Below, piece by piece: positions 1-64,000 of a stretch of 64,000 nt of DNA. Below the pieces are notes generated by a model, which had not been told where the DNA came from, did no database searches, and saw nothing but the letters and a program-made list of their open reading frames with translations. Source of the DNA: Cafeteria roenbergensis (Eukaryota > Sar > Bigyra > Bicosoecida > Cafeteriaceae); NCBI GenBank assembly GCA_008330645.1, contig VLTN01000088.1, positions 24,269-88,268 on the forward strand, in the 5' to 3' direction. The translations under genes and the position numbers were made by a program. Position 1 is the first letter of the stretch. Each line of letters begins with the position of its first letter.

Positions 1-572
1 CCTCGTCGTTCTGCCGTGGGCCGGGCCCGGCGCGCCTCCCGCCGGTCTGCATACCGGAGGACTCGGTCGTGAACCCGCGGACCCGAGCCCCGAAGGGCGG
101 GTCGGGGCATGAGCTCTGCGTCTGGAAGAGCTTCGTCCAGCAGGAGCCGCAGCTCAGCTCCCTCTCCGTCCGCGGGGTCCACCAGCGCCACTGCCGTTGC
201 CGCCAGGACAACGGCAAATGCGGCCGGGCCCACTGGGATGCCTGCCGTTCGCCAGTCAAACGCCGAGGCGGCCACGGCTGTGACAGCTGCACGCAGCGCC
301 GCCTCGGAATCCGATGCCCAGAGGTACTCCAGGGCTTCGACCGTCACTGACCACGGGTGCTCTTGGATCTCCTGCGCCAGCAGGTGTTTAGTCTTTGTCC
401 GCTGCGCCGCCAGCGTTGCCAGCGCCGTGACGAACAAGTCCTGTACCCGCTTGATCGGGGGTGGCGCGCCCGCTGCTACCCAGGCAGCTGCCACAGCGTG
501 CGCCGAGTTCTGCGCTAGTGGCAGTTTCGCGACCGCCTCGTCCAGGGAAATGTCAAGGGGAGCCTCGTCCAT
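1..572 (-). CDS. 5' part of a shortened paralogue of the 36,385 gene (unknown function), cut by the window edge
   Basis: The minus strand is open from an ATG at 572 to the window edge. Its start (MDEAPLDISLDEAVAKL) parallels the start of the 36,385 gene (MEEAPLSMSFDEAAAKL). After about 23 residues it jumps to the part corresponding to residue 427 of that protein (HAVAAAWVAAGAP) and then stays collinear to the edge. About 400 residues (1.2 kb) present in the long copy are therefore missing, with the frame kept. The DNA upstream of the ATG is also homologous to the leader of the long copy. The function is unknown in both copies. The reading frame is intact as far as can be seen; whether it continues or is a decayed copy cannot be told from this window. 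Confidence 0.7.
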   Translation of the reverse strand, partial: MDEAPLDISLDEAVAKLPLAQNSAHAVAAAWVAAGAPPPIKRVQDLFVTALATLAAQRTKTKHLLAQEIQEHPWSVTVEALEYLWASDSEAALRAAVTAVAASAFDWRTAGIPVGPAAFAVVLAATAVALVDPADGEGAELRLLLDEALPDAELMPRPALRGSGPRVHDRVLRYADRREARRARPTAERR

Positions 573-939
573 AGCTCGGGGCGGGTCACGAATGCGGCTT
601 TGCTCTCACACAACCTCAAAGCCGACCGCAACGGGCCCTGGAGTGCTGTGCGAGCGTTCGCACGGCACGGCGGGCAAAGCGAAGCGCACGCTGCGCGCGC
701 CTTGCCGGCGAGCTGCTTGTCTTGGCCGCCGACGCAGGCGGGTAGACCAGAGCTCGGGACCCTCTGAGTTACGCCGAGGGCAGCCCCCAGCACGCTGTGG
801 GGGAGCCGCGTAGCCCAAGAGAGTGTCGTGACGATGCCAGATGGCTCGTCTGTTTTGTCGGGGTAGAATCTACGTCTGCGGACAAATATGAACCCAACCG
901 GTTACCGAACAACCGCGGGATTGACGGCGGGGCGGTCAC
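573..939 (+). repeat. Leader-like dispersed repeat, copy A
   Basis: This DNA lies directly upstream of the minus-strand ATG at 572. It is homologous, in reverse complement, to 36,060-36,384, which lies directly upstream of the full-length gene at 36,385. Shared landmarks are a block around CGCAACGGGCCCTGGAGTGC, the stretch ACGCAGGCGGGTAGACCAGAG, a CACGCTGTGGGG block, and CTACGTCTGCGGACAAATATG near the distal end followed by AACCCAACCGGTTACCGAAC. It probably contains the promoter and 5' UTR of this gene family, but it also occurs without the gene. Confidence 0.7.
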
Positions 940-1240
940 GCATGCGGCTTTGCTCTCTCGCACAACCTCAAAGCCGACCGCAACGGGCCCTGGAGTGCTG
1001 TGCGAGCGTTCGCAAGGCACGGAAGGCAAAGCGAGGCGCACGCTGCGCGCGCCTTGCCCGAGAGCTTCTTGTCCTGGCCGCCGACGCAGGCGGGTAGACT
1101 AGAGCTCGGGACCCTCTGAGTCACGCCGGGGCAGCCCCATCACGCTGTGGGGAAGCCGCGTAGCCCAAGAGAATGTCGCGATGATGCCAGGTGGCACGAA
1201 CTGACGGCTGCAAAAATCATGAGCCCACCGGCTTTCGAAC
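940..1240 (+). repeat. Leader-like dispersed repeat, copy B (tandem with copy A)
   Basis: This is a second direct copy of the 573-939 unit, starting again with the ATGCGGCTTTGCTCTC block and running through the CACGCTGTGGGGAAGCCGCG block. Its distal end is diverged (CATGAGCCCACCGGCTTTCGAAC in place of the copy A ending). No gene start follows it, so it is a solo or tandemly duplicated leader. Nothing coding is seen between 1,240 and the TsaE stop at 1,527. Confidence 0.65.
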
Positions 1241-1526
1241 ATGTCCAAGCCTTGCCGTTGCCGTGATCCGTGACCAAGCTGACGCAAGGTTGGCACGGCT
1301 CTTCTGAATGCCAAGGTGAGCGCATCCCGGGGCGAGAGTGGAGCAGTTCAAGCGTCCCGCGGAGCCACTTGGATAGTTAGATGGGAGTCGCGTGAGCTCC
1401 GAGTGACTCAGCCGTCTCTGGCATACGACGACGGCGCACACACGCGCTGCAGAGTCATGCGCGAGCGGAGCTGGCTCCTTCGACAGCCCAGGTCTTGCAA
1501 TGAACAGCCCGATCTGTCCCCCTCTG

Positions 1527-2273
1527 CTACTGCGAAAGAGCTCGCATCGCGGTTTGCCGAGGCCAGGGAAGGCCGCTCCAGTAGTCGCCGTGGGTGCCTG
1601 TACTTCCCCACCACGACAGCTCAACATCACGGCCCGCGACCTGCACGCTGGCGGCCTCCGCTGCGGCCTTGGCTGCCGCTGCGAGGCCTGTCAGTCCGCC
1701 GGGCGACCTGGCCACCAGGGATTGCGCCGGCTGCACCGAAACCAGGAGGGCGCCGCCTGGCCCACAGCCGGCCCAGACAGCCGACCTGCTCAGGCCCTCC
1801 GGCCACTCGCAGAGGACAGCCCCGGATCGGAGTGCCGCGATGAACCCCATAGCCTCCAGGTCCGCCCCTGCGACCTCCGGCACGGCAGCAGCGTCGGGCC
1901 CGCGGGCTTGCGCGCCTGCGTCCGGCTCTGCCAGCGGCCCAGCTGTCCACGCGGGCATTGCCGCGCTTGCGTCAGGCGTGGACAAGTACAGCCTGTGTAG
2001 GTCCACGTGCAGGATACGCTCTGCCGCGGACGGGGTGGTCGTGGCAGCCCGCTGGGAGCCGTAGTCTTGGGCGAGCAAAAATGTTGGCGATGGCACGACA
2101 AGCTCCTCCTTCCCCACCGCCGCGCGCACAGCGGCCCTTGCGAACTCGCTCTTCCCTGCGCCGATGGGGCCGCGCAACAGAACGAGATGTCCCCGTTGCA
2201 GTCCGCGTCCAACAGCGCCGGCAACGGCCTGCAGCTGGTCCAGCCCGCAGTTCCGCCACAGTCGCGACCGCAT
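1527..2273 (-). CDS. tsaE: TsaE-like P-loop ATPase (tRNA t6A biosynthesis)
   Basis: The 248-residue product carries the TsaE signature set in the right order: Walker A GPIGAGKS (residues about 35-42), SPTF (about 62-65), HVDLHRL (about 89-95) and CEWPE (about 156-160, matching the family's V-E-W-x-E segment). In bacteria TsaE is the ATPase that drives the TsaB-TsaD-TsaE cycle adding threonylcarbamoyl to A37 of ANN-decoding tRNAs. In a eukaryote it would most likely act in an organelle. An insertion of about 45 residues separates the HVDLHRL and CEWPE blocks, and the C-terminus is about 80 residues longer than the compact bacterial form. The start at 2,273 is the first ATG in this frame. An upstream exon beginning at the ATG at 2,496 (MASPAACGLRATSRQ, presequence-like) is possible but would need an intron I cannot place. 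No intron is needed within the domain. Confidence 0.8.
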   Translation of the reverse strand: MRSRLWRNCGLDQLQAVAGAVGRGLQRGHLVLLRGPIGAGKSEFARAAVRAAVGKEELVVPSPTFLLAQDYGSQRAATTTPSAAERILHVDLHRLYLSTPDASAAMPAWTAGPLAEPDAGAQARGPDAAAVPEVAGADLEAMGFIAALRSGAVLCEWPEGLSRSAVWAGCGPGGALLVSVQPAQSLVARSPGGLTGLAAAAKAAAEAASVQVAGRDVELSWWGSTGTHGDYWSGLPWPRQTAMRALSQ

Positions 2274-2800
2274 GCCGCACGTGCGCTCGCCTTGCTGCAA
2301 AGGCCACACCGAGGGTCTCCCCGGCCGAACACTTTCGGTGACGCGGGACTTCCGCCGGGGTCGGCTCGTGCGTCAAGGGAGTGGCGCCCCCGTGGCAGCT
2401 GAGCAGGCAGAGCGCGCTCGCGCCACCGAGCCTGCAGGCGCGCGCGACGGACTGTCGTGAGGTCGCACGAAGGCCGCAAGCTGCCGGGCTTGCCAAGCCT
2501 CCTGCTCTCGCCGTGGCGGTGCGTCGTCTCGTCCCCCTAGCCGGCCTATCCGCCCGTCAGCTCGGCGCAACTTGCGTTGTTCGCGGCCAGCGGACGGGCA
2601 GCCGAGTTGGAGCGCCCCGACCGGTGACCTGCACCGGAGCTTGCGCGTCCGGCGCGCAGTGTGCGCGTGATCCATGGCTCCGTTCGTCGCTCGCCACCCC
2701 GCCCACGCTGCGGTTGGGCAGCAGTGCAAAGCCTCGCACGCAAACAAAGCACGCGTCGCTCAGCTGCTTCGCTTGGCTTTGGGCCCAGGGCCGCGCGGAG
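2274..2800. other. Gene-free interval between tsaE and the coiled-coil gene
   Basis: About 530 bp holding the 5' flank of tsaE and the 3' flank of the coiled-coil gene. I recognise no coding signal except the possible upstream tsaE exon near 2,340-2,496. No RNA gene or repeat was seen. Confidence 0.4.
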
Positions 2801-4259
2801 CTACACGGCCCCAGCAAAGGCCTCCCGCGCCGCGCTCGCTGCCGCCGCCTGCCTCGCCCCCTCGTCCGCCAGCTTTCCAAGCCGGGCGTGGATCACGCGC
2901 TCGTTGTGCTCCAGCGCGTCCCCCTTGGCAGCGTACCAGTCCACAAAGTCCATCGCAATGGCCAGGCGTGCCTCGTGCCTCCGGAGGGTCGCCTTGAGCT
3001 GTGCTATGGAAGTGCCCGACGCCTCAACGGACGCCTTGGTGGCGCGGGTGTCGAGGGCCGCTCGCAGCGCAGCCACAGCGTCTTCGAGGGCCTCTCCGCG
3101 CTGGGTGGGCCAAGCCTCCCCCTTGGGCGCCAGATCGCTCAGCCTTGCCTCGATGTCGTCCACGCGGGGCGCCATGGCCGCCGCGGCTGCCTGGGCCGTG
3201 TCAAGCTGCGACTGCACGCTGGCTGCCAGCCGCGCCGTCCCAGCCCGCGCGGCCTCCGCCTCCACGTGTGCCTGTGCTCGTGTCGCGGCAAGGTCTCGCT
3301 GCAGGGCCGACAGCGCGCGCTGCAGTTCAGCTGTGCGATCAGCTGACGTCTTGTCCGCAAGGCCTGTGCTCACGCCCTCTAGGATCGTCGCCGTCTGTTC
3401 GCCCCGCTCAAGCTCCGCCCGCAGGCCGGCCTCGGCTGCCTGCACACGCCCCTGCAGCGCGTCCAGGTCGGTGCGCAGCCCGCGCAGCCTGGCATCCTCT
3501 TCCGCCACCACTGCAGCGGCAGCCTCCACCTCTGCGAGCACCGAAATGTCCGCCTTCCTTGCCATGGCTGCGTCCAGGCCATCGACCCGGCGCCGCGCAG
3601 ACGAAACCGCCTGCTCCAGCCTGCGACATCGTGGGCAGCACACATGCATCGCCGCCCTCGGTCATTGCCGCTGGCAGGACCGCCCATCGCCCATCGCCCA
3701 TCGGGCAGAGGGCGGAGGTGGGGGGAGGGGGCGCGTTGAGAGTCGGCATGGGGCTTGCAGTGCCCACCCACCCCGCTTCAACTCACGCCGCCACTGTCGT
3801 CTTGGACGCCTTGCTGGAATCCAGCGCGTCGTGCGCAACCGCCGCCTCGGCTCGCACCCGGGCGGCCAGCTCGTCCAGCGATGCTCTCGAGGCCGCGGCG
3901 TCAAGCCGACCCTCCAGCCTCGGCACAGCGGCGAGCAGCACCGAGATTGCGTTGCCCGGCGTCGCGTCCACTGGGTCTGGTCCCGCCGCCCGGGCAAGCA
4001 GCTCATCCAGGTGCGGCGTGTTCAAACTGCGCTCTGCTTTGGCCACGCGCGCCTCCACGGCCGCCACGCTCCTGATGGCCGCCTCGCGCAAGCTTGCCAT
4101 GTCTTCCATTGTGGGCCTCCGTGCCAGCTCGCCGCGCAGGCTCTCAATCTCGGCCTGCTGGCGGTCGACGGTTGCAGCAAGCGAGGCCAGCGCCTGCTCG
4201 ACGCGCGACGCGCCCAGCGACAGCCCGGGGGAGGCGTCCCGCCCGTGCGCACCTGCCAT
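2801..4259 (-). CDS. Two-exon coiled-coil protein, unknown function
   Basis: Exon 1 is 3,787-4,259 and exon 2 is 2,801-3,620, joined by a GTGAGT donor and a CGCAG acceptor in phase 2. The total is 1,293 nt, or 430 residues. Almost the whole product is predicted helical coiled coil: heptad-like Leu/Ala spacing with Arg and Glu (for example VEQALASLAATVDRQQAEIE in exon 1 and ALQRDLAATRAQAHVEAEAA in exon 2). There is no membrane segment and no recognisable enzymatic motif. The start is the ATG at 4,259. It faces the plus-strand gene at 4,518 across only 258 bp, so the two probably share a bidirectional promoter. I do not recognise a family. A cytoskeletal or scaffold role is plausible only from the coiled coil. 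The word TCAGCTGA occurs at 3,339. Confidence 0.7.
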
Positions 4260-4517
4260 GCAAAACGAAGCAAGGAGCGGCTACCGGGGACACAGCGCGC
4301 CAAGCCCGTGCCGCCAGGCTCCTGTCGCAGGCGACGGGCGTGCGCCTTGCCGTCGCAGGCGTCTGCCATGTTCCGCGCGCTGCAGAGCCGGGCGACGGCT
4401 TGTGCTGACGCCCCATGACTGGGCGCGAAGGCGCGCTCGCAGACCGCAGAGGCACAGCGCGGAGCCGCCTTTCGTGCGGCGGCTGAGGTCTTCGCTGCTC
4501 GCATCGCGCTCTTGCCG

Positions 4518-5711
4518 ATGATGCTCCGTTCCGCGGCCCTCGCGGGCGCGCGCGTCGGCGCGCGGCGCGCGAGCTCCTCGTCCGCAGCCGGCAGGGTGAG
4601 GCATGCCCCCAACCCGCCCCCTGGGGCCCCGAAGCGCGAGTTCTTCCTTCGGAGCATGGAGGGCTACAGCCTGCTGGGCGCCCTCGCCGTCGGCGGGGGA
4701 GTTTTCTTCTACAAGCGCCGCGCAGCCGCCCGTTCGGTGGACGCCGAGCCGGCCGCTGGCGCAGCCGCCCCCACCGCCGCAGACGTGACGTCCGCCCCCG
4801 AGGCGGGCAGCCCCAGCGAAGGCGTTGCAACCTATGCCCCGGAGCCGCGTACGGGCTTCTGCAAGCCCCAGCCTCTGCTGTGCGTGCCGCCCGCACAGCG
4901 GCCCAAGGGTGTTGCGGCCGCGCCTGCCCAGCCCGCCGGCGACGAACCGGCCGCCCCCGGCGTCTACCTGTCCTCCGTCAGCCTGTCGCTGTCCACGTGG
5001 GGTGGAGCTCTCCCAGACCTCCTCGTCAACGCCCTCCGTGTCCACGGAGAATCCGCCAGCGCCGCCGCCAGCGCCGCCGCCGCCGCTGACGACGGCGGCG
5101 ACGACGACGTCAGCGCAGCCGCCTCGCTTGCAGCCGTGAGGCGCGACCTGTGGACCGAGCTGGCCACCGCCGCGGACGGCGCGGTGGAGCCCATGCTGGC
5201 GGTGGAGAGTCGGGGTGCGGCCGACGAGCCGCAGGCAGGCGCAGGCGTCGGCGCCGGCGCGGTCTCAACTGCAACTGCAACTGCAACTGTGTCGGCCCGT
5301 CCGCACGCTGTCTTCGTTGTGGCAGGGTCCAGCCCGGAGGACACGGCAAGCAGAGCCGCATCGCTCGAAACCGCGCTTCGCACTTCACTCGGGTACTGGG
5401 CGGTGGCTGCTACCTCGGTGAAGCCGCTGGGGAGGCTGCATGACGCAGCGCCGTCTGCGGTTTCGCGTGCAGGAGTGGCGTTCCTTGCGGAAGTGGCTCC
5501 GGCGTCCGTGGCCGACGCCGTGGCATCTCACGGCTGCGCCAGCCTTGCGACGTCGTCTCCTGGCTCTGCCGCAGCGTCTTGGGGGCTGCTTGTGTCCCCT
5601 GTGCCGTCGGCTGCCGTTGCCAGTGCGGACGGCCAGGTCATGTCTGCTGAAGCAGAGTGGGTGGTGCCATCGTCGGGGCAGCTGTCTGCGCTGCTTGCCG
5701 ACAGAGCGTAG
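4518..5711 (+). CDS. Single-pass membrane-anchored Ala-rich protein with a presequence-like N-terminus
   Basis: An intronless frame of 397 residues starting at the first ATG of a pair (MMLRSAALAGARVGARRASS). The first 30 residues are rich in Arg, Ala and Ser with no acidic residue, which resembles a mitochondrial targeting sequence. A hydrophobic stretch at about residues 51-67 (SLLGALAVGGGVFFY) ends in KRR, which fits a single inner-membrane anchor. The remainder is Ala/Pro/Ser-rich, with an acidic patch (DDGGDDD) and a run of TGCAAC hexamers encoding alternating Thr-Ala near 5,271-5,288. No family is recognised. It is head to head with the coiled-coil gene on the other strand. Confidence 0.6.
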   Translation: MMLRSAALAGARVGARRASSSSAAGRVRHAPNPPPGAPKREFFLRSMEGYSLLGALAVGGGVFFYKRRAAARSVDAEPAAGAAAPTAADVTSAPEAGSPSEGVATYAPEPRTGFCKPQPLLCVPPAQRPKGVAAAPAQPAGDEPAAPGVYLSSVSLSLSTWGGALPDLLVNALRVHGESASAAASAAAAADDGGDDDVSAAASLAAVRRDLWTELATAADGAVEPMLAVESRGAADEPQAGAGVGAGAVSTATATATVSARPHAVFVVAGSSPEDTASRAASLETALRTSLGYWAVAATSVKPLGRLHDAAPSAVSRAGVAFLAEVAPASVADAVASHGCASLATSSPGSAAASWGLLVSPVPSAAVASADGQVMSAEAEWVVPSSGQLSALLADRA

Positions 5712-5814
5712 ACTGAGTGGTGATGGCACGGTGACCCGTTCTTCGCTCGCCGTGCAAGAGCCGCGGGCAAAAAGCCTACGAACAAACTTGCACTTCTTCG
5801 AGAAGCCTCGACCC

Positions 5815-6112
5815 TACACATCGCGCCCGGGCCCGCTCTGCCTCACGGCAAGCGCGGGCCACCCGACCCGCTCGCAAGCTCGCCCTCTGGGCGGGCACAC
5901 CGGTTCGAGCCCGCCTGGGACTCGCCGGCCGTTCCCCATACCCGCCGCACGCACGCGCCCCGAGTGGTGTGTGTGTGTGTGTGTGTGCTCGATTCGATCG
6001 TTTGATGGCTCAGAGGGCGACCCCGTGTGGTCCCCGCCGCGCCGAACCTTGGCCATTTGGCCAACGCCGGCCTTTCACTCGCACGCGGCCTCTCAACGAC
6101 CACACAGGTCAG
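5815..6112 (+). repeat. Dispersed structured repeat, copy S1
   Basis: An almost complete copy of an element that recurs inverted at 7,985-8,305 and diverged or partial at 35,745-35,905 and 38,163-38,215. Visible structure: outer stem GGCCCGC (5,830-5,836) with GCGGGCC (5,854-5,860), enclosing TGCC/GGCA; then a second stem GCTCGCCC (5,878-5,885) with GGGCGGGC (5,889-5,896), including one G-T pair; then a box-B-like GGTTCGAGCCC (5,902-5,912). A TG dinucleotide run and a CGATTCGATCG motif follow. Box B is an internal promoter element of RNA polymerase III, so a SINE-like origin is possible. The T-arm pairing is too poor for a real tRNA. Confidence 0.6.
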
Positions 6113-6611
6113 TATAGGCTCCTCGGGCCAGGCCTGAGAACGCGCGCCCTGCGGCACCGATCCGCAGTCTTGTCGGCTGGGGGCAAGCAGTCGTGCCCTC
6201 GCTGCGCCTGAGCCACGGGTCAGACGCGGGGCGGTCTCATGGTGCCGACCCAGCAGTTGGCAGCTCGCGCCCATTCTGCAGAGCTGGCGGCTGCGGCGGA
6301 GCAAATGCTCGCATCATGCTGGCGCGGCGCAAACCGGCAAGCCGAACCTGTGGATCTCGGGTCTCTCCGTCTCGACCACGCCCCGCGCCCGTGCATTCGT
6401 GTCGGCTGGCCTGGCCTGGGCCCCGCACGGCCCCGGTCTCCGCAAGCTGCTCGCCGATGCCTATGATCTCGCGCCGCTGCCGGTGCTCTGCATTGCTGCT
6501 TGCACTGGCGCACGCGGCAACTGAGTGGCCCACTTTTTGCAGGCGGGAGCGCCTGTCTGTGGCGCGTTCAGCCTTCACAGCCCCCCACCCATCGCGCCGC
6601 AGCGACAGAGC
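6113..6611. promoter_or_regulatory. Presumed upstream region of ANK1
   Basis: About 500 bp between repeat copy S1 and the ANK1 start codon. No open frame of interest and no recognisable motif was seen. It presumably holds the ANK1 promoter and 5' UTR. Confidence 0.3.
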
Positions 6612-7977
6612 ATGGCCGCTGCTGCCACGACTGAGGACAAGCTGCTGAGAGCCCTGGCGGATGCCTGTGCCAGCGGCAACACAGCCGAAGTCAGCAGGCT
6701 GCTGAGCGCAGGAGCGCCGGTGAACGGGAAGCTGCCAGGAACTGTGAGCGCGGTTGGTGACGAGCGTCGAGTTGTGCCCTTGCGAGGCTTGGAGCCGGCA
6801 TGCGGGCAGCAGAAAGCAAAGGCAGGTCTTATTGCTCGCGGAGGGGAGCAGGCCGCAACTGTCTGGACAGGGCGGGGGATATTGTTCTGCTGGCGCGTCA
6901 CCGGTGGGCGTCGTGGTCGATGTGCAGTGAATGCGTGCGAGGCTGAGGTTGCGTGTCTCCGCAGAATGAGAGCACGTCGCTACTTTGCGCATCTGAGCAC
7001 GGCCGCGCGGACATCGTGCGGATGCTGCTCGACCGCGGCGCCAACGTGGATGCCATCAATTGCGTGAGTCAGCCAGTGAGCCCGCATGCCTCGTCGAGCC
7101 ACCGCCATCCCTGCATGGGGCAGCCGGGTCCAGGCCACTGCCGATCGAGCGTGGCCGGGCGAGGTGGCCTGCTGGGTGGCTGGCCGGGGCATTGCGGTCG
7201 GGCACTCGTGCGGTGATGCGCGTTGGGCTGAGGCTTCGCGTCACTGCAGGGTGGGAGCACGGCGCTGACGATGGCCTCTTGGTGGGGCCACTTGGACATC
7301 GTGCGTCTGCTGCTCGACCGCGGCGCCAACGTGGATGCTGCCGGTCGCGTGAGTCGCCCCCGTTGCCTAGCCGTGCCTTTGCTGTGTATGCACGGGGCAA
7401 CCGTGTACATGCACCGCCGGATCGAGCGTGGCCGGGTGAGCCGACGTGCTGGGTGGGTGGTCGGGGCGGCGCGGGTGGCTGTCCGGAGGGCCGACTTGCG
7501 GTGATGCTCGCGACGCTGGAGATGGCAAGGCATCGCAGGCCGACAGCACTGCGCTGAACTGGGCCTCTTGGCGGGGCCATGTGGACATCGTGCGTCTGCT
7601 GCTCGACCGTGGCGCCACTGTGAATCGTGGCGGTTTCGTGAGTCAGACGAGCCGCGGTGCAGGGAAGGTGTGTGTCGTTGACATTGTTCGCATCTGTCTT
7701 CCTCTCGCCCAAGGGCTTGCTCTCATCTCGCAATGAGCCGCACAGCCAGCATCCGAGTCTTGCCCGTGCCGCAGAACTGGCTGAACATCCTTCAGTATTG
7801 GCCCGGGAAAAAGTGCCTGGCGCTGCTCCGCGACTCCGAGCGCCTTCAGCGGTGGCACCGACGCCACTCCCTCGTCACTTGGGGTCACGCAGCCGACAAG
7901 CAGAGAGGCTGAGGCCGCTCCAGGACAGCGATGCGTTGCGCACGGAAGCGTTGCACTTGAGGTGGGAAGTGTTATGA
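6612..7977 (+). CDS. ANK1: small five-exon ankyrin-repeat protein
   Basis: Exons are 6,612-6,743, 6,965-7,063, 7,250-7,348, 7,539-7,637 and 7,714-7,977, giving 230 residues. All junctions are phase 0 with GTGAG donors and CAG or AAG acceptors. Exon 1 encodes a cap (MAAAATTEDKLL, then SGNTAEVSRLLSAGAPV) that resembles the first exons of the ankyrin genes at 43,704 and 60,728. Exons 2-4 are exactly 99 bp, each one ankyrin repeat (for example DIVRLLLDRGANVDA). The last exon gives an 88-codon basic tail without a recognised domain; its acceptor follows a good pyrimidine tract but was chosen by frame. Ankyrin repeats bind proteins; the partner is unknown. The gene sits between inverted copies of the structured repeat, the downstream copy starting 7 bp after the stop. 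Confidence 0.75.
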
Positions 7978-7984
7978 GTCACAA

Positions 7985-8305
7985 CTTTGCTGACCTGTGT
8001 GGGCGTTGAGAGGCCGCGTACTGTTGAAGAACTGGTGTTGACCCAAATGGCTAAAGCTCGGCGCGGCGGGGACCACACGGGGTCGCCCGAGGGACGGGAG
8101 GGAGGGGTCAAACGATCGAATCGGGCACACACACACACACACCACTCGGGGCGCGTGCGTGAGGCGGGTACGGGTACGGGTGCGGCCGGTGAGCCCCGCT
8201 TGGTCTCGAACCGGTGTGCCCGCCCAGAGGGCGAGCTTGCGAGCGGGTTGGATGGTCCGCGTCTGCCGTGGGGGCAGAGCGGGCCTGGGGTTGCCCTGTC
8301 TTGAG
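7985..8305 (-). repeat. Dispersed structured repeat, copy S2 (inverted relative to S1)
   Basis: The reverse complement of this stretch aligns with 5,815-6,112 over its whole length, including both hairpins, the box-B-like block (here GGTTCGAGACC), the TG run and the CGATTCGATCG motif. It lies between the ANK1 stop and the dynein 3' flank. Confidence 0.6.
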
Positions 8306-8847
8306 GGCGGCGGCCGCTCAACTCGAGGGGACAGCAGCAAAAGAATTACACTACAAACAAGGCGTGGCCGCGCATTGGCAGATATGACTCTGGCGCATCG
8401 CATGCTCGTCACGCACCTGCAAGAGGACGAACATAGCGACCACTCGCGTCTCCCGCCGACTTGTTCGCAGCAGCGTCCGAAACGCGCACGTTCCCGCTGC
8501 GCGTACAAGCCGGAGCTGCGTTGGCTGTCAGCCGCTCGGCCTGCAGAGAGCACAACGCGCACGCATGCTCGGCGTCAAGGCATGCACCAGAGCCAAGGCC
8601 GAGGCGACTGCGCGTTGTCGGAGCGAGTTTGCACAAGCTGTTTGTGTGCCGCCGTGTGTGTGCGGAGGGCCAGGACACCGAACCGCAGCCGGCGCGCGGG
8701 GCGGCACGCACGGCCGTTGCGGGCGTAGGTCGGTCACGCAGCACCCTTTCGCATTCACAGCTGGCCGCGGACCGCACCCCCTCCCCCCCACACACAACTT
8801 CTCACCTCGCCGTCGCATCCCCTGGTCTGCTTAGTCTCGGCCGCAGT
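8306..8847. other. Gene-free 3' flank of the dynein gene
   Basis: About 540 bp between repeat S2 and the dynein stop codon. It has lower local GC in places (an A-rich patch near 8,335-8,365). I see no coding signal, RNA gene or further repeat; it presumably holds the dynein 3' UTR and terminator. Confidence 0.35.
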
Positions 8848-9926
8848 TCAAACCAGGGTTTGCGTTGCTGGCTTGGATCCCGGGAACCACACGGCGAGCG
8901 CTGCCCCCCTGAGGGACGCGGTGTCTCCCACCCACGCCCCCGGCACGGCCGGCACCACTGCTTGGGCAAGGTGCCGCCGCCGCGACGTCGTCGTGTACAG
9001 CGGCAGCGTCACCGACTCGGCGTCTGACCCGTCGCTGTGGTCGAGCGACCACTGCACTTCCACAGTGCCCAGCCCGAGGGCAGAGGCCGACTCCGACGGC
9101 GTGGCAGCCCCCCGGTCGGCCGACCATGCGAACCCTTCCGCTGCCAGCCCCGCCAGCAGGAGCCGGTGGCGGCGACCACCACTCCGCGGCTGCGACGATG
9201 GGTCGGCTGCGGGGTGTCGGACGGCCAGCTTGAGGGACGCCAGAGGGCAGCCGAGCGAAGCAGCGGTGATCTGCCGCAGCCCCTGCAACACGGCTTCAGG
9301 CTGCACCAGCCCTCCCAGCCACAGGGCAGGCCGCCCGCCAGTGGCACTGCCGCCGCCGCCGCCGGTGCTGCTGCCGCTGCTGGCTGCACCTCCCACCAGT
9401 GAGGCCGCGCCCCCCGCTGCCGTGATGTCCGCCTGATGGGCGCAGCGCTGCACAAGCCACGTCAGCAGCGTGTGGGGCGACGCCGCCGCCTCCGCCGGGG
9501 CGTTGGCCGTGGCCGCCCACGCCGGCGGGCAGGTTCCGGCGCGAAGGCTCACGCACTCCGACTCGGTCTCCGACGTCAGCACGCTCTGCCCGCTGGCCCA
9601 GGCTCCACACTCTTGCAGCCGGCGCTGCAGCGCCCGGGCGGCGGTCAGGGCCCCGTCCGCCTCGGAAGCCAGCGCCCGCCGCAGAGGCTCCAGCTCTTCG
9701 ACAGCATCGCCGGCGCCAGGGGGGCCGGCGGATTTGGCGGCCGACACGGCAGCGGCGAGGGAGTCCACAGCTTCCGCCAGCGACCCGGCATGACGGGAGG
9801 CCACAGCAGCCATCACGACCCTGTCAGCGGCTCTGCCAAGCCCAGTCGCAGCCACAAACGTCCCCTTCGCGACACTTTCGCTCGCGTCGGCAGCGCCGTC
9901 AGCTCCCGCCGAGGCGGCGCCACCAG

Positions 9927-9978
<52 letters not shown>

Positions 9979-12900
9979 GCCAGTTGCAGTTGCAGTTGCA
10001 GTTGCAGATGATTCGACTGCGGAGTCTGCCCGCCACTCCGCCTCGAGCTGGGCCCAGCAGCGTAGCGCCTCTTGCCCTCGCTCCGCCTGTACCCTAACCC
10101 CAGCGCCTGCCGGGAGACCGAGGAGGGCGGGGCCCCCCGCGCCGGGCTGGGAGAGGGCCTTTGCGGCCCAGGCCCCCAGCGAAACCGCTGTCCGCGACGT
10201 CGTCGGGGCCGGTGCCGGCAGAGCCGCAGCGCCAGTGGCGTCCGGCCGGAGCGACATGCTGAACCCCTCCGCCAGCACCCCCGGCTGCAGCACCCGCGAC
10301 AGCACGGCCGCCACCACGTGCCTGTCGGTGGCCGTGGACACCCTGGCGCCGAACACCGCCGTGACCAGCGTCCCGACGAGAGTGGCCCAGGGAATGGACC
10401 CGGCGGAGATGTGCTCGCGACAGCCCAATGACGCCGAAGTGGCAGAGCCAGCAGAGCCACTTCGTCCAGTGACCCAGGGCGACGCGGCGCCCGCGGCACG
10501 CTTCACGATGGCTGCGGCCAGAGACAGCGCCGCTGCAACGTCCGGCGCCCCAAACTCGTACTTGGACGAGAAGCCAATTGGCGCGAGGCGTGCCCTCTCC
10601 TCCAGCACGGCGTGGGCCCACGTGACCGCCAGCGTCACTCGGGACAGTTCTTGCGGCAGAGCCTCTTCGAGGTGCTCCGGCTCTGCCGCTGAGAGTGCCC
10701 TTGCAAACGCGTGCTGCAAGCCCGGCTCAGGCTCAAGGACCAACACCCGTGATGCCGCCATGACCGACGCCGGCAGAGCCACGGATCCGTCCGGCAGGAT
10801 GCTGGTTGTGATCCAGAGGCGCGACGCGGCCAGGGCCGGGCTGTGGCCAGCGTCCTCGGCCAGACGTCGGACGCGCTTGACGAGGCCCGCGATCCAGGCC
10901 GCGTCGAGGTGTCCGTTGCGCAGGAGCACCCAGGAGGGGCGCGCGTCTCTCGCCGCCTTGAGCGACGCTGCCTCGGCCTGGCGACGCACCCGCACGTCGC
11001 CCAACGCAAAGTCGCTCAGCCGAATGCCCAGCCTGTCGGCAGAGCGAACGACGTCGCGGCCCGGGTCGCGGCCGGCCGCAGCGGCGACCACCACCGGGGT
11101 TGCGATCGACGAAACGGCGAGCGCGGTTTCGCCGACAAAGTGCTTCAGCGCGTCCTCGGGCGAGGCTCCGCCGCTCGGCGGAGCGTCGCCCTCCAACGCA
11201 CCGTCGGCGGTTTCGCCGGTGGTGGTCGACGTCGACCGCGCCGACGTCTTGAAGGATCCGGCCGCCAGCGCCTGCGCCGCGAACTGTTTGAGGAGTCGCT
11301 CAGTTGCGGACGGAGCCACGGCCGCGGCGACGATTGCACAGCGGACGATAGCCGCCGGCGTGCCCCCGCCGCCCGACGCCTCAGCCACCAGGCGCACCCA
11401 CGCGCTGGGAAGGCCAGTCTCTTCGTCCAACTCGCCATCAGCTGACGTCACGGCAGCATCGCCATCGGCATCGGCATCGGCATCGGCATCGGCATCGGCA
11501 GTTGCAGTTGCAGTTTCACTGACTCCGGGGAGCGACACGCAACGGTCCTTTGCGGCGGCGGCGCGCCAGGCCGCGGGGTGCTCTGCCACGCTCGACGCCA
11601 GCTCTTCAAAGGCTCGGCCTGGCAGAGCCGCAGCTGCGGCGAGTCGATCGAGCTCTGCCGGCGACAGCAGGCCGCCCAGAGCCTTGGTGGCGGCAGCGCC
11701 CATGGACGCCGACGGCGGGAGCGTGGGCGCGGCCCCGTCGTGAAGTGTGCGCAGCTCTGCCGACGTCGGCCACTGGCTCGCGCCCTGCCCACCCGAAACC
11801 GCAGCCGCAATTGTAGTTGCACTTGACGACGACGATGACGACATTGCGTCAGCTGACTCCGCCTCCACGCTCGCCCTCACGGCTGCGAGGCGCGATCCGA
11901 GGGCTAGGGCGTGAACCTGGAGGGATCCGGCGGTTTCGACGTCGCAGAGGGCTTGGAGGATCGCGGAGGCAAGGCCTGCCGCGTCAGCTGACCGCAGTGC
12001 AGAGCCGGCTGGCGACAGCACTTCGTGACCACCAGCTGAGGTTGAAGTTGCAGTTGCAGTTGCAGTTGATGCGGGGCTTGCCGGCGGGGGTGGCGCTGCG
12101 TCGAGCACGCGTGCCATGAGCTGTAGGAACTGTGAAAGAGCCGGCGCGTAGGGGCCGGTGCGGGAGCGGGCGAGGGCTTCGAGGGCCAGGAAGCCCCTGG
12201 CTGCGCATCGGGATGCCACCCTGTAGACGGCTGACGCGGTTTCTGCCCGTTCCAGCGCTGCTTCCGCCGCGGCGGCCTGAGAGCGCACCAGCTCTGCCTC
12301 CGTCTGAAGCACCTGCAGCTGTTTCACGGCCGCGTCGTCATCCAGAAGGGCCCCCGCGCCCGCTGCCAGCTGTTCCAGCAGTCCCCCCTCAAGCTCACGC
12401 AGCCGCGCGGCGGACAGCGACTTGGAGGCTGTGGCGGCGGCTTTGGCGGCTTGCACGTCAGGGCACCTCGCCGTGAGAATTGAGTCAAGGCACCGATCCT
12501 CGAGTGATTCCGGAGTGACGCCGAAGTCGACCACGGCCAGTCGCGACAGAGCCGCGGCGGAAAAGCTGGCAGAGCCGTCGCTGCAGACGAGCACCAGCTG
12601 AAAGCCCGGCGACAGGTCGACGTCGGCGTCGGCGATGCGTACGACGCTTCGGCCGCCGATGCGTCTGACGTCACCGGACAGCACCGGGAACAGCATCGGG
12701 TCGATCCCGCCCGACGTCGCCCCGGTGGAAGGATCCACAGTCACGGATTCGACGTCTTTGATCACCAGCGCCGTGCCGAAGCGCATGGCCGACGTCAGCG
12801 CCTTGGTGAAGCCAGGGTCCTCCTGGGTGATCACTGCAACCGACCCGCCGGCAGAGCCGCGCGACGACGTCGACGAGGACGACGTCGGTCCAGCAAGCGC

Positions 12901-15900
12901 AACCGGCCGGCCACCGCCAGCACCGGCACCGGCACCGGCGCCTCCGGCGGCAAGCGCCCCCCCGCGCCGGAACACGGCTAGGAGCCACCGCTCAGCCGTG
13001 CCCGCCGGGTCGAGTACCAGCGGGAAGCGGCTAGCCCTCGCCAGGGCCGCGGCGTTCTCTACAGAGAGTGTGTCGGAGGGCAGGCCGAGCTCTGACCACT
13101 GCTGGCTCACCCGTGCGTCCACCATGGCAGCCGCCGGCGAGAGGTCTTCGGTGCATCGCACCCCCAGCCGCGTGGCGGCGTCGAGGCAATCCTCCCAGAA
13201 CACGGCGCGGGTGCGGAAGTCGAGCCTCGCCGTATAGGTGACAAACGCCGCCGCGAGGGCGGCATCGCCGGCCAGGCTGCCCATGGCTTCTCGGAAGCCA
13301 GACTGGGACTCTGTCCAGCGTGCCTGTTCGCTGCGCAAGCCATCGATGAGCCCTCGCGACCGCTCCACCCGCACGCTGACGTCGCTCATTTCGGTCTTGA
13401 GCGACTCCGCCTCGCGAATGAGAGACGCGTACTCCGCCTTGAGCGACTCGATGGCCGCCTCCTGCTCCGCCAGGCCCGCGCCCGTGGCAGCAGCCTCCTC
13501 CCGCAACGTCGCCGCCTGGTCCTCCAGCTCTGCCAGGCGTTCACGAAGTGGCTCTACCTTGGTGAGGATGTCGGCGAACCGCACCTGCGACTCGAGCCAG
13601 AGGAAGAGGGGTCCGCACGCGCCGTAGGCCTGCTCCACGCGCTCCTGGGAGAGACCCGGCGTCGCCAGGACGGCTCTGGCGGTGGCCAGCTGGTCGGCCG
13701 TCATTGTGTCAGGGGAGAAGTTGACCACTGTCGTGATGAACGTCGTTGCGGCCACAGCGCGGGTAATGTCCTCCCAGGCCAATCTCTTGCCGGTGCCGGC
13801 ACCACCACCACTACCGCCAGCGGCACCGGCACCGGCACCACCGTCGCCTGCGCCCACCACGCCGACCACGCCCTGCAGCACCAGCCTGACCACCTCAGGG
13901 GGCTTGCGGAGGCGGCGCAGGTTGCTCAGGTCCCGGCTGTTGATTGCGCCGACGGCCGCCTTGGCCGCCCGCAGCAGCGGCTCTACCTCGCTAAGCTCGC
14001 CTTCAACGGCTTCCTTGCTCTCGGCGGTTTCGCGCTCCCGCGCCTCGAGCGTGAGCGACACTTTTTCAAGCGCGTCGCGTTGTGTTTCGGCCGTGCGCTG
14101 GTCTTCAACCAGCTGCGCGAGCTTGTCCGCAGCGCGTCGCTCACGGTCCTTGAGCTCCGCACCTTGGGTGGCAAGGGTCACTTGGAGCTGCGAAACCGCC
14201 TCCGCCGCCTCGTCCAGCTTAGCCAGGCCCTGAGCGACGTGGCGGTGCTCCTCCTCGAGCCGGGAGCGTTGCTCCTCCAGCAGCCAGCGAAACTGTTTCG
14301 CAAGCTCCAGTGCGTCGCGCGGCGAAACCGGACGAAGGCTGCTGGCTCTGCCGCGCGCAGCCGCTGCCATGGCGGCCCGCGCAGCCTCGTGAAGCGCCAG
14401 CAGCAGAGCCAACACCGCCTCACGACCCGTGGGTCCGGACAGGGCCAGCGACGAAACCGCCGCCGCAATGGCGGAACGTTCCGCCGCCGTGCCCGCATGC
14501 CTGAACACAGCGTCCGACGCAAGACCTTGGTCGATCGCACCGCCGCCACCGGCGGCAGCGCCGTATGATGATGACGAGGAGGAGGAGGAGGAGGAGGAGG
14601 ACGACGACGATGTTGGTCCAGCCGATGCCGGCGATGCGCCGGTGATGGGGGGCCCGTCGACGCCCACCGCCCGGGCCCATGCCGCAGCCTCGAGGCAGCG
14701 AGGGCCGAGTGTGTCGGCCGGCTGTGAGGCATAGGCGTCGTCGGCTTCGACGTCAACGGGCTGCAGCCAGTCCGCCAGAATCTGCGCCACAGTGGCCGGG
14801 GCCCAGTCACCCAGCCAGTCCACCACGCAGCGGTTGAACAGGGCCGGGGACGTGGCCGCCTTGGCGGCCAGAGACTCGCCAGAGTTGGAGGAGGCGCTCG
14901 CGGAACTATCGGGCGGATTCATCGTGAATACGACGTGCAGGTTTGCGCGAACTCTGGCGTGAATCCAGTCCCAAACCTCCGAGTCGTCGCCCTCCGACTC
15001 GCCCGGCAGAGCCATCCCCTCGGCAGCCGCGGCGCCCCTTGCGTCCGTCACGATGGCGGAGGCGGCCTCGCCGTTGAACAGGCCGGGGACCTCCCCGCTG
15101 GCGAGAAGTGAGTTCATTCGCTCGAGGAACGCCGACGAAACAGCCCCGCCCTCCTCGAACACAAACACAAGACGCTCCCCGCCCACGCTCGCGCGGCGGA
15201 TGAGCGACCTCAGGTCCTCCTCAAAGTCGCTCACCGTGTAGCGACGCGCCGCCGTCAGCCGGAACAGCGACATCCCGGCCAGCCACGCGCACACCCGCGC
15301 CGCCAGCGACTTGCCGGCGCCCGGCGCCCCGATGAGCAGCAGGTGGCCCCCTGGCTGCGCCAGCACGCGCGACGCCCGCAGCGCGTGGCGCAGGAGCATG
15401 TCCGTCGCCACGATGGCGGCGGCGTCGTCTGAGGCGGCCTCCTCCTCACCAAAGACGCGAAGCCGCGCGGCCAGGTGCCGCCGGAGCGCGGTTTCGCCGC
15501 ACGGCTCGTAGGCGGTGCCGCCGGACAGCCAGCTCGAGAAGAGCAGCGGCTCGCCGCTTTGGAGCGACGCGGCAGAGCCCGGGAAGGCAGAGCACACTTC
15601 GTCAAGGATGCTCTGCTCACACCACAGGCGGTCCTCCGGCTCTACCAGGCGATCGGCGAAGAGACGGAGTCCCTCGTGCGCGAGCAGTTTCGCCAGGATA
15701 GTGGTGGCTTCAGCGCCGCCGCCGCCGCCGCCTGATGTGAGACCAGACGTGAGTCCTGCGTGGAGCGCCCTGCACCAGCGCGAGAGCTCTCGCGGGCTGT
15801 ACACGTAATGCGCCTGCTGTTCCGGCAGGAACTTCTGGCGGTTTCGCGCGTAGACCGCCACCATTGCGGCCGTGGCTGCAGCGGCGGCGGCCCCCCCGGC

Positions 15901-18900
15901 GAGTGCGGGGTGTGGCCTGAGGAGGGCCCTGTTGAAGGCCCCGTAGATCCTGGTGAGAGACGCCTCGGAGGGAAAGTCCACGAAGAGCACGGGTGCGTGG
16001 CGGAGGAACCGAGGTGGCAGCGGGTGCCGCCCGGGGTCGGTGGGCGGGTTGCATGCGGCGACGAACTTGATCTGCGAGACGCGGACCCACTGTCCCTTGC
16101 CAGGGCGCCAGAACCCGCCGTGCTCGACGATGAGGCGGAGGAGGGCGATGGCGGTCTGGGTGCCGTAGGCGTCGGGCGCGGGGAGGTTTACCTCGTCGCA
16201 CAGCACCACGAGGGTGAAACCCTCCCGCGCCGGGCGGAGCTCTACCCCGCGGGACGTCGACGCGTAGACGCAGTGCTGCTCCAGAAAGCGGATGAGCGAC
16301 TCTGGCAGCGTGCCGCTGCTAAAGTTGAGCGTTGCCAGGGTGAACCCCGGTGTCGCTGAGAGCACCGCCTGGAGGGTCATAGTTTTTCCGCTCCCGGGGG
16401 GGCCGCACAGCACCGCTGGCTGGCCGGACGCTAGCCAGGAGCGCACCACCGCCTCGTTCCGGATTGTGTCCACGGTGGAAATGACGCTGCCGCCGTCCGT
16501 CACAGCGTGCAGCTCAACCTCGGGCTCTGCCGCCGACGGCGCGAGCCACTGCTGCCAGCCGCCCGCGGCGTCGGCGCGGCCGTCGAGTCCCCGGCGCACC
16601 ACGGGTCGCCAGCTGGTCAGGCAGTGCCTGGCGTCAGCTGACGCGCGGTCGCTGCCAAACACGCCGCCCGCCGCTGCTGCTGCTGCATCAGCATCGGCAT
16701 CGGCTTCGGCTTGGGCCGCGGCCGCGGCTGCGCTGCGCGTGGTGGCCCGGGTGGCTCTGCCGGCAGTCGCGGCCGGGGCGGCAGCAGCGGTCAGCTCTGC
16801 CGGGAGGAGGTCTGGGTCCACCTGCCTGGCCAGCCACCCTGACATGGCCGACCGCCGCTCCGTATCACAGGCGCTGCATGCACCCCACAGGAGCGACATG
16901 ACCGCCCAGCGACCAGCAAAGGACAGGGCCTCGTCCGTCGTCAGCGGGGCCGCCCCAGGATACGCCGCCGCGAAACCGGAGAGTGTTGCGCATCCCTGGC
17001 GTAGCAGGCCCTCCACCTGCGTCGCCACAAGGCCCGGTGATGCCTCCATGATGGGGGATCCGTTGGACCGCACCCAGTCCACGCAAGCCTGCAACAGGCA
17101 CGTGTCAGCTGATCCCGGCTCTGCTGGGTCGCTGGCCTGGGCAGAGCCAGCCGCGGGCGCCTGCGCAGGCGCCAGATGGTGCGACGCCGGCCCCCCGCCC
17201 AGCAGCACCAGCTCAAATGCCTCGGCAACGGCTTCGGCGAGGGCTGGGCTGAGCCCTGCCACTTCCGGAATGCCCGCTGACTTGCCGGTGATGGCGGCCG
17301 CAGCACCTGCAGTTGCAGTTGCAGTTGCAGTTGCACCTCCCTCACTCGAGGATGGTGGTCCGTCAGCCGACCCCTGCGTGGCCGGTGACGTTTTTGACGC
17401 CGACGCTGACGGCGAGAGTCCGCCCCGAATGCCTGCGAGAAGCGTTCGCATGCGCATCGTCGGCGTGACGATGCCGCCCGCCATCCACACCATGCCGCAG
17501 CGCGAAACCGTGGCTGGCGTCGCGTGCCGCAGGGAGTCCACCTCAAAGACGATGTGCATTCCCGGCGGCAGCGGCAGCCGCTCGCCTGAGGGCAGCGACA
17601 GGATCCTGTTGTCGTCGAGCAGGGAGTTGAGGCTCTCCGCCCACTCGGGGTCCACGTCACCGTCGAACACCAGCCAGCGTCGGGGCGCGGCGTTGGGCAC
17701 CGACGCCGCCGCCGCCGCCGCTCCTCCTGAGGCTGCTGAGGCGGCGTCGGTGGAATGTTTGGCCGACGCAGCGCCAGCCGCGGCTGCGGCGGCCGCTGCC
17801 TCGTCCGCCTGCCGCAAGAGAGCCGGTACGACGCCGTCGCGCCACTCGCCAGTGACCCCGTCGACGCTGCCGATCAAATCGGCCTTGGAAAGCGTCTTGG
17901 CGTCAATCACCCACGGGTCAGCAACTGCAACCGCAACTCCAGCCTGGCCACCGGCACGAGAGTCAGCAGCTGACGCGGCGAGTCGGTTGAGGGCCCCAGC
18001 CAGGACCCTCCACGTGGTGGTCTTGCCGCAGCCGGCGTCTCCCAGCAGCATCACTCCGTGGCGCAGCTGCATGACGGTCCACAGCTGCACGCACTTGTTC
18101 ACGGTGTCAGCTGACACCGTCAGCGACGCGGCGGAAAGTTCCGCCGAAACCGCCTCGCGCAGGCCTGCGCTCGTGACCGTGTCGGCTGTATGCCCCGGGA
18201 ACGCCGACGCCAGCAGGCGGCGGAACATTTCGCTGTCGCGGCTGACGAGGATGGGCATCAGCGAATCCACCACAGCGCGCACAAGAGTTGCCTGCTCAGC
18301 GGCTTCGCCGTCCAGAGCCTTGCTAGACGCTGCCGCTGCATCGCCGCCTCCGCCGCCGCCGCCGCCGCCTTGTTCATCAATCGCCGCGGCGGTTTCGCGG
18401 CGGAGCCTCCCTGCGGCGACGATGACGCCCTTCATGGCTCGCAGTCCCCAGTCGTAGTGAGACTGCACGGAGAGCTGGTTGTGAGCGAGCTCGAAGAGAG
18501 TCACCAGCTGCCCGGCCAGGGCCACCGCGGAGCGGAAGCCGTTGGAGAAGAGGGTCACTGAGGCAATCAGGGCCCTGTCAGGCCGCATCATGGCGACGGG
18601 GCGGAAGAGGGCCTTGAGGTTGTCGGGCAGCTCGCGCCGCCCGGCGTACCCGGGGTTCATCGTCACGAAGAGACCCACAGAGGATTGCAGCGGCACTGTT
18701 CGTTCCATCACCGCCACGGACGCCTGGCCGGCGTGCTGCGCGTGCTGGATGCCCGAGATGAGCTGCGAAACCGCTGAAAGTGTCTCGGCCTCGAGACGGT
18801 TGAACTCGTCAAAGCAGCCAAACGCACCCGACGCGCAGAGACCAGCGAGCAGTCGCGCCATGGATGACGTGTCAAACGCGCCGTCGCAGTTGAAGACCAA

Positions 18901-21900
18901 CACCAGCCGGCCCAACGCTGCGCCGAGAGCCTTGACAGACTCCGTCTTGCCCGTCCCCGCCGGGCCGAACGGGCTGCCGCCGAGGCGCAGCTGACATGCC
19001 TGCATCAGAGCGAAGTAGCAACGCTCCGTCAGAGGCGTCACAACAAGCACCTCCGGGGAGCCCACCCACTCCCAGCCGTGATTGGCGGTTGATGGGCCCA
19101 TGTGCACCTCCATCGCCACGGGGCCCCCGCCGCCCCCCGCCGCTCCCGCCGCCTTGGAAGCATCAGCTGCCCAGCGGTAACGCATCTTGGATTGCCACTC
19201 GAACTCCAAAGCGGAAGGATTCGCTGCCCGCTCAAGCAGAGCCACTTCGACGTCGCGCTGGTGAGTCGACTCCGTGATGAGAGTCTCCAGCTTGGCTCTG
19301 CCAACCGACGAAGTGGCTCTGCCGGCCAGGCCAGCCAGAACGTCGAGGCGGTTTGTCGTTGCACGCGAGAGAGCGGAGAGCCCGGCAGAGCCGTTGCCGC
19401 TGCCGCTGCCGCTGCCGCTGCCGTCGGCAGAAACCGCCGCGTCTGACGTGCCTGCAGTACGACCGCTCTTGCCTTGGATGTCCGTTGCAGCCGAAACCGC
19501 CAGCTCTGCCGCCACAGCCCATGCCGCGCAGGCTGCCACGTGGACTGCCTGGGTGGGCGCCGCTGCCAGCCATGCAGCCGTGGCCTCAAGCTCTGCATCG
19601 GCCACAGCGTGGCTGGAACCGCCACCGCCACCGCCATCGCCACCGCTGCTATTTCCGGCAGCGCCGCCGGACGTCGACGCCGACGTCGGCGCGAAGAGAC
19701 CCGCCGGCACGGCGTTGAAGGCTCCCCACGTGAGCTGTGCCAGTGAGCCCCGCATCGTCTGCTCGAGTGACGCGAGCCAGACGTGGGGCGCTGATGCTTC
19801 CGTGACCGCTCCCGCGACCAGTGGCAGGGTTTCGCCTTGTGGCGACGTCAGCACGGTCACGGTCGTGGGCCCAACGTCGGCACCGGGCGCGGCGAGTGCG
19901 GTGGCGTCGGCGGTTTCGCCGTCGGGATGAGAAGCAGATGCCCCAGCGACCCCGGTGAACATTCTTGGAAGGTGCCGCTGGAGCCTCGCCGGCCGGCACC
20001 CGGACGAGATGACGTCCAACACGTCGTCGTCGCCTACGAAGAAGAGTCGCGGGAACGCCAGACGCTGCCGCTCCAGGTACTCCCCCAGGGCCGACTGCAA
20101 CCGCTGCTGTGCGTCAAGAAGACGCTCCAGCTTCCTGTCCAGAGCCTTGCTCCGTGTCAGACTCAGGGCCAGCGGGTTGCTCTGCACGCCCGCGCACAGA
20201 CCCAGAAACTCCCGGCTGACCTCGCGAAACCGCCGGGCTTCTCCTGGCAGAGCCGCGGCGACGTCTGAGCCCGACTCCGGGAACACAGCGGACAGGTGCA
20301 CCCACCGCCGCTGCACCTGCTGCCACAGGTCCAGCACCCGGGTCAGCTGACCGAGGGAGGTCTCCCAGGCCGTGGCCTCCTCCTGGAAGGGTTCGTAGTA
20401 GGGCGACCCCCGCATGCTTGCAAGGCCCGACCGGTGGTCTTCGAGGGCCCCGAGCAACTCCTCCCAGCCGCCGATGAGAGACACCGTGTTGCCCCGGAAC
20501 GGGACAAGCGTCAGCTGACGCGTCTCCCAGTCCGAGTTGACGTCCTTTAGGAAGGATTCAAGAACGGCTTCGCCGCCCGCCCGGCGAATCGCGTCTCGGC
20601 AGCGAGTGACCAGCGGGTGACCCGCCGTGCAGAGCCCCGGCGACTGGACCATCACCAGCGACGAAACCGTCATGGCCTCGAACCACTCTGCACCAAGCGC
20701 GTCACGAAGCTCGCGCGAAGTAAGACCAACATCGCTGGCAGAGCCCGCTGCGCCGCCGGCGTCTGAGACGCCAGCAGCCGAACCGGCGCCGGCACCGGCA
20801 CCAGCACCGGCACCGGCACCAGCGCCCCCAGCGGAACCAGCACCAGCGCCAGCATCGCCGCCAGCGGTGCCAAGGCTGCCGCCGGCAGTGCCGCGTACGG
20901 ATCGCGCCACCACCGCCACCGGAGCCAGCGCCTCCCAGTGTCGAGCGCGCAGCGCCGCCCCACGAAGCTGCGACAGCAGCGGCAGAGCCATGCGCTGCAG
21001 CTCTGCCAGGTACTGCACCAGCGCGTGGTGTGGCTCGTACTGTTGGACGTCGACGGAGCACCCGCGCGCCGACGCGATCAGCTGACCGAGCCGGTCGCGG
21101 GTTCGGCGCGGGTCGAACGCGCGCCACGGCACCTCGAACAGGGCATCGGCAGAGCTCCACAGCGGAGTCAGCTCTGCCCACACTTCGGACAGCTCTGCCA
21201 CCTGCTTCTCGAGCTCGTCCGACAGCTGTGCTGACGCGATGGCGGTGGCTTCTGCCTCTCGCGCTGCCGGAGAGAGCGCTGACAGGGCTGTGACGGCCTC
21301 GCGAGCGGCGCTTGACACGCTGATGACTTGCTTCAACTCCCCACGAAACCGCTCTAGGGTTGCACTTGCGTCGGCTGAGCGCGTCGTGCGCGAGTCTGGC
21401 TTCTCCGAGTCCCAAGCTGCCTCAACGGATCTGAGCTGTTCGGCGGTTTCGCTGACCCTGCGAGCAACGGCCTGCCCGAGCTTGCTTGCTGAGCGACGCA
21501 TCTCCTCTGAGCGACGCTTCGCGATCTGACGCACCACCTCGAGCTCGCCCTCGCAGCGGGCAATGATGGTCCTTAGGGTGTCGGGATCGGCAGAGCTGCC
21601 GCCGTCAGAAGATGCCTGGAGCTTCGCCCGACGAGCCGCCGCCGCCGCCGCAGCCGACGACGACGCCGACGACGACGACGCAGGCGACGACGACGCCGGT
21701 TGAGGAGGCGCTGCTGCTGCTGCCGCCGCCGCCGAGTCGGCGGTTTCATCGCCCGACGCAGCCGAAGACGAAGGGGCCCGCGACGAGCCAGCCGCGCGGC
21801 CGGGGCCTCCGGCAGAAACCGCCGCCGCGGCCTTGGCCAGGAGGCGACACTCCTCCTGCCAGCCGGGGGCCGATGACTGCGCCTCACGAACGGCTCTGAT

Positions 21901-24900
21901 GAAAGACACCACGGCATCGAGACGGACGGCGTCGGCGTTTGTGCCCTCCAGCGTCTCTCGGCAGGCCTTCAGGCCGGCCTCAAGTTTCGCCGCCTGGGCC
22001 CCAGCGACCCTTCCCAGCGACTCGGCGATTTCCCGGACCCACCTGTCGTATCGCATCGCGATGCGGTCACGGAAGGCGGTCGCGTCAACAGACAGCAAAA
22101 CCACGCGCCCTTGGGCGGTTTCGCGCCCTCCCGATGCCGCGCCTCCCGCGGACACGGCAGTCAAGGCCCCCGCGCCAGAGACAGCTGACCGAGTTGCAGT
22201 TGCAGTTGCTGTAACAACGGGAGTGACCGCGTCTCCTTCCAACAGGTCCCTTGAGTCCCGAACGCCGTTGAGCAGAGCCAGCCACATTGCCACGTCATCC
22301 GTGGCGTGCTGACGCACCCGAGCCAAGTCTAGGCGCCAGAGGGCCCTGTGGCGAGCCCACTGCCTCACAGCCGCGCGAGTGCGTGCGGCGAGGCGGCTGG
22401 CGGCCGCGAGACACCGCGCCCAGGCGCCGTCCGCAGACGCGGAGCGGAGAATCCGCACAGCGCGTGCGGAGGCGGAGATTGCAGGTGCAACCGGCCCGCT
22501 CCCATCAGCAACGGCAGAGTCAGCGGCAGAGTCGGCGCCGACCAAGCCGATTCTCGGAAGGGCGCTGAACAGAGCGCCGCCCACGGCACCGGCAGAGCCA
22601 GCTCCGGCAGAGCCAGCACCACCAGCACCACCGGCAGAGCCAGCACCGGCAGAGCCAGCACCACCAGCACCACCGGCAGGGCCAGCACCGGCGCCGGCAG
22701 AGCTTGACCACGCTGCCAGCAGGTCGTCGGCAGAGCTGCCGCCGCTCGCCCGAGTCACCAGCGGCGCAGCGGCCAGCGCCGCCACGCCCCGCACCACTCT
22801 GGCTAGAAGCGCCTGCAGCGTGTCGTCGACGTCGGGAATGCAGCGCAGCTCCTGCGAGCTTCCGGCAGAGCTCACGGTAACCCTAACCACGACGTGCTTG
22901 TGACCGAAGAGCCATGCGACGATGCTGGGGTCGGCAGCAGAGTCGCTGCCGGACGCAGCGCTGGTCGATCCGGCGTCAGCACCAGCACCACCATAGGCAC
23001 CGGCGCCCGTGCCCGTGGCCGTGGCGGTGGCGGTGGCGGTGGCCGTGGCGGTGGCGGTGGCCGTGGCGGTGGCGGTGGCCGTGGCGCCCTCCATGGCAAG
23101 TGCCACCTGCCTCACGACCTCCGAGGCCCTGGCCTCAAGAGCCATCTGTGCCCGGGCGTCCAGTGCCTCGGCCCAGGCGCGAACGGCGGCCGCGGCCCCG
23201 GATGGGCCCTCCTCGCCTGGCATGCCGCCGGCAGTGGCCCCTCCGGCACCGGTGCCGGCGCCGGCACCGGTGCTGCCGCCGTGAACTGCCCCAATCGCCG
23301 CCCAGTCACGCTGCACGGCGGTCATGTCATCGACGGCCTGTGCTAGCCGCGCACACGCCTCATTCACGGCGCGGCGCGTCGGCTCGACGCGGCGGAGCGC
23401 CGCAACGGCGGCGTCGGCGCGCGCCTGCGCCCTCGCGGCCGCCACGGCAGCGCCTCTAAGCGCGTCCACCGCGGCGGCGAACTCGGGCACGAAATCAAAC
23501 GCGCGCCGCTTCCGCCACGTGAGACCGTCAGCGGCAGGCAGGGCGTTGCCATCCGCGTCGGCGCCCACCCCCAGAGCGAGCAGCGAGCATATGCGGCCGG
23601 CCAGCGCTCTGAGAACGGATCCGAATGACGGGCGAGCCGCCTCCAGGGCGCGGTCGAGGGACGCGATTGCGGCTTCCAGGGCCTTGGCAAGGGGATAGGC
23701 GCGGCGGCCGTGGACCGCCGGCATGACAATGTCGTGAGGCACGATGAGGCCTCCGTCTTCCGCGCCCAGCAGGACGGAGCGGTTCCCGATCGTGCGGAGA
23801 GCCTCCGTGGCCGCGGCGTGGCTTGCAAGGGCCGACGCGCCGGAGTCGAGACGCAGCTGCTGAAAGGCCCTCGCTTCCCGGTCAAGCATCACTAGCTGGC
23901 GGCCGAAGCTGACTTGCACCAGCCGCGACGCGAGACAGTCCGCGCCACCGGCCGCGCCGGCAGCACCAGCACCACCAGCACCACCACCAGCAGCACCACC
24001 AGCGCCGGCCGACCGGCTGGACGGCTCCGGCGCCAACAGCTTGAGCAGGCGGCCGGACACCTCAAGCTCCGGGCTCTGCCGCGACAGGTTTGCCCGCGTG
24101 CTCGCCACCCAAGACGACCAGAACCGCGCCGGGTCGATCTTTCGATGAATGGCAGCTGCCCGCGCCACCAGCGCCTTGCACCCGGCGTGCGTGCGAATCT
24201 GCGGCCCAAACGCGACGCAGAGCCGCGAAACCGCACGAAGGACGCGGCCCTGGAGCTGCAGAGCCCATACGGCCGCCCCGGCCATGGGCGGAAGGCTGCG
24301 AAGCCTCGCCACTCCAAAAGCTGACGACGGCAAATAGTCGCTTCGAGCCTTAGCCTCCACGGCGGCCACCTCCGACGTGAGCTCTGCCAGGATGGTTTCG
24401 TGAAAGTCTCTCAGCTCTGCCTGGACCTTTGGCCGGGCGAGGAGGCCCCCCGCCCGCTGCAGCAAGGGCAGCATGGCATCAAGCCTTCCCGCTGCCTCTA
24501 GCGCCTGTCGCAGCCGCGATACCAGGAGCCGCTCCACGCTGTCCACGCGCTCGGTGTAATCTCGCACAGCGCGCTCGAACGCGGCTCTGCCGGCGGACGA
24601 GACGTCGAGGGCGTCCGCCTGACGCACGGTCTCAAAGGCGGCGGCGAGTTCCCGGGCGGCAGCGGCGGCGCCTCCGGCCAGTCCGGCCGCGCCCGTTGCG
24701 GCAGCGCCCGCCGCCGCCACGGGCTTGGGCGATGCTTCTGCCGCTGTTTTTGCGTCTGCCTCTGCCGCCGCTGACGTCGCGGTCGGCGACGACGTCTTGG
24801 ACCCGGTACGCGTTCCATCGCCGGCAGAGCCCGACTCAGCCGAGGCGGCCACGGCGGCGTCGAGCGCACCCCTCACCTCGCCGTGCTCCTGCACCACCTC

Positions 24901-26622
24901 CTCCACAGCCTGCAGCCGCGCCCTCACGGCGTTGGGCGCACCCTTGAGCCAAACGAGCACAGACCCCAGCGACGCCGAGGCTACGGCCTGGCCGGACTGA
25001 CCGACGACGGTTGAAAAATCAGCCAGACCCTTCACCCAGGCTCGGAGGACCAGCCCGAACGACGCTGACAGGGCCCTGATGGCCGGCAGAGCCGCTCCGA
25101 GCAGCCCCGACGGACCCGCCTCCCGAGCAGCCTGCCGCAGAAGCGCGAGGGCTCTGCCGGTTAGGTCAGCGGCGGCGCGTTCCAGCATGCCCATTGCGAG
25201 TTCGGGGCGTGTCGCGACCGACTTGGAGCGGGTTACCGACGCGAACAGCGCTGTAGTGGCCGATGCCAGCTCCTCCAGCGTGGCTGCCGTGGAGAACTCC
25301 GCCACGGGCACGCCCTCCATGAGCGACGCGGCGTTGCTCACGAGCTCGCGGCAGGCCGCGATGCCCGTGTTGCCTCGGAAGGCTTCGGCCTTGACCTTAC
25401 GCCCGCCCGCCTGCAGCACGCTGAGGGTCAGCTGAACATCACGCTCGCTGAGACGTGTCTCGAGCGCGTCGAGCGCGGAAGCCATAGCCGACCAGAACTC
25501 GCGCTCCGTGGCCAGGCCGTGGCCGGGCGGAGCGCTCAGAGACAGCCCGCCCGGGGCAGCGGTGTAGGGCCCCGCCGTCGCGGCGGCGCCTGCTAGCAGC
25601 GCGTCCAGCTCAGCGTCCACGGCGCTGACGGCAGAGCCAGCAGCACCGGCAGAGCCAGCGGGCGCCGCGGATGCCCCTGCTGCCGCTGCTGCTGCTGCCG
25701 CCGCCGCTGCTGACGAGGACGACGAGGACGATGATGACGATGACGACGATGACGACGTGCCGGCCGTGGCCGACGCCCCGGCGCGCGGCCTGAACGAGGC
25801 GTTGAGAGACGCGACGCGTCGCTCTCGCACCTCTGCCAGGGCTGCCAGGCGTCGCTCAGGAAGCTTGGTCACTCGGTGAATGTCCTCGATCCAACGGTCA
25901 ACGCAGAACTGCAACTGCCTCAGCTGACCGGGGTCAGACGCCATCCCGTCAAGCCCGAGAGCGGAAAGTGACGGCTCTGCCGTTCCTGCCGCAACCTCCT
26001 CATCGGCCCTCGCAGCCGCAGCCGTCACGACCTCGTCAGCCACCAGGTGGCACGTCGGGACGGACCGCTCCTCCCGCCAACGCACCAGCGCAAGATTCAG
26101 CTCTGCCAGCGTGCGTCGCATCGCTCCGGCGGCCGGGTCGGCGCGCAGCCGGCCGTGCGCGGACGTCGGGTCGTCTCCCGGCAGTGCCATCGCCATCAGC
26201 GAGCCGAGAGCGTGTTGCACCACAGGAAGCACCGCGTCTGGAGACAGCGTTCGCAGCGCGGCTCTGCCGGTTGACGTCTTACGGGCAGAGCCGTCGGCGT
26301 CGGCGTGGTCGTCGCCGTCATCGTCGTCGTCGCCGTCGGTGTGGTCGGCGCCGCTGGCCGTCGTGGTTGCAGTTGCGGTTTGTTCAGGCGCGGCTGCGCC
26401 GGTTGCAGGTGACCCGAGGGAGATGACCTGCAGACCCGGGGGCGGAGTGGCGGTCATTGGCGCAATCGTGTCCTTCACGATGGCGAAACCGCAGTAGGTG
26501 TCAGCGCCTGCCGTGACGTCGAGACAGATCTTAAAGGTTGGGGGAGTGGCCTTGCCTGTTTTTGACTCGTCGTCAGACGTCGAGTCGTCAGCGGCACCGG
26601 CACTCGATGAAGGGCTGCACAT
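8848..26622 (-). CDS. DYNC1H1: Cytoplasmic dynein-1 heavy chain, one giant exon
   Basis: The minus strand is open for about 5,924 codons from the ATG at 26,622. AAA-module P-loops appear in order: AAA1 GPAGTGKTESVKALG (about 18,945-18,967), AAA2 GDAGCGKTTTWRVL (about 18,020-18,043), AAA3 GPPGSGKTMTLQ (about 16,380-16,404) and AAA4 GAPGAGKSLAARV (about 15,308-15,331). AAA2 has [22 protein letters not shown] and AAA3 has ACNPPTDPGRHPL, both typical of cytoplasmic dynein-1 rather than axonemal or dynein-2 chains. The stalk and microtubule-binding region lies about 13,250-14,300, and the C-terminal domain is complete to TLV at the stop. The N-terminal tail block CVDRWIEDIHRVTKL matches the family. 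Dynein-1 heavy chains are near 4,600 residues; the excess is Ala/Gly/Ser-rich insertions. The frame and some family similarity continue upstream of 26,622 to about 26,760, where an acceptor-like CCCGTCGCAG suggests a short, unplaced first exon. Confidence 0.93.
9931..9978. repeat. Pure AGC trinucleotide run inside the dynein gene
   Basis: About 16 uninterrupted AGC units (GCT on the coding strand) encode an alanine tract in the C-terminal third of the dynein chain. It is followed directly by a short run of the hexamer GTTGCA encoding alternating Thr-Ala. The purity of the run suggests recent slippage. Confidence 0.8.
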
Positions 26623-28299
26623 GATGAAAAGAGCCGGTGCGGTCGCGTCGACGAACCTTGCAAAGGCGGTGCTTGATGCGAGGGTGATGGCGAGAGTGTC
26701 GGTCCATCGAACCTCGCCGAGAGCGGAGGCCGCGGTGGTGGCCAAGGCCGTTGCCAGACTGCGACGGGTGGAGGCGGCGGGGGCGGTGGCTGTGGTGGCT
26801 GTGGTGGCTGTGGAGGCTGGTGGCTGTGGAGGCTGGTGGCTGTGGTGGCTGGTGGCTGTGGAGGCTGGTGGCGGCGGAGGCCGGTAGCGAGGGCGCAAGA
26901 GGCAAGGCCGCGCGGCGGGGGGCAGGGGGGGGTAGGGGAGGAGGAGCGTGGCCGACAGCGTGGCGGACAGCGTGGCCGACAGCGTGGCCGACAGCGTGGC
27001 CGGCACGGCGGTGGCGGAGGTGCGAGCGAGGCAGCGCGGGCGGTCCCGACGAACCAGAGGGCAGGGGGTGCGCGCACGAGTGTTGTTGTTGAGGGCGCCG
27101 CGCGGCCCGGGTGCGGCGGTCGCTTGCCGGCACGTCCCCCTGCCGAGGGGCAAGCAGGAACGGCCGCGGCGGCCGTATCGGCGGCGGCATGGGCATGCTT
27201 TCACTCTCTTGGCTGGGGCGTGCAGGCGCCAGCGCGTGCGGCGGGGTGGTGCGCGGAGGGGGGGGCGCGAGGGAAAGCGCGGCCCGTCGCCAGAAAGGCC
27301 CAGGAATGCACGGCCGGTGCACACGCGCGGCGGCCGAAATTCGCGGCGCGGAACCTCGGGAAGACACGGCCCGGTGGAGCGGGGGGTGGTGGGAGGCGCC
27401 TGGGCGCGCCTTGGGGGGGCGTTCTCGGGGAGAGCGGGGCAGCTTGAAAGGACGCCGCACGCCCGGACTGCGCGCCCGCGCCGGGCGGCGCACTCGGGCC
27501 GGACCGCACGGCAGACGCGGGGCTTCGCCAGGTGCATGGCGCACGCTCGTCGCGGCGGGGAAGGGCTGCCGCGCATAGGGCTGGCTTCCGCCGCACGCTG
27601 GAGGGCACGGCCGGCGGCCAAGTCTCACGCGTCTCTGTCCATTGCCGGAGCGCCCCACACCACCGCGAGGCTGGCAGCGGACGCGGCTGGTCGGGCGCCA
27701 AGCTCGAAGAGGGTTGCGCGTACGCGGGCCTGGCGTGCGCCCTGCTCGACACGGAGCGGGGCTGCGCCGCGTGCTTTCGGGCGCGCGCGGCAGTGGGCGG
27801 CGCTCAAACTCGGCATCGTCTCCGCCGTTGTTGCATCCTTGCGCGCCGCCCAAGATGGGGGGGTCGAGCGACTCTGCGCAGTTCAAATTCTTGGCGCGCC
27901 GTGGGCTATTCGCGGAACTCAGCAGAGCCCGCCTGCTAGTTGGGGAAATACCGCCGCGGCCGCGGACAGAGTTGGCAGCGGCCAGGCCTGCAAACGCGTG
28001 GCCGGCAAGCGGCGCCCGGCCGCCGCGCCAGCGAAAGACGCCCACGGTGCTCGTGCCTGGCCGCCCCCTCCCGCCCCCGCGGGCTGCGCGCCAGACGCTC
28101 GGCTGCGTTTGCGGCCGCGGTCCACGCGCGTCGCTGCCGGCCCGACCGCCCGAGTTCTCCGCGGCGCCAACACAGCCCTTGCCGCGGCGGCTCTGCCACG
28201 CGCATCGACGAGGCCTTGCAGGAAAGTGGAAGAACACTCAGGGGCTGAGCGGCCCCGGCGCGACTCCCTTTCCACCGGGCATCCCGCCGTTCGAGAGCC
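26623..28299. promoter_or_regulatory. Divergent intergenic region of dynein and ABCF2, with minisatellites
   Basis: This stretch separates the minus-strand dynein frame from the plus-strand ABCF2 start. It holds a GGCTGTGGTGGCTG-type minisatellite (about 26,785-26,880) and five tandem copies of a 12-bp unit GTGGCCGACAGC (about 26,946-27,002). Open frames cross it on both strands but look like GC-rich noise: their composition is simple and no family is recognised. The missing 5' exon and promoter of the dynein gene should lie here, together with the ABCF2 promoter. Confidence 0.5.
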
Positions 28300-29181
28300 A
28301 TGCCGCCCAAGGCTCACCGTCCCAAGGGGAAGAAGAAGCGCATGGCAGCGAGGCGCATGGCCGAGGCCGAGGCCGCCACGGCGTCCGAGGGCGGCACCCC
28401 GCGCGGCGCCGATTCCCCGGCCGCCGACACCCCGGACACCCCGGACGCCGGCGCCGAGAGCGCCTCTGGCGCCGGCGCCGTCCTGACCGCTGACGCCGCG
28501 ATGGAGGCCGCCGCTGCGGCCGCCGCAACTGCCTCGGCGGCCGAGGAGGAAATGGTCGGCGAGTACCACCACCGCCGGCTCATGGACGAGGCCATGGCCA
28601 AGGTCTCGCTGTCCTTCACCACCAACCCCAAGCTCGTGCACCCCAACTCCCGCGATATCAAGGTGGAGGGCCTGACCGTGAACCTGGGCTCCAAGGTGCT
28701 CGTCTCGGACGCGACGCTCTCGCTCAACTGGGGCAACAGGTATGGCCTCATCGGCGCCAACGGCTGCGGCAAGAGTCTGCTCATGACCATCGTGGGCCGC
28801 AGGCTCGTCCCCGTGCCCTCGAGCCTCGATATCTACCACGTGGTGTCCGAGGTGGAGTCGTCCGACCTGGGCGCGCTCGAGGCGGTGCTGGCCGTGGACA
28901 CGGAGAAGAAGGCCCTTGAGGCCGAGGCCGAGGCCCTCTCCTCCGCCCTGGAGGACGCTGCCACGCTCGCCGACGACGCCATGGAGCGCATGACTGAGCG
29001 CATCAGCGACATCTACGAGCGCCTCGACCTGCTCGAGGCCGACACCGCCGAGATGCGCGCCGCTTCCATCCTTCACGGCCTCGGCTTCTCCCCCGAGATG
29101 CAGGTCAAGAAGTGCCGTGACTTCTCCGGCGGCTGGCGCATGCGCATCGCCCTCGCCCGCGCCCTCTTCCTCGACCCCTCC

Positions 29182-29220
<39 letters not shown>

Positions 29221-30052
29221 GAGGCCGTCGTGTGGCTCGAGACGTATCTTGCGCAGCGCGCAAAGATTCTGCTGATGGTGAGCCACTCCCAGGACTTCCT
29301 CAACAACGTGACCACGCACACCATCCACTTCACCGAGGGCAAGCTTCACACCTACACGGGCAACTACGACAGCTTCGAGCAGACGCGCAAGGAGCGCGAG
29401 GAGCACCAGATGAAGCGCTACAACTGGGAGCAGGACCAGATTAAGGCCATGAAACAGTACATTGCCAAGTTCGGCCACGGCTCTGCAAAGCTCGCGAAGC
29501 AGGCCCAGTCCAAGGAGAAGACCCTGGCAAAGATGCAGGAGAAGGGCCTCACCAAGCCCGTCAGCAAGGAGCACGCATTTACCATGAAGTGGCCCGATCC
29601 GGGAGCCCTGCCCCCCCCGGTGCTTCAGATTCTCAACGTGAGCTTCCACTACCCGGGGTCGGACTACCTCTACAAGGACGTGGACTTTGGCCTTGATCTG
29701 GATTCCCGCGTGGCGCTGGTGGGGCCCAACGGTGCCGGCAAGACGACACTCCTCAAGCTCATCTGCAACGAGCTGCTGCCCACCAACGGCCAGGTCAAGC
29801 CCCACGCGCACCTCCGCATCGCTCGCTATACCCAGCACTTTGTGGACACGCTCGACCTGGAGCGCACCCCCCTCGACTACTTTGGCACCCTGCCCCCCCT
29901 CAAGGACGAGCCTGAGCAGAGCCTCCGCCAGTACCTGGGCCGCTTCGGCGTCACGGGCGACTTCCAGACCACCAACATGAAGTACCTCTCCGACGGCATC
30001 AAGAGCCGCGTCGTCTTCGCCCAGATGGCCGTGTACCGCCCCCACATCCTCA

Positions 30053-30083
<31 letters not shown>

Positions 30084-30561
30084 CGAGACCATCGACTCGC
30101 TGGCGGCCGCGATCAAGGACTTTGCAGGCGGCGTCATCCTCGTGTCCCACGACATGCGCCTCATCTCGCAGGTCGCAAAGGAGATCTGGGAGTGCGACAA
30201 CCGCACCATCACCAAGTTCATCGGCGAGATCAGCGACTACAAGGCATTCCTCGCCCGCCGTGTCGAGCGCTCGCAGGAGGACTTTGAGAAGATCCGCCGT
30301 GGCGAGGCCGTGGACTCCAGGCCGGCAGAGCTCTCCGCCAACGAGTTTGCGGCAAAGCTCATCGGGAAGCGCGCCGGCGCCGCGGCAGGCGCGGCAGCGG
30401 CGGCGGCCGCAGCGGCCGCGGACACCAGCGCCCCCGAGTCGGCGGCGCCTGCCAGGCCGGCGGCGCCGGCGGCGGCGGCAGCGGCAGCTGCGCCAGCCCC
30501 CGCCTCGGCAGCCGTGCGCGCGGCCAACCGGGCCAAGGCCGAGGGCCTCGAGTGGCGTTGA
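28300..30561 (+). CDS. ABCF2: ABCF2/Arb1-type ABC ATPase (ribosome biogenesis/translation)
   Basis: An intronless frame of 753 residues from the ATG at 28,300 (MPPKAHRPKGKKKRM). The two ABC domains have Walker A GANGCGKS (about residue 152) and GPNGAGKT (about residue 475), signatures FSGGW and LSDGI, and two LDEPTNHLD Walker B segments (about residues 295 and 585). The linker holds YIAKFGHGSAKLAKQAQSKE, a hallmark of the ABCF2/Arb1 branch. These soluble ATPases lack membrane domains and act on ribosomes; yeast Arb1 is needed for ribosomal subunit biogenesis. The basic N-terminus and an Ala-rich C-terminal tail (about residues 690-745) are lineage additions. The second signature has Ile where Gln is usual (LSDGQ). 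It is transcribed divergently from dynein. Confidence 0.93.
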
Positions 30562-31161
30562 GCAGCGCGCCTATGCCTCGCTCTGTCTCTGTGTGTGAGA
30601 GTGCGTGTGACTCGCTAGGAGGAGGAGGTGTGCGTGAATCCGCGCGCCACGACCACCTGCGGGCCCGTCACCCTCACAGTCCGGCTGTTCACATTGCTTC
30701 CCACACGCGCCTGTTTGCGCCCCAAACGCGCCTGTTCCCAATTACCTGCAGCGGGCTGCGCTGCGCCCACGCACAAGGCTGGCAGCGCGAACTGGTCCCC
30801 CGCGCCGACCACGCTGGCTTTGCCGCGCGTGCACTGCGGCAGACGGGCATGCTCCGAGCGCGTCTCGGTCAAGTCCTTGAGTTCTGCGGGGGCGGGTGTC
30901 GGGCGTGGGGCGTTTCCGACGCAATCCCGCGAACAATATTTGCGCTTCCCGCAAGGATGGCCGGCCAACACACGCAGTTGCAGCGCACACGGCTCGGGAG
31001 TGCCGTCAGCAGCCCCTCGCCCCAGGACCGGGGACGCGTGCGCGAGGCTGCCCGACCGGCGCCGAGCGGCCACGCGCGCCCCGATCCCGCGACGCGCCGG
31101 GCGGCCGCAGGCGGCGGCGTGGCCTGCCCGTGTCGGCCGCCGCGGCCACAGCTGACTGCCG
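30562..31161. other. Gene-free interval between ABCF2 and the ankyrin/PH gene
   Basis: Six hundred bases holding the ABCF2 3' flank and the presumed promoter of the next gene on the same strand. Open frames here on both strands are shadows with skewed composition. I see no RNA gene or repeat. Confidence 0.4.
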
Positions 31162-34100
31162 ATGTCCGAGTTGCGCTTCCCTCCCGACGAAGACTCGCGC
31201 GGCCCCGTCCCGCTCCTCGCGCCGCTGGGCGGGCCCAGCGCGTCGTCCTGGCGCGGGAGCAAGCGCCTGCCCGGCCTCGCTGGCGCCTCGGGCGACTCGC
31301 GCGGGGCCGGGCGGCAGCCCGGGTCGTCGGGGCTCGACTTTGGCTTCCGGCTGTCGCTGAGCACGTCGCCGCTCGAGCCCGGGGCCGCGCGCCTGCGGCA
31401 CGGGGACTCGCCCCGGCGCGGCCCCGCTGTCCACGGGCCAAGCAGCGCCCAGGCCAGGGGGCTCGCACGCAGCAGTAGCCACGCCTCGCTGCCCGGGCTG
31501 GGGGCGGTCGTCGCGGCCAGAATCGACTCGCACGAGCTGGCAGGAGATTTGGCCGAGGGGTCCACGGGCGGCACCGCCGGCACGCCCCTGCGCCGCGAGC
31601 AGCCGCCAGCGCCCGCGCGCGCTCCGCAGCCCCGCCTCCCGCCGCGCGCAGCGCCCCTGTGGGGCGGCTCGCAGGGCCTGGCGCGCGCTCGCGACGCGGC
31701 CAGGCGACCGTCGCCTGCACCATGGGTGGCAGGAGCAGCGGCAGCACTCCCGGCGCGCGATATGCCTGCGCAGGCTGCGTGGGCCGCCGCGTGGGACGCA
31801 ATCCTGCTCGACGACGCGGCCGCCCTTGCCAGGGCCGTCGTGTGCCTGCCCGATAGCGGCCTGGGGCTCTCGCTGGAGGCTGCAACAGCCGCGCGCGCCC
31901 CAGCTCCGGGGTCGCGCGAGGCGATTCGGTCGCTGCTCGTGCACGACGGCCCCGGGCGCGCAATGCCCGACGCCCGCGACTTTGGCACGGCCCGCGGCGC
32001 TGCCCCGGCCAGGGCGTGGCCTTCGCAAGGCAGGCCGCGCGGGTCCTTCTCCGAGGACGACATGTCGCCGGCCGGCAGCTGGACGCGGCCCCGGCGCACC
32101 GAATCCTTCCACCTCGCCCACGCGACGCTGATTGAGTCTGCGGACGACCTGCCCGAGGGCGGCGGCTCCCTCTCGCTGCCGGACCATTTCCCTGCGCTGG
32201 CGTCACTGGAGCACCACGGCCAGTCGGCAGAACTGCAACGCGCCGCCTGGCACCACCACCACCACCACCACCACTTGGGCGCCCGCCCCGACGCGTGGCA
32301 CCGGCGGCGGCCTTCCTCCGCCGGGAGGGCCGGAAGCAGCCGCGAGCCAAGCACGTTTGCGTCCTCTGCAACCGCCTGCTCGGCGGCGGCCGCACAGCGG
32401 GAGGCGGCTCGAGGCGTTGCGCCCAGCCCTGGCCACTCGGACGGCGAGGGCGGGTGGCAGTCGCGGCGCCAGTCAGCGGACAGGCGAGGCGGCAACGCAG
32501 CCGCGCAGCCCGTGGCAGGCACGCCCGCAGAGCGGGCCGGGGGCGGGGGCGGCGGGGCGGCGGCCGAGGCGCCGTCAGCAGCAGGGGGCGTGTGCGGGGT
32601 GTGTGGGGCGCGCAGCGCGGCCGGGGTGGACGGCCCCGTTCGCCAGCCGCGGGCGTCAGGCGCCGATGCGGCCTCCGGACTGGAGCGCAATGCATGCTGG
32701 GGCGTGTTTCCCGGCCTGTTGTGGGGCTGCGCTGCCGCCGGATCGCTGCAGTGTGCGCGCGCACTGCTCGAGCTAGGGGCGTGCCCGGACGGTATCGCCG
32801 GCCCGGCCCTCTCGCTTGCGATGCCTGAGACGCTGGCCGGGGGCGCGGTGGAGGCGGGGGAACAGGCGGCGCGGCGGCTCCGCGGCGGGCGCCGAGCGAG
32901 CGTGAGCGGCTGTTGCTCTGCTTGCGGGCGCACCGGTGGCGGGGCCGGCGGCACTGATGCTGCCGCGGCCGCCGCAGCGGCCACGTGGCGGGCTTCGTCG
33001 TTGCTTGCCGCCCTCTCAACGGTCAGCGCGACGCCGCTTGGCGTGGCTGCAGCAACGCGAGACGGAAGCATGGTGGCTCTGCTCATGTCCCACGGGGCGG
33101 ACCCTTGCTTCGTGCCGGGGACCAGGTCGGCAGCCCCCGGCGCCTCCTCGGGAATGACCGCCGCGGCCGCCGGCGCGGGGGCGGCTGACAGGCCGCGCCT
33201 TCGTCTCACCGCCTCGGCAGGCACGGCCGGTGGTGCTGCCGGTGGCGCAGGTGGTGGCGCTGCCGGCGGCGCTGCTGCAGAGGCTGCTGCTGCTGCCGGG
33301 GCCGGCACAGGCGCGGCTGCCGGGCGCGCTGCAGACGGCGCAACGGGTGTTGTTGGGCGGCCGCTCTGTGCCATTGAGGCTGCCATTGCGTCGCATTGCG
33401 CGCCGACCATCGTGCGAAAGCTTGTTGAGCGACTTCCGTTTCACCTGGTGGGTCACCGCGCAGCAGCGCTTCTCAAGCCGCGAAACGCCGCAGCAAGTGG
33501 CGCGCGCGCCGCCGCGCTGGGTGGGCTGGACGCCTTCGCGGCCCCCTGTGCCGTCGGCCCGGACGCCCCGTTTGCGGTCCGGCCTGCCCTGGGCAGACTG
33601 CGAGTGCTCGAGCTTGCGATCGGGCACTGCGCCCCGGCCGGCCTCTGCATTGCCAGCGCTAGCGCTGCGGCCGCCAACGCCGTCCCCGACGACGAGACAG
33701 GCGACGACGACTGGTCGGCCGCCAGCCTGGACGGACCAGCGTCCCCAGGTAGCAGCAGCAGCCGCCGCAGGCGCCTCAAGCGGTTGCGCCGAAAACGATG
33801 GCAGCCGCCGCCGCAGCTGGTGGCGTCGGACCACCGGCGCGAGGCGGCGCTCGTCCGCTGCCTCCAGACCCAAGGCGCAATCCCGTCGCTCAGCCACTCT
33901 GGCGCGGTGCTGCGTGCTTGCGACGCCGGGAGGGCAGACCTTCTGTCGCTGCTTCTCGCCCACCCGACGTGGGCGCCGCGAGAGCCCGCCCCGGCCCCGG
34001 ACCAAACGGGCCACGCGCGCGGCACGGCGGCCGGCGGCGCGCGCCTGCAAAGTGCATGTTGCCCCAGCTCGGCCAGCGCGCGCTTGGAGGGCGGGGAGCG

Positions 34101-35226
34101 CTTGCCCGGGGCTGGGCTGGAATGGAAGGCGGCCCCGTCGGGGAGCAGCAGCGTGTGCGACGAGGCAGCGCGCGAGCGAGACGGGGCCGGCACCGGCGGC
34201 ACAAGCGTGGATGGCGCTGCTGCCGCTGCGGCCGGCCAGCTGCTTCCCCTGCGGCCGTGCGACGGTCCGCCCTCGAGCGTGTGCTCCGCGGACACGGCCG
34301 AGGCAGACTCGGCCGGGCGAGAGGACTTGTTTGGGCACTTGCTGGTTCGTGCGTGCAGGGCCACGGCCGCAAGGGCGTGGTTGCGGGGTTTGGGCCTTTC
34401 GGAGCAAGAGGCGGATGCCAAGGCTGACGCCGCCGCCGCCCGCGTGCTCGAGGTGCTCGTGCTCGAAGGCGGCGCAGACCCGAACAGGGCCGTGCCCGCG
34501 CTTGCCCTGTCCTCGACGGCCGGCGCGGGACAGCCGAGGGTTGTGCCTTCGCGTGCGCAAGGGGTTCCAATGGCACCCGTTGCTCTTGCGGAGGCTGAGA
34601 GCCGGCCGTACTTGGTCGCGGTCCTCGCCCGCTTGGCGGCGCTCAAGCCGGGATCCGTGGAGCGAGGGCGGTTTTGTTGGGCCACGCTCGCTGTGCCAGC
34701 CGGCGCTGGCGAGGCCGTGGCGCCAGACACGGGCGAAGCGGCCCAACCCGACGGCCCTCGCCAGGCCCATGCGCGCGTCCTGAGCCATGGGGACCGTGGT
34801 CGCGAGAGGGGGAGTGGCGGCGGCGCGGCGCCCCAACCCGAGTGCGCGGAGCCGTGTGGCCTGGTGCCGGGGCGCGTGGCAGGATGGCTGCTCAAGCGCG
34901 GGCGGCCCAACTGGCTGGGCCTGAGGCGGTGGAGGCGCCGGTGGTTCGTGCTGGAGGCCGGCACGCTTCGGTATTACAAGTCCCCAGAGGCGGAGGCAGC
35001 GGGCCCGCCGACCAGGAACACCCACATTGTCCTGGCTGCCTTCCACCTCCTGCACGGCCAGGCAGGGACGGCGCCGGCCGCCTCCGCGCCAAGCACGCAG
35101 CTGCTTCTCCGGCCTGCGTCTTCGACACTCACCCGCGAGTGGGAGCTCGCGGGGGAGTCCACGAGTGTGGCCCAGCAGTGGAAGGACGCCTTCCATAGTC
35201 ACGGTGCGGGCGGGGCTACGCGCTGA
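31162..35226 (+). CDS. Large ankyrin-like protein with a C-terminal PH domain
   Basis: An intronless frame of 1,354 residues from the ATG at 31,162. The C-terminus (about residues 1,240-1,345) reads as a pleckstrin-homology domain: GWLLKRG, then RRWRRRWFVLEAGTLRYYKS, ending in an amphipathic helix with the expected Trp (VAQQWKDAF). PH domains bind phosphoinositides or proteins at membranes. Divergent ankyrin-like pieces precede it: about 513-545 (ARALLELGACPDG), 623-650 (SMVALLMSHGADPC), 913-935 (ADLLSLLLAHP) and 1,094-1,115 (LEVLVLEGGADPN). The N-terminal 500 residues are disordered, Ser/Arg/Ala-rich, with an eight-His run near 32,251-32,274. Long open frames on the opposite strand show no family signal, so I prefer this strand. 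Some ankyrin-like pieces are weak. Confidence 0.75.
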   Translation: MSELRFPPDEDSRGPVPLLAPLGGPSASSWRGSKRLPGLAGASGDSRGAGRQPGSSGLDFGFRLSLSTSPLEPGAARLRHGDSPRRGPAVHGPSSAQARGLARSSSHASLPGLGAVVAARIDSHELAGDLAEGSTGGTAGTPLRREQPPAPARAPQPRLPPRAAPLWGGSQGLARARDAARRPSPAPWVAGAAAALPARDMPAQAAWAAAWDAILLDDAAALARAVVCLPDSGLGLSLEAATAARAPAPGSREAIRSLLVHDGPGRAMPDARDFGTARGAAPARAWPSQGRPRGSFSEDDMSPAGSWTRPRRTESFHLAHATLIESADDLPEGGGSLSLPDHFPALASLEHHGQSAELQRAAWHHHHHHHHLGARPDAWHRRRPSSAGRAGSSREPSTFASSATACSAAAAQREAARGVAPSPGHSDGEGGWQSRRQSADRRGGNAAAQPVAGTPAERAGGGGGGAAAEAPSAAGGVCGVCGARSAAGVDGPVRQPRASGADAASGLERNACWGVFPGLLWGCAAAGSLQCARALLELGACPDGIAGPALSLAMPETLAGGAVEAGEQAARRLRGGRRASVSGCCSACGRTGGGAGGTDAAAAAAAATWRASSLLAALSTVSATPLGVAAATRDGSMVALLMSHGADPCFVPGTRSAAPGASSGMTAAAAGAGAADRPRLRLTASAGTAGGAAGGAGGGAAGGAAAEAAAAAGAGTGAAAGRAADGATGVVGRPLCAIEAAIASHCAPTIVRKLVERLPFHLVGHRAAALLKPRNAAASGARAAALGGLDAFAAPCAVGPDAPFAVRPALGRLRVLELAIGHCAPAGLCIASASAAAANAVPDDETGDDDWSAASLDGPASPGSSSSRRRRLKRLRRKRWQPPPQLVASDHRREAALVRCLQTQGAIPSLSHSGAVLRACDAGRADLLSLLLAHPTWAPREPAPAPDQTGHARGTAAGGARLQSACCPSSASARLEGGERLPGAGLEWKAAPSGSSSVCDEAARERDGAGTGGTSVDGAAAAAAGQLLPLRPCDGPPSSVCSADTAEADSAGREDLFGHLLVRACRATAARAWLRGLGLSEQEADAKADAAAARVLEVLVLEGGADPNRAVPALALSSTAGAGQPRVVPSRAQGVPMAPVALAEAESRPYLVAVLARLAALKPGSVERGRFCWATLAVPAGAGEAVAPDTGEAAQPDGPRQAHARVLSHGDRGRERGSGGGAAPQPECAEPCGLVPGRVAGWLLKRGRPNWLGLRRWRRRWFVLEAGTLRYYKSPEAEAAGPPTRNTHIVLAAFHLLHGQAGTAPAASAPSTQLLLRPASSTLTREWELAGESTSVAQQWKDAFHSHGAGGATR

Positions 35227-35744
35227 ATCCTCAAGCCACCCGCACTGGCGCCGTCACCGCCGCTTCCCGAGTGCGAGCGCGAGCGCGTGAGTATGTATGT
35301 GTGTATGTGCAGAAGCTACTATGGTTGCAGGCGTCGGCCCAGCCGAGCGGCCGTTTCCGCTCTCCGTGGTGCTGCCAAATAATGCTGCCACGGCTCGCTG
35401 CGCAGCGACTCCGCAAAGCCTCACCATGCCACTGCGCGGCACATGCCTATCTTTGGATGACATTGCTAGCACAGCCATTTGGTGAGCTGGCAAGAACCGC
35501 GCTGCCAGCCAGGCTGCGCTGACCCACGTGGGCGAGGAGCAAGCTCGGAGGGGCGGGTTGCGCTGCGACCCGTGGTTTGTCGGCCGGGCGCACCCGCAGG
35601 GGCAGACCGTCAGCACGAGCACGCGCCCGGCCGGACTCCAGCGCAAATCAACACGGGCAGCTGTCGGGGAGCTGCGGCGGGCTCGAGCCGCTGTGTGCCT
35701 TGTCGCCAAGGGACAGGAGCGCGCGCTCTCCACTGATTTGCGTG
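35227..35744. other. Gene-free interval downstream of the ankyrin/PH gene
   Basis: About 520 bp with no supported gene. A short GTATGTATGTGTGTATGTG run lies near 35,290-35,310. Otherwise I see nothing. Confidence 0.35.
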
Positions 35745-35905
35745 CTCTGCCCCATGGCAAATGCAGGCCATCCGACCCGCCCGCGAGCTCGCCCACGAGG
35801 GCGAGCACCACGGCTCGAGTCCACGTGAGTCTCACTGGCCGGACCCTGTCCCGCCACCCCCCCCGCCCGGAGTGATGCGTGCGCGCGCTCGACTCGATGT
35901 ACGTG
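35745..35905 (+). repeat. Dispersed structured repeat, diverged copy S4
   Basis: This aligns with the first half of S1: a TGCC-CCAT-GGCA hairpin, CCGACCCGCCCGC, a perfect 8-bp stem GCTCGCCC-ACGA-GGGCGAGC and a box-B-like GGCTCGAGTCC, then a CTCGACTCGATG remnant. Both hairpins keep their pairing although loops and one stem base differ from S1 (T-A here, T-G there), which points to selection on structure or on a structured source RNA. Confidence 0.55.
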
Positions 35906-36059
35906 CAGAGAGTCCCGCTGACTCCCCGCAAGCCGCTCGCCGCCGTTGGCATCAAGCGGGAGCCCGGCGAAGCAGAGATGGCTGCTTCCGCTGCTTCAGC
36001 CTGCCTGCTGGTCCGTTCTCACGACCGCCTGTGCCCAAGCCAACTATGGCGGCCCGTTC

Positions 36060-36384
36060 AGTTCGTTTTCCGGTTGGGTTCGTGTTTGTCCGCAGACGTA
36101 GATTACACCCCAACATCTGGCTTCGTCCCGACATTCTATTGTGCCACGCGGCTTCCCCACAGCGTGCTGGGGGTGCCCCCGGCGTGACTCAGAGAGTCCC
36201 GAGCTCTAGTCTACCCGCCTGCGTCGGCGGCCAAGACAAGCAGCTCTCCGGCAAGGCGCGCACAGCAAGCGCTTTTCTTTGCCCGCCGTGCCGTGCGAAC
36301 GCTCGCACAGCACTCCAGGGCCCGTTGCGGTCGGCTTTGAGGTTGTGCGAGAGAGCAACGCCGCATTCGTGACCCGCCCGAGCC
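36060..36384 (-). repeat. Leader-like dispersed repeat, copy C, directly upstream of the 36,385 gene
   Basis: The reverse complement of copy A (573-939): same blocks, same distance to the ATG (GTGACCCGCCCGAGCC then ATG here; the equivalent at 572). The conservation of position in front of both family members supports a promoter or 5' UTR role for this gene family. Confidence 0.7.
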
Positions 36385-39300
36385 ATGGAGGAGGCTCCCC
36401 TCAGCATGTCCTTCGATGAGGCGGCCGCGAAACTGCGTCGAGCACAGGACTTGGCGGCAGCCGCTTCGGCCGCGGCGCCGGGCCCGGCCCGCTTTACGAC
36501 AGACGAATGCCTGGGTGAGGGCACCACCGATGCCATGCTAGGCACCTGGCCCGAACTGGGCCGTCATTTTCAGCGGACGGGCAAGCTGACACGTGTCGGC
36601 TGGCTGGTCGAGATCCTTCGAGCCGTGGATCAGCTGCGCGTGCCTGAGGTAACACGGAGCGGAATCCCGCGCACCACACGCGCCCCCACGTACCCACGCG
36701 CACGAGAGCTTGCGCTGGTGGGGGCGCCGACCGCGGCGGCAACGCGGGCCTCAGCAGCTGGGGCAGCGGCGCGAGCGCGCGCAGCTCCCGAGTGGCCGTT
36801 GTCTGCAGAGCTCTATGGGGACAGCGTCACGATGCAGGTTCGCGCCGTCGAGGCCTCCCTCACCCACTCGGCAGGGCAGGGTCCCATCGCAGCGGACCTG
36901 ACGGCGGGCTTCGCTGCACTTGTGCAGCCGCCTGTGCGGCAGTCGTTCAACAGCGCGGCTGAATGGTGCGACGTGCTGGCCACGATGGCCTGCAAAGCGT
37001 CGTCGCGGGAACAGTCGGACGAGGTCGCAAAGCATGTGCAAATCGTGCTCCATGCAGCCATCGGGCATGCGCTACTCACAGCGGGCGGGAGCTTCGACGA
37101 GGTGCCCGCCGGCGTGGACCTTGCCGAAACGAAAGCGACCGTCGCAGAACTCGCCCGAAGCAGACTACTGCGGGACCACGCAACGCGACATGACCAGCCG
37201 GCCTCGCCGGCTCACTCGGTGGGACCGCTTGAGCCTGCGCGCGAGACACCGGCCGCGCACTTGCCGGTTGCGCTCGCCCCACGGAGGGACCTGGACAGCA
37301 AAACGGACGCCTGGCCGGCTTCGCGAGCCGATGGAGGCATCTGGCGGGAGATCACGTCGCCGGCGCGACCGCCCCGAACATCAAGTGAGCTTAAGTCTTG
37401 CTTGGCGGAGGCGGGGCCCATTCCCTACCTGACGGGACTCCTCCACGTGCCCTCACCGAAGATGGCGGCGCTCGTTGCAGTCGCGACCGGTGTTGGAGCA
37501 CCGAGCGTCCCCGATAGCCTGATCACGGCGCTGTTGACGACCACGCCCCTTGCTGACCCCAAATGCGTTCTCCGCACGGTGGTTGAGGCTGCCACGAGGG
37601 CCGAGGCTCCGCCCTCCCCTTCCCCGATGAGCGGCTTCCGGACGGCGGTGGAGGACGAGCTTCACGCCGTGGCGGCTGCCTGGGTGGCGGCGGGCGCGCC
37701 GCACCCGATCAGGCGGGTGCTGGACTTGTTCGTCGCGGCGCTGGCAACGCTGGCGGCGCAGCGGACAAAGACGAAGCACGAGCTGGCAGAGGACTTTCAG
37801 GAGCACCCTTGGTCGGTGACGGTCGAAGCCCTGGAATACCTCTGGGCGTCAGACGCCGAGGCAGCACTCCGCGCAGCTGTCACGGCCGTCGTCACCTCGG
37901 ACTTTGAGTGGCGCCTGGCGGGCGTCCCAGTGGGACCTGCCGCCTTTGCCGTCGTCCTGGCGGCGACGGCGACGGCGCTGGTGGACTCCGCGGACGGCGA
38001 GGTGACAGAGCTGCGGCGCCTGCTCGACGACGCTCTTCCAGGCGCGGAATTCCTACCCCGGTCCGCCCTTCGAGGCTCGGGTCCGCAGGTTCGCGGCGAA
38101 GTCCTCTGGTATGCAGACCGGCGGGAGGCACGCCAGGCCCGGCCCACGGCGGAGCGACGGGGCAGGCGCACGCGCCCCCGTGTGGTGTGTGTGTGCCCGA
38201 TTCGATCGTTTGGCCCGATGGCCGCCCGGCCATCCCGCAGGCGCTCGTCCACCCCCGCTGATGTGTCCGACGACCTGGAAACCGGCGCATCGGAACCTTC
38301 CGCCGCCCCCGCCGCCCCCGCCGCCCCCGCCGCCCCCGAGGCCTTCCCGGTCCGGCCACTCCCCGGCCCCTCGGACCTGCTGATCAAACATTTGTATCCC
38401 GCTTCCGACGTCCCCGACTGGGCCGCGGATGCGCATGCTGTGGCTGACGCTTCAGGCTCCGTCCTCTCATGCCTTTCCAACGCCGCCGTCGCCTGCATCA
38501 ATCACCTTCCCCCCGTCTACATCCGCGCCTGCTGGTCCGTTCTGATGACCGCGTACGCTCTCGCCGGCCACGACGGCCCGCTCGGCATTCCCGTCGTGGC
38601 CGCCGTGGCAGACGTTTTCGGCACGGACAGCCTCTTTTCCGTCGCTACTACCCGTTTGAACGCCTTCGGGACGGAAATTTCAGGCGCGTCCATCTCCCCG
38701 GACGCGCGCGACAAGCTCTCCCGGCTCTTCGACTCCTCCGTTCATCACGCAACAAAGCAGTCCAGTTGGCGTTACAGCCACGGACGGAAACCCGACCAAT
38801 GCGATGACGCACGCGTCGGCCCGGCCCCAGAGGGCCGAACCGGCCCCTCCCAAGCCGCCGCCGCCCCCGCAACGCCCCGCTCCGCCCAGGATTGGACGGC
38901 CCTCGGTGACACGGCCGTTGCCGCACAAGAGTTCTCCGAAACTGGCGAGACCCTCGCACCACCACCGCTCCCGCCCAGCCTGCGCATGGCCGCCCGCCAC
39001 CTCCTCCTTATGGACGACCCCATGATGCTCGTCGACATCATCGGCCTCCCAGACCATGGCTCACACCTCCTCGCGCAGCGCCTGGCGTGCCGCGCCATCT
39101 GCGCCCCGTCGTTGCGCCCGCCCACTCCGGAAGACATTGCTGCCACCCCAGCCGCCGCCAGGCCTGACGCGGCTCTCTGGCTTCTGACCCCGTTTGCGAG
39201 CCGCGAACTCGCCCTCGCCCGCTCGGCCTCCCAACATGTCGACGTACACGATGCCCTCTATGGCCTCACCTGCCTCGCCAAGTCGGCCTCGGCCAGTCTC

Positions 39301-40092
39301 CCCCCCACCGCCCAGCCCCCCAATGTGGTCGACACCCTCCTCGCTGCCGGCCACGCCTTGCGGGACCACCGTACCACCTTGGAGCAGTCCCTCCCTGACG
39401 GGCCAGGCGCCGTCCTGCCGCCCATCGCCGAGCGCATGCTCGCACGCGCGGAGCTCTCCTGCCTGTTCTCGGCCCTCCAGCATGTCCAGATCGCCACGGC
39501 TCACTGGGTCCTCCCGGCTGTTCACGCCGGAATCCCCCTCCTGCCCGCGCTCCTGGGCACGGCTGCAATGTCGATAGCCGCCTTCGCTGGCGTTGGGCCC
39601 GACGCCGCCCTCGCCGCGTGGCTCGCAAGCCGGGGAATCCACGTCACAGCCGGCTTCGCCCCAGTCTACGATGACTCCACCCGCGCCTCGGTCGCCTTCA
39701 AGTGTGCCGAGGCCGACGACGAACCCGCCCACAGCCCCCCCCGCGGCCCTGCGAGACCGGCTCTTCACCCAGCGGACACCCTCGCCGGCCGCTTTGCCTC
39801 CCAATTCGGCCGCGGTCCTTCCGCCCTGGCATCCGCGCTGATGACGACGGCACAACTGCCGCCATTCCGCTGGACCCACGTCCTCGGGCAACCACTGGAA
39901 GTGGGCCCCTGGGCTGCGCTCTCCCACCGCTGGCCCGCCATCAACAACGGTCTCCGCCAGCTCCTGCCGGAGGCGCTCGCCGGCCCCGACCTCCGCACCA
40001 CGATCGCCTCCATGGTCTCGGCTACCAACTTCCGCCCCTTCCCCCAGACTCCCGGTTCTAAAGCAAGGCGGAGAGGAAAGCCTCGCACGTGA
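36385..40092 (+). CDS. Unknown 1,235-residue protein of a multicopy family
   Basis: An intronless frame from the ATG at 36,385 (MEEAPLSMSFDEAAAKL) to the stop at 40,092. The product is Ala-rich and mostly helical in character, with no signal peptide, no clear membrane segment and no motif I recognise. A low-complexity hinge APAAPAAPAAP lies near residue 645. A second copy at 1-572 shares residues 1-23 and 427 onward, lacking about 400 residues between. Both copies carry the same leader repeat. At 38,163-38,215 the frame runs through a piece of the dispersed structured repeat, read as RTRPRVVCVCPIRSF. The multicopy state with a travelling leader hints at a mobile-element ORF or a young expanding gene family; I see no reverse transcriptase, integrase or transposase motif. 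Confidence 0.7.
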   Translation: MEEAPLSMSFDEAAAKLRRAQDLAAAASAAAPGPARFTTDECLGEGTTDAMLGTWPELGRHFQRTGKLTRVGWLVEILRAVDQLRVPEVTRSGIPRTTRAPTYPRARELALVGAPTAAATRASAAGAAARARAAPEWPLSAELYGDSVTMQVRAVEASLTHSAGQGPIAADLTAGFAALVQPPVRQSFNSAAEWCDVLATMACKASSREQSDEVAKHVQIVLHAAIGHALLTAGGSFDEVPAGVDLAETKATVAELARSRLLRDHATRHDQPASPAHSVGPLEPARETPAAHLPVALAPRRDLDSKTDAWPASRADGGIWREITSPARPPRTSSELKSCLAEAGPIPYLTGLLHVPSPKMAALVAVATGVGAPSVPDSLITALLTTTPLADPKCVLRTVVEAATRAEAPPSPSPMSGFRTAVEDELHAVAAAWVAAGAPHPIRRVLDLFVAALATLAAQRTKTKHELAEDFQEHPWSVTVEALEYLWASDAEAALRAAVTAVVTSDFEWRLAGVPVGPAAFAVVLAATATALVDSADGEVTELRRLLDDALPGAEFLPRSALRGSGPQVRGEVLWYADRREARQARPTAERRGRRTRPRVVCVCPIRSFGPMAARPSRRRSSTPADVSDDLETGASEPSAAPAAPAAPAAPEAFPVRPLPGPSDLLIKHLYPASDVPDWAADAHAVADASGSVLSCLSNAAVACINHLPPVYIRACWSVLMTAYALAGHDGPLGIPVVAAVADVFGTDSLFSVATTRLNAFGTEISGASISPDARDKLSRLFDSSVHHATKQSSWRYSHGRKPDQCDDARVGPAPEGRTGPSQAAAAPATPRSAQDWTALGDTAVAAQEFSETGETLAPPPLPPSLRMAARHLLLMDDPMMLVDIIGLPDHGSHLLAQRLACRAICAPSLRPPTPEDIAATPAAARPDAALWLLTPFASRELALARSASQHVDVHDALYGLTCLAKSASASLPPTAQPPNVVDTLLAAGHALRDHRTTLEQSLPDGPGAVLPPIAERMLARAELSCLFSALQHVQIATAHWVLPAVHAGIPLLPALLGTAAMSIAAFAGVGPDAALAAWLASRGIHVTAGFAPVYDDSTRASVAFKCAEADDEPAHSPPRGPARPALHPADTLAGRFASQFGRGPSALASALMTTAQLPPFRWTHVLGQPLEVGPWAALSHRWPAINNGLRQLLPEALAGPDLRTTIASMVSATNFRPFPQTPGSKARRRGKPRT
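38163..38215 (+). repeat. Fragment of the dispersed structured repeat inside the 36,385 coding region
   Basis: CGCACGCGCCC, then a GTGTGGTGTGTGTGTG run and CGATTCGATCGTTTG match the central part of copy S1 (about 5,948-6,004) in the same orientation. The frame stays open through it, so an element fragment appears to have become coding sequence. Confidence 0.6.
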
Positions 40093-41239
40093 GGGCCACC
40101 ACAGCACGACCCTCCGTGGCTGCGCGTGGCGAGCCCCTCCGCCGTGCCCTCCCCTTCCCAGCGTCCTAAACCAGCCCCGCGTGCATTCCCCGTGACGTGA
40201 CACTTGCACATTCCTCCATTTGAGAACTCATTGACACATGGACACCTCCGCAGGGCTCTGACACCTGGTACAGCACCCACTCTGCAGGTCCAGGCAGAGC
40301 GCTGTGTCATCCAACCTCACACGCAAAGCACGCAGTAGCATACAGCTGAATGAACAGCTCAAAACCGAAGTTGAAGGAAAGGTATGCTGCACCACCCTCC
40401 CCTAGCACCAGAACGTCTCAATGAGCCACAAACCAGCTACCCATCAAAATCCCTGTTTCCTTGAGGTGTTCCCTCGGGTCGGATTCTTGAACAGCGCTTG
40501 CCGTGGCCCTTCAGACGCAGATATGCGACCGACGCGTCGGTTGGCCGCGGTCACCGACAGGGAACAGCTTGTCCTGCGCCAGCTACGGCCTGCCGAGGGC
40601 ACGGGTGGGTGGGGTCTAGCGAACCAAATGGGCACCTGTTAGGTGTCCGGCGCCAGCAGGCTAGGAGTGGCAGTGCCTTGCTCGGAGTCTGCACCCACAG
40701 GGGCACTGAAACCTCGCAAGCCACCTCCCAGCCTGCCGCGGGATGGGCGGGCGGGTCACGAATATGAACCCAACCGGTTACCGAACAAACGGAATCGTTG
40801 GCAAGCGTGCAGCTGTCGCAAGGGTAGGACGCAGCCTCGCTCAGGTCGAGCGTACGTCGCAGTTGTTGTCTGCGTAGACGGTGGTTGCCCTCTGTGGGGC
40901 GGTGCGTGCCGCTCCAAGGCTACGAGCGCGGCGAAGCGCAGCCCGCTTTGCAGCCTGAGAGTGATGGGCGTTACTGAGAATGCAGCGAGAGCTGGTTTCA
41001 AGGCCACTTCCGTGGGAAGGCCGGCCATTTGCAAGGGGTGATCGGCAGCAAGACTTGCAGGAGTCGAGACCAGGTGCACCGGACCACGACGCGGACCGGA
41101 GGTCAGAGTACGGGCTGCGCCGGGTGTTGCCCTGGGAGCATATTCAAGCCTCAGCGTTGCTGCTTGTCGTTTCGTCCCAGCATCACACTCGTGGCCTGCT
41201 CGTCGTTCTCCGAATGGCTCACCCGTCGATGTGACAGAG
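40093..41239. other. Gene-free interval with one repeat copy (40,625-40,800)
   Basis: Between the stop of the 36,385 gene and the proposed ANK2 stop. The part near 40,320-40,490 is less GC-rich than its surroundings. At 40,625-40,800 lies a repeat shared with 60,178-60,313 (AAATGGGCACCTGTT, TGTCCGGCGCCAGC), ending in GGGCGGGTCACGA joined directly to ATATGAACCCAACCGG, the distal end of the leader repeat. A minus-strand open frame (40,756-41,520) could hold a further 3' exon of ANK2; I cannot support it. Confidence 0.45.
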
Positions 41240-43704
41240 TCAATGAACGGTCTTCGACACACGTGTGAAGCCTGACCCAGCCGCCAAGCTGCTTCGACAG
41301 GCAGAGCGCGAGCCTCTCCGAATGAGAACACTCCTCGAACACATACTGAACACACTTGCAGGCTCATGCGCACCACACAACCAGAGACCGGCGGCGATGC
41401 CACCGCTGCAAGCGCTCCGCGCCGCCAAGCAATTCCCTGCAGCGCGCCCCCCAGCACACGCTCGCCACGCCTCGGCCATCCTGCGGCACCATTGCAACGA
41501 CAAGCAGTTGGACTCCACAAGGTGCTGACTCAGTGCCAAAACTTCGGCCAGGGCGGCATTGCCACACTGTGCAGCATCCAGGACGCTGACCTGGTCCTTG
41601 GCCTCCAGGTCGGCACCGTGCTCCAGCAGCAGCGCCGTGACATCCGCTTTGCCATTCGCGGCTGACATAATGAGAGCCGTCTGGCCACTCTGCGGCGCAC
41701 TTCACGCGAGGCGACCACGACGCCCAACCAAGCCTCCATCGCAGCCCTCCCAAACACTCCCCAGCCCACACCACCCGGTACCCGCCCACGACGCGCTGTC
41801 ACGCGGTGCAGCTCCCCCCACCTCGCTGCCTCGAAGCCAGAGCAACACGCCGCACACTCGCCCTGCGCCGCAGCTAGCTCCATCGCGACCCCGGGCGATA
41901 CTGGCGCAGCGACAGGGGCACTGTGCAGCATCCAGGACGCTGACCTGGTCCTTGGCCTCCAGGTCGGCACCGTGCTCCAGCAGCAGCGCCGTGACATCCG
42001 CTTTGCCATTCGCGGCTGACATGATGAGAGCCGTCTGGCCACTCTGCGGCGCACTTCACGCGAGGCGGCCACGGCGCCCAACCAAGCCTCCATCGCAGCC
42101 CTCCCAAACACGCCCCAGCCCACACCACCCGGTACCCGCCCACGACGCGCTGTCACGCGGTGCAGCTCCCCACACCTCGCTGCCTCGAAGCCAGAGCAAC
42201 AAGCCACACACTCGCCCTTCGCCGCAGCCAGCTCCGTCGCGACCCCAGGCGATACTGGCGCAGCGACAGGGACACTGTGCAGCATCCAGGACGCTGACCT
42301 GGTCCTTGGCCTCCAGGTCGGCACCATGCTCCAGCAGCAGCGCCGTGACATCCGCTTTGCCATTCGCGGCTGACATGATGAGAGCCGTCTGGCCACTCTG
42401 CGGCGCACTTCACGCGAGGCGGCCACGGCGCCCAACCAAGCCTCCATCGCAGCCCTCCCAAACACTCCCCAGCCCACACCACCCGGTACCCGCCCACGAC
42501 GCGCTGTCACGCGGTGCAGCTCCCCCCACCTCGCTGCCTCGAAGCCAGAGCAACAAGCCACACACTCGCCCTGCGCCGCAGCTAGCTCCATCGCGACCCC
42601 GGGCGATACTGGCGCAGCGACAGGGGCACTGTGCAGCATCCAGGACGCTGACCTGGTCCTTGGCCTCCAGGTCGGCACCGTGCTCCAGCAGCAGCGCCAT
42701 GGTAGCCACGCTGGCGGATACAACGGCAGCTTTCAGGGCTGTCTGGCCATACTGCGGCGCACTTCACGCGAGGCGACCACGACGCCGAACCAAATCTCCA
42801 TCGCAGCCCTCCCAAACACTCCCCAGCCCACACCACCCGGTACCCGCCCACGACGCGCTGTCACGCGGTGCAGCTCCCCCCACCTCGCTGCCTCGAAGCC
42901 AGAGCAACAAGCCACACACTCGCCCTGCGCCGCAGCTAGCTCCATCGCGACCCCGGGCGATACTGGCGCAGCGACAGGGGCACTGTGCAGCATCCAGGAC
43001 GCTGACCTGGTCCTTGGCCTCCAGGTCAGCACCGTGCTCCAGCAGCAGCGCCGTGACATCCGCTTTGCCATTCGCGGCTGACATGATGAGAGCCGTCTGG
43101 CCACTCTGCGGCGCACTTCACGCGAGGCGGCCACGGCGCCCAACCAAGCCTCCATCGCAGCCCTCCCAAACACTCCCCAGCCCACACCACCCGGTACCCG
43201 CCCACGACGCGCTGTCACGCGGTGCAGCTCCCCCCACCTCGCTGCCTCGAAGCCAGAGCAACAAGCCACACACTCGCCCTGCGCCGCAGCTAGCTCCATC
43301 GCGACCCCGGGCGATACTGGCGCAGCGACAGGGACACTGTGCAGCATCCAGGACGCTGACCTGGTCCTTGGCCTCCAGGTCGGCACCGTGCTCCAGCAGC
43401 AGGCGCATCAACGGAAGGCGCTCGCTCAATGCTGCAATCGCGAATGGCGACCACCGAAACTGCGAAGCCTTGCCATACAGGAGCCGTGCTTCACAACATC
43501 CAGTCTCACCGGGCTCCTTGCATTCCATTCCATGCCCCCTCCGGCTCAAGCGCTGGTCCGCGCGACCTTGCTCACGCGCTGATCTGCCCAGCTGACAGGT
43601 GCGCCCGCCTCCAACAGCCTCGTTGCTTCCTCCACGTTGCCAGCCTTTGCGGCGTTCCACAGCGCCTTCCCTGCCTCGCCCTCGCTCATCGCGGCCGCGG
43701 CCAT
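41240..43704 (-). CDS. ANK2: ankyrin protein encoded by identical-length exon-intron units
   Basis: Proposed exons, in coding order: 43,576-43,704 (cap), 43,361-43,459, 43,007-43,105, 42,653-42,751, 42,299-42,397, 41,945-42,043 and 41,240-41,689 (terminal), giving 357 residues. The cap (MAAAAMSEGEAGKALW, AAKAGNVEEATRLLEAGAPV) resembles those of the other two ankyrin genes. Each internal exon is 99 bp, phase 0, one repeat ending LLLEHGADLEAKDQ; exon starts are exactly 354 bp apart. Three internal exons and the start of the terminal exon encode the same SGQTALIMSAANGKADVTAL repeat; the first (FRWSPFAIAALSE) and third (YGQTALKAAVVSASVAT) differ. The donor is GTCAGC, not GTGAG. In the terminal exon the same bases are read as coding and form another ankyrin-like segment (VSVLDAAQCGNAALAEVLAL). 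The C-terminal end is uncertain. Confidence 0.7.
41591..43459 (-). repeat. Tandem array of 354-bp exon-intron units (ANK2)
   Basis: Six consecutive exon starts at 43,459, 43,105, 42,751, 42,397, 42,043 and 41,689 are spaced by exactly 354 bp. Four of the five 255-bp introns (upstream of 42,751, 42,397, 42,043 and 41,689, plus the one upstream of 43,105) are near-identical to each other by eye, differing at scattered single bases. Because 354 is divisible by three, spurious long frames stay open across the array on both strands. Confidence 0.85.
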
Positions 43705-43960
43705 GGCCTCGACTGCACAGGCTGCCAGGCGCGCGCAGTCGCGGAGCTGCCGGGCGATCAGTTTTTCAGCGCTGGCTGGCTCTGCCGGCCGAGCGAGTTG
43801 GGCGCGGGGAAGGCAATATTGCCTGTTGACCGGTGCTGCCTGCCGCTGCAGTTCGCTCAGCGCCTGCACCCCGCGCCCCCGCCTGTCGTTTCCCGGTCGG
43901 CTCGCGTGCTGTCCGTGCCGTTGTCGCCCCCGACCATCGCCCTGGCCCTGCGGGCGCAGC
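43705..43960. promoter_or_regulatory. Short divergent promoter between ANK2 and the flagellar coiled-coil gene
   Basis: Only 256 bp separate the two ATGs, which point away from each other. No core promoter motif is obvious. The arrangement and size match the other head-to-head pair at 4,260-4,517 (258 bp). Confidence 0.4.
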
Positions 43961-46900
43961 ATGGCGCAAGCCGCGCTCGGCCCCGAGCCGTCTGAGCTTC
44001 AGCCCTTGCGCTCTCTCGTGACTCAGCTCGGCAAGCGCGTGGCCCGCGAGAAGGCCGACTCCCTGTGAGGCGCACTGGGGCATCGTGTCTCGGGCCTGGC
44101 TCGCGCCCTCTTGCCGCCCGCCCGCAGCTGCGGGCGCAAGCGTCTCGTCCGTGGCGCGGGTCGCCTCGGTCGCGAGAACGGCGCCAGCTCCGCCCTGGCC
44201 GAGCTCGCCCTTGGCCGCGGGCCTTGCCCCCGCTTCCGCCAGGGAGCCACCCGTCGAGTTTTTTTCGCGTTGGACGTCGTCCCTGGAAGCGCCCCCCTTG
44301 TCCCTCTCGCGGCCACGCCCGTCGGCCCCGGCTCGCGTTCCGCCGCCTCGCCCGCTGGTTCCCGTCTCCTGCGAGCTCGCTGGCCTGCTTCCGCCCGCCC
44401 TCGCCGCGCTCCGCAGCAAGGTCCAGAACCACCGCCTGCTCGCCCACAACCAGGAGCTAAAGGGCGCCATCGCCGACATTGGCTCCCACCAGACAGACGT
44501 GTACGTGTACATTCACGAAAAGCTTGACGAGTACTCGGACCAGATCGCGGCGTACGAGCAACGCGTGGCAGAGCTTGAGGCGGAGGCGGAGTCACTTCGT
44601 TCGGACCGCGACCGGGACATTGCCAAGGGCCGCGAGGATGCAAAGCAGGAGATCTTGCGCCTGACGCAGGAGGTGGACTCGCTGCAGGACGAGCTGGCGA
44701 GGGTGCAGGAGTTTCAGACTCAGAGGGAGGAGGTGTTTGCGGAGCTGGATGCAGTGCGGGCTGCCCTCAAGCAGGAGCAGCGGGGCCGGGAGGAGGACCG
44801 CGTATCCATGGAACGTACAAAGATCGCGGAGAAGCAGCGACTTAAGGACGAGATGCTGCGGCGGGTGCAGGAGGCAAAGGAGTCCATCCTGGCGGACACG
44901 GTGCAGCAGCTCAACGACACGACCAAGAGGACGCTGGCCGAGAACGAGCAAATGACCACGGAGCTGGCCTACCAGAGCCGGGAGGTTGAGAAGCTCATCG
45001 ACTACGTTGGTAAGTTGGAGGCCAAATCTGACGAGCTCCGGCGTCAACTATCCCTCCAAAAGGGCGAGAACGACGCCCTCACTCGGCGCAACCACGCCCT
45101 CGAGCAGATGGTCCGCGCCCTTCACCGGGCAGCCAGGAGCAAGGCGTCGGGCGCCGGCTCGCCAAGGGCTGCGGGTGAAGCCGCCGCAGGAGCGGCGCCG
45201 GCCGCGGCCGCGCCCGCCCCGCTGTCGTACCACCCCAGGGGCCACCTCCACGCGCCCACAGTGGCCTGGCTCGCCCGCGGTCACACGCCGACGGGGGGCG
45301 AGTCGAAGCGCGCGGCCTCGGCCAGCGGCGCCCAGACGGCCAGAACACGCTCACCCCTTGACGGCCCGCACGCTGCCGCGCCAGACGCCGGCAGCCCGCC
45401 CTCGGCTGGCCCCGCAGCGCCGGAGGGGCCGGCGGCGAGGCGTCCGGGACGCCAGTTGCGGCGGCCGACGTCGCCCGTTCACGCGGCGGGCGCCGGCATC
45501 CCGGCGCTGTCGTCGTCGACGTCCCCAGCCGCGGCAGCTGCCGGGTCCGGCAGGCAGGCAAATCCAGCGCTAGCGCAGCAGCAGAATGAACAACAACAAC
45601 AACAACAACAACAGCTTGGGCGGCACGGGCAGCAGGGGCAGGGTCACGCGTCGCTGCCCCCCCGCCGGCCAGGAGCCCTCACTGCCGCAGAGGCCCGCCG
45701 ACAGACCAGGACGTGGGAGCGACGCTACCTGGCTCTCAGCGAGCGGTTTCGCCGCGTGAAGGCGTCGCGCGATGCGTTGGTGAGCGCGCAGGGAGAGGGG
45801 CTGGTGGTGCTCTCCGGCGTGCTGTACGCCCAGGCGGGAGCAGCTGGGGCTGGTGCTGGTGATAGCGGTGGGGGCAGCGGCAGCAGCGGCAGCAGTGGCA
45901 GGTTTTCCGGTCTGAGGGGCGCGTCGGCTGCTCGGCTGCTGGACGTGGTCAGTGCCTCGGCGAAGCGGGGAGGCGCCGCCTCAGCCCTGCGCCTCATTCT
46001 GCGGGCGCTGGAGGAGGCGGTGGAGGCGGGGCGGGAGGCGGAGGCGGAGGCGGCGGTGTTTGGCGGCACTGGCGGCGGCGGTGGCAGCGGCAGCGGCGGC
46101 AATAGACCTGGTGCTGGAGGAGGAGGGGGCGCGTCGACGTCGTCAGCCATGCAGTCAGTCCTCGTGCAGAGCGTTCTCGGCGACGGCCCCAGCGCGTGGG
46201 ACGACTGGGCAGACGACGACGACGTCGACGTCGACGTTGACCGTGACAGCGACGCAGCTGGAGCAGCCGCTCGCGCCCTGACTGGCGCGGGCGCGGGAAC
46301 TGGCGCTGGCGGCGGCACTGGCGGCGGCGGCTCAAGCCTCGCCCGCCGTGCGTGGGACGGCGGGCGACTGCCTACAGGTGCGGCAGGCGCCTCCGCCTCG
46401 ACGCTGATGGCCGGGCAGGCATCCCCGCTCGCGAACCGCTCCGCGGGCCGGTCAGCTGACGGCGGGCTATCGTCCTCCTCCAGCTTCGGCAGAGCCAAGG
46501 GCGGCGCCACGTCATCCGCAGGGCCGTCGAACCCTCAGGCGTGGCAGGGCCCGTCGGCCGGCGACTCCATGGGTCTGAGGGCCATATCCCCGCGGCCCCG
46601 CGGGCTTGACGGCCCGTCACTGCTGTCGCTGCCGTCGGCTGACGGCTCGTCCGTGCTGCTGGCCTCGGACGCGATGACGTCATCCAGCGCCGTATCCGCT
46701 CTTCGCGCCGGCAGGGCCGCTGCAGCCGCGTCCTTGGGCGCGCGCGCAGCTGGCCCCGGCGGCAAGGCGCGTCCTGTGGCGCAGCTGGGACGGCCGCGGG
46801 GCCCGCCGCTGAAGCTCCTCTCGAGTTCCACGCCGGGCATGGCGTCAGCTGACACCGTGGTGGCTGCCTCCGTGGGCGGCAGCCTGGTCGCACACTCGCA

Positions 46901-47000
46901 GCCGTCCATGGCGGAGGTGGCGCCGGCCTCCGGCAGGGGCGGGGTACCGAGCAGCGCGGCTGCTGGCCGTGCCCGGCCGAGGCCGCGGCCGCCCCGGTGA
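43961..47000 (+). CDS. Coiled-coil axonemal or basal-body protein, CFAP157-like
   Basis: Exon 1 is 43,961-44,064 and exon 2 is 44,417-47,000, joined in phase 2 (GTGAGG donor, CCGCAG acceptor), giving 895 residues. Residues about 36-350 form a long coiled coil with a conserved-looking stretch: VYIHEKLDEYSDQIAAYEQR early, TTKRTLAENEQMTTELAYQS near residue 204, then LRRQLSLQKGENDALTRRNH. The order of these blocks recalls CFAP157 and its relatives, with BBOF1 as the alternative, proteins of cilia and basal bodies; this is from memory of the family and not checked. The C-terminal half is disordered, Ala/Gly/Ser-rich, with a Gln run at about 45,590-45,615. A frame continues open through the intron, so an alternative start in 44,085-44,416 is possible, but the spliced model gives a better N-terminus. 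Confidence 0.65.
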
Positions 47001-48418
47001 TGCCGCCGGCAGCCACGGCCAGCTGCGCGAGCAGCGTTCGCACGGGCCCCGCCCCACCCCCCTCCCCTACCCGGCGTGCGAGCGGCGCGCGTGCGGCTTT
47101 CCCGCGAATTGAGCCACCGGCGCCTCGCGCCGCGCCACGGTGCTCTTGGCAGCGTGCCTGACCCTACCGGCGCCTCGCGCCGGGCCGCGTCGCAAAGTCC
47201 CACACCGCCGCTTCTCCCAGGAGTTGGACCATCTCACGGGCTCCCGCCGTGCAAGGCGGGTCGTCCATGAGCCGGTGTGCTCGCCCAGCCAGCTGCGGTG
47301 TGCCCCCGTTGCTTACACGTTCGTTGCGTTGCGTGCGTGAGTGATTTTGTGTTGGGGCTGTGGGCGGGGAGGGGGAAGGTGGGGGAAGGATCATTGTTGT
47401 TGCTTTCCTCAAGATTGTCTTCTTGGTTTGTCACCATCGCGCTCGGCTGCGCAGCGATGCGAGAGGTCTTCTCGAGCCGCGCACAGTCTCGTTTGGGCGC
47501 TGAAAGCGTTGCCTCAACAGAAGAAGCAAGTTTAGGCTGGGCGGCGCCGGGCCGATTTCGCGCAGCCTCCACACCGTGCGCCACAACATGGCCAGCAAGA
47601 CGGAAAAAAACACGACCTCGTCTCGAACGCGCTTCTCTCCGCGTCCCCGCGCTTGCTGTGGCCGCTGCAGCCGTGGCATGCCGTCGCGTTGCCGTTCGCG
47701 GGCAGAGCCGGCCCGCGGCAGAGCCGCCCGGCCCGCGGCGCCTCGACGACGGATCCGGCACCACGTGGATCGGCTGGCTCGTGAGTACAGGGCGCCCTTG
47801 GCGCTGCACTGCGCTTCGAGGCACACCTGCCGTGGCGTGGTCATTGTGGCGCGAGCGGGAGCTGCGGTGGGGCAGTTGCGGCAGGCGGCAGGGGCGTGGC
47901 AGCGAACTTGCCGGGCCGCCACACCCGACAGCTGCCCGCACGGTTTCTGGGGCTGGGCGCGCGAAAGGACCAGCCTCCCTCGCAACGCGTGGCAGAGGGG
48001 CCAAGACCACGGCCGGTGGCGTGCGCGGCGCTGGCGTGCTGCTCGGGGTGCCGACAGCGCGCCCCGCCGCGCAAAAGCGAGCCGCACCGCTCGGCGGCGC
48101 CATTCGCAGCCGACGGCCCCGCCGCCCCCGTTGCCGCGTGTGGCCCGGCAGCCCCGTGCGGGTTTCGGACAACCCCCAGCGCACAGGACCGCGTGGCCGC
48201 GCGCGTGCCGCGGTGCGGCCCGAGAGAGTGGCTGAGGCGCGGCGCGGCAGGCGCTTGGGCGCCGTCTCGCATGCCGCCGGCCCCGCCCCCGCCGCCGCAG
48301 CCACACTGCGCCCGCAACGGCAGCGGCTGCTCCGCCCTGCTCCACGTGTGCTGCCGCGTTCCCTCTGCCTGTTGTGCTCGCAGCGCTGCGGGAGGGACCG
48401 GGATCTGTCGTGCCAAGC
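47001..48418. other. Gene-free interval upstream of STT3
   Basis: About 1.4 kb. It contains several GC-rich open frames on both strands with no recognisable product. The stretch near 47,330-47,445 is locally T- and G-rich. The word GGCAGAGCC occurs twice (near 47,701 and 47,719), showing it is not limited to coding DNA. I see no RNA gene. Confidence 0.4.
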
Positions 48419-51105
48419 ATGGGAGCGTCCGGCGCCCTCAAGTGGGTGATCCGCCTTGTGGCGGCGGTGGCCGCATGCTTCTTCGCCTACGGCATCCGCA
48501 CGTACGCGATTGACACGTACGGGCGCGTGATCCACGAGTTCGACCCGTACTTTAACTACGAGATCACGGAGTACCTCAACGCCCACGGCTCCGAGGCGTT
48601 CTTCAAGTGAGCCCCGCTGCACCGGATTCGCCAACGCCCCCTCTGCCCCGAGTGCTTCGTCGGCGTCGGCCTTGTCTGCGCGGGCGGCGCCGCGGCCGCT
48701 GGCTGGCCCGCATGCAGAGCGCTGCAGCCCCCACCGCCAGCCCACCAAGACCCAGCGCGCCCCGCCGCCGGCCCACCACGCCCCAGCGCGCCCCGCCGCC
48801 AGCCCACCACGACCCAGCGCGCCCCGCGCCGGCCCACCACGACCCCAGCGCGCCCCGCCGCCGGCCCACCCCGCGCCGCCGCAGGTACTTCTCGCACAAG
48901 CACTGGTCCCCCATCGGCCGGCCCATCGGCACCACCTCCTACCCCGGGATGCAGTTCACCTCCGTGGCCATCTACCGGACCCTGCAGCACTTTGACATCG
49001 ACATGTCCCTCAACGACGTGTGCGTCTACGTGCCCGTGTGGTTCGGCGTCATCGCCACCATCTTCCTCGGCCTGCTCGCCTACGAGGGCTTCCGCTCCGC
49101 CAGCGCCGCCGTGGCCGCGGCGGTCATCTTCGCCGTCATCCCCGCGCACATTATGCGCTCCGTCGGCGGCGGCTACGACAACGAGAGCGTGGCCATGTCT
49201 GCCATGCTCATCACCTTCTTCTGCTGGGTGCGCTCCCTCCGAACCAAGTCCTCCTGGCCCTGGGGCGTCGCCACGGGCATCGCATACTTTTACATGGTGG
49301 CGGCATGGGGCGGTTACGTCTTCGTCCTCAACATGATCGGCGTCCACGCCGTCGCCCTCTTCTTCCTCGGCCGCTACTCCTCCAACCTCCACAGGGCGTA
49401 CTCACTCTTCTACCTCATCGGCACCTTCGGCGCCCTGCAGGTGCCCGTCGTCGGGCAGGCGCCCCTCCGCTCCCTCGAGCAGATGGGCCCGGCTGGCGTG
49501 TTCGTCCTCTTCCAGGTGCTCGAGGCCGTGCACATCTACGCCCGCTCGCAAGGAATGGACGCGGCCGCGGAGACGTCCCTCCGCGTAAAGGTCTTCGGCG
49601 CCACCGGCGTGGCCGCCGCCGCCGTGGTGGCCGTCGTCTGGCCCACCGGCTACTTCGGCCCGCTCTCCTCCCGCGTACGCTCGCTCTTCGTGCAGCACAC
49701 CCGCACCGGCAACCCCCTCGTCGACTCCGTCGCGGAGCACCAGCCCGCCAGCGCCGACGCCTACTGGCACTACCTCCACTACACGTGCCTCGTCGCCCCC
49801 CTCGGCTTCTTCGCCACCTTGGTCAATCGCACGGACGGCAAGTACTTCATCGCCCTCTTCTCCCTCGTGGCATACTACTTCTCCGCCCGCATGAGCCGCC
49901 TCATCATCCTCATCGGCCCCGTGGCATCCATCCTCGCCGGCTACATCATCGGCCAGGGCGCCGAGTGGGCCTTTGATCAGCTCGCCGGCGCCATCGGCCT
50001 TGGCCCCAAGGACGCCGACGACGCCGACGCCTCCTCCTCCTCCTCCTCCTCCTCGGACTCGGCGGCTGACGCGTCAGCTGACTCCTCCAAGGGGCGGAAG
50101 GGCGGCAAGTCCGGCGCGCGCAAGCCGGGCAAGGGCTCCAAGAGCAAGAGCGCCTCCGCCGCCGCCGCCGCTGCCGGCGCCTCGGACAGCGACTGGCTGA
50201 TGGACCGCCTCGGCGTCGCAGCCTTCCTCGACTGGTACAAGTCCTCCACGGGCCGGGCGGCGCGCCTCCTCGCCGCCGCCGTCTTCGTCTTCGTGACCGT
50301 TGCGGCCGGCCGGCACTTCTTCTGGTACTCCCACGAGGTGGCGCGCGGCATGTCCCACCCGCAGATCATGTTCCAGGCCCGCCTGCAGGACGGCACCGTG
50401 GTCATGGTGGACGACTACCGTGAGGCGTACTTCTGGCTCCGCGACAACACGCCCGAGGACTCCCGCGTCATGGCCTGGTGGGACTACGGCTACCAGATCA
50501 GCGCCATCGCCAACCGCACCACCATCGCTGACGGCAACACCTGGAACCACGAGCACATCGCCCTCCTCGGACGCTGCCTCACCTCGGAGGAGCGCAAGGC
50601 GCACCGCATGATCCGCCACCTCGCCGACTACGTGCTCGTCTGGGCCGGCGGCGGGGGCGACGACCTCGCAAAGTCTCCGCACATGGCTCGCATCGGCACC
50701 TCCGTGTTCCACGACATCTGCCCCGGCGACCCCAGCTGCCGCCAGTACGGCTTCTCCAGCGACGGCCGCCCCTCCCCCATGATGGAGCGCTCCCTCCTCT
50801 ACAAGCTCCACAGCAACAACCTCGTGCCCGGCGTCACCGTGGACTCGGCGCGCTTCCGGGAGGTGTTCACCTCAAAGTACCGTAAGGTGCGCATTTACGA
50901 GGTGGTCAACGTGTCCCGTAAGTCCAAGAAGTGGGCGGCAAACCCGGAGAACTGGCTCTGCGACGCGCCCGGCAGCTGGTACTGCCCCGGCCAGTACCCC
51001 CCCGCGCTGAACAAGGTGCTCAGGAAGAGCAAGGCCTTCAAGCAGCTCGAGGACTTCAACCGCAGGGAGGAGGACGACAACGACTCCGCCGCCGGCAAGC
51101 AGTGA
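48419..51105 (+). CDS. STT3: Oligosaccharyltransferase catalytic subunit STT3
   Basis: Exon 1 is 48,419-48,606 and exon 2 is 48,885-51,105, joined in phase 2, giving 802 residues. STT3 transfers the lipid-linked glycan to Asn in N-X-S/T sequons in the ER lumen. Visible hallmarks: the N-terminal membrane segment followed by EFDPYFNYEIT (first acidic metal-binding motif), DNE in GGGYDNESVAM (about residue 161), the SVAEHQP loop (about 345-350, SVSEHQP in animals), WWDYG (594-598) and the DDLAKSPHMARIG stretch matching the DK/MI motif. About ten further hydrophobic segments lie between residues 80 and 435. A lineage-specific Ser/Lys-rich insertion (about 439-500) interrupts the last membrane region before the lumenal domain. 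Length is close to the usual 700-830. The first intron holds a minisatellite. Confidence 0.95.
48737..48880 (+). repeat. Minisatellite in STT3 intron 1
   Basis: About four copies of a unit near 31-33 bp built from CCCAGCGCGCCCCGCCGCC and GGCCCACCACGA fill the 3' half of the 278-bp intron and end right before the acceptor CGCCGCAG. Confidence 0.75.
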
Positions 51106-51905
51106 GCAGCGCCCGTGCGCAGCCCCCCGGCCGCGGCCCGCCCTCGCGAGGCCTGGCCATTGCCCCTCCCGGCCCCGGCGCGCGCACGGCGCAACGGGCG
51201 GACTCCGCGCGATGCAAGCAAGCCTCCGCCGGCGCCAGTGCCGCATCCGCATGCCCCTCCTCCTCCTCCTCTCATGGGTTCGCTGAGTGATTGCATGCGA
51301 CAAAAGCACACCCACGCGCGCCCGGTGACCAGTCTTCCGTTGAATCCCCCCCACGTGTCCACCGCGGCACACACCGCTCAAGTAACCGACCGCAAGCAGC
51401 CGCAGCCTGCGCGCGCTCGCCAAGGCACACCGCCAGCCTGCCGCACTGCCACAGCGCGCCCCGAAACCGGCCAGCCGTGTGGTGTGCGCAGGCGCATGCC
51501 TGCCCCCCAGCGATGCGCCCAACAACCGGATTGGCTGGGCGTTTGCAAAGGGCGCAATTTCCCGTGAAATGCCGCTCGCATAACATGAACGCGCCCTGCG
51601 AGCGCCACCCCTGTGCTACAGCGCCACAGCGCCCGCAGCCAAAGTCTTTCCGCGCAACCAGCAGCCAGCCAAATTTGCAGCAGACAGAGCCAGGCAGCCG
51701 AATGGACCGCAACCAACGACGGCAAAAACGCGCGGCGGCCCAACTGCCGCGGCAGCAAGCCACTCGCGCACGGTGAGGCAGGTGCCCCTCACGCGCGACC
51801 AGGCTGCTTCCGGGGCGCTCCGTCCCGTTGCACAGCTCCGGCTTTCGGTCTCGGCGTCTCAGGCGCTCCCCTTGGACCTCGAACAGCGCGCTCCAGTCGC
51901 CCGCC
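51106..51905. other. Gene-free interval between STT3 and the calpain gene
   Basis: Eight hundred bases with the STT3 3' flank and the presumed calpain promoter. Open frames here have no recognisable product. No repeat or RNA gene was seen. Confidence 0.4.
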
Positions 51906-54900
51906 ATGGCCGACTCAAGCGAGGAAGTCACTGTCCGCTTCAGCATGAACGCTACGGAGCGGCGGGCCTTTGGGGATCTCTTCTGGGGGCTCGGCGTGAC
52001 GGCCGTCGTGCTAGCCCTCGCCGCCGGCGTCTTCGTAGGCGTGAACGGCTGCCGCAGGCTGCAGGCGTTGCGTTGCGGCCCGGCGAGGCACACCAGCATC
52101 ATCTGGTGGGGCGAGCTGGGCCTTCGCGCGGCCGTCGCCTCCGCCTGCGTCGTCTTTCTCGCATGGTGAGCGAACCCCGGGCCTTCAATCGCGTCGCCGC
52201 CGCGAGCAGCGCGTTGCAGCCGCGATGCTGCGCGCTCGCGGGCAGGCAGAGCCATTTTGCCCGCCGGGGCAACGGCGCGCTGCTTCAGGCAGGAGGCGAC
52301 GCTGTCGGGCTCCCGCCCGAATGCAGCGTGGTTGTTGCTGCTTGTATGCATGTATGTGTCGGTGGTGGTGGTGGCGGTGATTGACGCGCGGGGGGCGGCC
52401 GGCGGTGCCGCGCGCCGGAAATGCAAGGCTGTGGCGCCCGCTTGGGCGGCACGAGCCGCGCGAGCGCCAGGAACGCTCCTCGTGCGGCAGTTTCCCAAAC
52501 CCCGCCCCGCTCGCGCCGGGCGCCGTCGCCGCGATTCGGACCGTTGTGTTTCGCAGGGGCGTGGCGGTGCTTGCGTCGGTTCGCCCGTTGACGGTCGGTG
52601 CCGCGATCCTGTTCGCAGTGCCAGCCTTTGTCGGCGCCATTTACGCGCTGGTGCGGTGGCAGCGGCAGGGGTGGGACCTGAACCCGCAGCTGCCGCGCGG
52701 CAAGTCAGCTATGGCGCCCGTGCGCCGGGCATTGGCCGCCGGGGCCTGCGCGTGCCGCCGGGCGTCCCCGGTTCTCATCGCCCTCGCTGTTTCCGCGGCG
52801 CTGGTGCTCGCCTTTGAGCTCGTTGCAGCGCTCTTCGGCTCGCTGCGCGCCGGCGTCGCGCCCGGCAGCATCGCCTTCAGCTATCTCGCGACCAGCTGGG
52901 TCCTCCTCGGCGCCAACGCCGCCTGTATGGTCCTCTTCCTCCACACGCTCACGAGGCCGGACGCCCGCTACACCGTGGAGTCGCTCGTCGCATCGGCACT
53001 CCGCCTCAAGCTCCACCCCGCCGCACCGCCCGCAGCCGGTCTTGTCGGCTCTGCCAGCACTTCCGGCTCTGCCAACACGGCCGGCTCTGCCGGCTTGTCC
53101 AGCCCCGGTCCCGCTGCGCCCAGCGGCTCTGCGGCGGTTGCGCCCAGTTCCGCTACTGCCGATGCGTCCGCTTCGTGGCTCCGCGCCACGTCAGCGGGCT
53201 CGGCGGCTCTGCCCGCAGTATTGTACGGGCTTTCGGTGGCCTGCCTGGCGGCTCTGGCGGCCGTGGTGGCGGTGCTGGCGGAGTCGAACCGCCTCGACGA
53301 GGGCCCCTTCCTCGGCGTCACCACCGCGGGGAGCATGCTCCTGGCCGACGGGTGCATCCTGCTGGCCTGGCGGGGGGGCCTGGTCACCTCCACGGGCTTC
53401 GTGTCGCTCGTCGTCATGCTCTGCCGAGCGCTCGTCATCGCGCCCGGCGCCCGTTACTGGCTCATCGGCCACTGCTTCGTCTATCTCGTCCTCGGGCTGT
53501 TCCTCGCCGACCGCCTCGTCACCCGTATCTTTGCAAGGGCGGTGCTAGACTCTGGGGACGCCGCCGAGGACGCCTCGGCTGACGCCAAACGTGGCGGTGC
53601 CGCCGACAGCGAGCCCGCTGCCGGCTCTGCCGCCGGCTCTACCGCCACTGTGTCTCCGCTCGCAGCCCGCACAGCCGTGACCGTGGCGGCCGGCAGCGGC
53701 AGCGGCAGCGGCAGCGGCAGCGGCAGCGGCAGCGGCAGCGGCAGCGGCAGCGGCGAAACCACCGCCGCGGCGCAGACGCCCCCCCCTCCCTCCTCCTCCT
53801 CCTCCTCCTCCTCTGGCCGCTCGGCGCCCTGCGCGGGCGTGTTTGGACCGCTCCACCACTGCAGCCGCGGCGGCGCCGCCTCCGCCTCCGCCGCCGCCGA
53901 CGTCCTCTCCAGCCCCGCCACCCTCCTCCTCGCCCTCACCGCCGCCTTCGCCGCCCTCATCGGCGCGTTCTTCGCCCTCCTAGAGTCCTCCCCCGCATTC
54001 CCCAGCGCCCTCGTCGACGTCCTCGGCCGCCAACAGCCCCAGTGGACCTACGGCCTGGGCGCCCTCCTCGTCGTCGTCGGCTTCCTCGGCCTCAGGCTGA
54101 CGTCGGCATTCTACTCGCGGGCTAGCGGTGACCTAACCTCCCCCAAGGCGCTAACGAGCGCTGCCGTCACCGTGGCGGCCATAGCCGGGCTCGGCGGCCT
54201 CATCTACGCGGGGACCACTTCCTATGTGCTGCTGGCCTGCACCTCGTTCCTGCCGGCGGTGGCGGCGCTCGTGGCGGGCGTCTACGGCCAGTGGCAGCGC
54301 GACGACTACGCGCTAGCTCTGCCGGCAGGGTTCGGGTGGTGCTTCTGCTGCTGCCCTCGGGGCACCATGTGCGGCGGACTGGCGCGTGCGGCGGCTGCGA
54401 CTGCCGCTGAATCCAAGGCGGAGGCCGATGGTGGAGTTCCAGCCGCCGCCGCTGCTGCCGCCGGTGGCGGTGGCGGTGCCGACGGCGATACTGGTGCTGG
54501 TGCTGGTGCTGGGTCACCGGCACCGGCGCCGTCACCGTCAGCTGCGGCGGCGGCCCGTGCCCGGTTCAACGCTATGATCGCCGCTGCGGGCGTGGCCGCC
54601 GGCGCCACCAGCGAGGGCCTCAAGGCCGGCACTGACGGCTGTTGCAGCGGCGGCCGTGGCCGCAACAACGTCATGGTTGCGGCTGTCGTGTCCGTTGTGG
54701 CTCTGCTCATCGGTTTCGCGCTCGTGTTCAACCTGGGGCTGCGCCGGGCGGAGTACGGTTTCATGGCCTCTCTCGAGGTGCTCGCCCTGGTAACGGCATT
54801 CTTCGCCGCCCGCAAGTGGTTCGGCACCCTGCAGTGGCACTGGTTCATCCCCGCCGGCGTGGTGCTGGCGCTGGCGCTGCACGTGGGGGCCTTCACGCCG

Positions 54901-57900
54901 CTCGCCGTGGCGGCCCACTCCTCCCCGGGAGACTTCCCCGGCCGCACTCCGCTCGGCATCGTGTTCGCCTTTGCCATGGTGCCCTTCGCCGTCCTGATGG
55001 GAACGGCCCTCTACAAGTGGTCAGACGACCGCTGGAAGGGAAGTGTGCTCGTCTACGTCTGCCTCGGCCTCGGCCAGGCAGTCATCGTCGGCTTTGGTGT
55101 CGCGGGAATTCTCGTCTTTGGGGAGCCGGCCGTGGTGGCGGGCATCCTCGCCGCCTACGTGGTGATCAGCTGCTTCGTCGCGCTGGCCGTCACGGCGGCC
55201 GTGAACAGGGGGTGGGTCCCGCCCGCGGCGGAGTGGGCCGTCGCCGCGCTGGTGGCCCTGCTCGTCGTCGCAGGGGCGGCACTCTCCGTCGTTGAGGGCC
55301 TGGCCGGCCGCGTGGGCGTGTCCATGGGGCTGGCCGCGGCGTCGTGGCTGCTGGTGGCACTCTCGCTGGCGGGCATCGGCCTCGTGGTGGTCGCGCGCTG
55401 GGGCGGCCTGTTCGGGGACCCCTTTGGCTCTGCTGACGCGGCAGGTGCCAGCTCTGCCACTTCTGGAATGGGCTCTGCCGTGCAGATGGTGGCGCCTCCC
55501 TCCGTGTTCCCGGTGTTCCGCCTCGACGCCAAGACGTCCACGCTGCGGCCGGCGAGCGGCGCCGTGGCCCTCGTGGTGACGTCGCTGCTGATGGTGCTGG
55601 CGCTGGGGCTGGTCCTCGCCGTCTTCGTGCAGCCGGTGTACATGGGGCTCATCCTCGCCGCGCTGGCGAAGGGACTCCTGCTCATATTTGCGCTTGAACT
55701 AGGGGCCAAGACTCGGGAGAGAATTGCGCAGGCATGCTCCATCATTGACGCCAAGGCCTTCCGCGCCATGGCCCGCCTCCCTGCCGCTGGCTCTGCCGCT
55801 GGCTCTGCCGCTGGCTCTGCCGCTGGCTCTGCTTCGCCCGTCGCAGCGGCCGATGCGCTGGCGGTCGCTGCCGCGGCGTCAGTTGGGTCACCGGCTCTGC
55901 TACGCGCGGTCGCGTCCGGCCTGCGAAAATGGTCGCTCGGGCTCGGCGGCGGCGCGGTGGATGCCGAGGCTGGGGCACCAGGACCAACATCAGGGCCCGG
56001 CGGCCCCACCCGCCCCGCAATAGCCGGCGGCCCCGCCACCGCCACCGCTGGCGCCGCACGCGGCGAAGGCGCCGACGCGCGCGGCGGTGGCAGCAGCGAC
56101 GCGGAGATTCGGAAGGATCTCGAGGCGGCGTTGGCTCTGCTTCCACCCGCCGACGTCATGTTCCCGGCGACGTCTATGCGGCAGGCAGTGAGCGAGCTGG
56201 AGCGACGTCTGGAGGCCATGGAGGCGGCCGCAGGGACGTTCACTCTCCTCTGCGGCTGCTCGGGCAACTGCGCGTGCGTACCCTGCCCCACCTGCCCTCA
56301 GGCCGACGCCGACGCCGACGCCGCGGCAGCGGCTCCAGCTCCGGACGGCCGCACAGACGGCACCGGTGCAACTGCAACTGCAGCCGGGGCGGCAGCTGCG
56401 GGCAGCAGCGACGGTGCAGCGGCAGCGGCAGCGGCAGCGGCAGCGGAGGGAGGTGCCGGCGCCGGCGCTGGCGCTGCGGGTTCCAGCAAGGCGGCGGCCG
56501 ATGGCCCGGCGGCGGGTGCTGGCTCGGCGGGTGCTGGCTCGGCGGGCGACGTCGCTCAGTTTGGGGACGTCGGCACGTGCTGCGGGCAGGATTCCGCCAC
56601 CGTGACGCCGAGCGAGCGCGCGTCGCTCATCGCCGCGATGGAGGCTTGCGTGCTGGCCGCGTACGCCACACCGTGGCGCGGGGCCCCGGGGGCGAGCTTG
56701 AGCTCAGCTGGCGTGGGCAACCCCGTGAGAATCGCAACGCAGTCCGCAGCCGCTGCCGCCGCAGCCGGTGCTGCAGCCGGTGCTGGTGCCGGCGCCGCTG
56801 CAGCTGCCAGCAGCGCCGGCGTTGGCTCTGCACGTGTGTCCCAGCAAGAGGCCGTCGGCGCCGCCGCTGGCGCACCGGCGGGTGACGGCGCCGGGGCTGG
56901 TTTCGGCTCCGCCAAGGCTCTGCCAACGGTCGGGGAGTTTGCGGCCAGCAGCGTGCGAGAGACGCTGGAGCGGCACGGAGCCACAGGCGAGGACGAGCTT
57001 GCGCTGGGGCCGCTGCTGGCCGCGGGGTGGGAGGCGCTGGCGCAGGCGGACCTGGCGATGGCTAGCGCCAGCCTTCGCGAGCAGCAGACCCTAGCCGGCC
57101 TCCGCCTCGCCGTCATCGCCGAGGGCATGATGGCGGCGGCGGAGGAGCGAGCGCAGTGGCGGGGCTTCCTCGCCTGGTGCTCGGAGGTGGCCGACGCCGT
57201 GCAGGACCTCGCTGCCGCGGGACGAAGTGGCTCTGCCAGGCCGAGCTCTGCGCGAAGTGCGAGGAGCGGCACTTCGCCTCGCTCGCAGGCGAGTGACGCC
57301 GCCGCTAGTGCTGCCGGCGGAGGTGACGACGCCGACGAGGAGGATGCAGCTGGGGCTGGCGCTGGCGCTGGCGCTGGCGCTGGCGCTGGCGGGAAGTCTG
57401 TGGACATTGAGCTGCCTGGGTCGGGCGGCGGGTCGGCGCTGCCCGCCCGCACCGAATGGGCGGCGGAGGACGCGGCGTCGCTCACCGAGCAGCAGGGTGC
57501 CGCTGTGGTGGAGCTGGCGCGGCTGTTCGAGGCGGCGCAGCGGGCAGTACCGGGGCAGGCTGATGTCGCGGTGACCGTCACCGCGACTGCCGAGGCACTC
57601 CGCAAGTTCTGGCGGTCAGTGCTGAACCCGTCAGAGGCACGGGCGCGCGAGGGGGTGCTTGCCACTCTTCGGATGGAACAGCGTTTGTCCGTGGAGAGAC
57701 AGCACGCGAAGCGCGAGGAGAGACGTCGTCAGGACGAGGAGGCCGATGCCAAGAGGCGGCAGCGGCTGGCGGAGGAGCGACGCAGGCGCGACGCGGCCGA
57801 GAGACGCCGGCGGGAGGAGGAGGCCGAGGCCAAGGCAAGGGAAGCGGCCGCGAGGGCCGCGGAGGAGGCCGCCCGGGAGGCGGCCCGAGAGGCGAGAGAG

Positions 57901-59691
57901 GCTGCGGCGAGAAACGCCGAGCGAGCGGCGGCAGAGGAGGCAGCGGCAGCGGCGGCGGCAGCGGCGGCGGCGGCAGCTGCTTCGGCGGCGGCTTCGGCAG
58001 CCGACTCAGAGGCCAAGGCTAAAGCGGAAGCCCGCAGTGCCGCCGCCGCCAAGGCGGCCGCTGCCGCCAAGGCGCAAGCAGATGCTGCTGCCAAGGCGTC
58101 AGCTGACGCGGCCGCCAAGGCTGCTGCGGACAGGGCTCGAGCCGAGGCGTCGGCGCGTGCAGAGGCGGAGCGGGCGGCCTCGCAGCGGACGCAGGCCACG
58201 GGAGGCGCCGGCTTCTTCAAGGAGCGGGCGGCGGCGATCAAGGCGGAGCTGCGGCGGCGGGAGGCGGCGGTGGGACCGGGCGCGGCGCGTTGGACGGACT
58301 CCAGCTTCGAGGGCGCGGCGGCGCGGTACGGAAGCTCGGGCAAGGGCGGCAAGCTCGACAAGTACCAGCAGTGGAGGCACTTTCCAGAGCAGTTCCCCGG
58401 CGCGGCGATCACCAAGGCGGACTTCTCCTCCGACGACCTCGTGCAGGGGACGCTGGGCGACTGCTGGCTCATCGCCGCGATGGCCGTCGTCGCCCAGCGG
58501 CCGGAGCTGGTGGCGCGGGTCTTCCCGGTGCGCGAGTCGCCCAAGGGAATCTGGCCGGTAGATATTTGCTTCAACAAGGAATGGACGACCATGTGGGTGG
58601 ACGACCGGTTCCCCATGTGGAAGCCCGGGCTGAGCAGCAAGGGCAAGCCGCTCAAGGGCTCCGTCTACGTGACGTCGGCAGACGAGGACGAGATGTGGCC
58701 GTGCCTGCTCGAGAAGGCCTACGCCAAGTTCTACGGCTCCTACGCCAGCCTCGACGGCGGCCAGTCGAACAACGCGCTCGCCGACCTGACGGGCGGCATC
58801 GCTGACAAGTGGAACCTCGAGTCGAAAAAGGCCGAGATCGCGTCGGGCGAGCTCTGGAGCAAGCTGCAGGAGGTGGTGCGAAACGGCCACCTGGTGGCGT
58901 GCGGCTCGCACAGCGGCTCGGACACGACGCAAAACAAAAACGGCATCGTACAGGGCCACGCGTTTTCCGTGCTCAGCGCCAAGGACGCGAACGACGGCCG
59001 AGGCAACTCGCTGCGCATGCTCACAGTGCGAAACCCGCACGGGAAAACAGAGTGGACGGGCCGCTACGGGGACACGGACTTGGTGCGCTGGACCCAGCGG
59101 CTCAAGGCAGAGATGGGGCACGACCCCTCAGCAAGCGGGGACGACGGCACGTTTTGCATGCTCTGGGAGGACTTCGTGGAGAACTTTGCCGTGGTGTACC
59201 TGTGCCGCGTCCTCACGCCGCACGACCCGGCAACGGGCAAGGGATGGCACCTGTACACGGCCAGCGCAGAGTGGAAGAAGGGTTCCACTGCAGGGGGCTG
59301 CTCCAACTTCCCAACGTGCGTGAACAACCCCCAGTGGCTGGTGCGGCCGACGCGCCCGTGCAGCGGGCTGTTCAGCATGAGGCTCATGGAGTCGCAGGGG
59401 GCTGGCCGCGAGTACACAATTCACATCGGCATCACGGTGGCGGCCAAGGGCGGCAAGCGCATTCGGTCAGTGTACGCGGGCGAGACGCGTGCCTCCTCTG
59501 ATTCGTACACCAACGCGCGCGAGCAGGTGTGCGAGGCGGACTTGCGGCCGGAGCCTCTCACGATCATGCCAAGCACCTTCCACCCGGACAAGGAGTCTGC
59601 GTTCATGGTCACCGTGGCGACAACTGAGCCCCTGCAAGGCGGTCCCGACGCCGCCCTCGAACGGCTGGACGAGTCCGTGCCAGCCTCGTAG
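51906..59691 (+). CDS. Transmembrane calpain (DEK1-like phytocalpain architecture)
   Basis: Exon 1 is 51,906-52,165 and exon 2 is 52,557-59,691, joined in phase 2, giving 2,464 residues. About the first 1,135 residues hold many hydrophobic segments separated by Ala/Gly/Ser-rich loops. A long linker follows; residues about 1,800-1,965 are an Arg/Glu/Ala helix. The calpain protease core runs about 2,010-2,290: catalytic Cys in GTLGDCWLIAAM (Cys about 2,056), His in QGHAFSV (about 2,221) and Asn in RNPHGKTEW (about 2,246), with spacings normal for active calpains. A C2-like domain closes the protein. The order membrane region, linker, CysPc, C2L is that of plant DEK1 and of the TML-calpains known from several protists. 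DEK1 acts at the plasma membrane; the role here is unknown. Plant DEK1 is about 2,150 residues. Confidence 0.92.
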
Positions 59692-60177
59692 GGACATGGA
59701 GGAGCATGTGCGAGCAACTGTCTGGAGTGCCAAGGCCTTGGCAGAATCCGCCAGTGAGGTGGTGCTCCGACAGATTGGGCTGCTGCTTGCCCGAAAGGCC
59801 CTCAGCCGAGGCCTCCGTGGATGTGTGTGAGCGTGACCATACCACCACGGTGGCCAGGCGCCGCGCAATCGCGAACCCGCCGATTCCTGCTGTGCTCCTC
59901 TTTGTGCTGCGGCCCAAGTCGAGCGGCCGGCGTCTGCTGGTGGCAATTCCAACTCTGATCCGCTCCGCCCCGCGGCGGACGGGAATCACCCGACCCGCCC
60001 TCAAACTCGCCCTTTCAGGCGCACTCACCAGGACCAAGATGTCATTATCATTGCGGGGAGGTAGGGGGCGGCCGAAAATGCGCGGGTCACCCAACCACAC
60101 ACTCTGTCCGACAACGCCTGCGGTTAGCCATGGTGTGTGTGATCGCTGGGAGTTGCAGTTGTGCATCCAGCAGTGGC
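59692..60177. other. Gene-free interval downstream of the calpain gene
   Basis: No supported gene. A weak, partial match to the structured repeat lies near 59,970-60,030 (CACCCGACCCGCCCTCAAACT, then CTCGCCCTTTCAGGCGCACTC). Nothing else is recognised. Confidence 0.35.
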
Positions 60178-60625
60178 CAAATGGGCACCTGTTCGGTGTC
60201 CGGCGCCAGCGGGCTAGGAGTGGCTTAGCCTTGCTCGGTACCGGCACCCACAGGCGCACTGCCAACCTCGCAAGCCACCTCCCAGCCTGCCGCTGGATGG
60301 GCGGGCGGGTCACGAGTGCGGCCTTGCTCTCTCGCACAACCTCAATGCCGACCGCAACGGGCCCTGGAGTGCTGTGCGAGCGTAGGTGTGGCGCGGAAGG
60401 CAAAGCGAAGCGCACGCTGCGCGCGCCTTGCCTGAGAGCTGCTTTCTTGGCCGCCGACGCAGGCGGGCAGACAAGAGCTCAGGAGAAGTCCTGAGTCACG
60501 CCGGGGGCAGCACCATCACGCTGTGGGGAAGCCGCGCAGCCCAAGAGAGTGCCGAGACGCTGGCATGTGGCTCCTCTGTTTTGTCGGGGAAGAATCTACG
60601 TCTGCGGACAAATATGAGATCATCC
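60178..60625 (+). repeat. Composite repeat: 40,625-type block followed by leader-like repeat, copy D
   Basis: 60,178-60,313 matches 40,625-40,762 (AAATGGGCACCTGTT, GTCCGGCGCCAGC, GGGCGGGTCACGA). The leader repeat follows without a gap (60,314-60,625), with the CGCAACGGGCCCTGGAGTGC block, CACGCTGTGGGGAAGCCGCG and CTACGTCTGCGGACAAATATG. This is probably the fullest form of the element in the window. It ends about 100 bp before the ANK3 ATG. Confidence 0.65.
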
Positions 60626-60727
60626 AGATTTGGGGCATATCCAGCCTCGGCAAAGCCCGCGAGTGAACGTCGCTGCTCCCCGGCCCTCCCAGCCAGCGAT
60701 CGCCCTGCACCCCGCGCATCTGACAGC

Positions 60728-63700
60728 ATGGCCACCCCTGCTATGGATGACAATGCAATGGCGAGCGCGCTCTGGGAGGCGGCCAAGGCCGGGAACACCG
60801 CCGAGGCCCGGAGGCTGCTCGACGAGGGCGCGCCGGTGGACTGGAAAACGACGCCGCCGTGAGCGTCGAGGCTGTAGGCTCGTTCCCCGCTCGTTGCCAA
60901 CGGAATGGGGAGCGATGCAACCAGCACACTGCCTTTCTCACACTCGATGGGCTGCTGCGCCACGAACCGCGCTGGAAAACGTGGGGGGTATCGACCGTGC
61001 AGGCGATCGAGCCGGCAGCGAAGCGAGCTGCGTGCCGCTGGGCGGCCAGCGTGACGCGGCGCCGGTCGTAGGCCGTGCGAACCGTGGTTTTTGAGGGCAC
61101 GCGGCCTCGCAGTATGGTGCTACGGCGCTTGCTGAGGCTGCGTCCGGTGGCCACAAGGACACGGCGGAGCTGCTGCTGGACCGCGGCGCCGACCTGGAGG
61201 CCAAGGACCGGGTGAGTGCGGCCGTGTGTGTTTGCTGCGCGACGGGCCGCGCCGGGCAGCACGGGCAGGCGCGAGGGGGCTATGGCGGTGACGCGTCGGG
61301 GCCCCGTACTCCTGTTGCGGTCGGGCGAGTGAGGCGGCGCTGGTGTGGGGGCATGTCGGTAGGGGAGCGATGGTGCGCCGAGCTGCGGTGCCATGAGAGC
61401 CTGCAACGTCGCAGAACGGTGCTAGGGCGCTTGCTGAGGCTGCATCCGGTGGCCACAAGGACACGGTGGAGCTGCTGCTGGACCGGGGCGCCGACCTGGA
61501 GGCCAAGGACAGCGTGAGTGCGGCGGCCGTGTGTGTTGCTGCGCAACGGGCCGCGCCGGGCGTCACGGGCGGGCGTGTGGGGCGGTGATGGGGATGTCGT
61601 GTCGAGGCGTCGTGCTCCTGTGGCGGGCGGTCGGACTTGTGAAGGGGGCGCTGGCGAGGCGGGGAGATGTCGGTAGGGGAGCGATGGTGCGCCGAGGTGC
61701 GGTGACATGCGGGCCTGCGACGTCGCAGGGTGGTGCTACGGCGCTTGTTCTGGCTGCATCCGGTGGCCACACGGACACGGTGGAGCTGCTGCTGGACCGC
61801 GGCGCCGACCTGGAGGCCAAGGACCGCGTGAGTGCGGCGGCCGTGTGTGTTGCTGCGCGACGGGCCGCGCCGGGCGTCACGGGCGGGCGTGTGGGGCGGT
61901 GATGGGGATGTCGTGTCGAGGCGTCGTGCTCCTGTGGCGGGCGGTCGGACTTGTGAAGGGGGCGCTGGCGAGGCGGGGAGATGTCGGTGGGGGAGCGATG
62001 GTGCGCCGAGGTGCGGTGACATGAGGGCCTGCGACGTCGCAGTATGGTTCTACGGCGCTTGTGCTGGCTGCATCCGGTGGCCACACGGACACGGTGGAGC
62101 TGCTGCTGGACCGCGGCGCCGACCTGGAGGCCAAGGGCTGGGTGAGCGCGGCGGCCGTGTGTGTTGCTGCGCGACGGGCCGCGCCGGGCGTCACGGGCGG
62201 GCCGAGAGGGCGGGATGATGGCGATGTCGCGAGGCGTCGTGCTGCCCTGTGGGGGGCGGTCGGACTTGTGAGGCGGCGGCTGGCGGGGCAGGGGGGCATG
62301 TCGGTAGGGAAGCGATGGTGCGACGAGGTGCGGTGACATGCGGGCCTACGACGTCGCAGTATGGTTCTACGGCGCTTGCTCGGGCTGCATCCGGTGGCCA
62401 CACGGACACGGTGGAGCTGCTGCTGGACCGGGGCGCCGACCTGGAGGCCAAGATCGGGTGAGTGCGGCGGCCTCGTGTGTTGCTGCGCGACGGGGCGCGC
62501 CGGGCGTCTCGGGCGGGCGTGTGGGGCGGGCGGCGATGGCGATGACGCGTGGGGGCGTCGTGCTCCTGTGGCGGTCCGCCGTGTGAGGGGGCGCTGGCGG
62601 GGCGGGGTGATGTCGGTAGGGAGCGATGGTGCGACGAGGTGCGGTGACATGCGGGCCTGCGACGTCGCAGGATGGTGCTACGGCGCTTGTTCAGGCTGCA
62701 TCCGGTGGCCACAAGGACACGGTGGAGCTGCTGCTGGACCGGGGCGCCGACCTGGAGGCCAAGAGCCGCGTGAGTGCGGCAGGCATGTCATGCTGTGCGA
62801 CGTGCCGCGCCGGGCGTCACGGGCGAGCGAGTGGGGCGGTGCTGGGGATATCGTGTCGAGGCGTCGTGCTCCTGTGGCGGGCGGTCGGGCGTGTGAAGTC
62901 GGTGGCTGGCGAGGCGGGGGAGCTTGTCGGTAGGGGAGCGATGGTGCGACAAGGTGCGGTGATGTGCGGACTAAGGGCGTCGCAGAATGAGGCTACGGCG
63001 CTTGTTCGGGCTGCATCCGGTGGCCACGTGGACACGGTGGAGCTGCTGCTGGACCGGGGCGCCGACCTGGAGGCCAAGGACAGCGTGAGTGCGGCGGCCG
63101 TGTGTGTTGCTGCGCGACGGGCCGCGCCGGGCGTCACGGGCGGGCCGTGTGGGGCGGGCGGCGGTGGCGATGTCGCGTCGGGTGTCGTGCTCCTGTGGCT
63201 CGCGGTCCGGGTGTGTGAGGCAGGCGCTGGCGAGGCGGGAGATGTCGGTAGGGGAGCGATGGTGCGACGAGGTGCGGTGACATGCGGGCCTGCGACGTCG
63301 CAGGATGGTCGTACGGCGCTTGTTCTGGCTGCATGCGGTGGCCACAAGGACACGGTGGAGCTGCTGCTGGACCGCGGCGCCGACCTGGAGGCCAAGGGCC
63401 GCGTGAGTGCGGCGGCCGTGTGTGTTGCTGCGCGACGGGCCGCGCCGGGCGTCACGGGCGGGCGCGGGCGACGTGGCGATGGCGATGATGCGTCGGGGCG
63501 TCGTGCTCCTGTGGCGGGCCGGCGTGTGAGGCGGCGCTGGCGGGGCGGGGAGCATGTCGGTAGGGGAGCGATGTGCGACGAGGTGCGGTGGCGTGCGGGC
63601 CTGCGACGTCGCAGTATGGTGAGCCAACGCTTGCTGCAGCAGCACGACGTGGCCACAAGGACACGGTGGAGCTGCTGCTGGACCGGGGCGCCGACCTGGA

Positions 63701-64000
63701 GGCCAAGGACAGCGTGAGTGCGGCCGGCCGTGTGTGTTTGCTGCGCGCCGGGCCGCGCCGGGCGTCACGGGCGGGCGGGGGGGGCGGCGGCGATGGCGAT
63801 ATCGCGTCGGGTCGTGGTGCCTCTGTGGCGGGCGGGCGGGCGTGTGAGGCGACGCTGGCGGCGGGCGGGTGCATGTCGGTAGGGGAGCGATGGTGCGACG
63901 AGGTGCGGTGACATGCGGGCGGCGCGACGTCGCAGTATGGTTACACGGCGCTTGTGCGGCTGCATCCCGTGGCCACAAGGACACGGTGGAGCTGCTGCTG
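60728..64000 (+). CDS. ANK3: ankyrin exon array, open at the window edge, with several broken units
   Basis: The cap exon starts at the ATG at 60,728 (MATPAMDDNAMASALW, AAKAGNTAEARRLLDEGAPV). Repeat exons, 99 bp and phase 0 unless noted: 61,113-61,211, 61,415-61,513, 61,729-61,827, 62,043-62,141, 62,360-62,457 (98 bp), 62,671-62,769, 62,986-63,084, 63,304-63,402, 63,615-63,713 and one from 63,936 past the edge. Each encodes xGxTAL, then AASGGHxDTVELLLDRGADLEAK. The introns (GTGAGTGCGG to CGACGTCGCAG) are also alike. Problems: the cap exon's only good donor leaves 131 bp (phase 2), which does not fit the phase-0 array; the 62,360 exon has lost one base; the 63,936 exon has lost one base after its sixth codon. 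It may be a pseudogene, or some exons may be skipped; RNA evidence would decide. Confidence 0.65.
61113..64000 (+). repeat. Tandem array of about 302-321 bp exon-intron units (ANK3)
   Basis: Ten exon starts are spaced 302, 314, 314, 317, 311, 315, 318, 311 and 321 bp. Exon and intron repeat together. The introns share blocks such as GCGACGGGCCGCGCCGGGCG and GTAGGGGAGCGATGGTGCG but differ by small indels, unlike the exact 354-bp period of ANK2. The array continues past the window. Confidence 0.85.

Follow-up and report, generated by a model that had tools for sequence, protein, structure and literature searches.

The DNA at positions 60728-64000 of the window (the whole stretch of 64,000 nt that was analyzed) holds the 5' portion of a single gene, in which an N-cap exon is followed by ankyrin exons of 33 codons. 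The family to which this gene belongs is larger than the single array first noted and appears to comprise dozens of genes. These genes are built like engineered ankyrin binders, with one repeat per exon and most change on the expected binding surface; this points to molecular recognizers that change fast. The family was best explained as a repertoire of ankyrin binders, presumably serving recognition, whose diversity stems from the turnover of exons, short exchanges and selection; we give this reading a probability of about 0.6.

Structure of the gene in the window

The gene begins ahead of the coordinates first given (61113-64000), with an N-cap exon at 60728-60858. The following features were identified:

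60650..60727, plus strand: short leader or core promoter before the start codon, from the upstream comparison of array pairs
60728..60858, plus strand: N-cap exon MATPAMDDNAMASALWEAAKAGNTAEARRLLDEGAPVDWK..., 131 nt, donor GTGAGC
60859..61112, plus strand: intron 1, donor GTGAGC, acceptor CGCAG
61113..61211, plus strand: ankyrin exon 1 YGATALAEAASGGHKDTAELLLDRGADLEAKDR
61415..61513, plus strand: ankyrin exon 2 NGARALAEAASGGHKDTVELLLDRGADLEAKDS
61729..61827, plus strand: ankyrin exon 3 GGATALVLAASGGHTDTVELLLDRGADLEAKDR
62043..62141, plus strand: ankyrin exon 4 YGSTALVLAASGGHTDTVELLLDRGADLEAKGW
62360..62457, plus strand: ankyrin exon 5, 98 nt, frame broken
62671..62769, plus strand: ankyrin exon 6 DGATALVQAASGGHKDTVELLLDRGADLEAKSR
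62986..63084, plus strand: ankyrin exon 7 NEATALVRAASGGHVDTVELLLDRGADLEAKDS
63304..63402, plus strand: ankyrin exon 8 DGRTALVLAACGGHKDTVELLLDRGADLEAKGR
63615..63713, plus strand: ankyrin exon 9 YGEPTLAAAARRGHKDTVELLLDRGADLEAKDS
63936..64000, plus strand: ankyrin exon 10, truncated at the contig end and lacking 1 nt that the neighboring exons have

The exons form a tandem array (61107-64000) with a period of 314. When the N-cap and exons 1-4 were joined and searched against Pfam, PF00023 was obtained with 118.7 bits (cut-off 21.1); the predicted gene product is an ankyrin repeat protein (PF00023/PF12796). The leader region of about 70-80 nt is common to several array pairs with divergent outer flanks, and it is longer in some pairs. 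The initial annotation had described ten 33-codon exons. The ankyrin exon array was confirmed, but since exon 5 has 98 nt and exon 10 has lost 1 nt, eight exons, not ten, are in-frame 33-codon exons. The residues annotated at exon codon 1, after GGH and at the last two codons were found as described, while the order given for codon 8 (E,L,L,L,L?) is really E,E,L,L,R,Q,R,L,A.

Three 1-nt losses were observed within about 1 kb of coding sequence, in the N-cap exon, exon 5 and exon 10, and the N-cap exon of 131 nt is out of frame relative to those of the 21 other arrays read, all of which have 132 nt. It is possible, though less likely than not, that the window holds a decaying pseudogene copy, or one that acts as a silent repeat donor, within an otherwise functional family, as these losses would indicate. 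However, the AG before and the GT after the exon are intact in 9/9 complete ankyrin exons, and the array sits at a contig end within a repeat region. One-nucleotide indel errors are common in Canu assemblies of raw PacBio reads with mapping polish. The BVI assembly, if it is the one used here, was built with Canu from raw PacBio reads, with a mapping-based polishing step, according to the excerpted text of PMC6972860. The contig of the window (C88) stops at window base 64000, so that the assembly truncates the array; a C-cap, if any, falls past the contig end.

Exons and caps across the genome

In the whole 36.3-Mb genome, 89 N-cap and 84 C-cap matches were found at E <= 0.001, the weaker of these being distant relatives. 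Twenty-five arrays, several of which end at a locus edge, were read; arrays outside this sample lie on C43, C10, C12, C14, C51, C68, C79, C129, the start of C8 and others. The internal exons are of phase 0 and exactly 99 nt long in 239 of the 246 complete exons, whereas only 105 of 217 introns have the modal length of their own array (Fisher 1e-36). The family exons are kept in frame while the introns drift. Random decay of the whole family was ruled out, given that 237/246 exons (all but nine) are in frame and free of stops while the introns change length; some family members may nevertheless be decaying. Translation through the introns was likewise ruled out, the modal C91 intron being 179 nt, which is not a multiple of three.

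A conserved N-cap exon stands ahead of 22/25 arrays. The three segments that lack it are C20, C91 and C15:602.9k; for C20 and C91, an N-cap match was located just beyond the segment read (2 bases and about 0.9 kb off, respectively). Among the 16 of 25 arrays with a readable 3' flank (at least 600 nt in hand), a C-cap exon was present in 11, one of them divergent, and absent in 5, and these truncated relatives add to the case for the window copy being a pseudogene. The missing C-caps, the nine non-intact exons and the three losses of the window copy also weigh against the reading as a functional binder repertoire. The frame upstream of the N-cap meets a stop in 20/22 arrays and the locus edge in 2/22; an unseen upstream exon may still exist.

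When the in-frame upstream stretches of the two arrays tested (C88 and its relative C55) were searched against Pfam, no domain over the cut-off was obtained, and the C-cap gave nothing convincing. No NACHT or NB-ARC and no ROC-COR domain was found by Pfam in the window gene or the C55 relative, nor was a NOD or death-effector domain found in the joined N-cap and units of the window or in the two upstream stretches. From these sequence comparisons, the protein appears to consist of an N-cap, n repeats and a C-cap with no further domain, like a DARPin.

Of the 31 N-cap matches that lie on contigs of known length (a subset of 46 at E <= 1e-9), 24 are no more than 20 kb away from a contig end, where 6.7 would be expected, in a set that is biased because some contigs were sampled near their ends and in which assembly breaks at repeats would mimic the excess. 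Neither TTAGGG x3 nor TTTAGGG x3 had an exact match anywhere in the genome, which gives no support for a subtelomeric position. As viral relatives, four weak ankyrin loci with 47% identity were recorded in IMG/VR.

Variable positions and rates of change

Within-array variation was concentrated at ankyrin positions 1, 2, 3, 5, 9, 10, 13 and 14, counted with the nine non-intact exons and the cut-off exon 10 of the window left out. The top eight of the 33 positions contain all six of positions 2, 3, 5, 10, 13 and 14 (hypergeometric P = 2.5e-5), and position 17 is variable to a lesser degree (0.34). Positions 13 and 14 vary strongly across the family, unlike in the window array, where they are off-majority in only 2/8 and 1/8 in-frame exons. 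At positions 18, 21, 25, 26, 31 and 33, differences amount to only 0.11-0.22; we take all six to be exposed yet off the concave face, and positions 26 and 33 (0.11 and 0.22) stay outside the top eight. The DARPin positions are 2, 3, 5, 13, 14 and 33, and in classic DARPins 26 and 33 are varied. The DARPin analogy proposed in the initial annotation was supported, with 26 and 33 varying little here. Positions 2, 3, 5, 10, 13 and 14 were randomized, as facing the binding surface, in the ankyrin library described in the extract of PMC3308923, in which 26 and 33 were held constant as not directly in that surface.

Like the DARPins, the family combines an N-cap, 33-residue internal repeats with a near-constant framework and a C-cap, and many DARPins are among the 60 matches listed of 384 PDB sequence matches. 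The analogy is stronger than originally proposed, because of the dedicated N-cap exons, the mostly present C-cap exons and the lack of a further domain in the parts tested. Unlike the DARPins, the family is natural and genomic with an intron between repeats, varies also at positions 1 and 9, and has the framework GGHKDTVELLLDRGADLEAK in place of GHLEIVEVLLKxGADVNA.

Rates were compared in the 21 arrays with at least five in-frame units (four arrays with fewer were omitted), in which neither unit pairs nor arrays are independent. Mean pairwise differences at bases 1/2/3 were 0.417/0.407/0.319 for variable codons and 0.095/0.084/0.148 for framework codons, and the introns differed by 0.131. The claimed contrast between framework and surface was thereby borne out (about 0.41 against 0.09 at bases 1 and 2), and equal rates in the two classes, named beforehand as contrary evidence, were not observed. 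In the proposed comparison with intron divergence, pN of the variable codons exceeded the intron value in 21/21 arrays, the variable set being picked from the other arrays, while bases 1 and 2 of the framework codons fell below it. Introns serve only imperfectly as a neutral reference, as the framework pS itself (0.167) lies above the intron value (0.131) and is lower in only 5/21 arrays (P = 0.006).

When nonsynonymous and synonymous changes were compared per codon, as had been suggested, the N:S ratio of one-step changes was higher at variable codons (343 N : 84 S) than in the framework (281 N : 263 S; Fisher 5e-21), but pN and pS at the variable codons did not differ significantly (pN > pS in 13/21 arrays, P = 0.11). 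With the pre-fixed DARPin set (2, 3, 5, 13, 14, 33), pN exceeded pS in only 11/21 arrays (P = 0.95). Changes of several bases at once have probably raised pS artificially at the variable codons. The rate relative to the introns supports diversifying selection, and the pN/pS and one-step tests fall short of significance.

The same data were weighed for relaxed constraint with concerted evolution, in which the surface merely tolerates change while conversion homogenizes the rest, and neither selection for diversity nor recognition is involved. The similar pN and pS are consistent with it, as are the one-step N/S of just 1.23 x the neutral opportunity (P = 0.086) and the recent duplicates C52/C59, in which the eight variable positions hold 2 of the 11 differences between exons, roughly the number expected by chance. 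Moreover, an intronless ankyrin family of the same genome, used as a control (46 units from four loci that form two near-duplicate pairs), has a similar variable set, and the pattern may thus partly reflect general ankyrin constraint. We nevertheless regard relaxed constraint as unlikely, given that bases 1 and 2 of the variable codons differ about three times as much as the introns (0.41 against 0.13) and the framework third bases (0.148), that they exceed their own third bases (Wilcoxon P 2.8e-4; 17/21 arrays each), and that the exposed positions away from the concave face vary so little.

Turnover, exchange and possible roles

Judged by the comparison of upstream sequences, array contents turn over faster than upstream DNA. 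Three arrays (C60, C61 and C136) with about 97% identical upstream DNA have no repeat signature in common, and the same was found for C88 and C55, which share an identical N-cap peptide of 40 residues. The introns had been described as similar and the units as copied whole; this was not upheld. In the 14 unit pairs with identical introns, bases 1 and 2 of the variable codons differ by 18% and framework third bases by 0.086, which points to exchange below the scale of the unit; in the 35 pairs with introns at most 1% different, the variable bases 1 and 2 differ by 26%. In C91, four-gamete conflicts were observed in 124/406 site pairs, a mosaic within 99 nt.

This mosaic, together with the many multi-base changes among variable-codon pairs (758 against 427 single-base changes), would also fit variability that is actively made, by targeted hypermutation, retroelement-type mutagenesis or programmed somatic exon rearrangement. 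Such an origin is very improbable. The third bases of same-residue four-fold codons showed no silent excess at variable positions (0.149 against 0.171 in the framework, P = 0.37), which indicates that these codons are not simply faster-mutating, and A-G changes account for 0.285 of the differences in variable and in framework sites alike, other types differing somewhat.

Under the preferred reading of a diversified binder repertoire, the family genes would encode ankyrin solenoids made from an N-cap exon, interchangeable 33-residue repeats (from a few to over twenty per gene, each in its own phase-0 exon) and a C-cap exon. The repeats would be duplicated, deleted and patched through unequal crossing-over and short exchange among similar units, and selection would favor new residues on the binding surface. 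In the cytoplasm, the proteins would then serve as a set of binders whose partners keep changing, and non-self (virus, virophage or ingested prey) is a first guess for these partners; the species that carries this genome is known to host a giant virus and a virophage. A more specific version is tentative and somewhat unlikely: dozens of ankyrin binders, encoded in the germline as free-standing proteins and evolving by whole-exon turnover and sub-exon exchange under selection for new surfaces, would form a natural antibody-like library without an attached signaling domain, its members serving inside the cell to neutralize viruses or other non-self directly, or as adaptors against them.

By analogy, close precedents can be seen in the ankyrins of fungal NLRs and the LRR exons of brown algae. 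In the fungal NLR-type ANK proteins (Podospora and others), internally near-identical ANK repeats, repeat turnover and positive selection on the concave surface, the face that is also varied here, are reported in the excerpt of PMC4986451. Those repeats lie behind a NACHT or NB-ARC and an effector domain, none of which was found in the family members searched, and the present family has one exon per repeat and belongs to a stramenopile flagellate. The brown-algal ROCO-LRR genes, also from stramenopiles, have one repeat per exon in constant phase, exon shuffling and diversifying selection on the concave side, as far as the extract of PMC11378527 goes; the NB-TPR genes of brown algae (via PMC5772912 and PMC11378527, likewise in part) are a second stramenopile precedent with one repeat per exon. 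In the same extracts the repeats are LRR or TPR instead of ANK, the LRR exons are of phase 2 instead of phase 0, and a GTPase or NB domain is attached, which was found neither in the window gene nor in C55. For S. japonica, 15 further sequences with shuffling LRR exons, most of them LRR-only, are described as a possible reservoir in the extracted part of PMC11378527.

The fungal precedent also bears on the target, as the repertoire might recognize self or kin (allorecognition or mating) or many internal partners, and not pathogens or prey. According to the excerpt of PMC4986451, heterokaryon-incompatibility genes are among the fungal NLRs that carry hypervariable WD repeats, and a similar mode of evolution holds for ANK and TPR repeats in other NLRs of fungi. 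In the flagellate species of the present genome, ankyrin-domain genes as a class are enriched among the genes up-regulated in stationary phase (PMC7852580, in extract), which is neutral as to the target. Recognition of this kind is doubtful, since no NOD or death-effector domain was found in the parts searched.

If transcribed, the family would be a natural counterpart of a designed binder library, alike in architecture and varied largely at the positions picked by engineers, and it would extend the repeat-exon shuffling of brown-algal LRR and TPR receptors to ankyrins and to a heterotrophic stramenopile. With four published strain genomes and the known giant virus and virophage, one could then test directly whether protists maintain intracellular recognition repertoires that evolve rapidly.

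Finally, a second, more distant family member was located in the window by its cap matches and tandem units:

41367..43704, minus strand: N-cap match at 43588-43704, units of about 354 bp, C-cap match at 41367-41462

The window ankyrin gene and its relatives

The window covers positions 24269-88268 of contig C88. The ankyrin array at its 3' end was recovered by a tandem-repeat call and represents the visible 5' part of one gene. The features considered here are as follows:

41367-43704, reverse strand: another gene of this type, more distantly related, made up of N-cap, units of ~354 bp and C-cap
58399-59688, forward strand: calpain-family cysteine protease (PF00648, 1e-61) with calpain domain III, lying ~1 kb 5' of the ankyrin gene
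60728-60858: N-cap exon, encoding MATPAMDDNAMASALWEAAKAGNTAEARRLLDEGAPVDWK, with a GTGAGC donor at its end
61107-64000: ankyrin array

Beyond the N-cap exon and one intron, nine ankyrin exons are complete; the tenth is truncated where the contig stops, at window base 64000. The ankyrin exon borders lie between ankyrin positions 2 and 3 in phase 0, so that the first exon codon corresponds to ankyrin position 3 and the last two (32-33) to positions 1-2. Single-nucleotide losses were found in the N-cap exon (131 nt, relative to 132 nt in 21 other arrays), in exon 5 (98 nt) and in exon 10; these three may reflect genuine decay, or errors of assembly at a contig end bounded by repeats. Four repeats of the reverse-strand gene carry the identical peptide SGQTALIMSAANGKADVTALLLEHGADLEAKDQ, and that array is therefore homogenised, not diverse.

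The genome of Cafeteria burkhardae, a bicosoecid stramenopile by taxonomy, was searched over 36,303,456 bases in 167 contigs. One window unit used as a DNA query gave 379 matches, and the N-cap and composite C-cap peptides gave 89 and 84 matches, respectively, at E <= 0.001, the weaker ones being distant relatives. The GC content of the last 4 kb of the window was 70.5%; a published value for the BVI assembly, deposited as Cafeteria roenbergensis, is 70.1% (PMC6972860).

Twenty-five arrays with 246 complete ankyrin exons were read. Exactly 99 nt were found in 239 of these exons, and 237 were in frame without a stop. Intron lengths were less constrained, the modal length of the array being kept by 105/217. 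An N-cap exon was identified in 22 of these arrays. Among the 16 that have 600 nt or more of readable 3' flank, 11 are closed by a short phase-0 C-cap exon; no C-cap exon was found in the other five, where other repeated DNA follows. Similarity between arrays upstream often begins only 70-80 nt before the ATG, and further out in some pairs. The in-frame stretch upstream of the ATG was ended by a stop in 20/22 arrays and by the locus edge in two, and no Pfam domain exceeded the cut-off in the upstream stretches of the two arrays tested. Given the caps, the upstream stop codons and the lack of an upstream Pfam domain, the predicted protein is best interpreted as a capped ankyrin solenoid that has no other part.

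Positions of variation

Within-array amino-acid difference was highest at ankyrin positions 3 (0.71), 10 (0.70), 2 (0.64) and 13 (0.63), followed by 1 (0.58), 5 (0.58), 14 (0.55) and 9 (0.51); position 17 came next (0.34), and all remaining positions were at or below 0.27. These eight are hereafter the variable positions, and the rest the framework. In a published ankyrin library, positions 2, 3, 5, 10, 13 and 14 were randomised because their side chains point towards a single exposed binding surface; 26 and 33 were held constant as not directly in that surface (PMC3308923). All six library positions were within the natural top eight (P = 2.5e-5). The classic DARPin variable set is 2, 3, 5, 13 and 14, with 33 replacing 10; five of its six members were within the top eight (P = 0.0013). 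The 237 in-frame exons carried 201 distinct eight-residue signatures. By its build and the placing of its variation, the family would work like a DARPin library, a likeness that the initial annotation had proposed for the window array from its variable positions.

Substitution rates and possible exchange between repeats

Rates were compared in the 21 arrays that had five or more in-frame units. In variable codons the mean pairwise difference was 0.417, 0.407 and 0.319 at bases 1, 2 and 3; in framework codons it was 0.095, 0.084 and 0.148, and in introns 0.131. When the variable set was picked from the other arrays, variable-codon pN exceeded the intron difference in 21/21 arrays. Among unit pairs with identical introns (14 pairs, three arrays), the base 1+2 difference was 0.179 at variable versus 0.043 at framework codons, and among pairs with introns differing by at most 1% (35 pairs, seven arrays) it was 0.259 versus 0.057. 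In the C91 array without its last unit, codons 20-33 were one single sequence in 19 in-frame units and codons 1-16 were 18 sequences; its 18 modal-length introns (179 bases) departed from the consensus at 0-5 bases each. A pure hypermutation account is argued against by the lack of a silent excess at variable codons, the third-base difference at same-residue four-fold codons being 0.149 versus 0.171 in the framework (P = 0.37).

Several results stood against the reading of the repeats as selected binders. The comparison of pN with pS was not significant at the variable codons (13/21 arrays, P = 0.11) or at the six classic DARPin positions (11/21 arrays, P = 0.95), framework pS (0.167) exceeded the intron difference, and for one-step codon changes the neutral ratio was exceeded by a factor of only 1.23 (P = 0.086). 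Framework third bases differed by 0.086 even in identical-intron pairs, so that exons and introns have partly separate histories and introns can serve only imperfectly as a neutral standard. Because pairs and arrays are related by descent, the P values err on the optimistic side. The near-identical arrays at two contig starts (C52:1-6500 and C59:1-6000; 98.5% identity over 3213 bp) are useful for comparing recent change, and 2 of their 11 exon differences, in seven units compared, fell at the eight variable positions. A second ankyrin family (L002, L003 on C28, L004 on C126 and L005 on C162) has 34-residue units of the pattern ARTDIGATPLYxACxNGHDAVxRLL in a single open frame, without introns between them. 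Its similar, mostly concave-surface variable set (13, 3, 10, an inserted residue, 14, 32, 2 and 9; 46 units from four loci forming two near-duplicate pairs) is also counted against selected binding.

Repeat content differed between arrays with similar 5' sequences. Upstream, C60 and C61 shared 96.6% identity over 700 bp, and C136 matched each of them at ~97% over 507 bp; these arrays (15, 14 and 7 repeats for C60, C61 and C136) had no variable signature in common. The window array and C55 encode the same 40-residue N-cap peptide, and their 8 and 14 units likewise had no signature in common; C52/C59 had 6/14 in common and C91/C15 4/20. Within-exon four-gamete conflicts were common (e.g., 124/406 site pairs in C91) and, as expected, fit short exchange, with repeated mutation as another possible cause.

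Known repeat systems and array flanks

Ankyrin surface variation is shared with fungal NLRs (PMC4986451), and one repeat per exon, in a stramenopile, with brown-algal ROCO and NB-TPR receptors (PMC11378527). However, the nucleotide-binding domain that defines the former and the GTPase or nucleotide-binding domain that defines the latter were not found in the two arrays tested, those of the window and of C55, and the family is therefore not classed as fungal-type NLR, brown-algal ROCO or NB-TPR. No paper on this family was among those listed in literature searches, and neither the eLife virophage paper nor the genome paper uses the word ankyrin in its main text. Among stationary-phase-raised genes of C. 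burkhardae, the ankyrin-domain class is modestly enriched as a whole (log2 0.75, adjusted P 0.026; PMC7852580).

On contigs of known length, 24 of 31 N-cap loci (a biased subset of 46) lay within 20 kb of a contig end, versus 6.7 expected; the contigs include C88 (that of the window), C20, C60, C29, C2 and C43. Either these loci are subtelomeric or assemblies break there. Many arrays (on C55, C59, C6, C31, C135, C15, C17, C50 and C52) carry in their 3' flank a sequence of ~0.44-1.1 kb, ~91-99% identical between places and sometimes directly at the expected C-cap site; this sequence may represent a repeat that is mobile or tied to contig ends. An A+T-rich element of ~1.15 kb with palindromes, ~95% identical between the 3' flanks of L058 (C99) and L050 (C31), follows or interrupts the ankyrin arrays on these two contigs.
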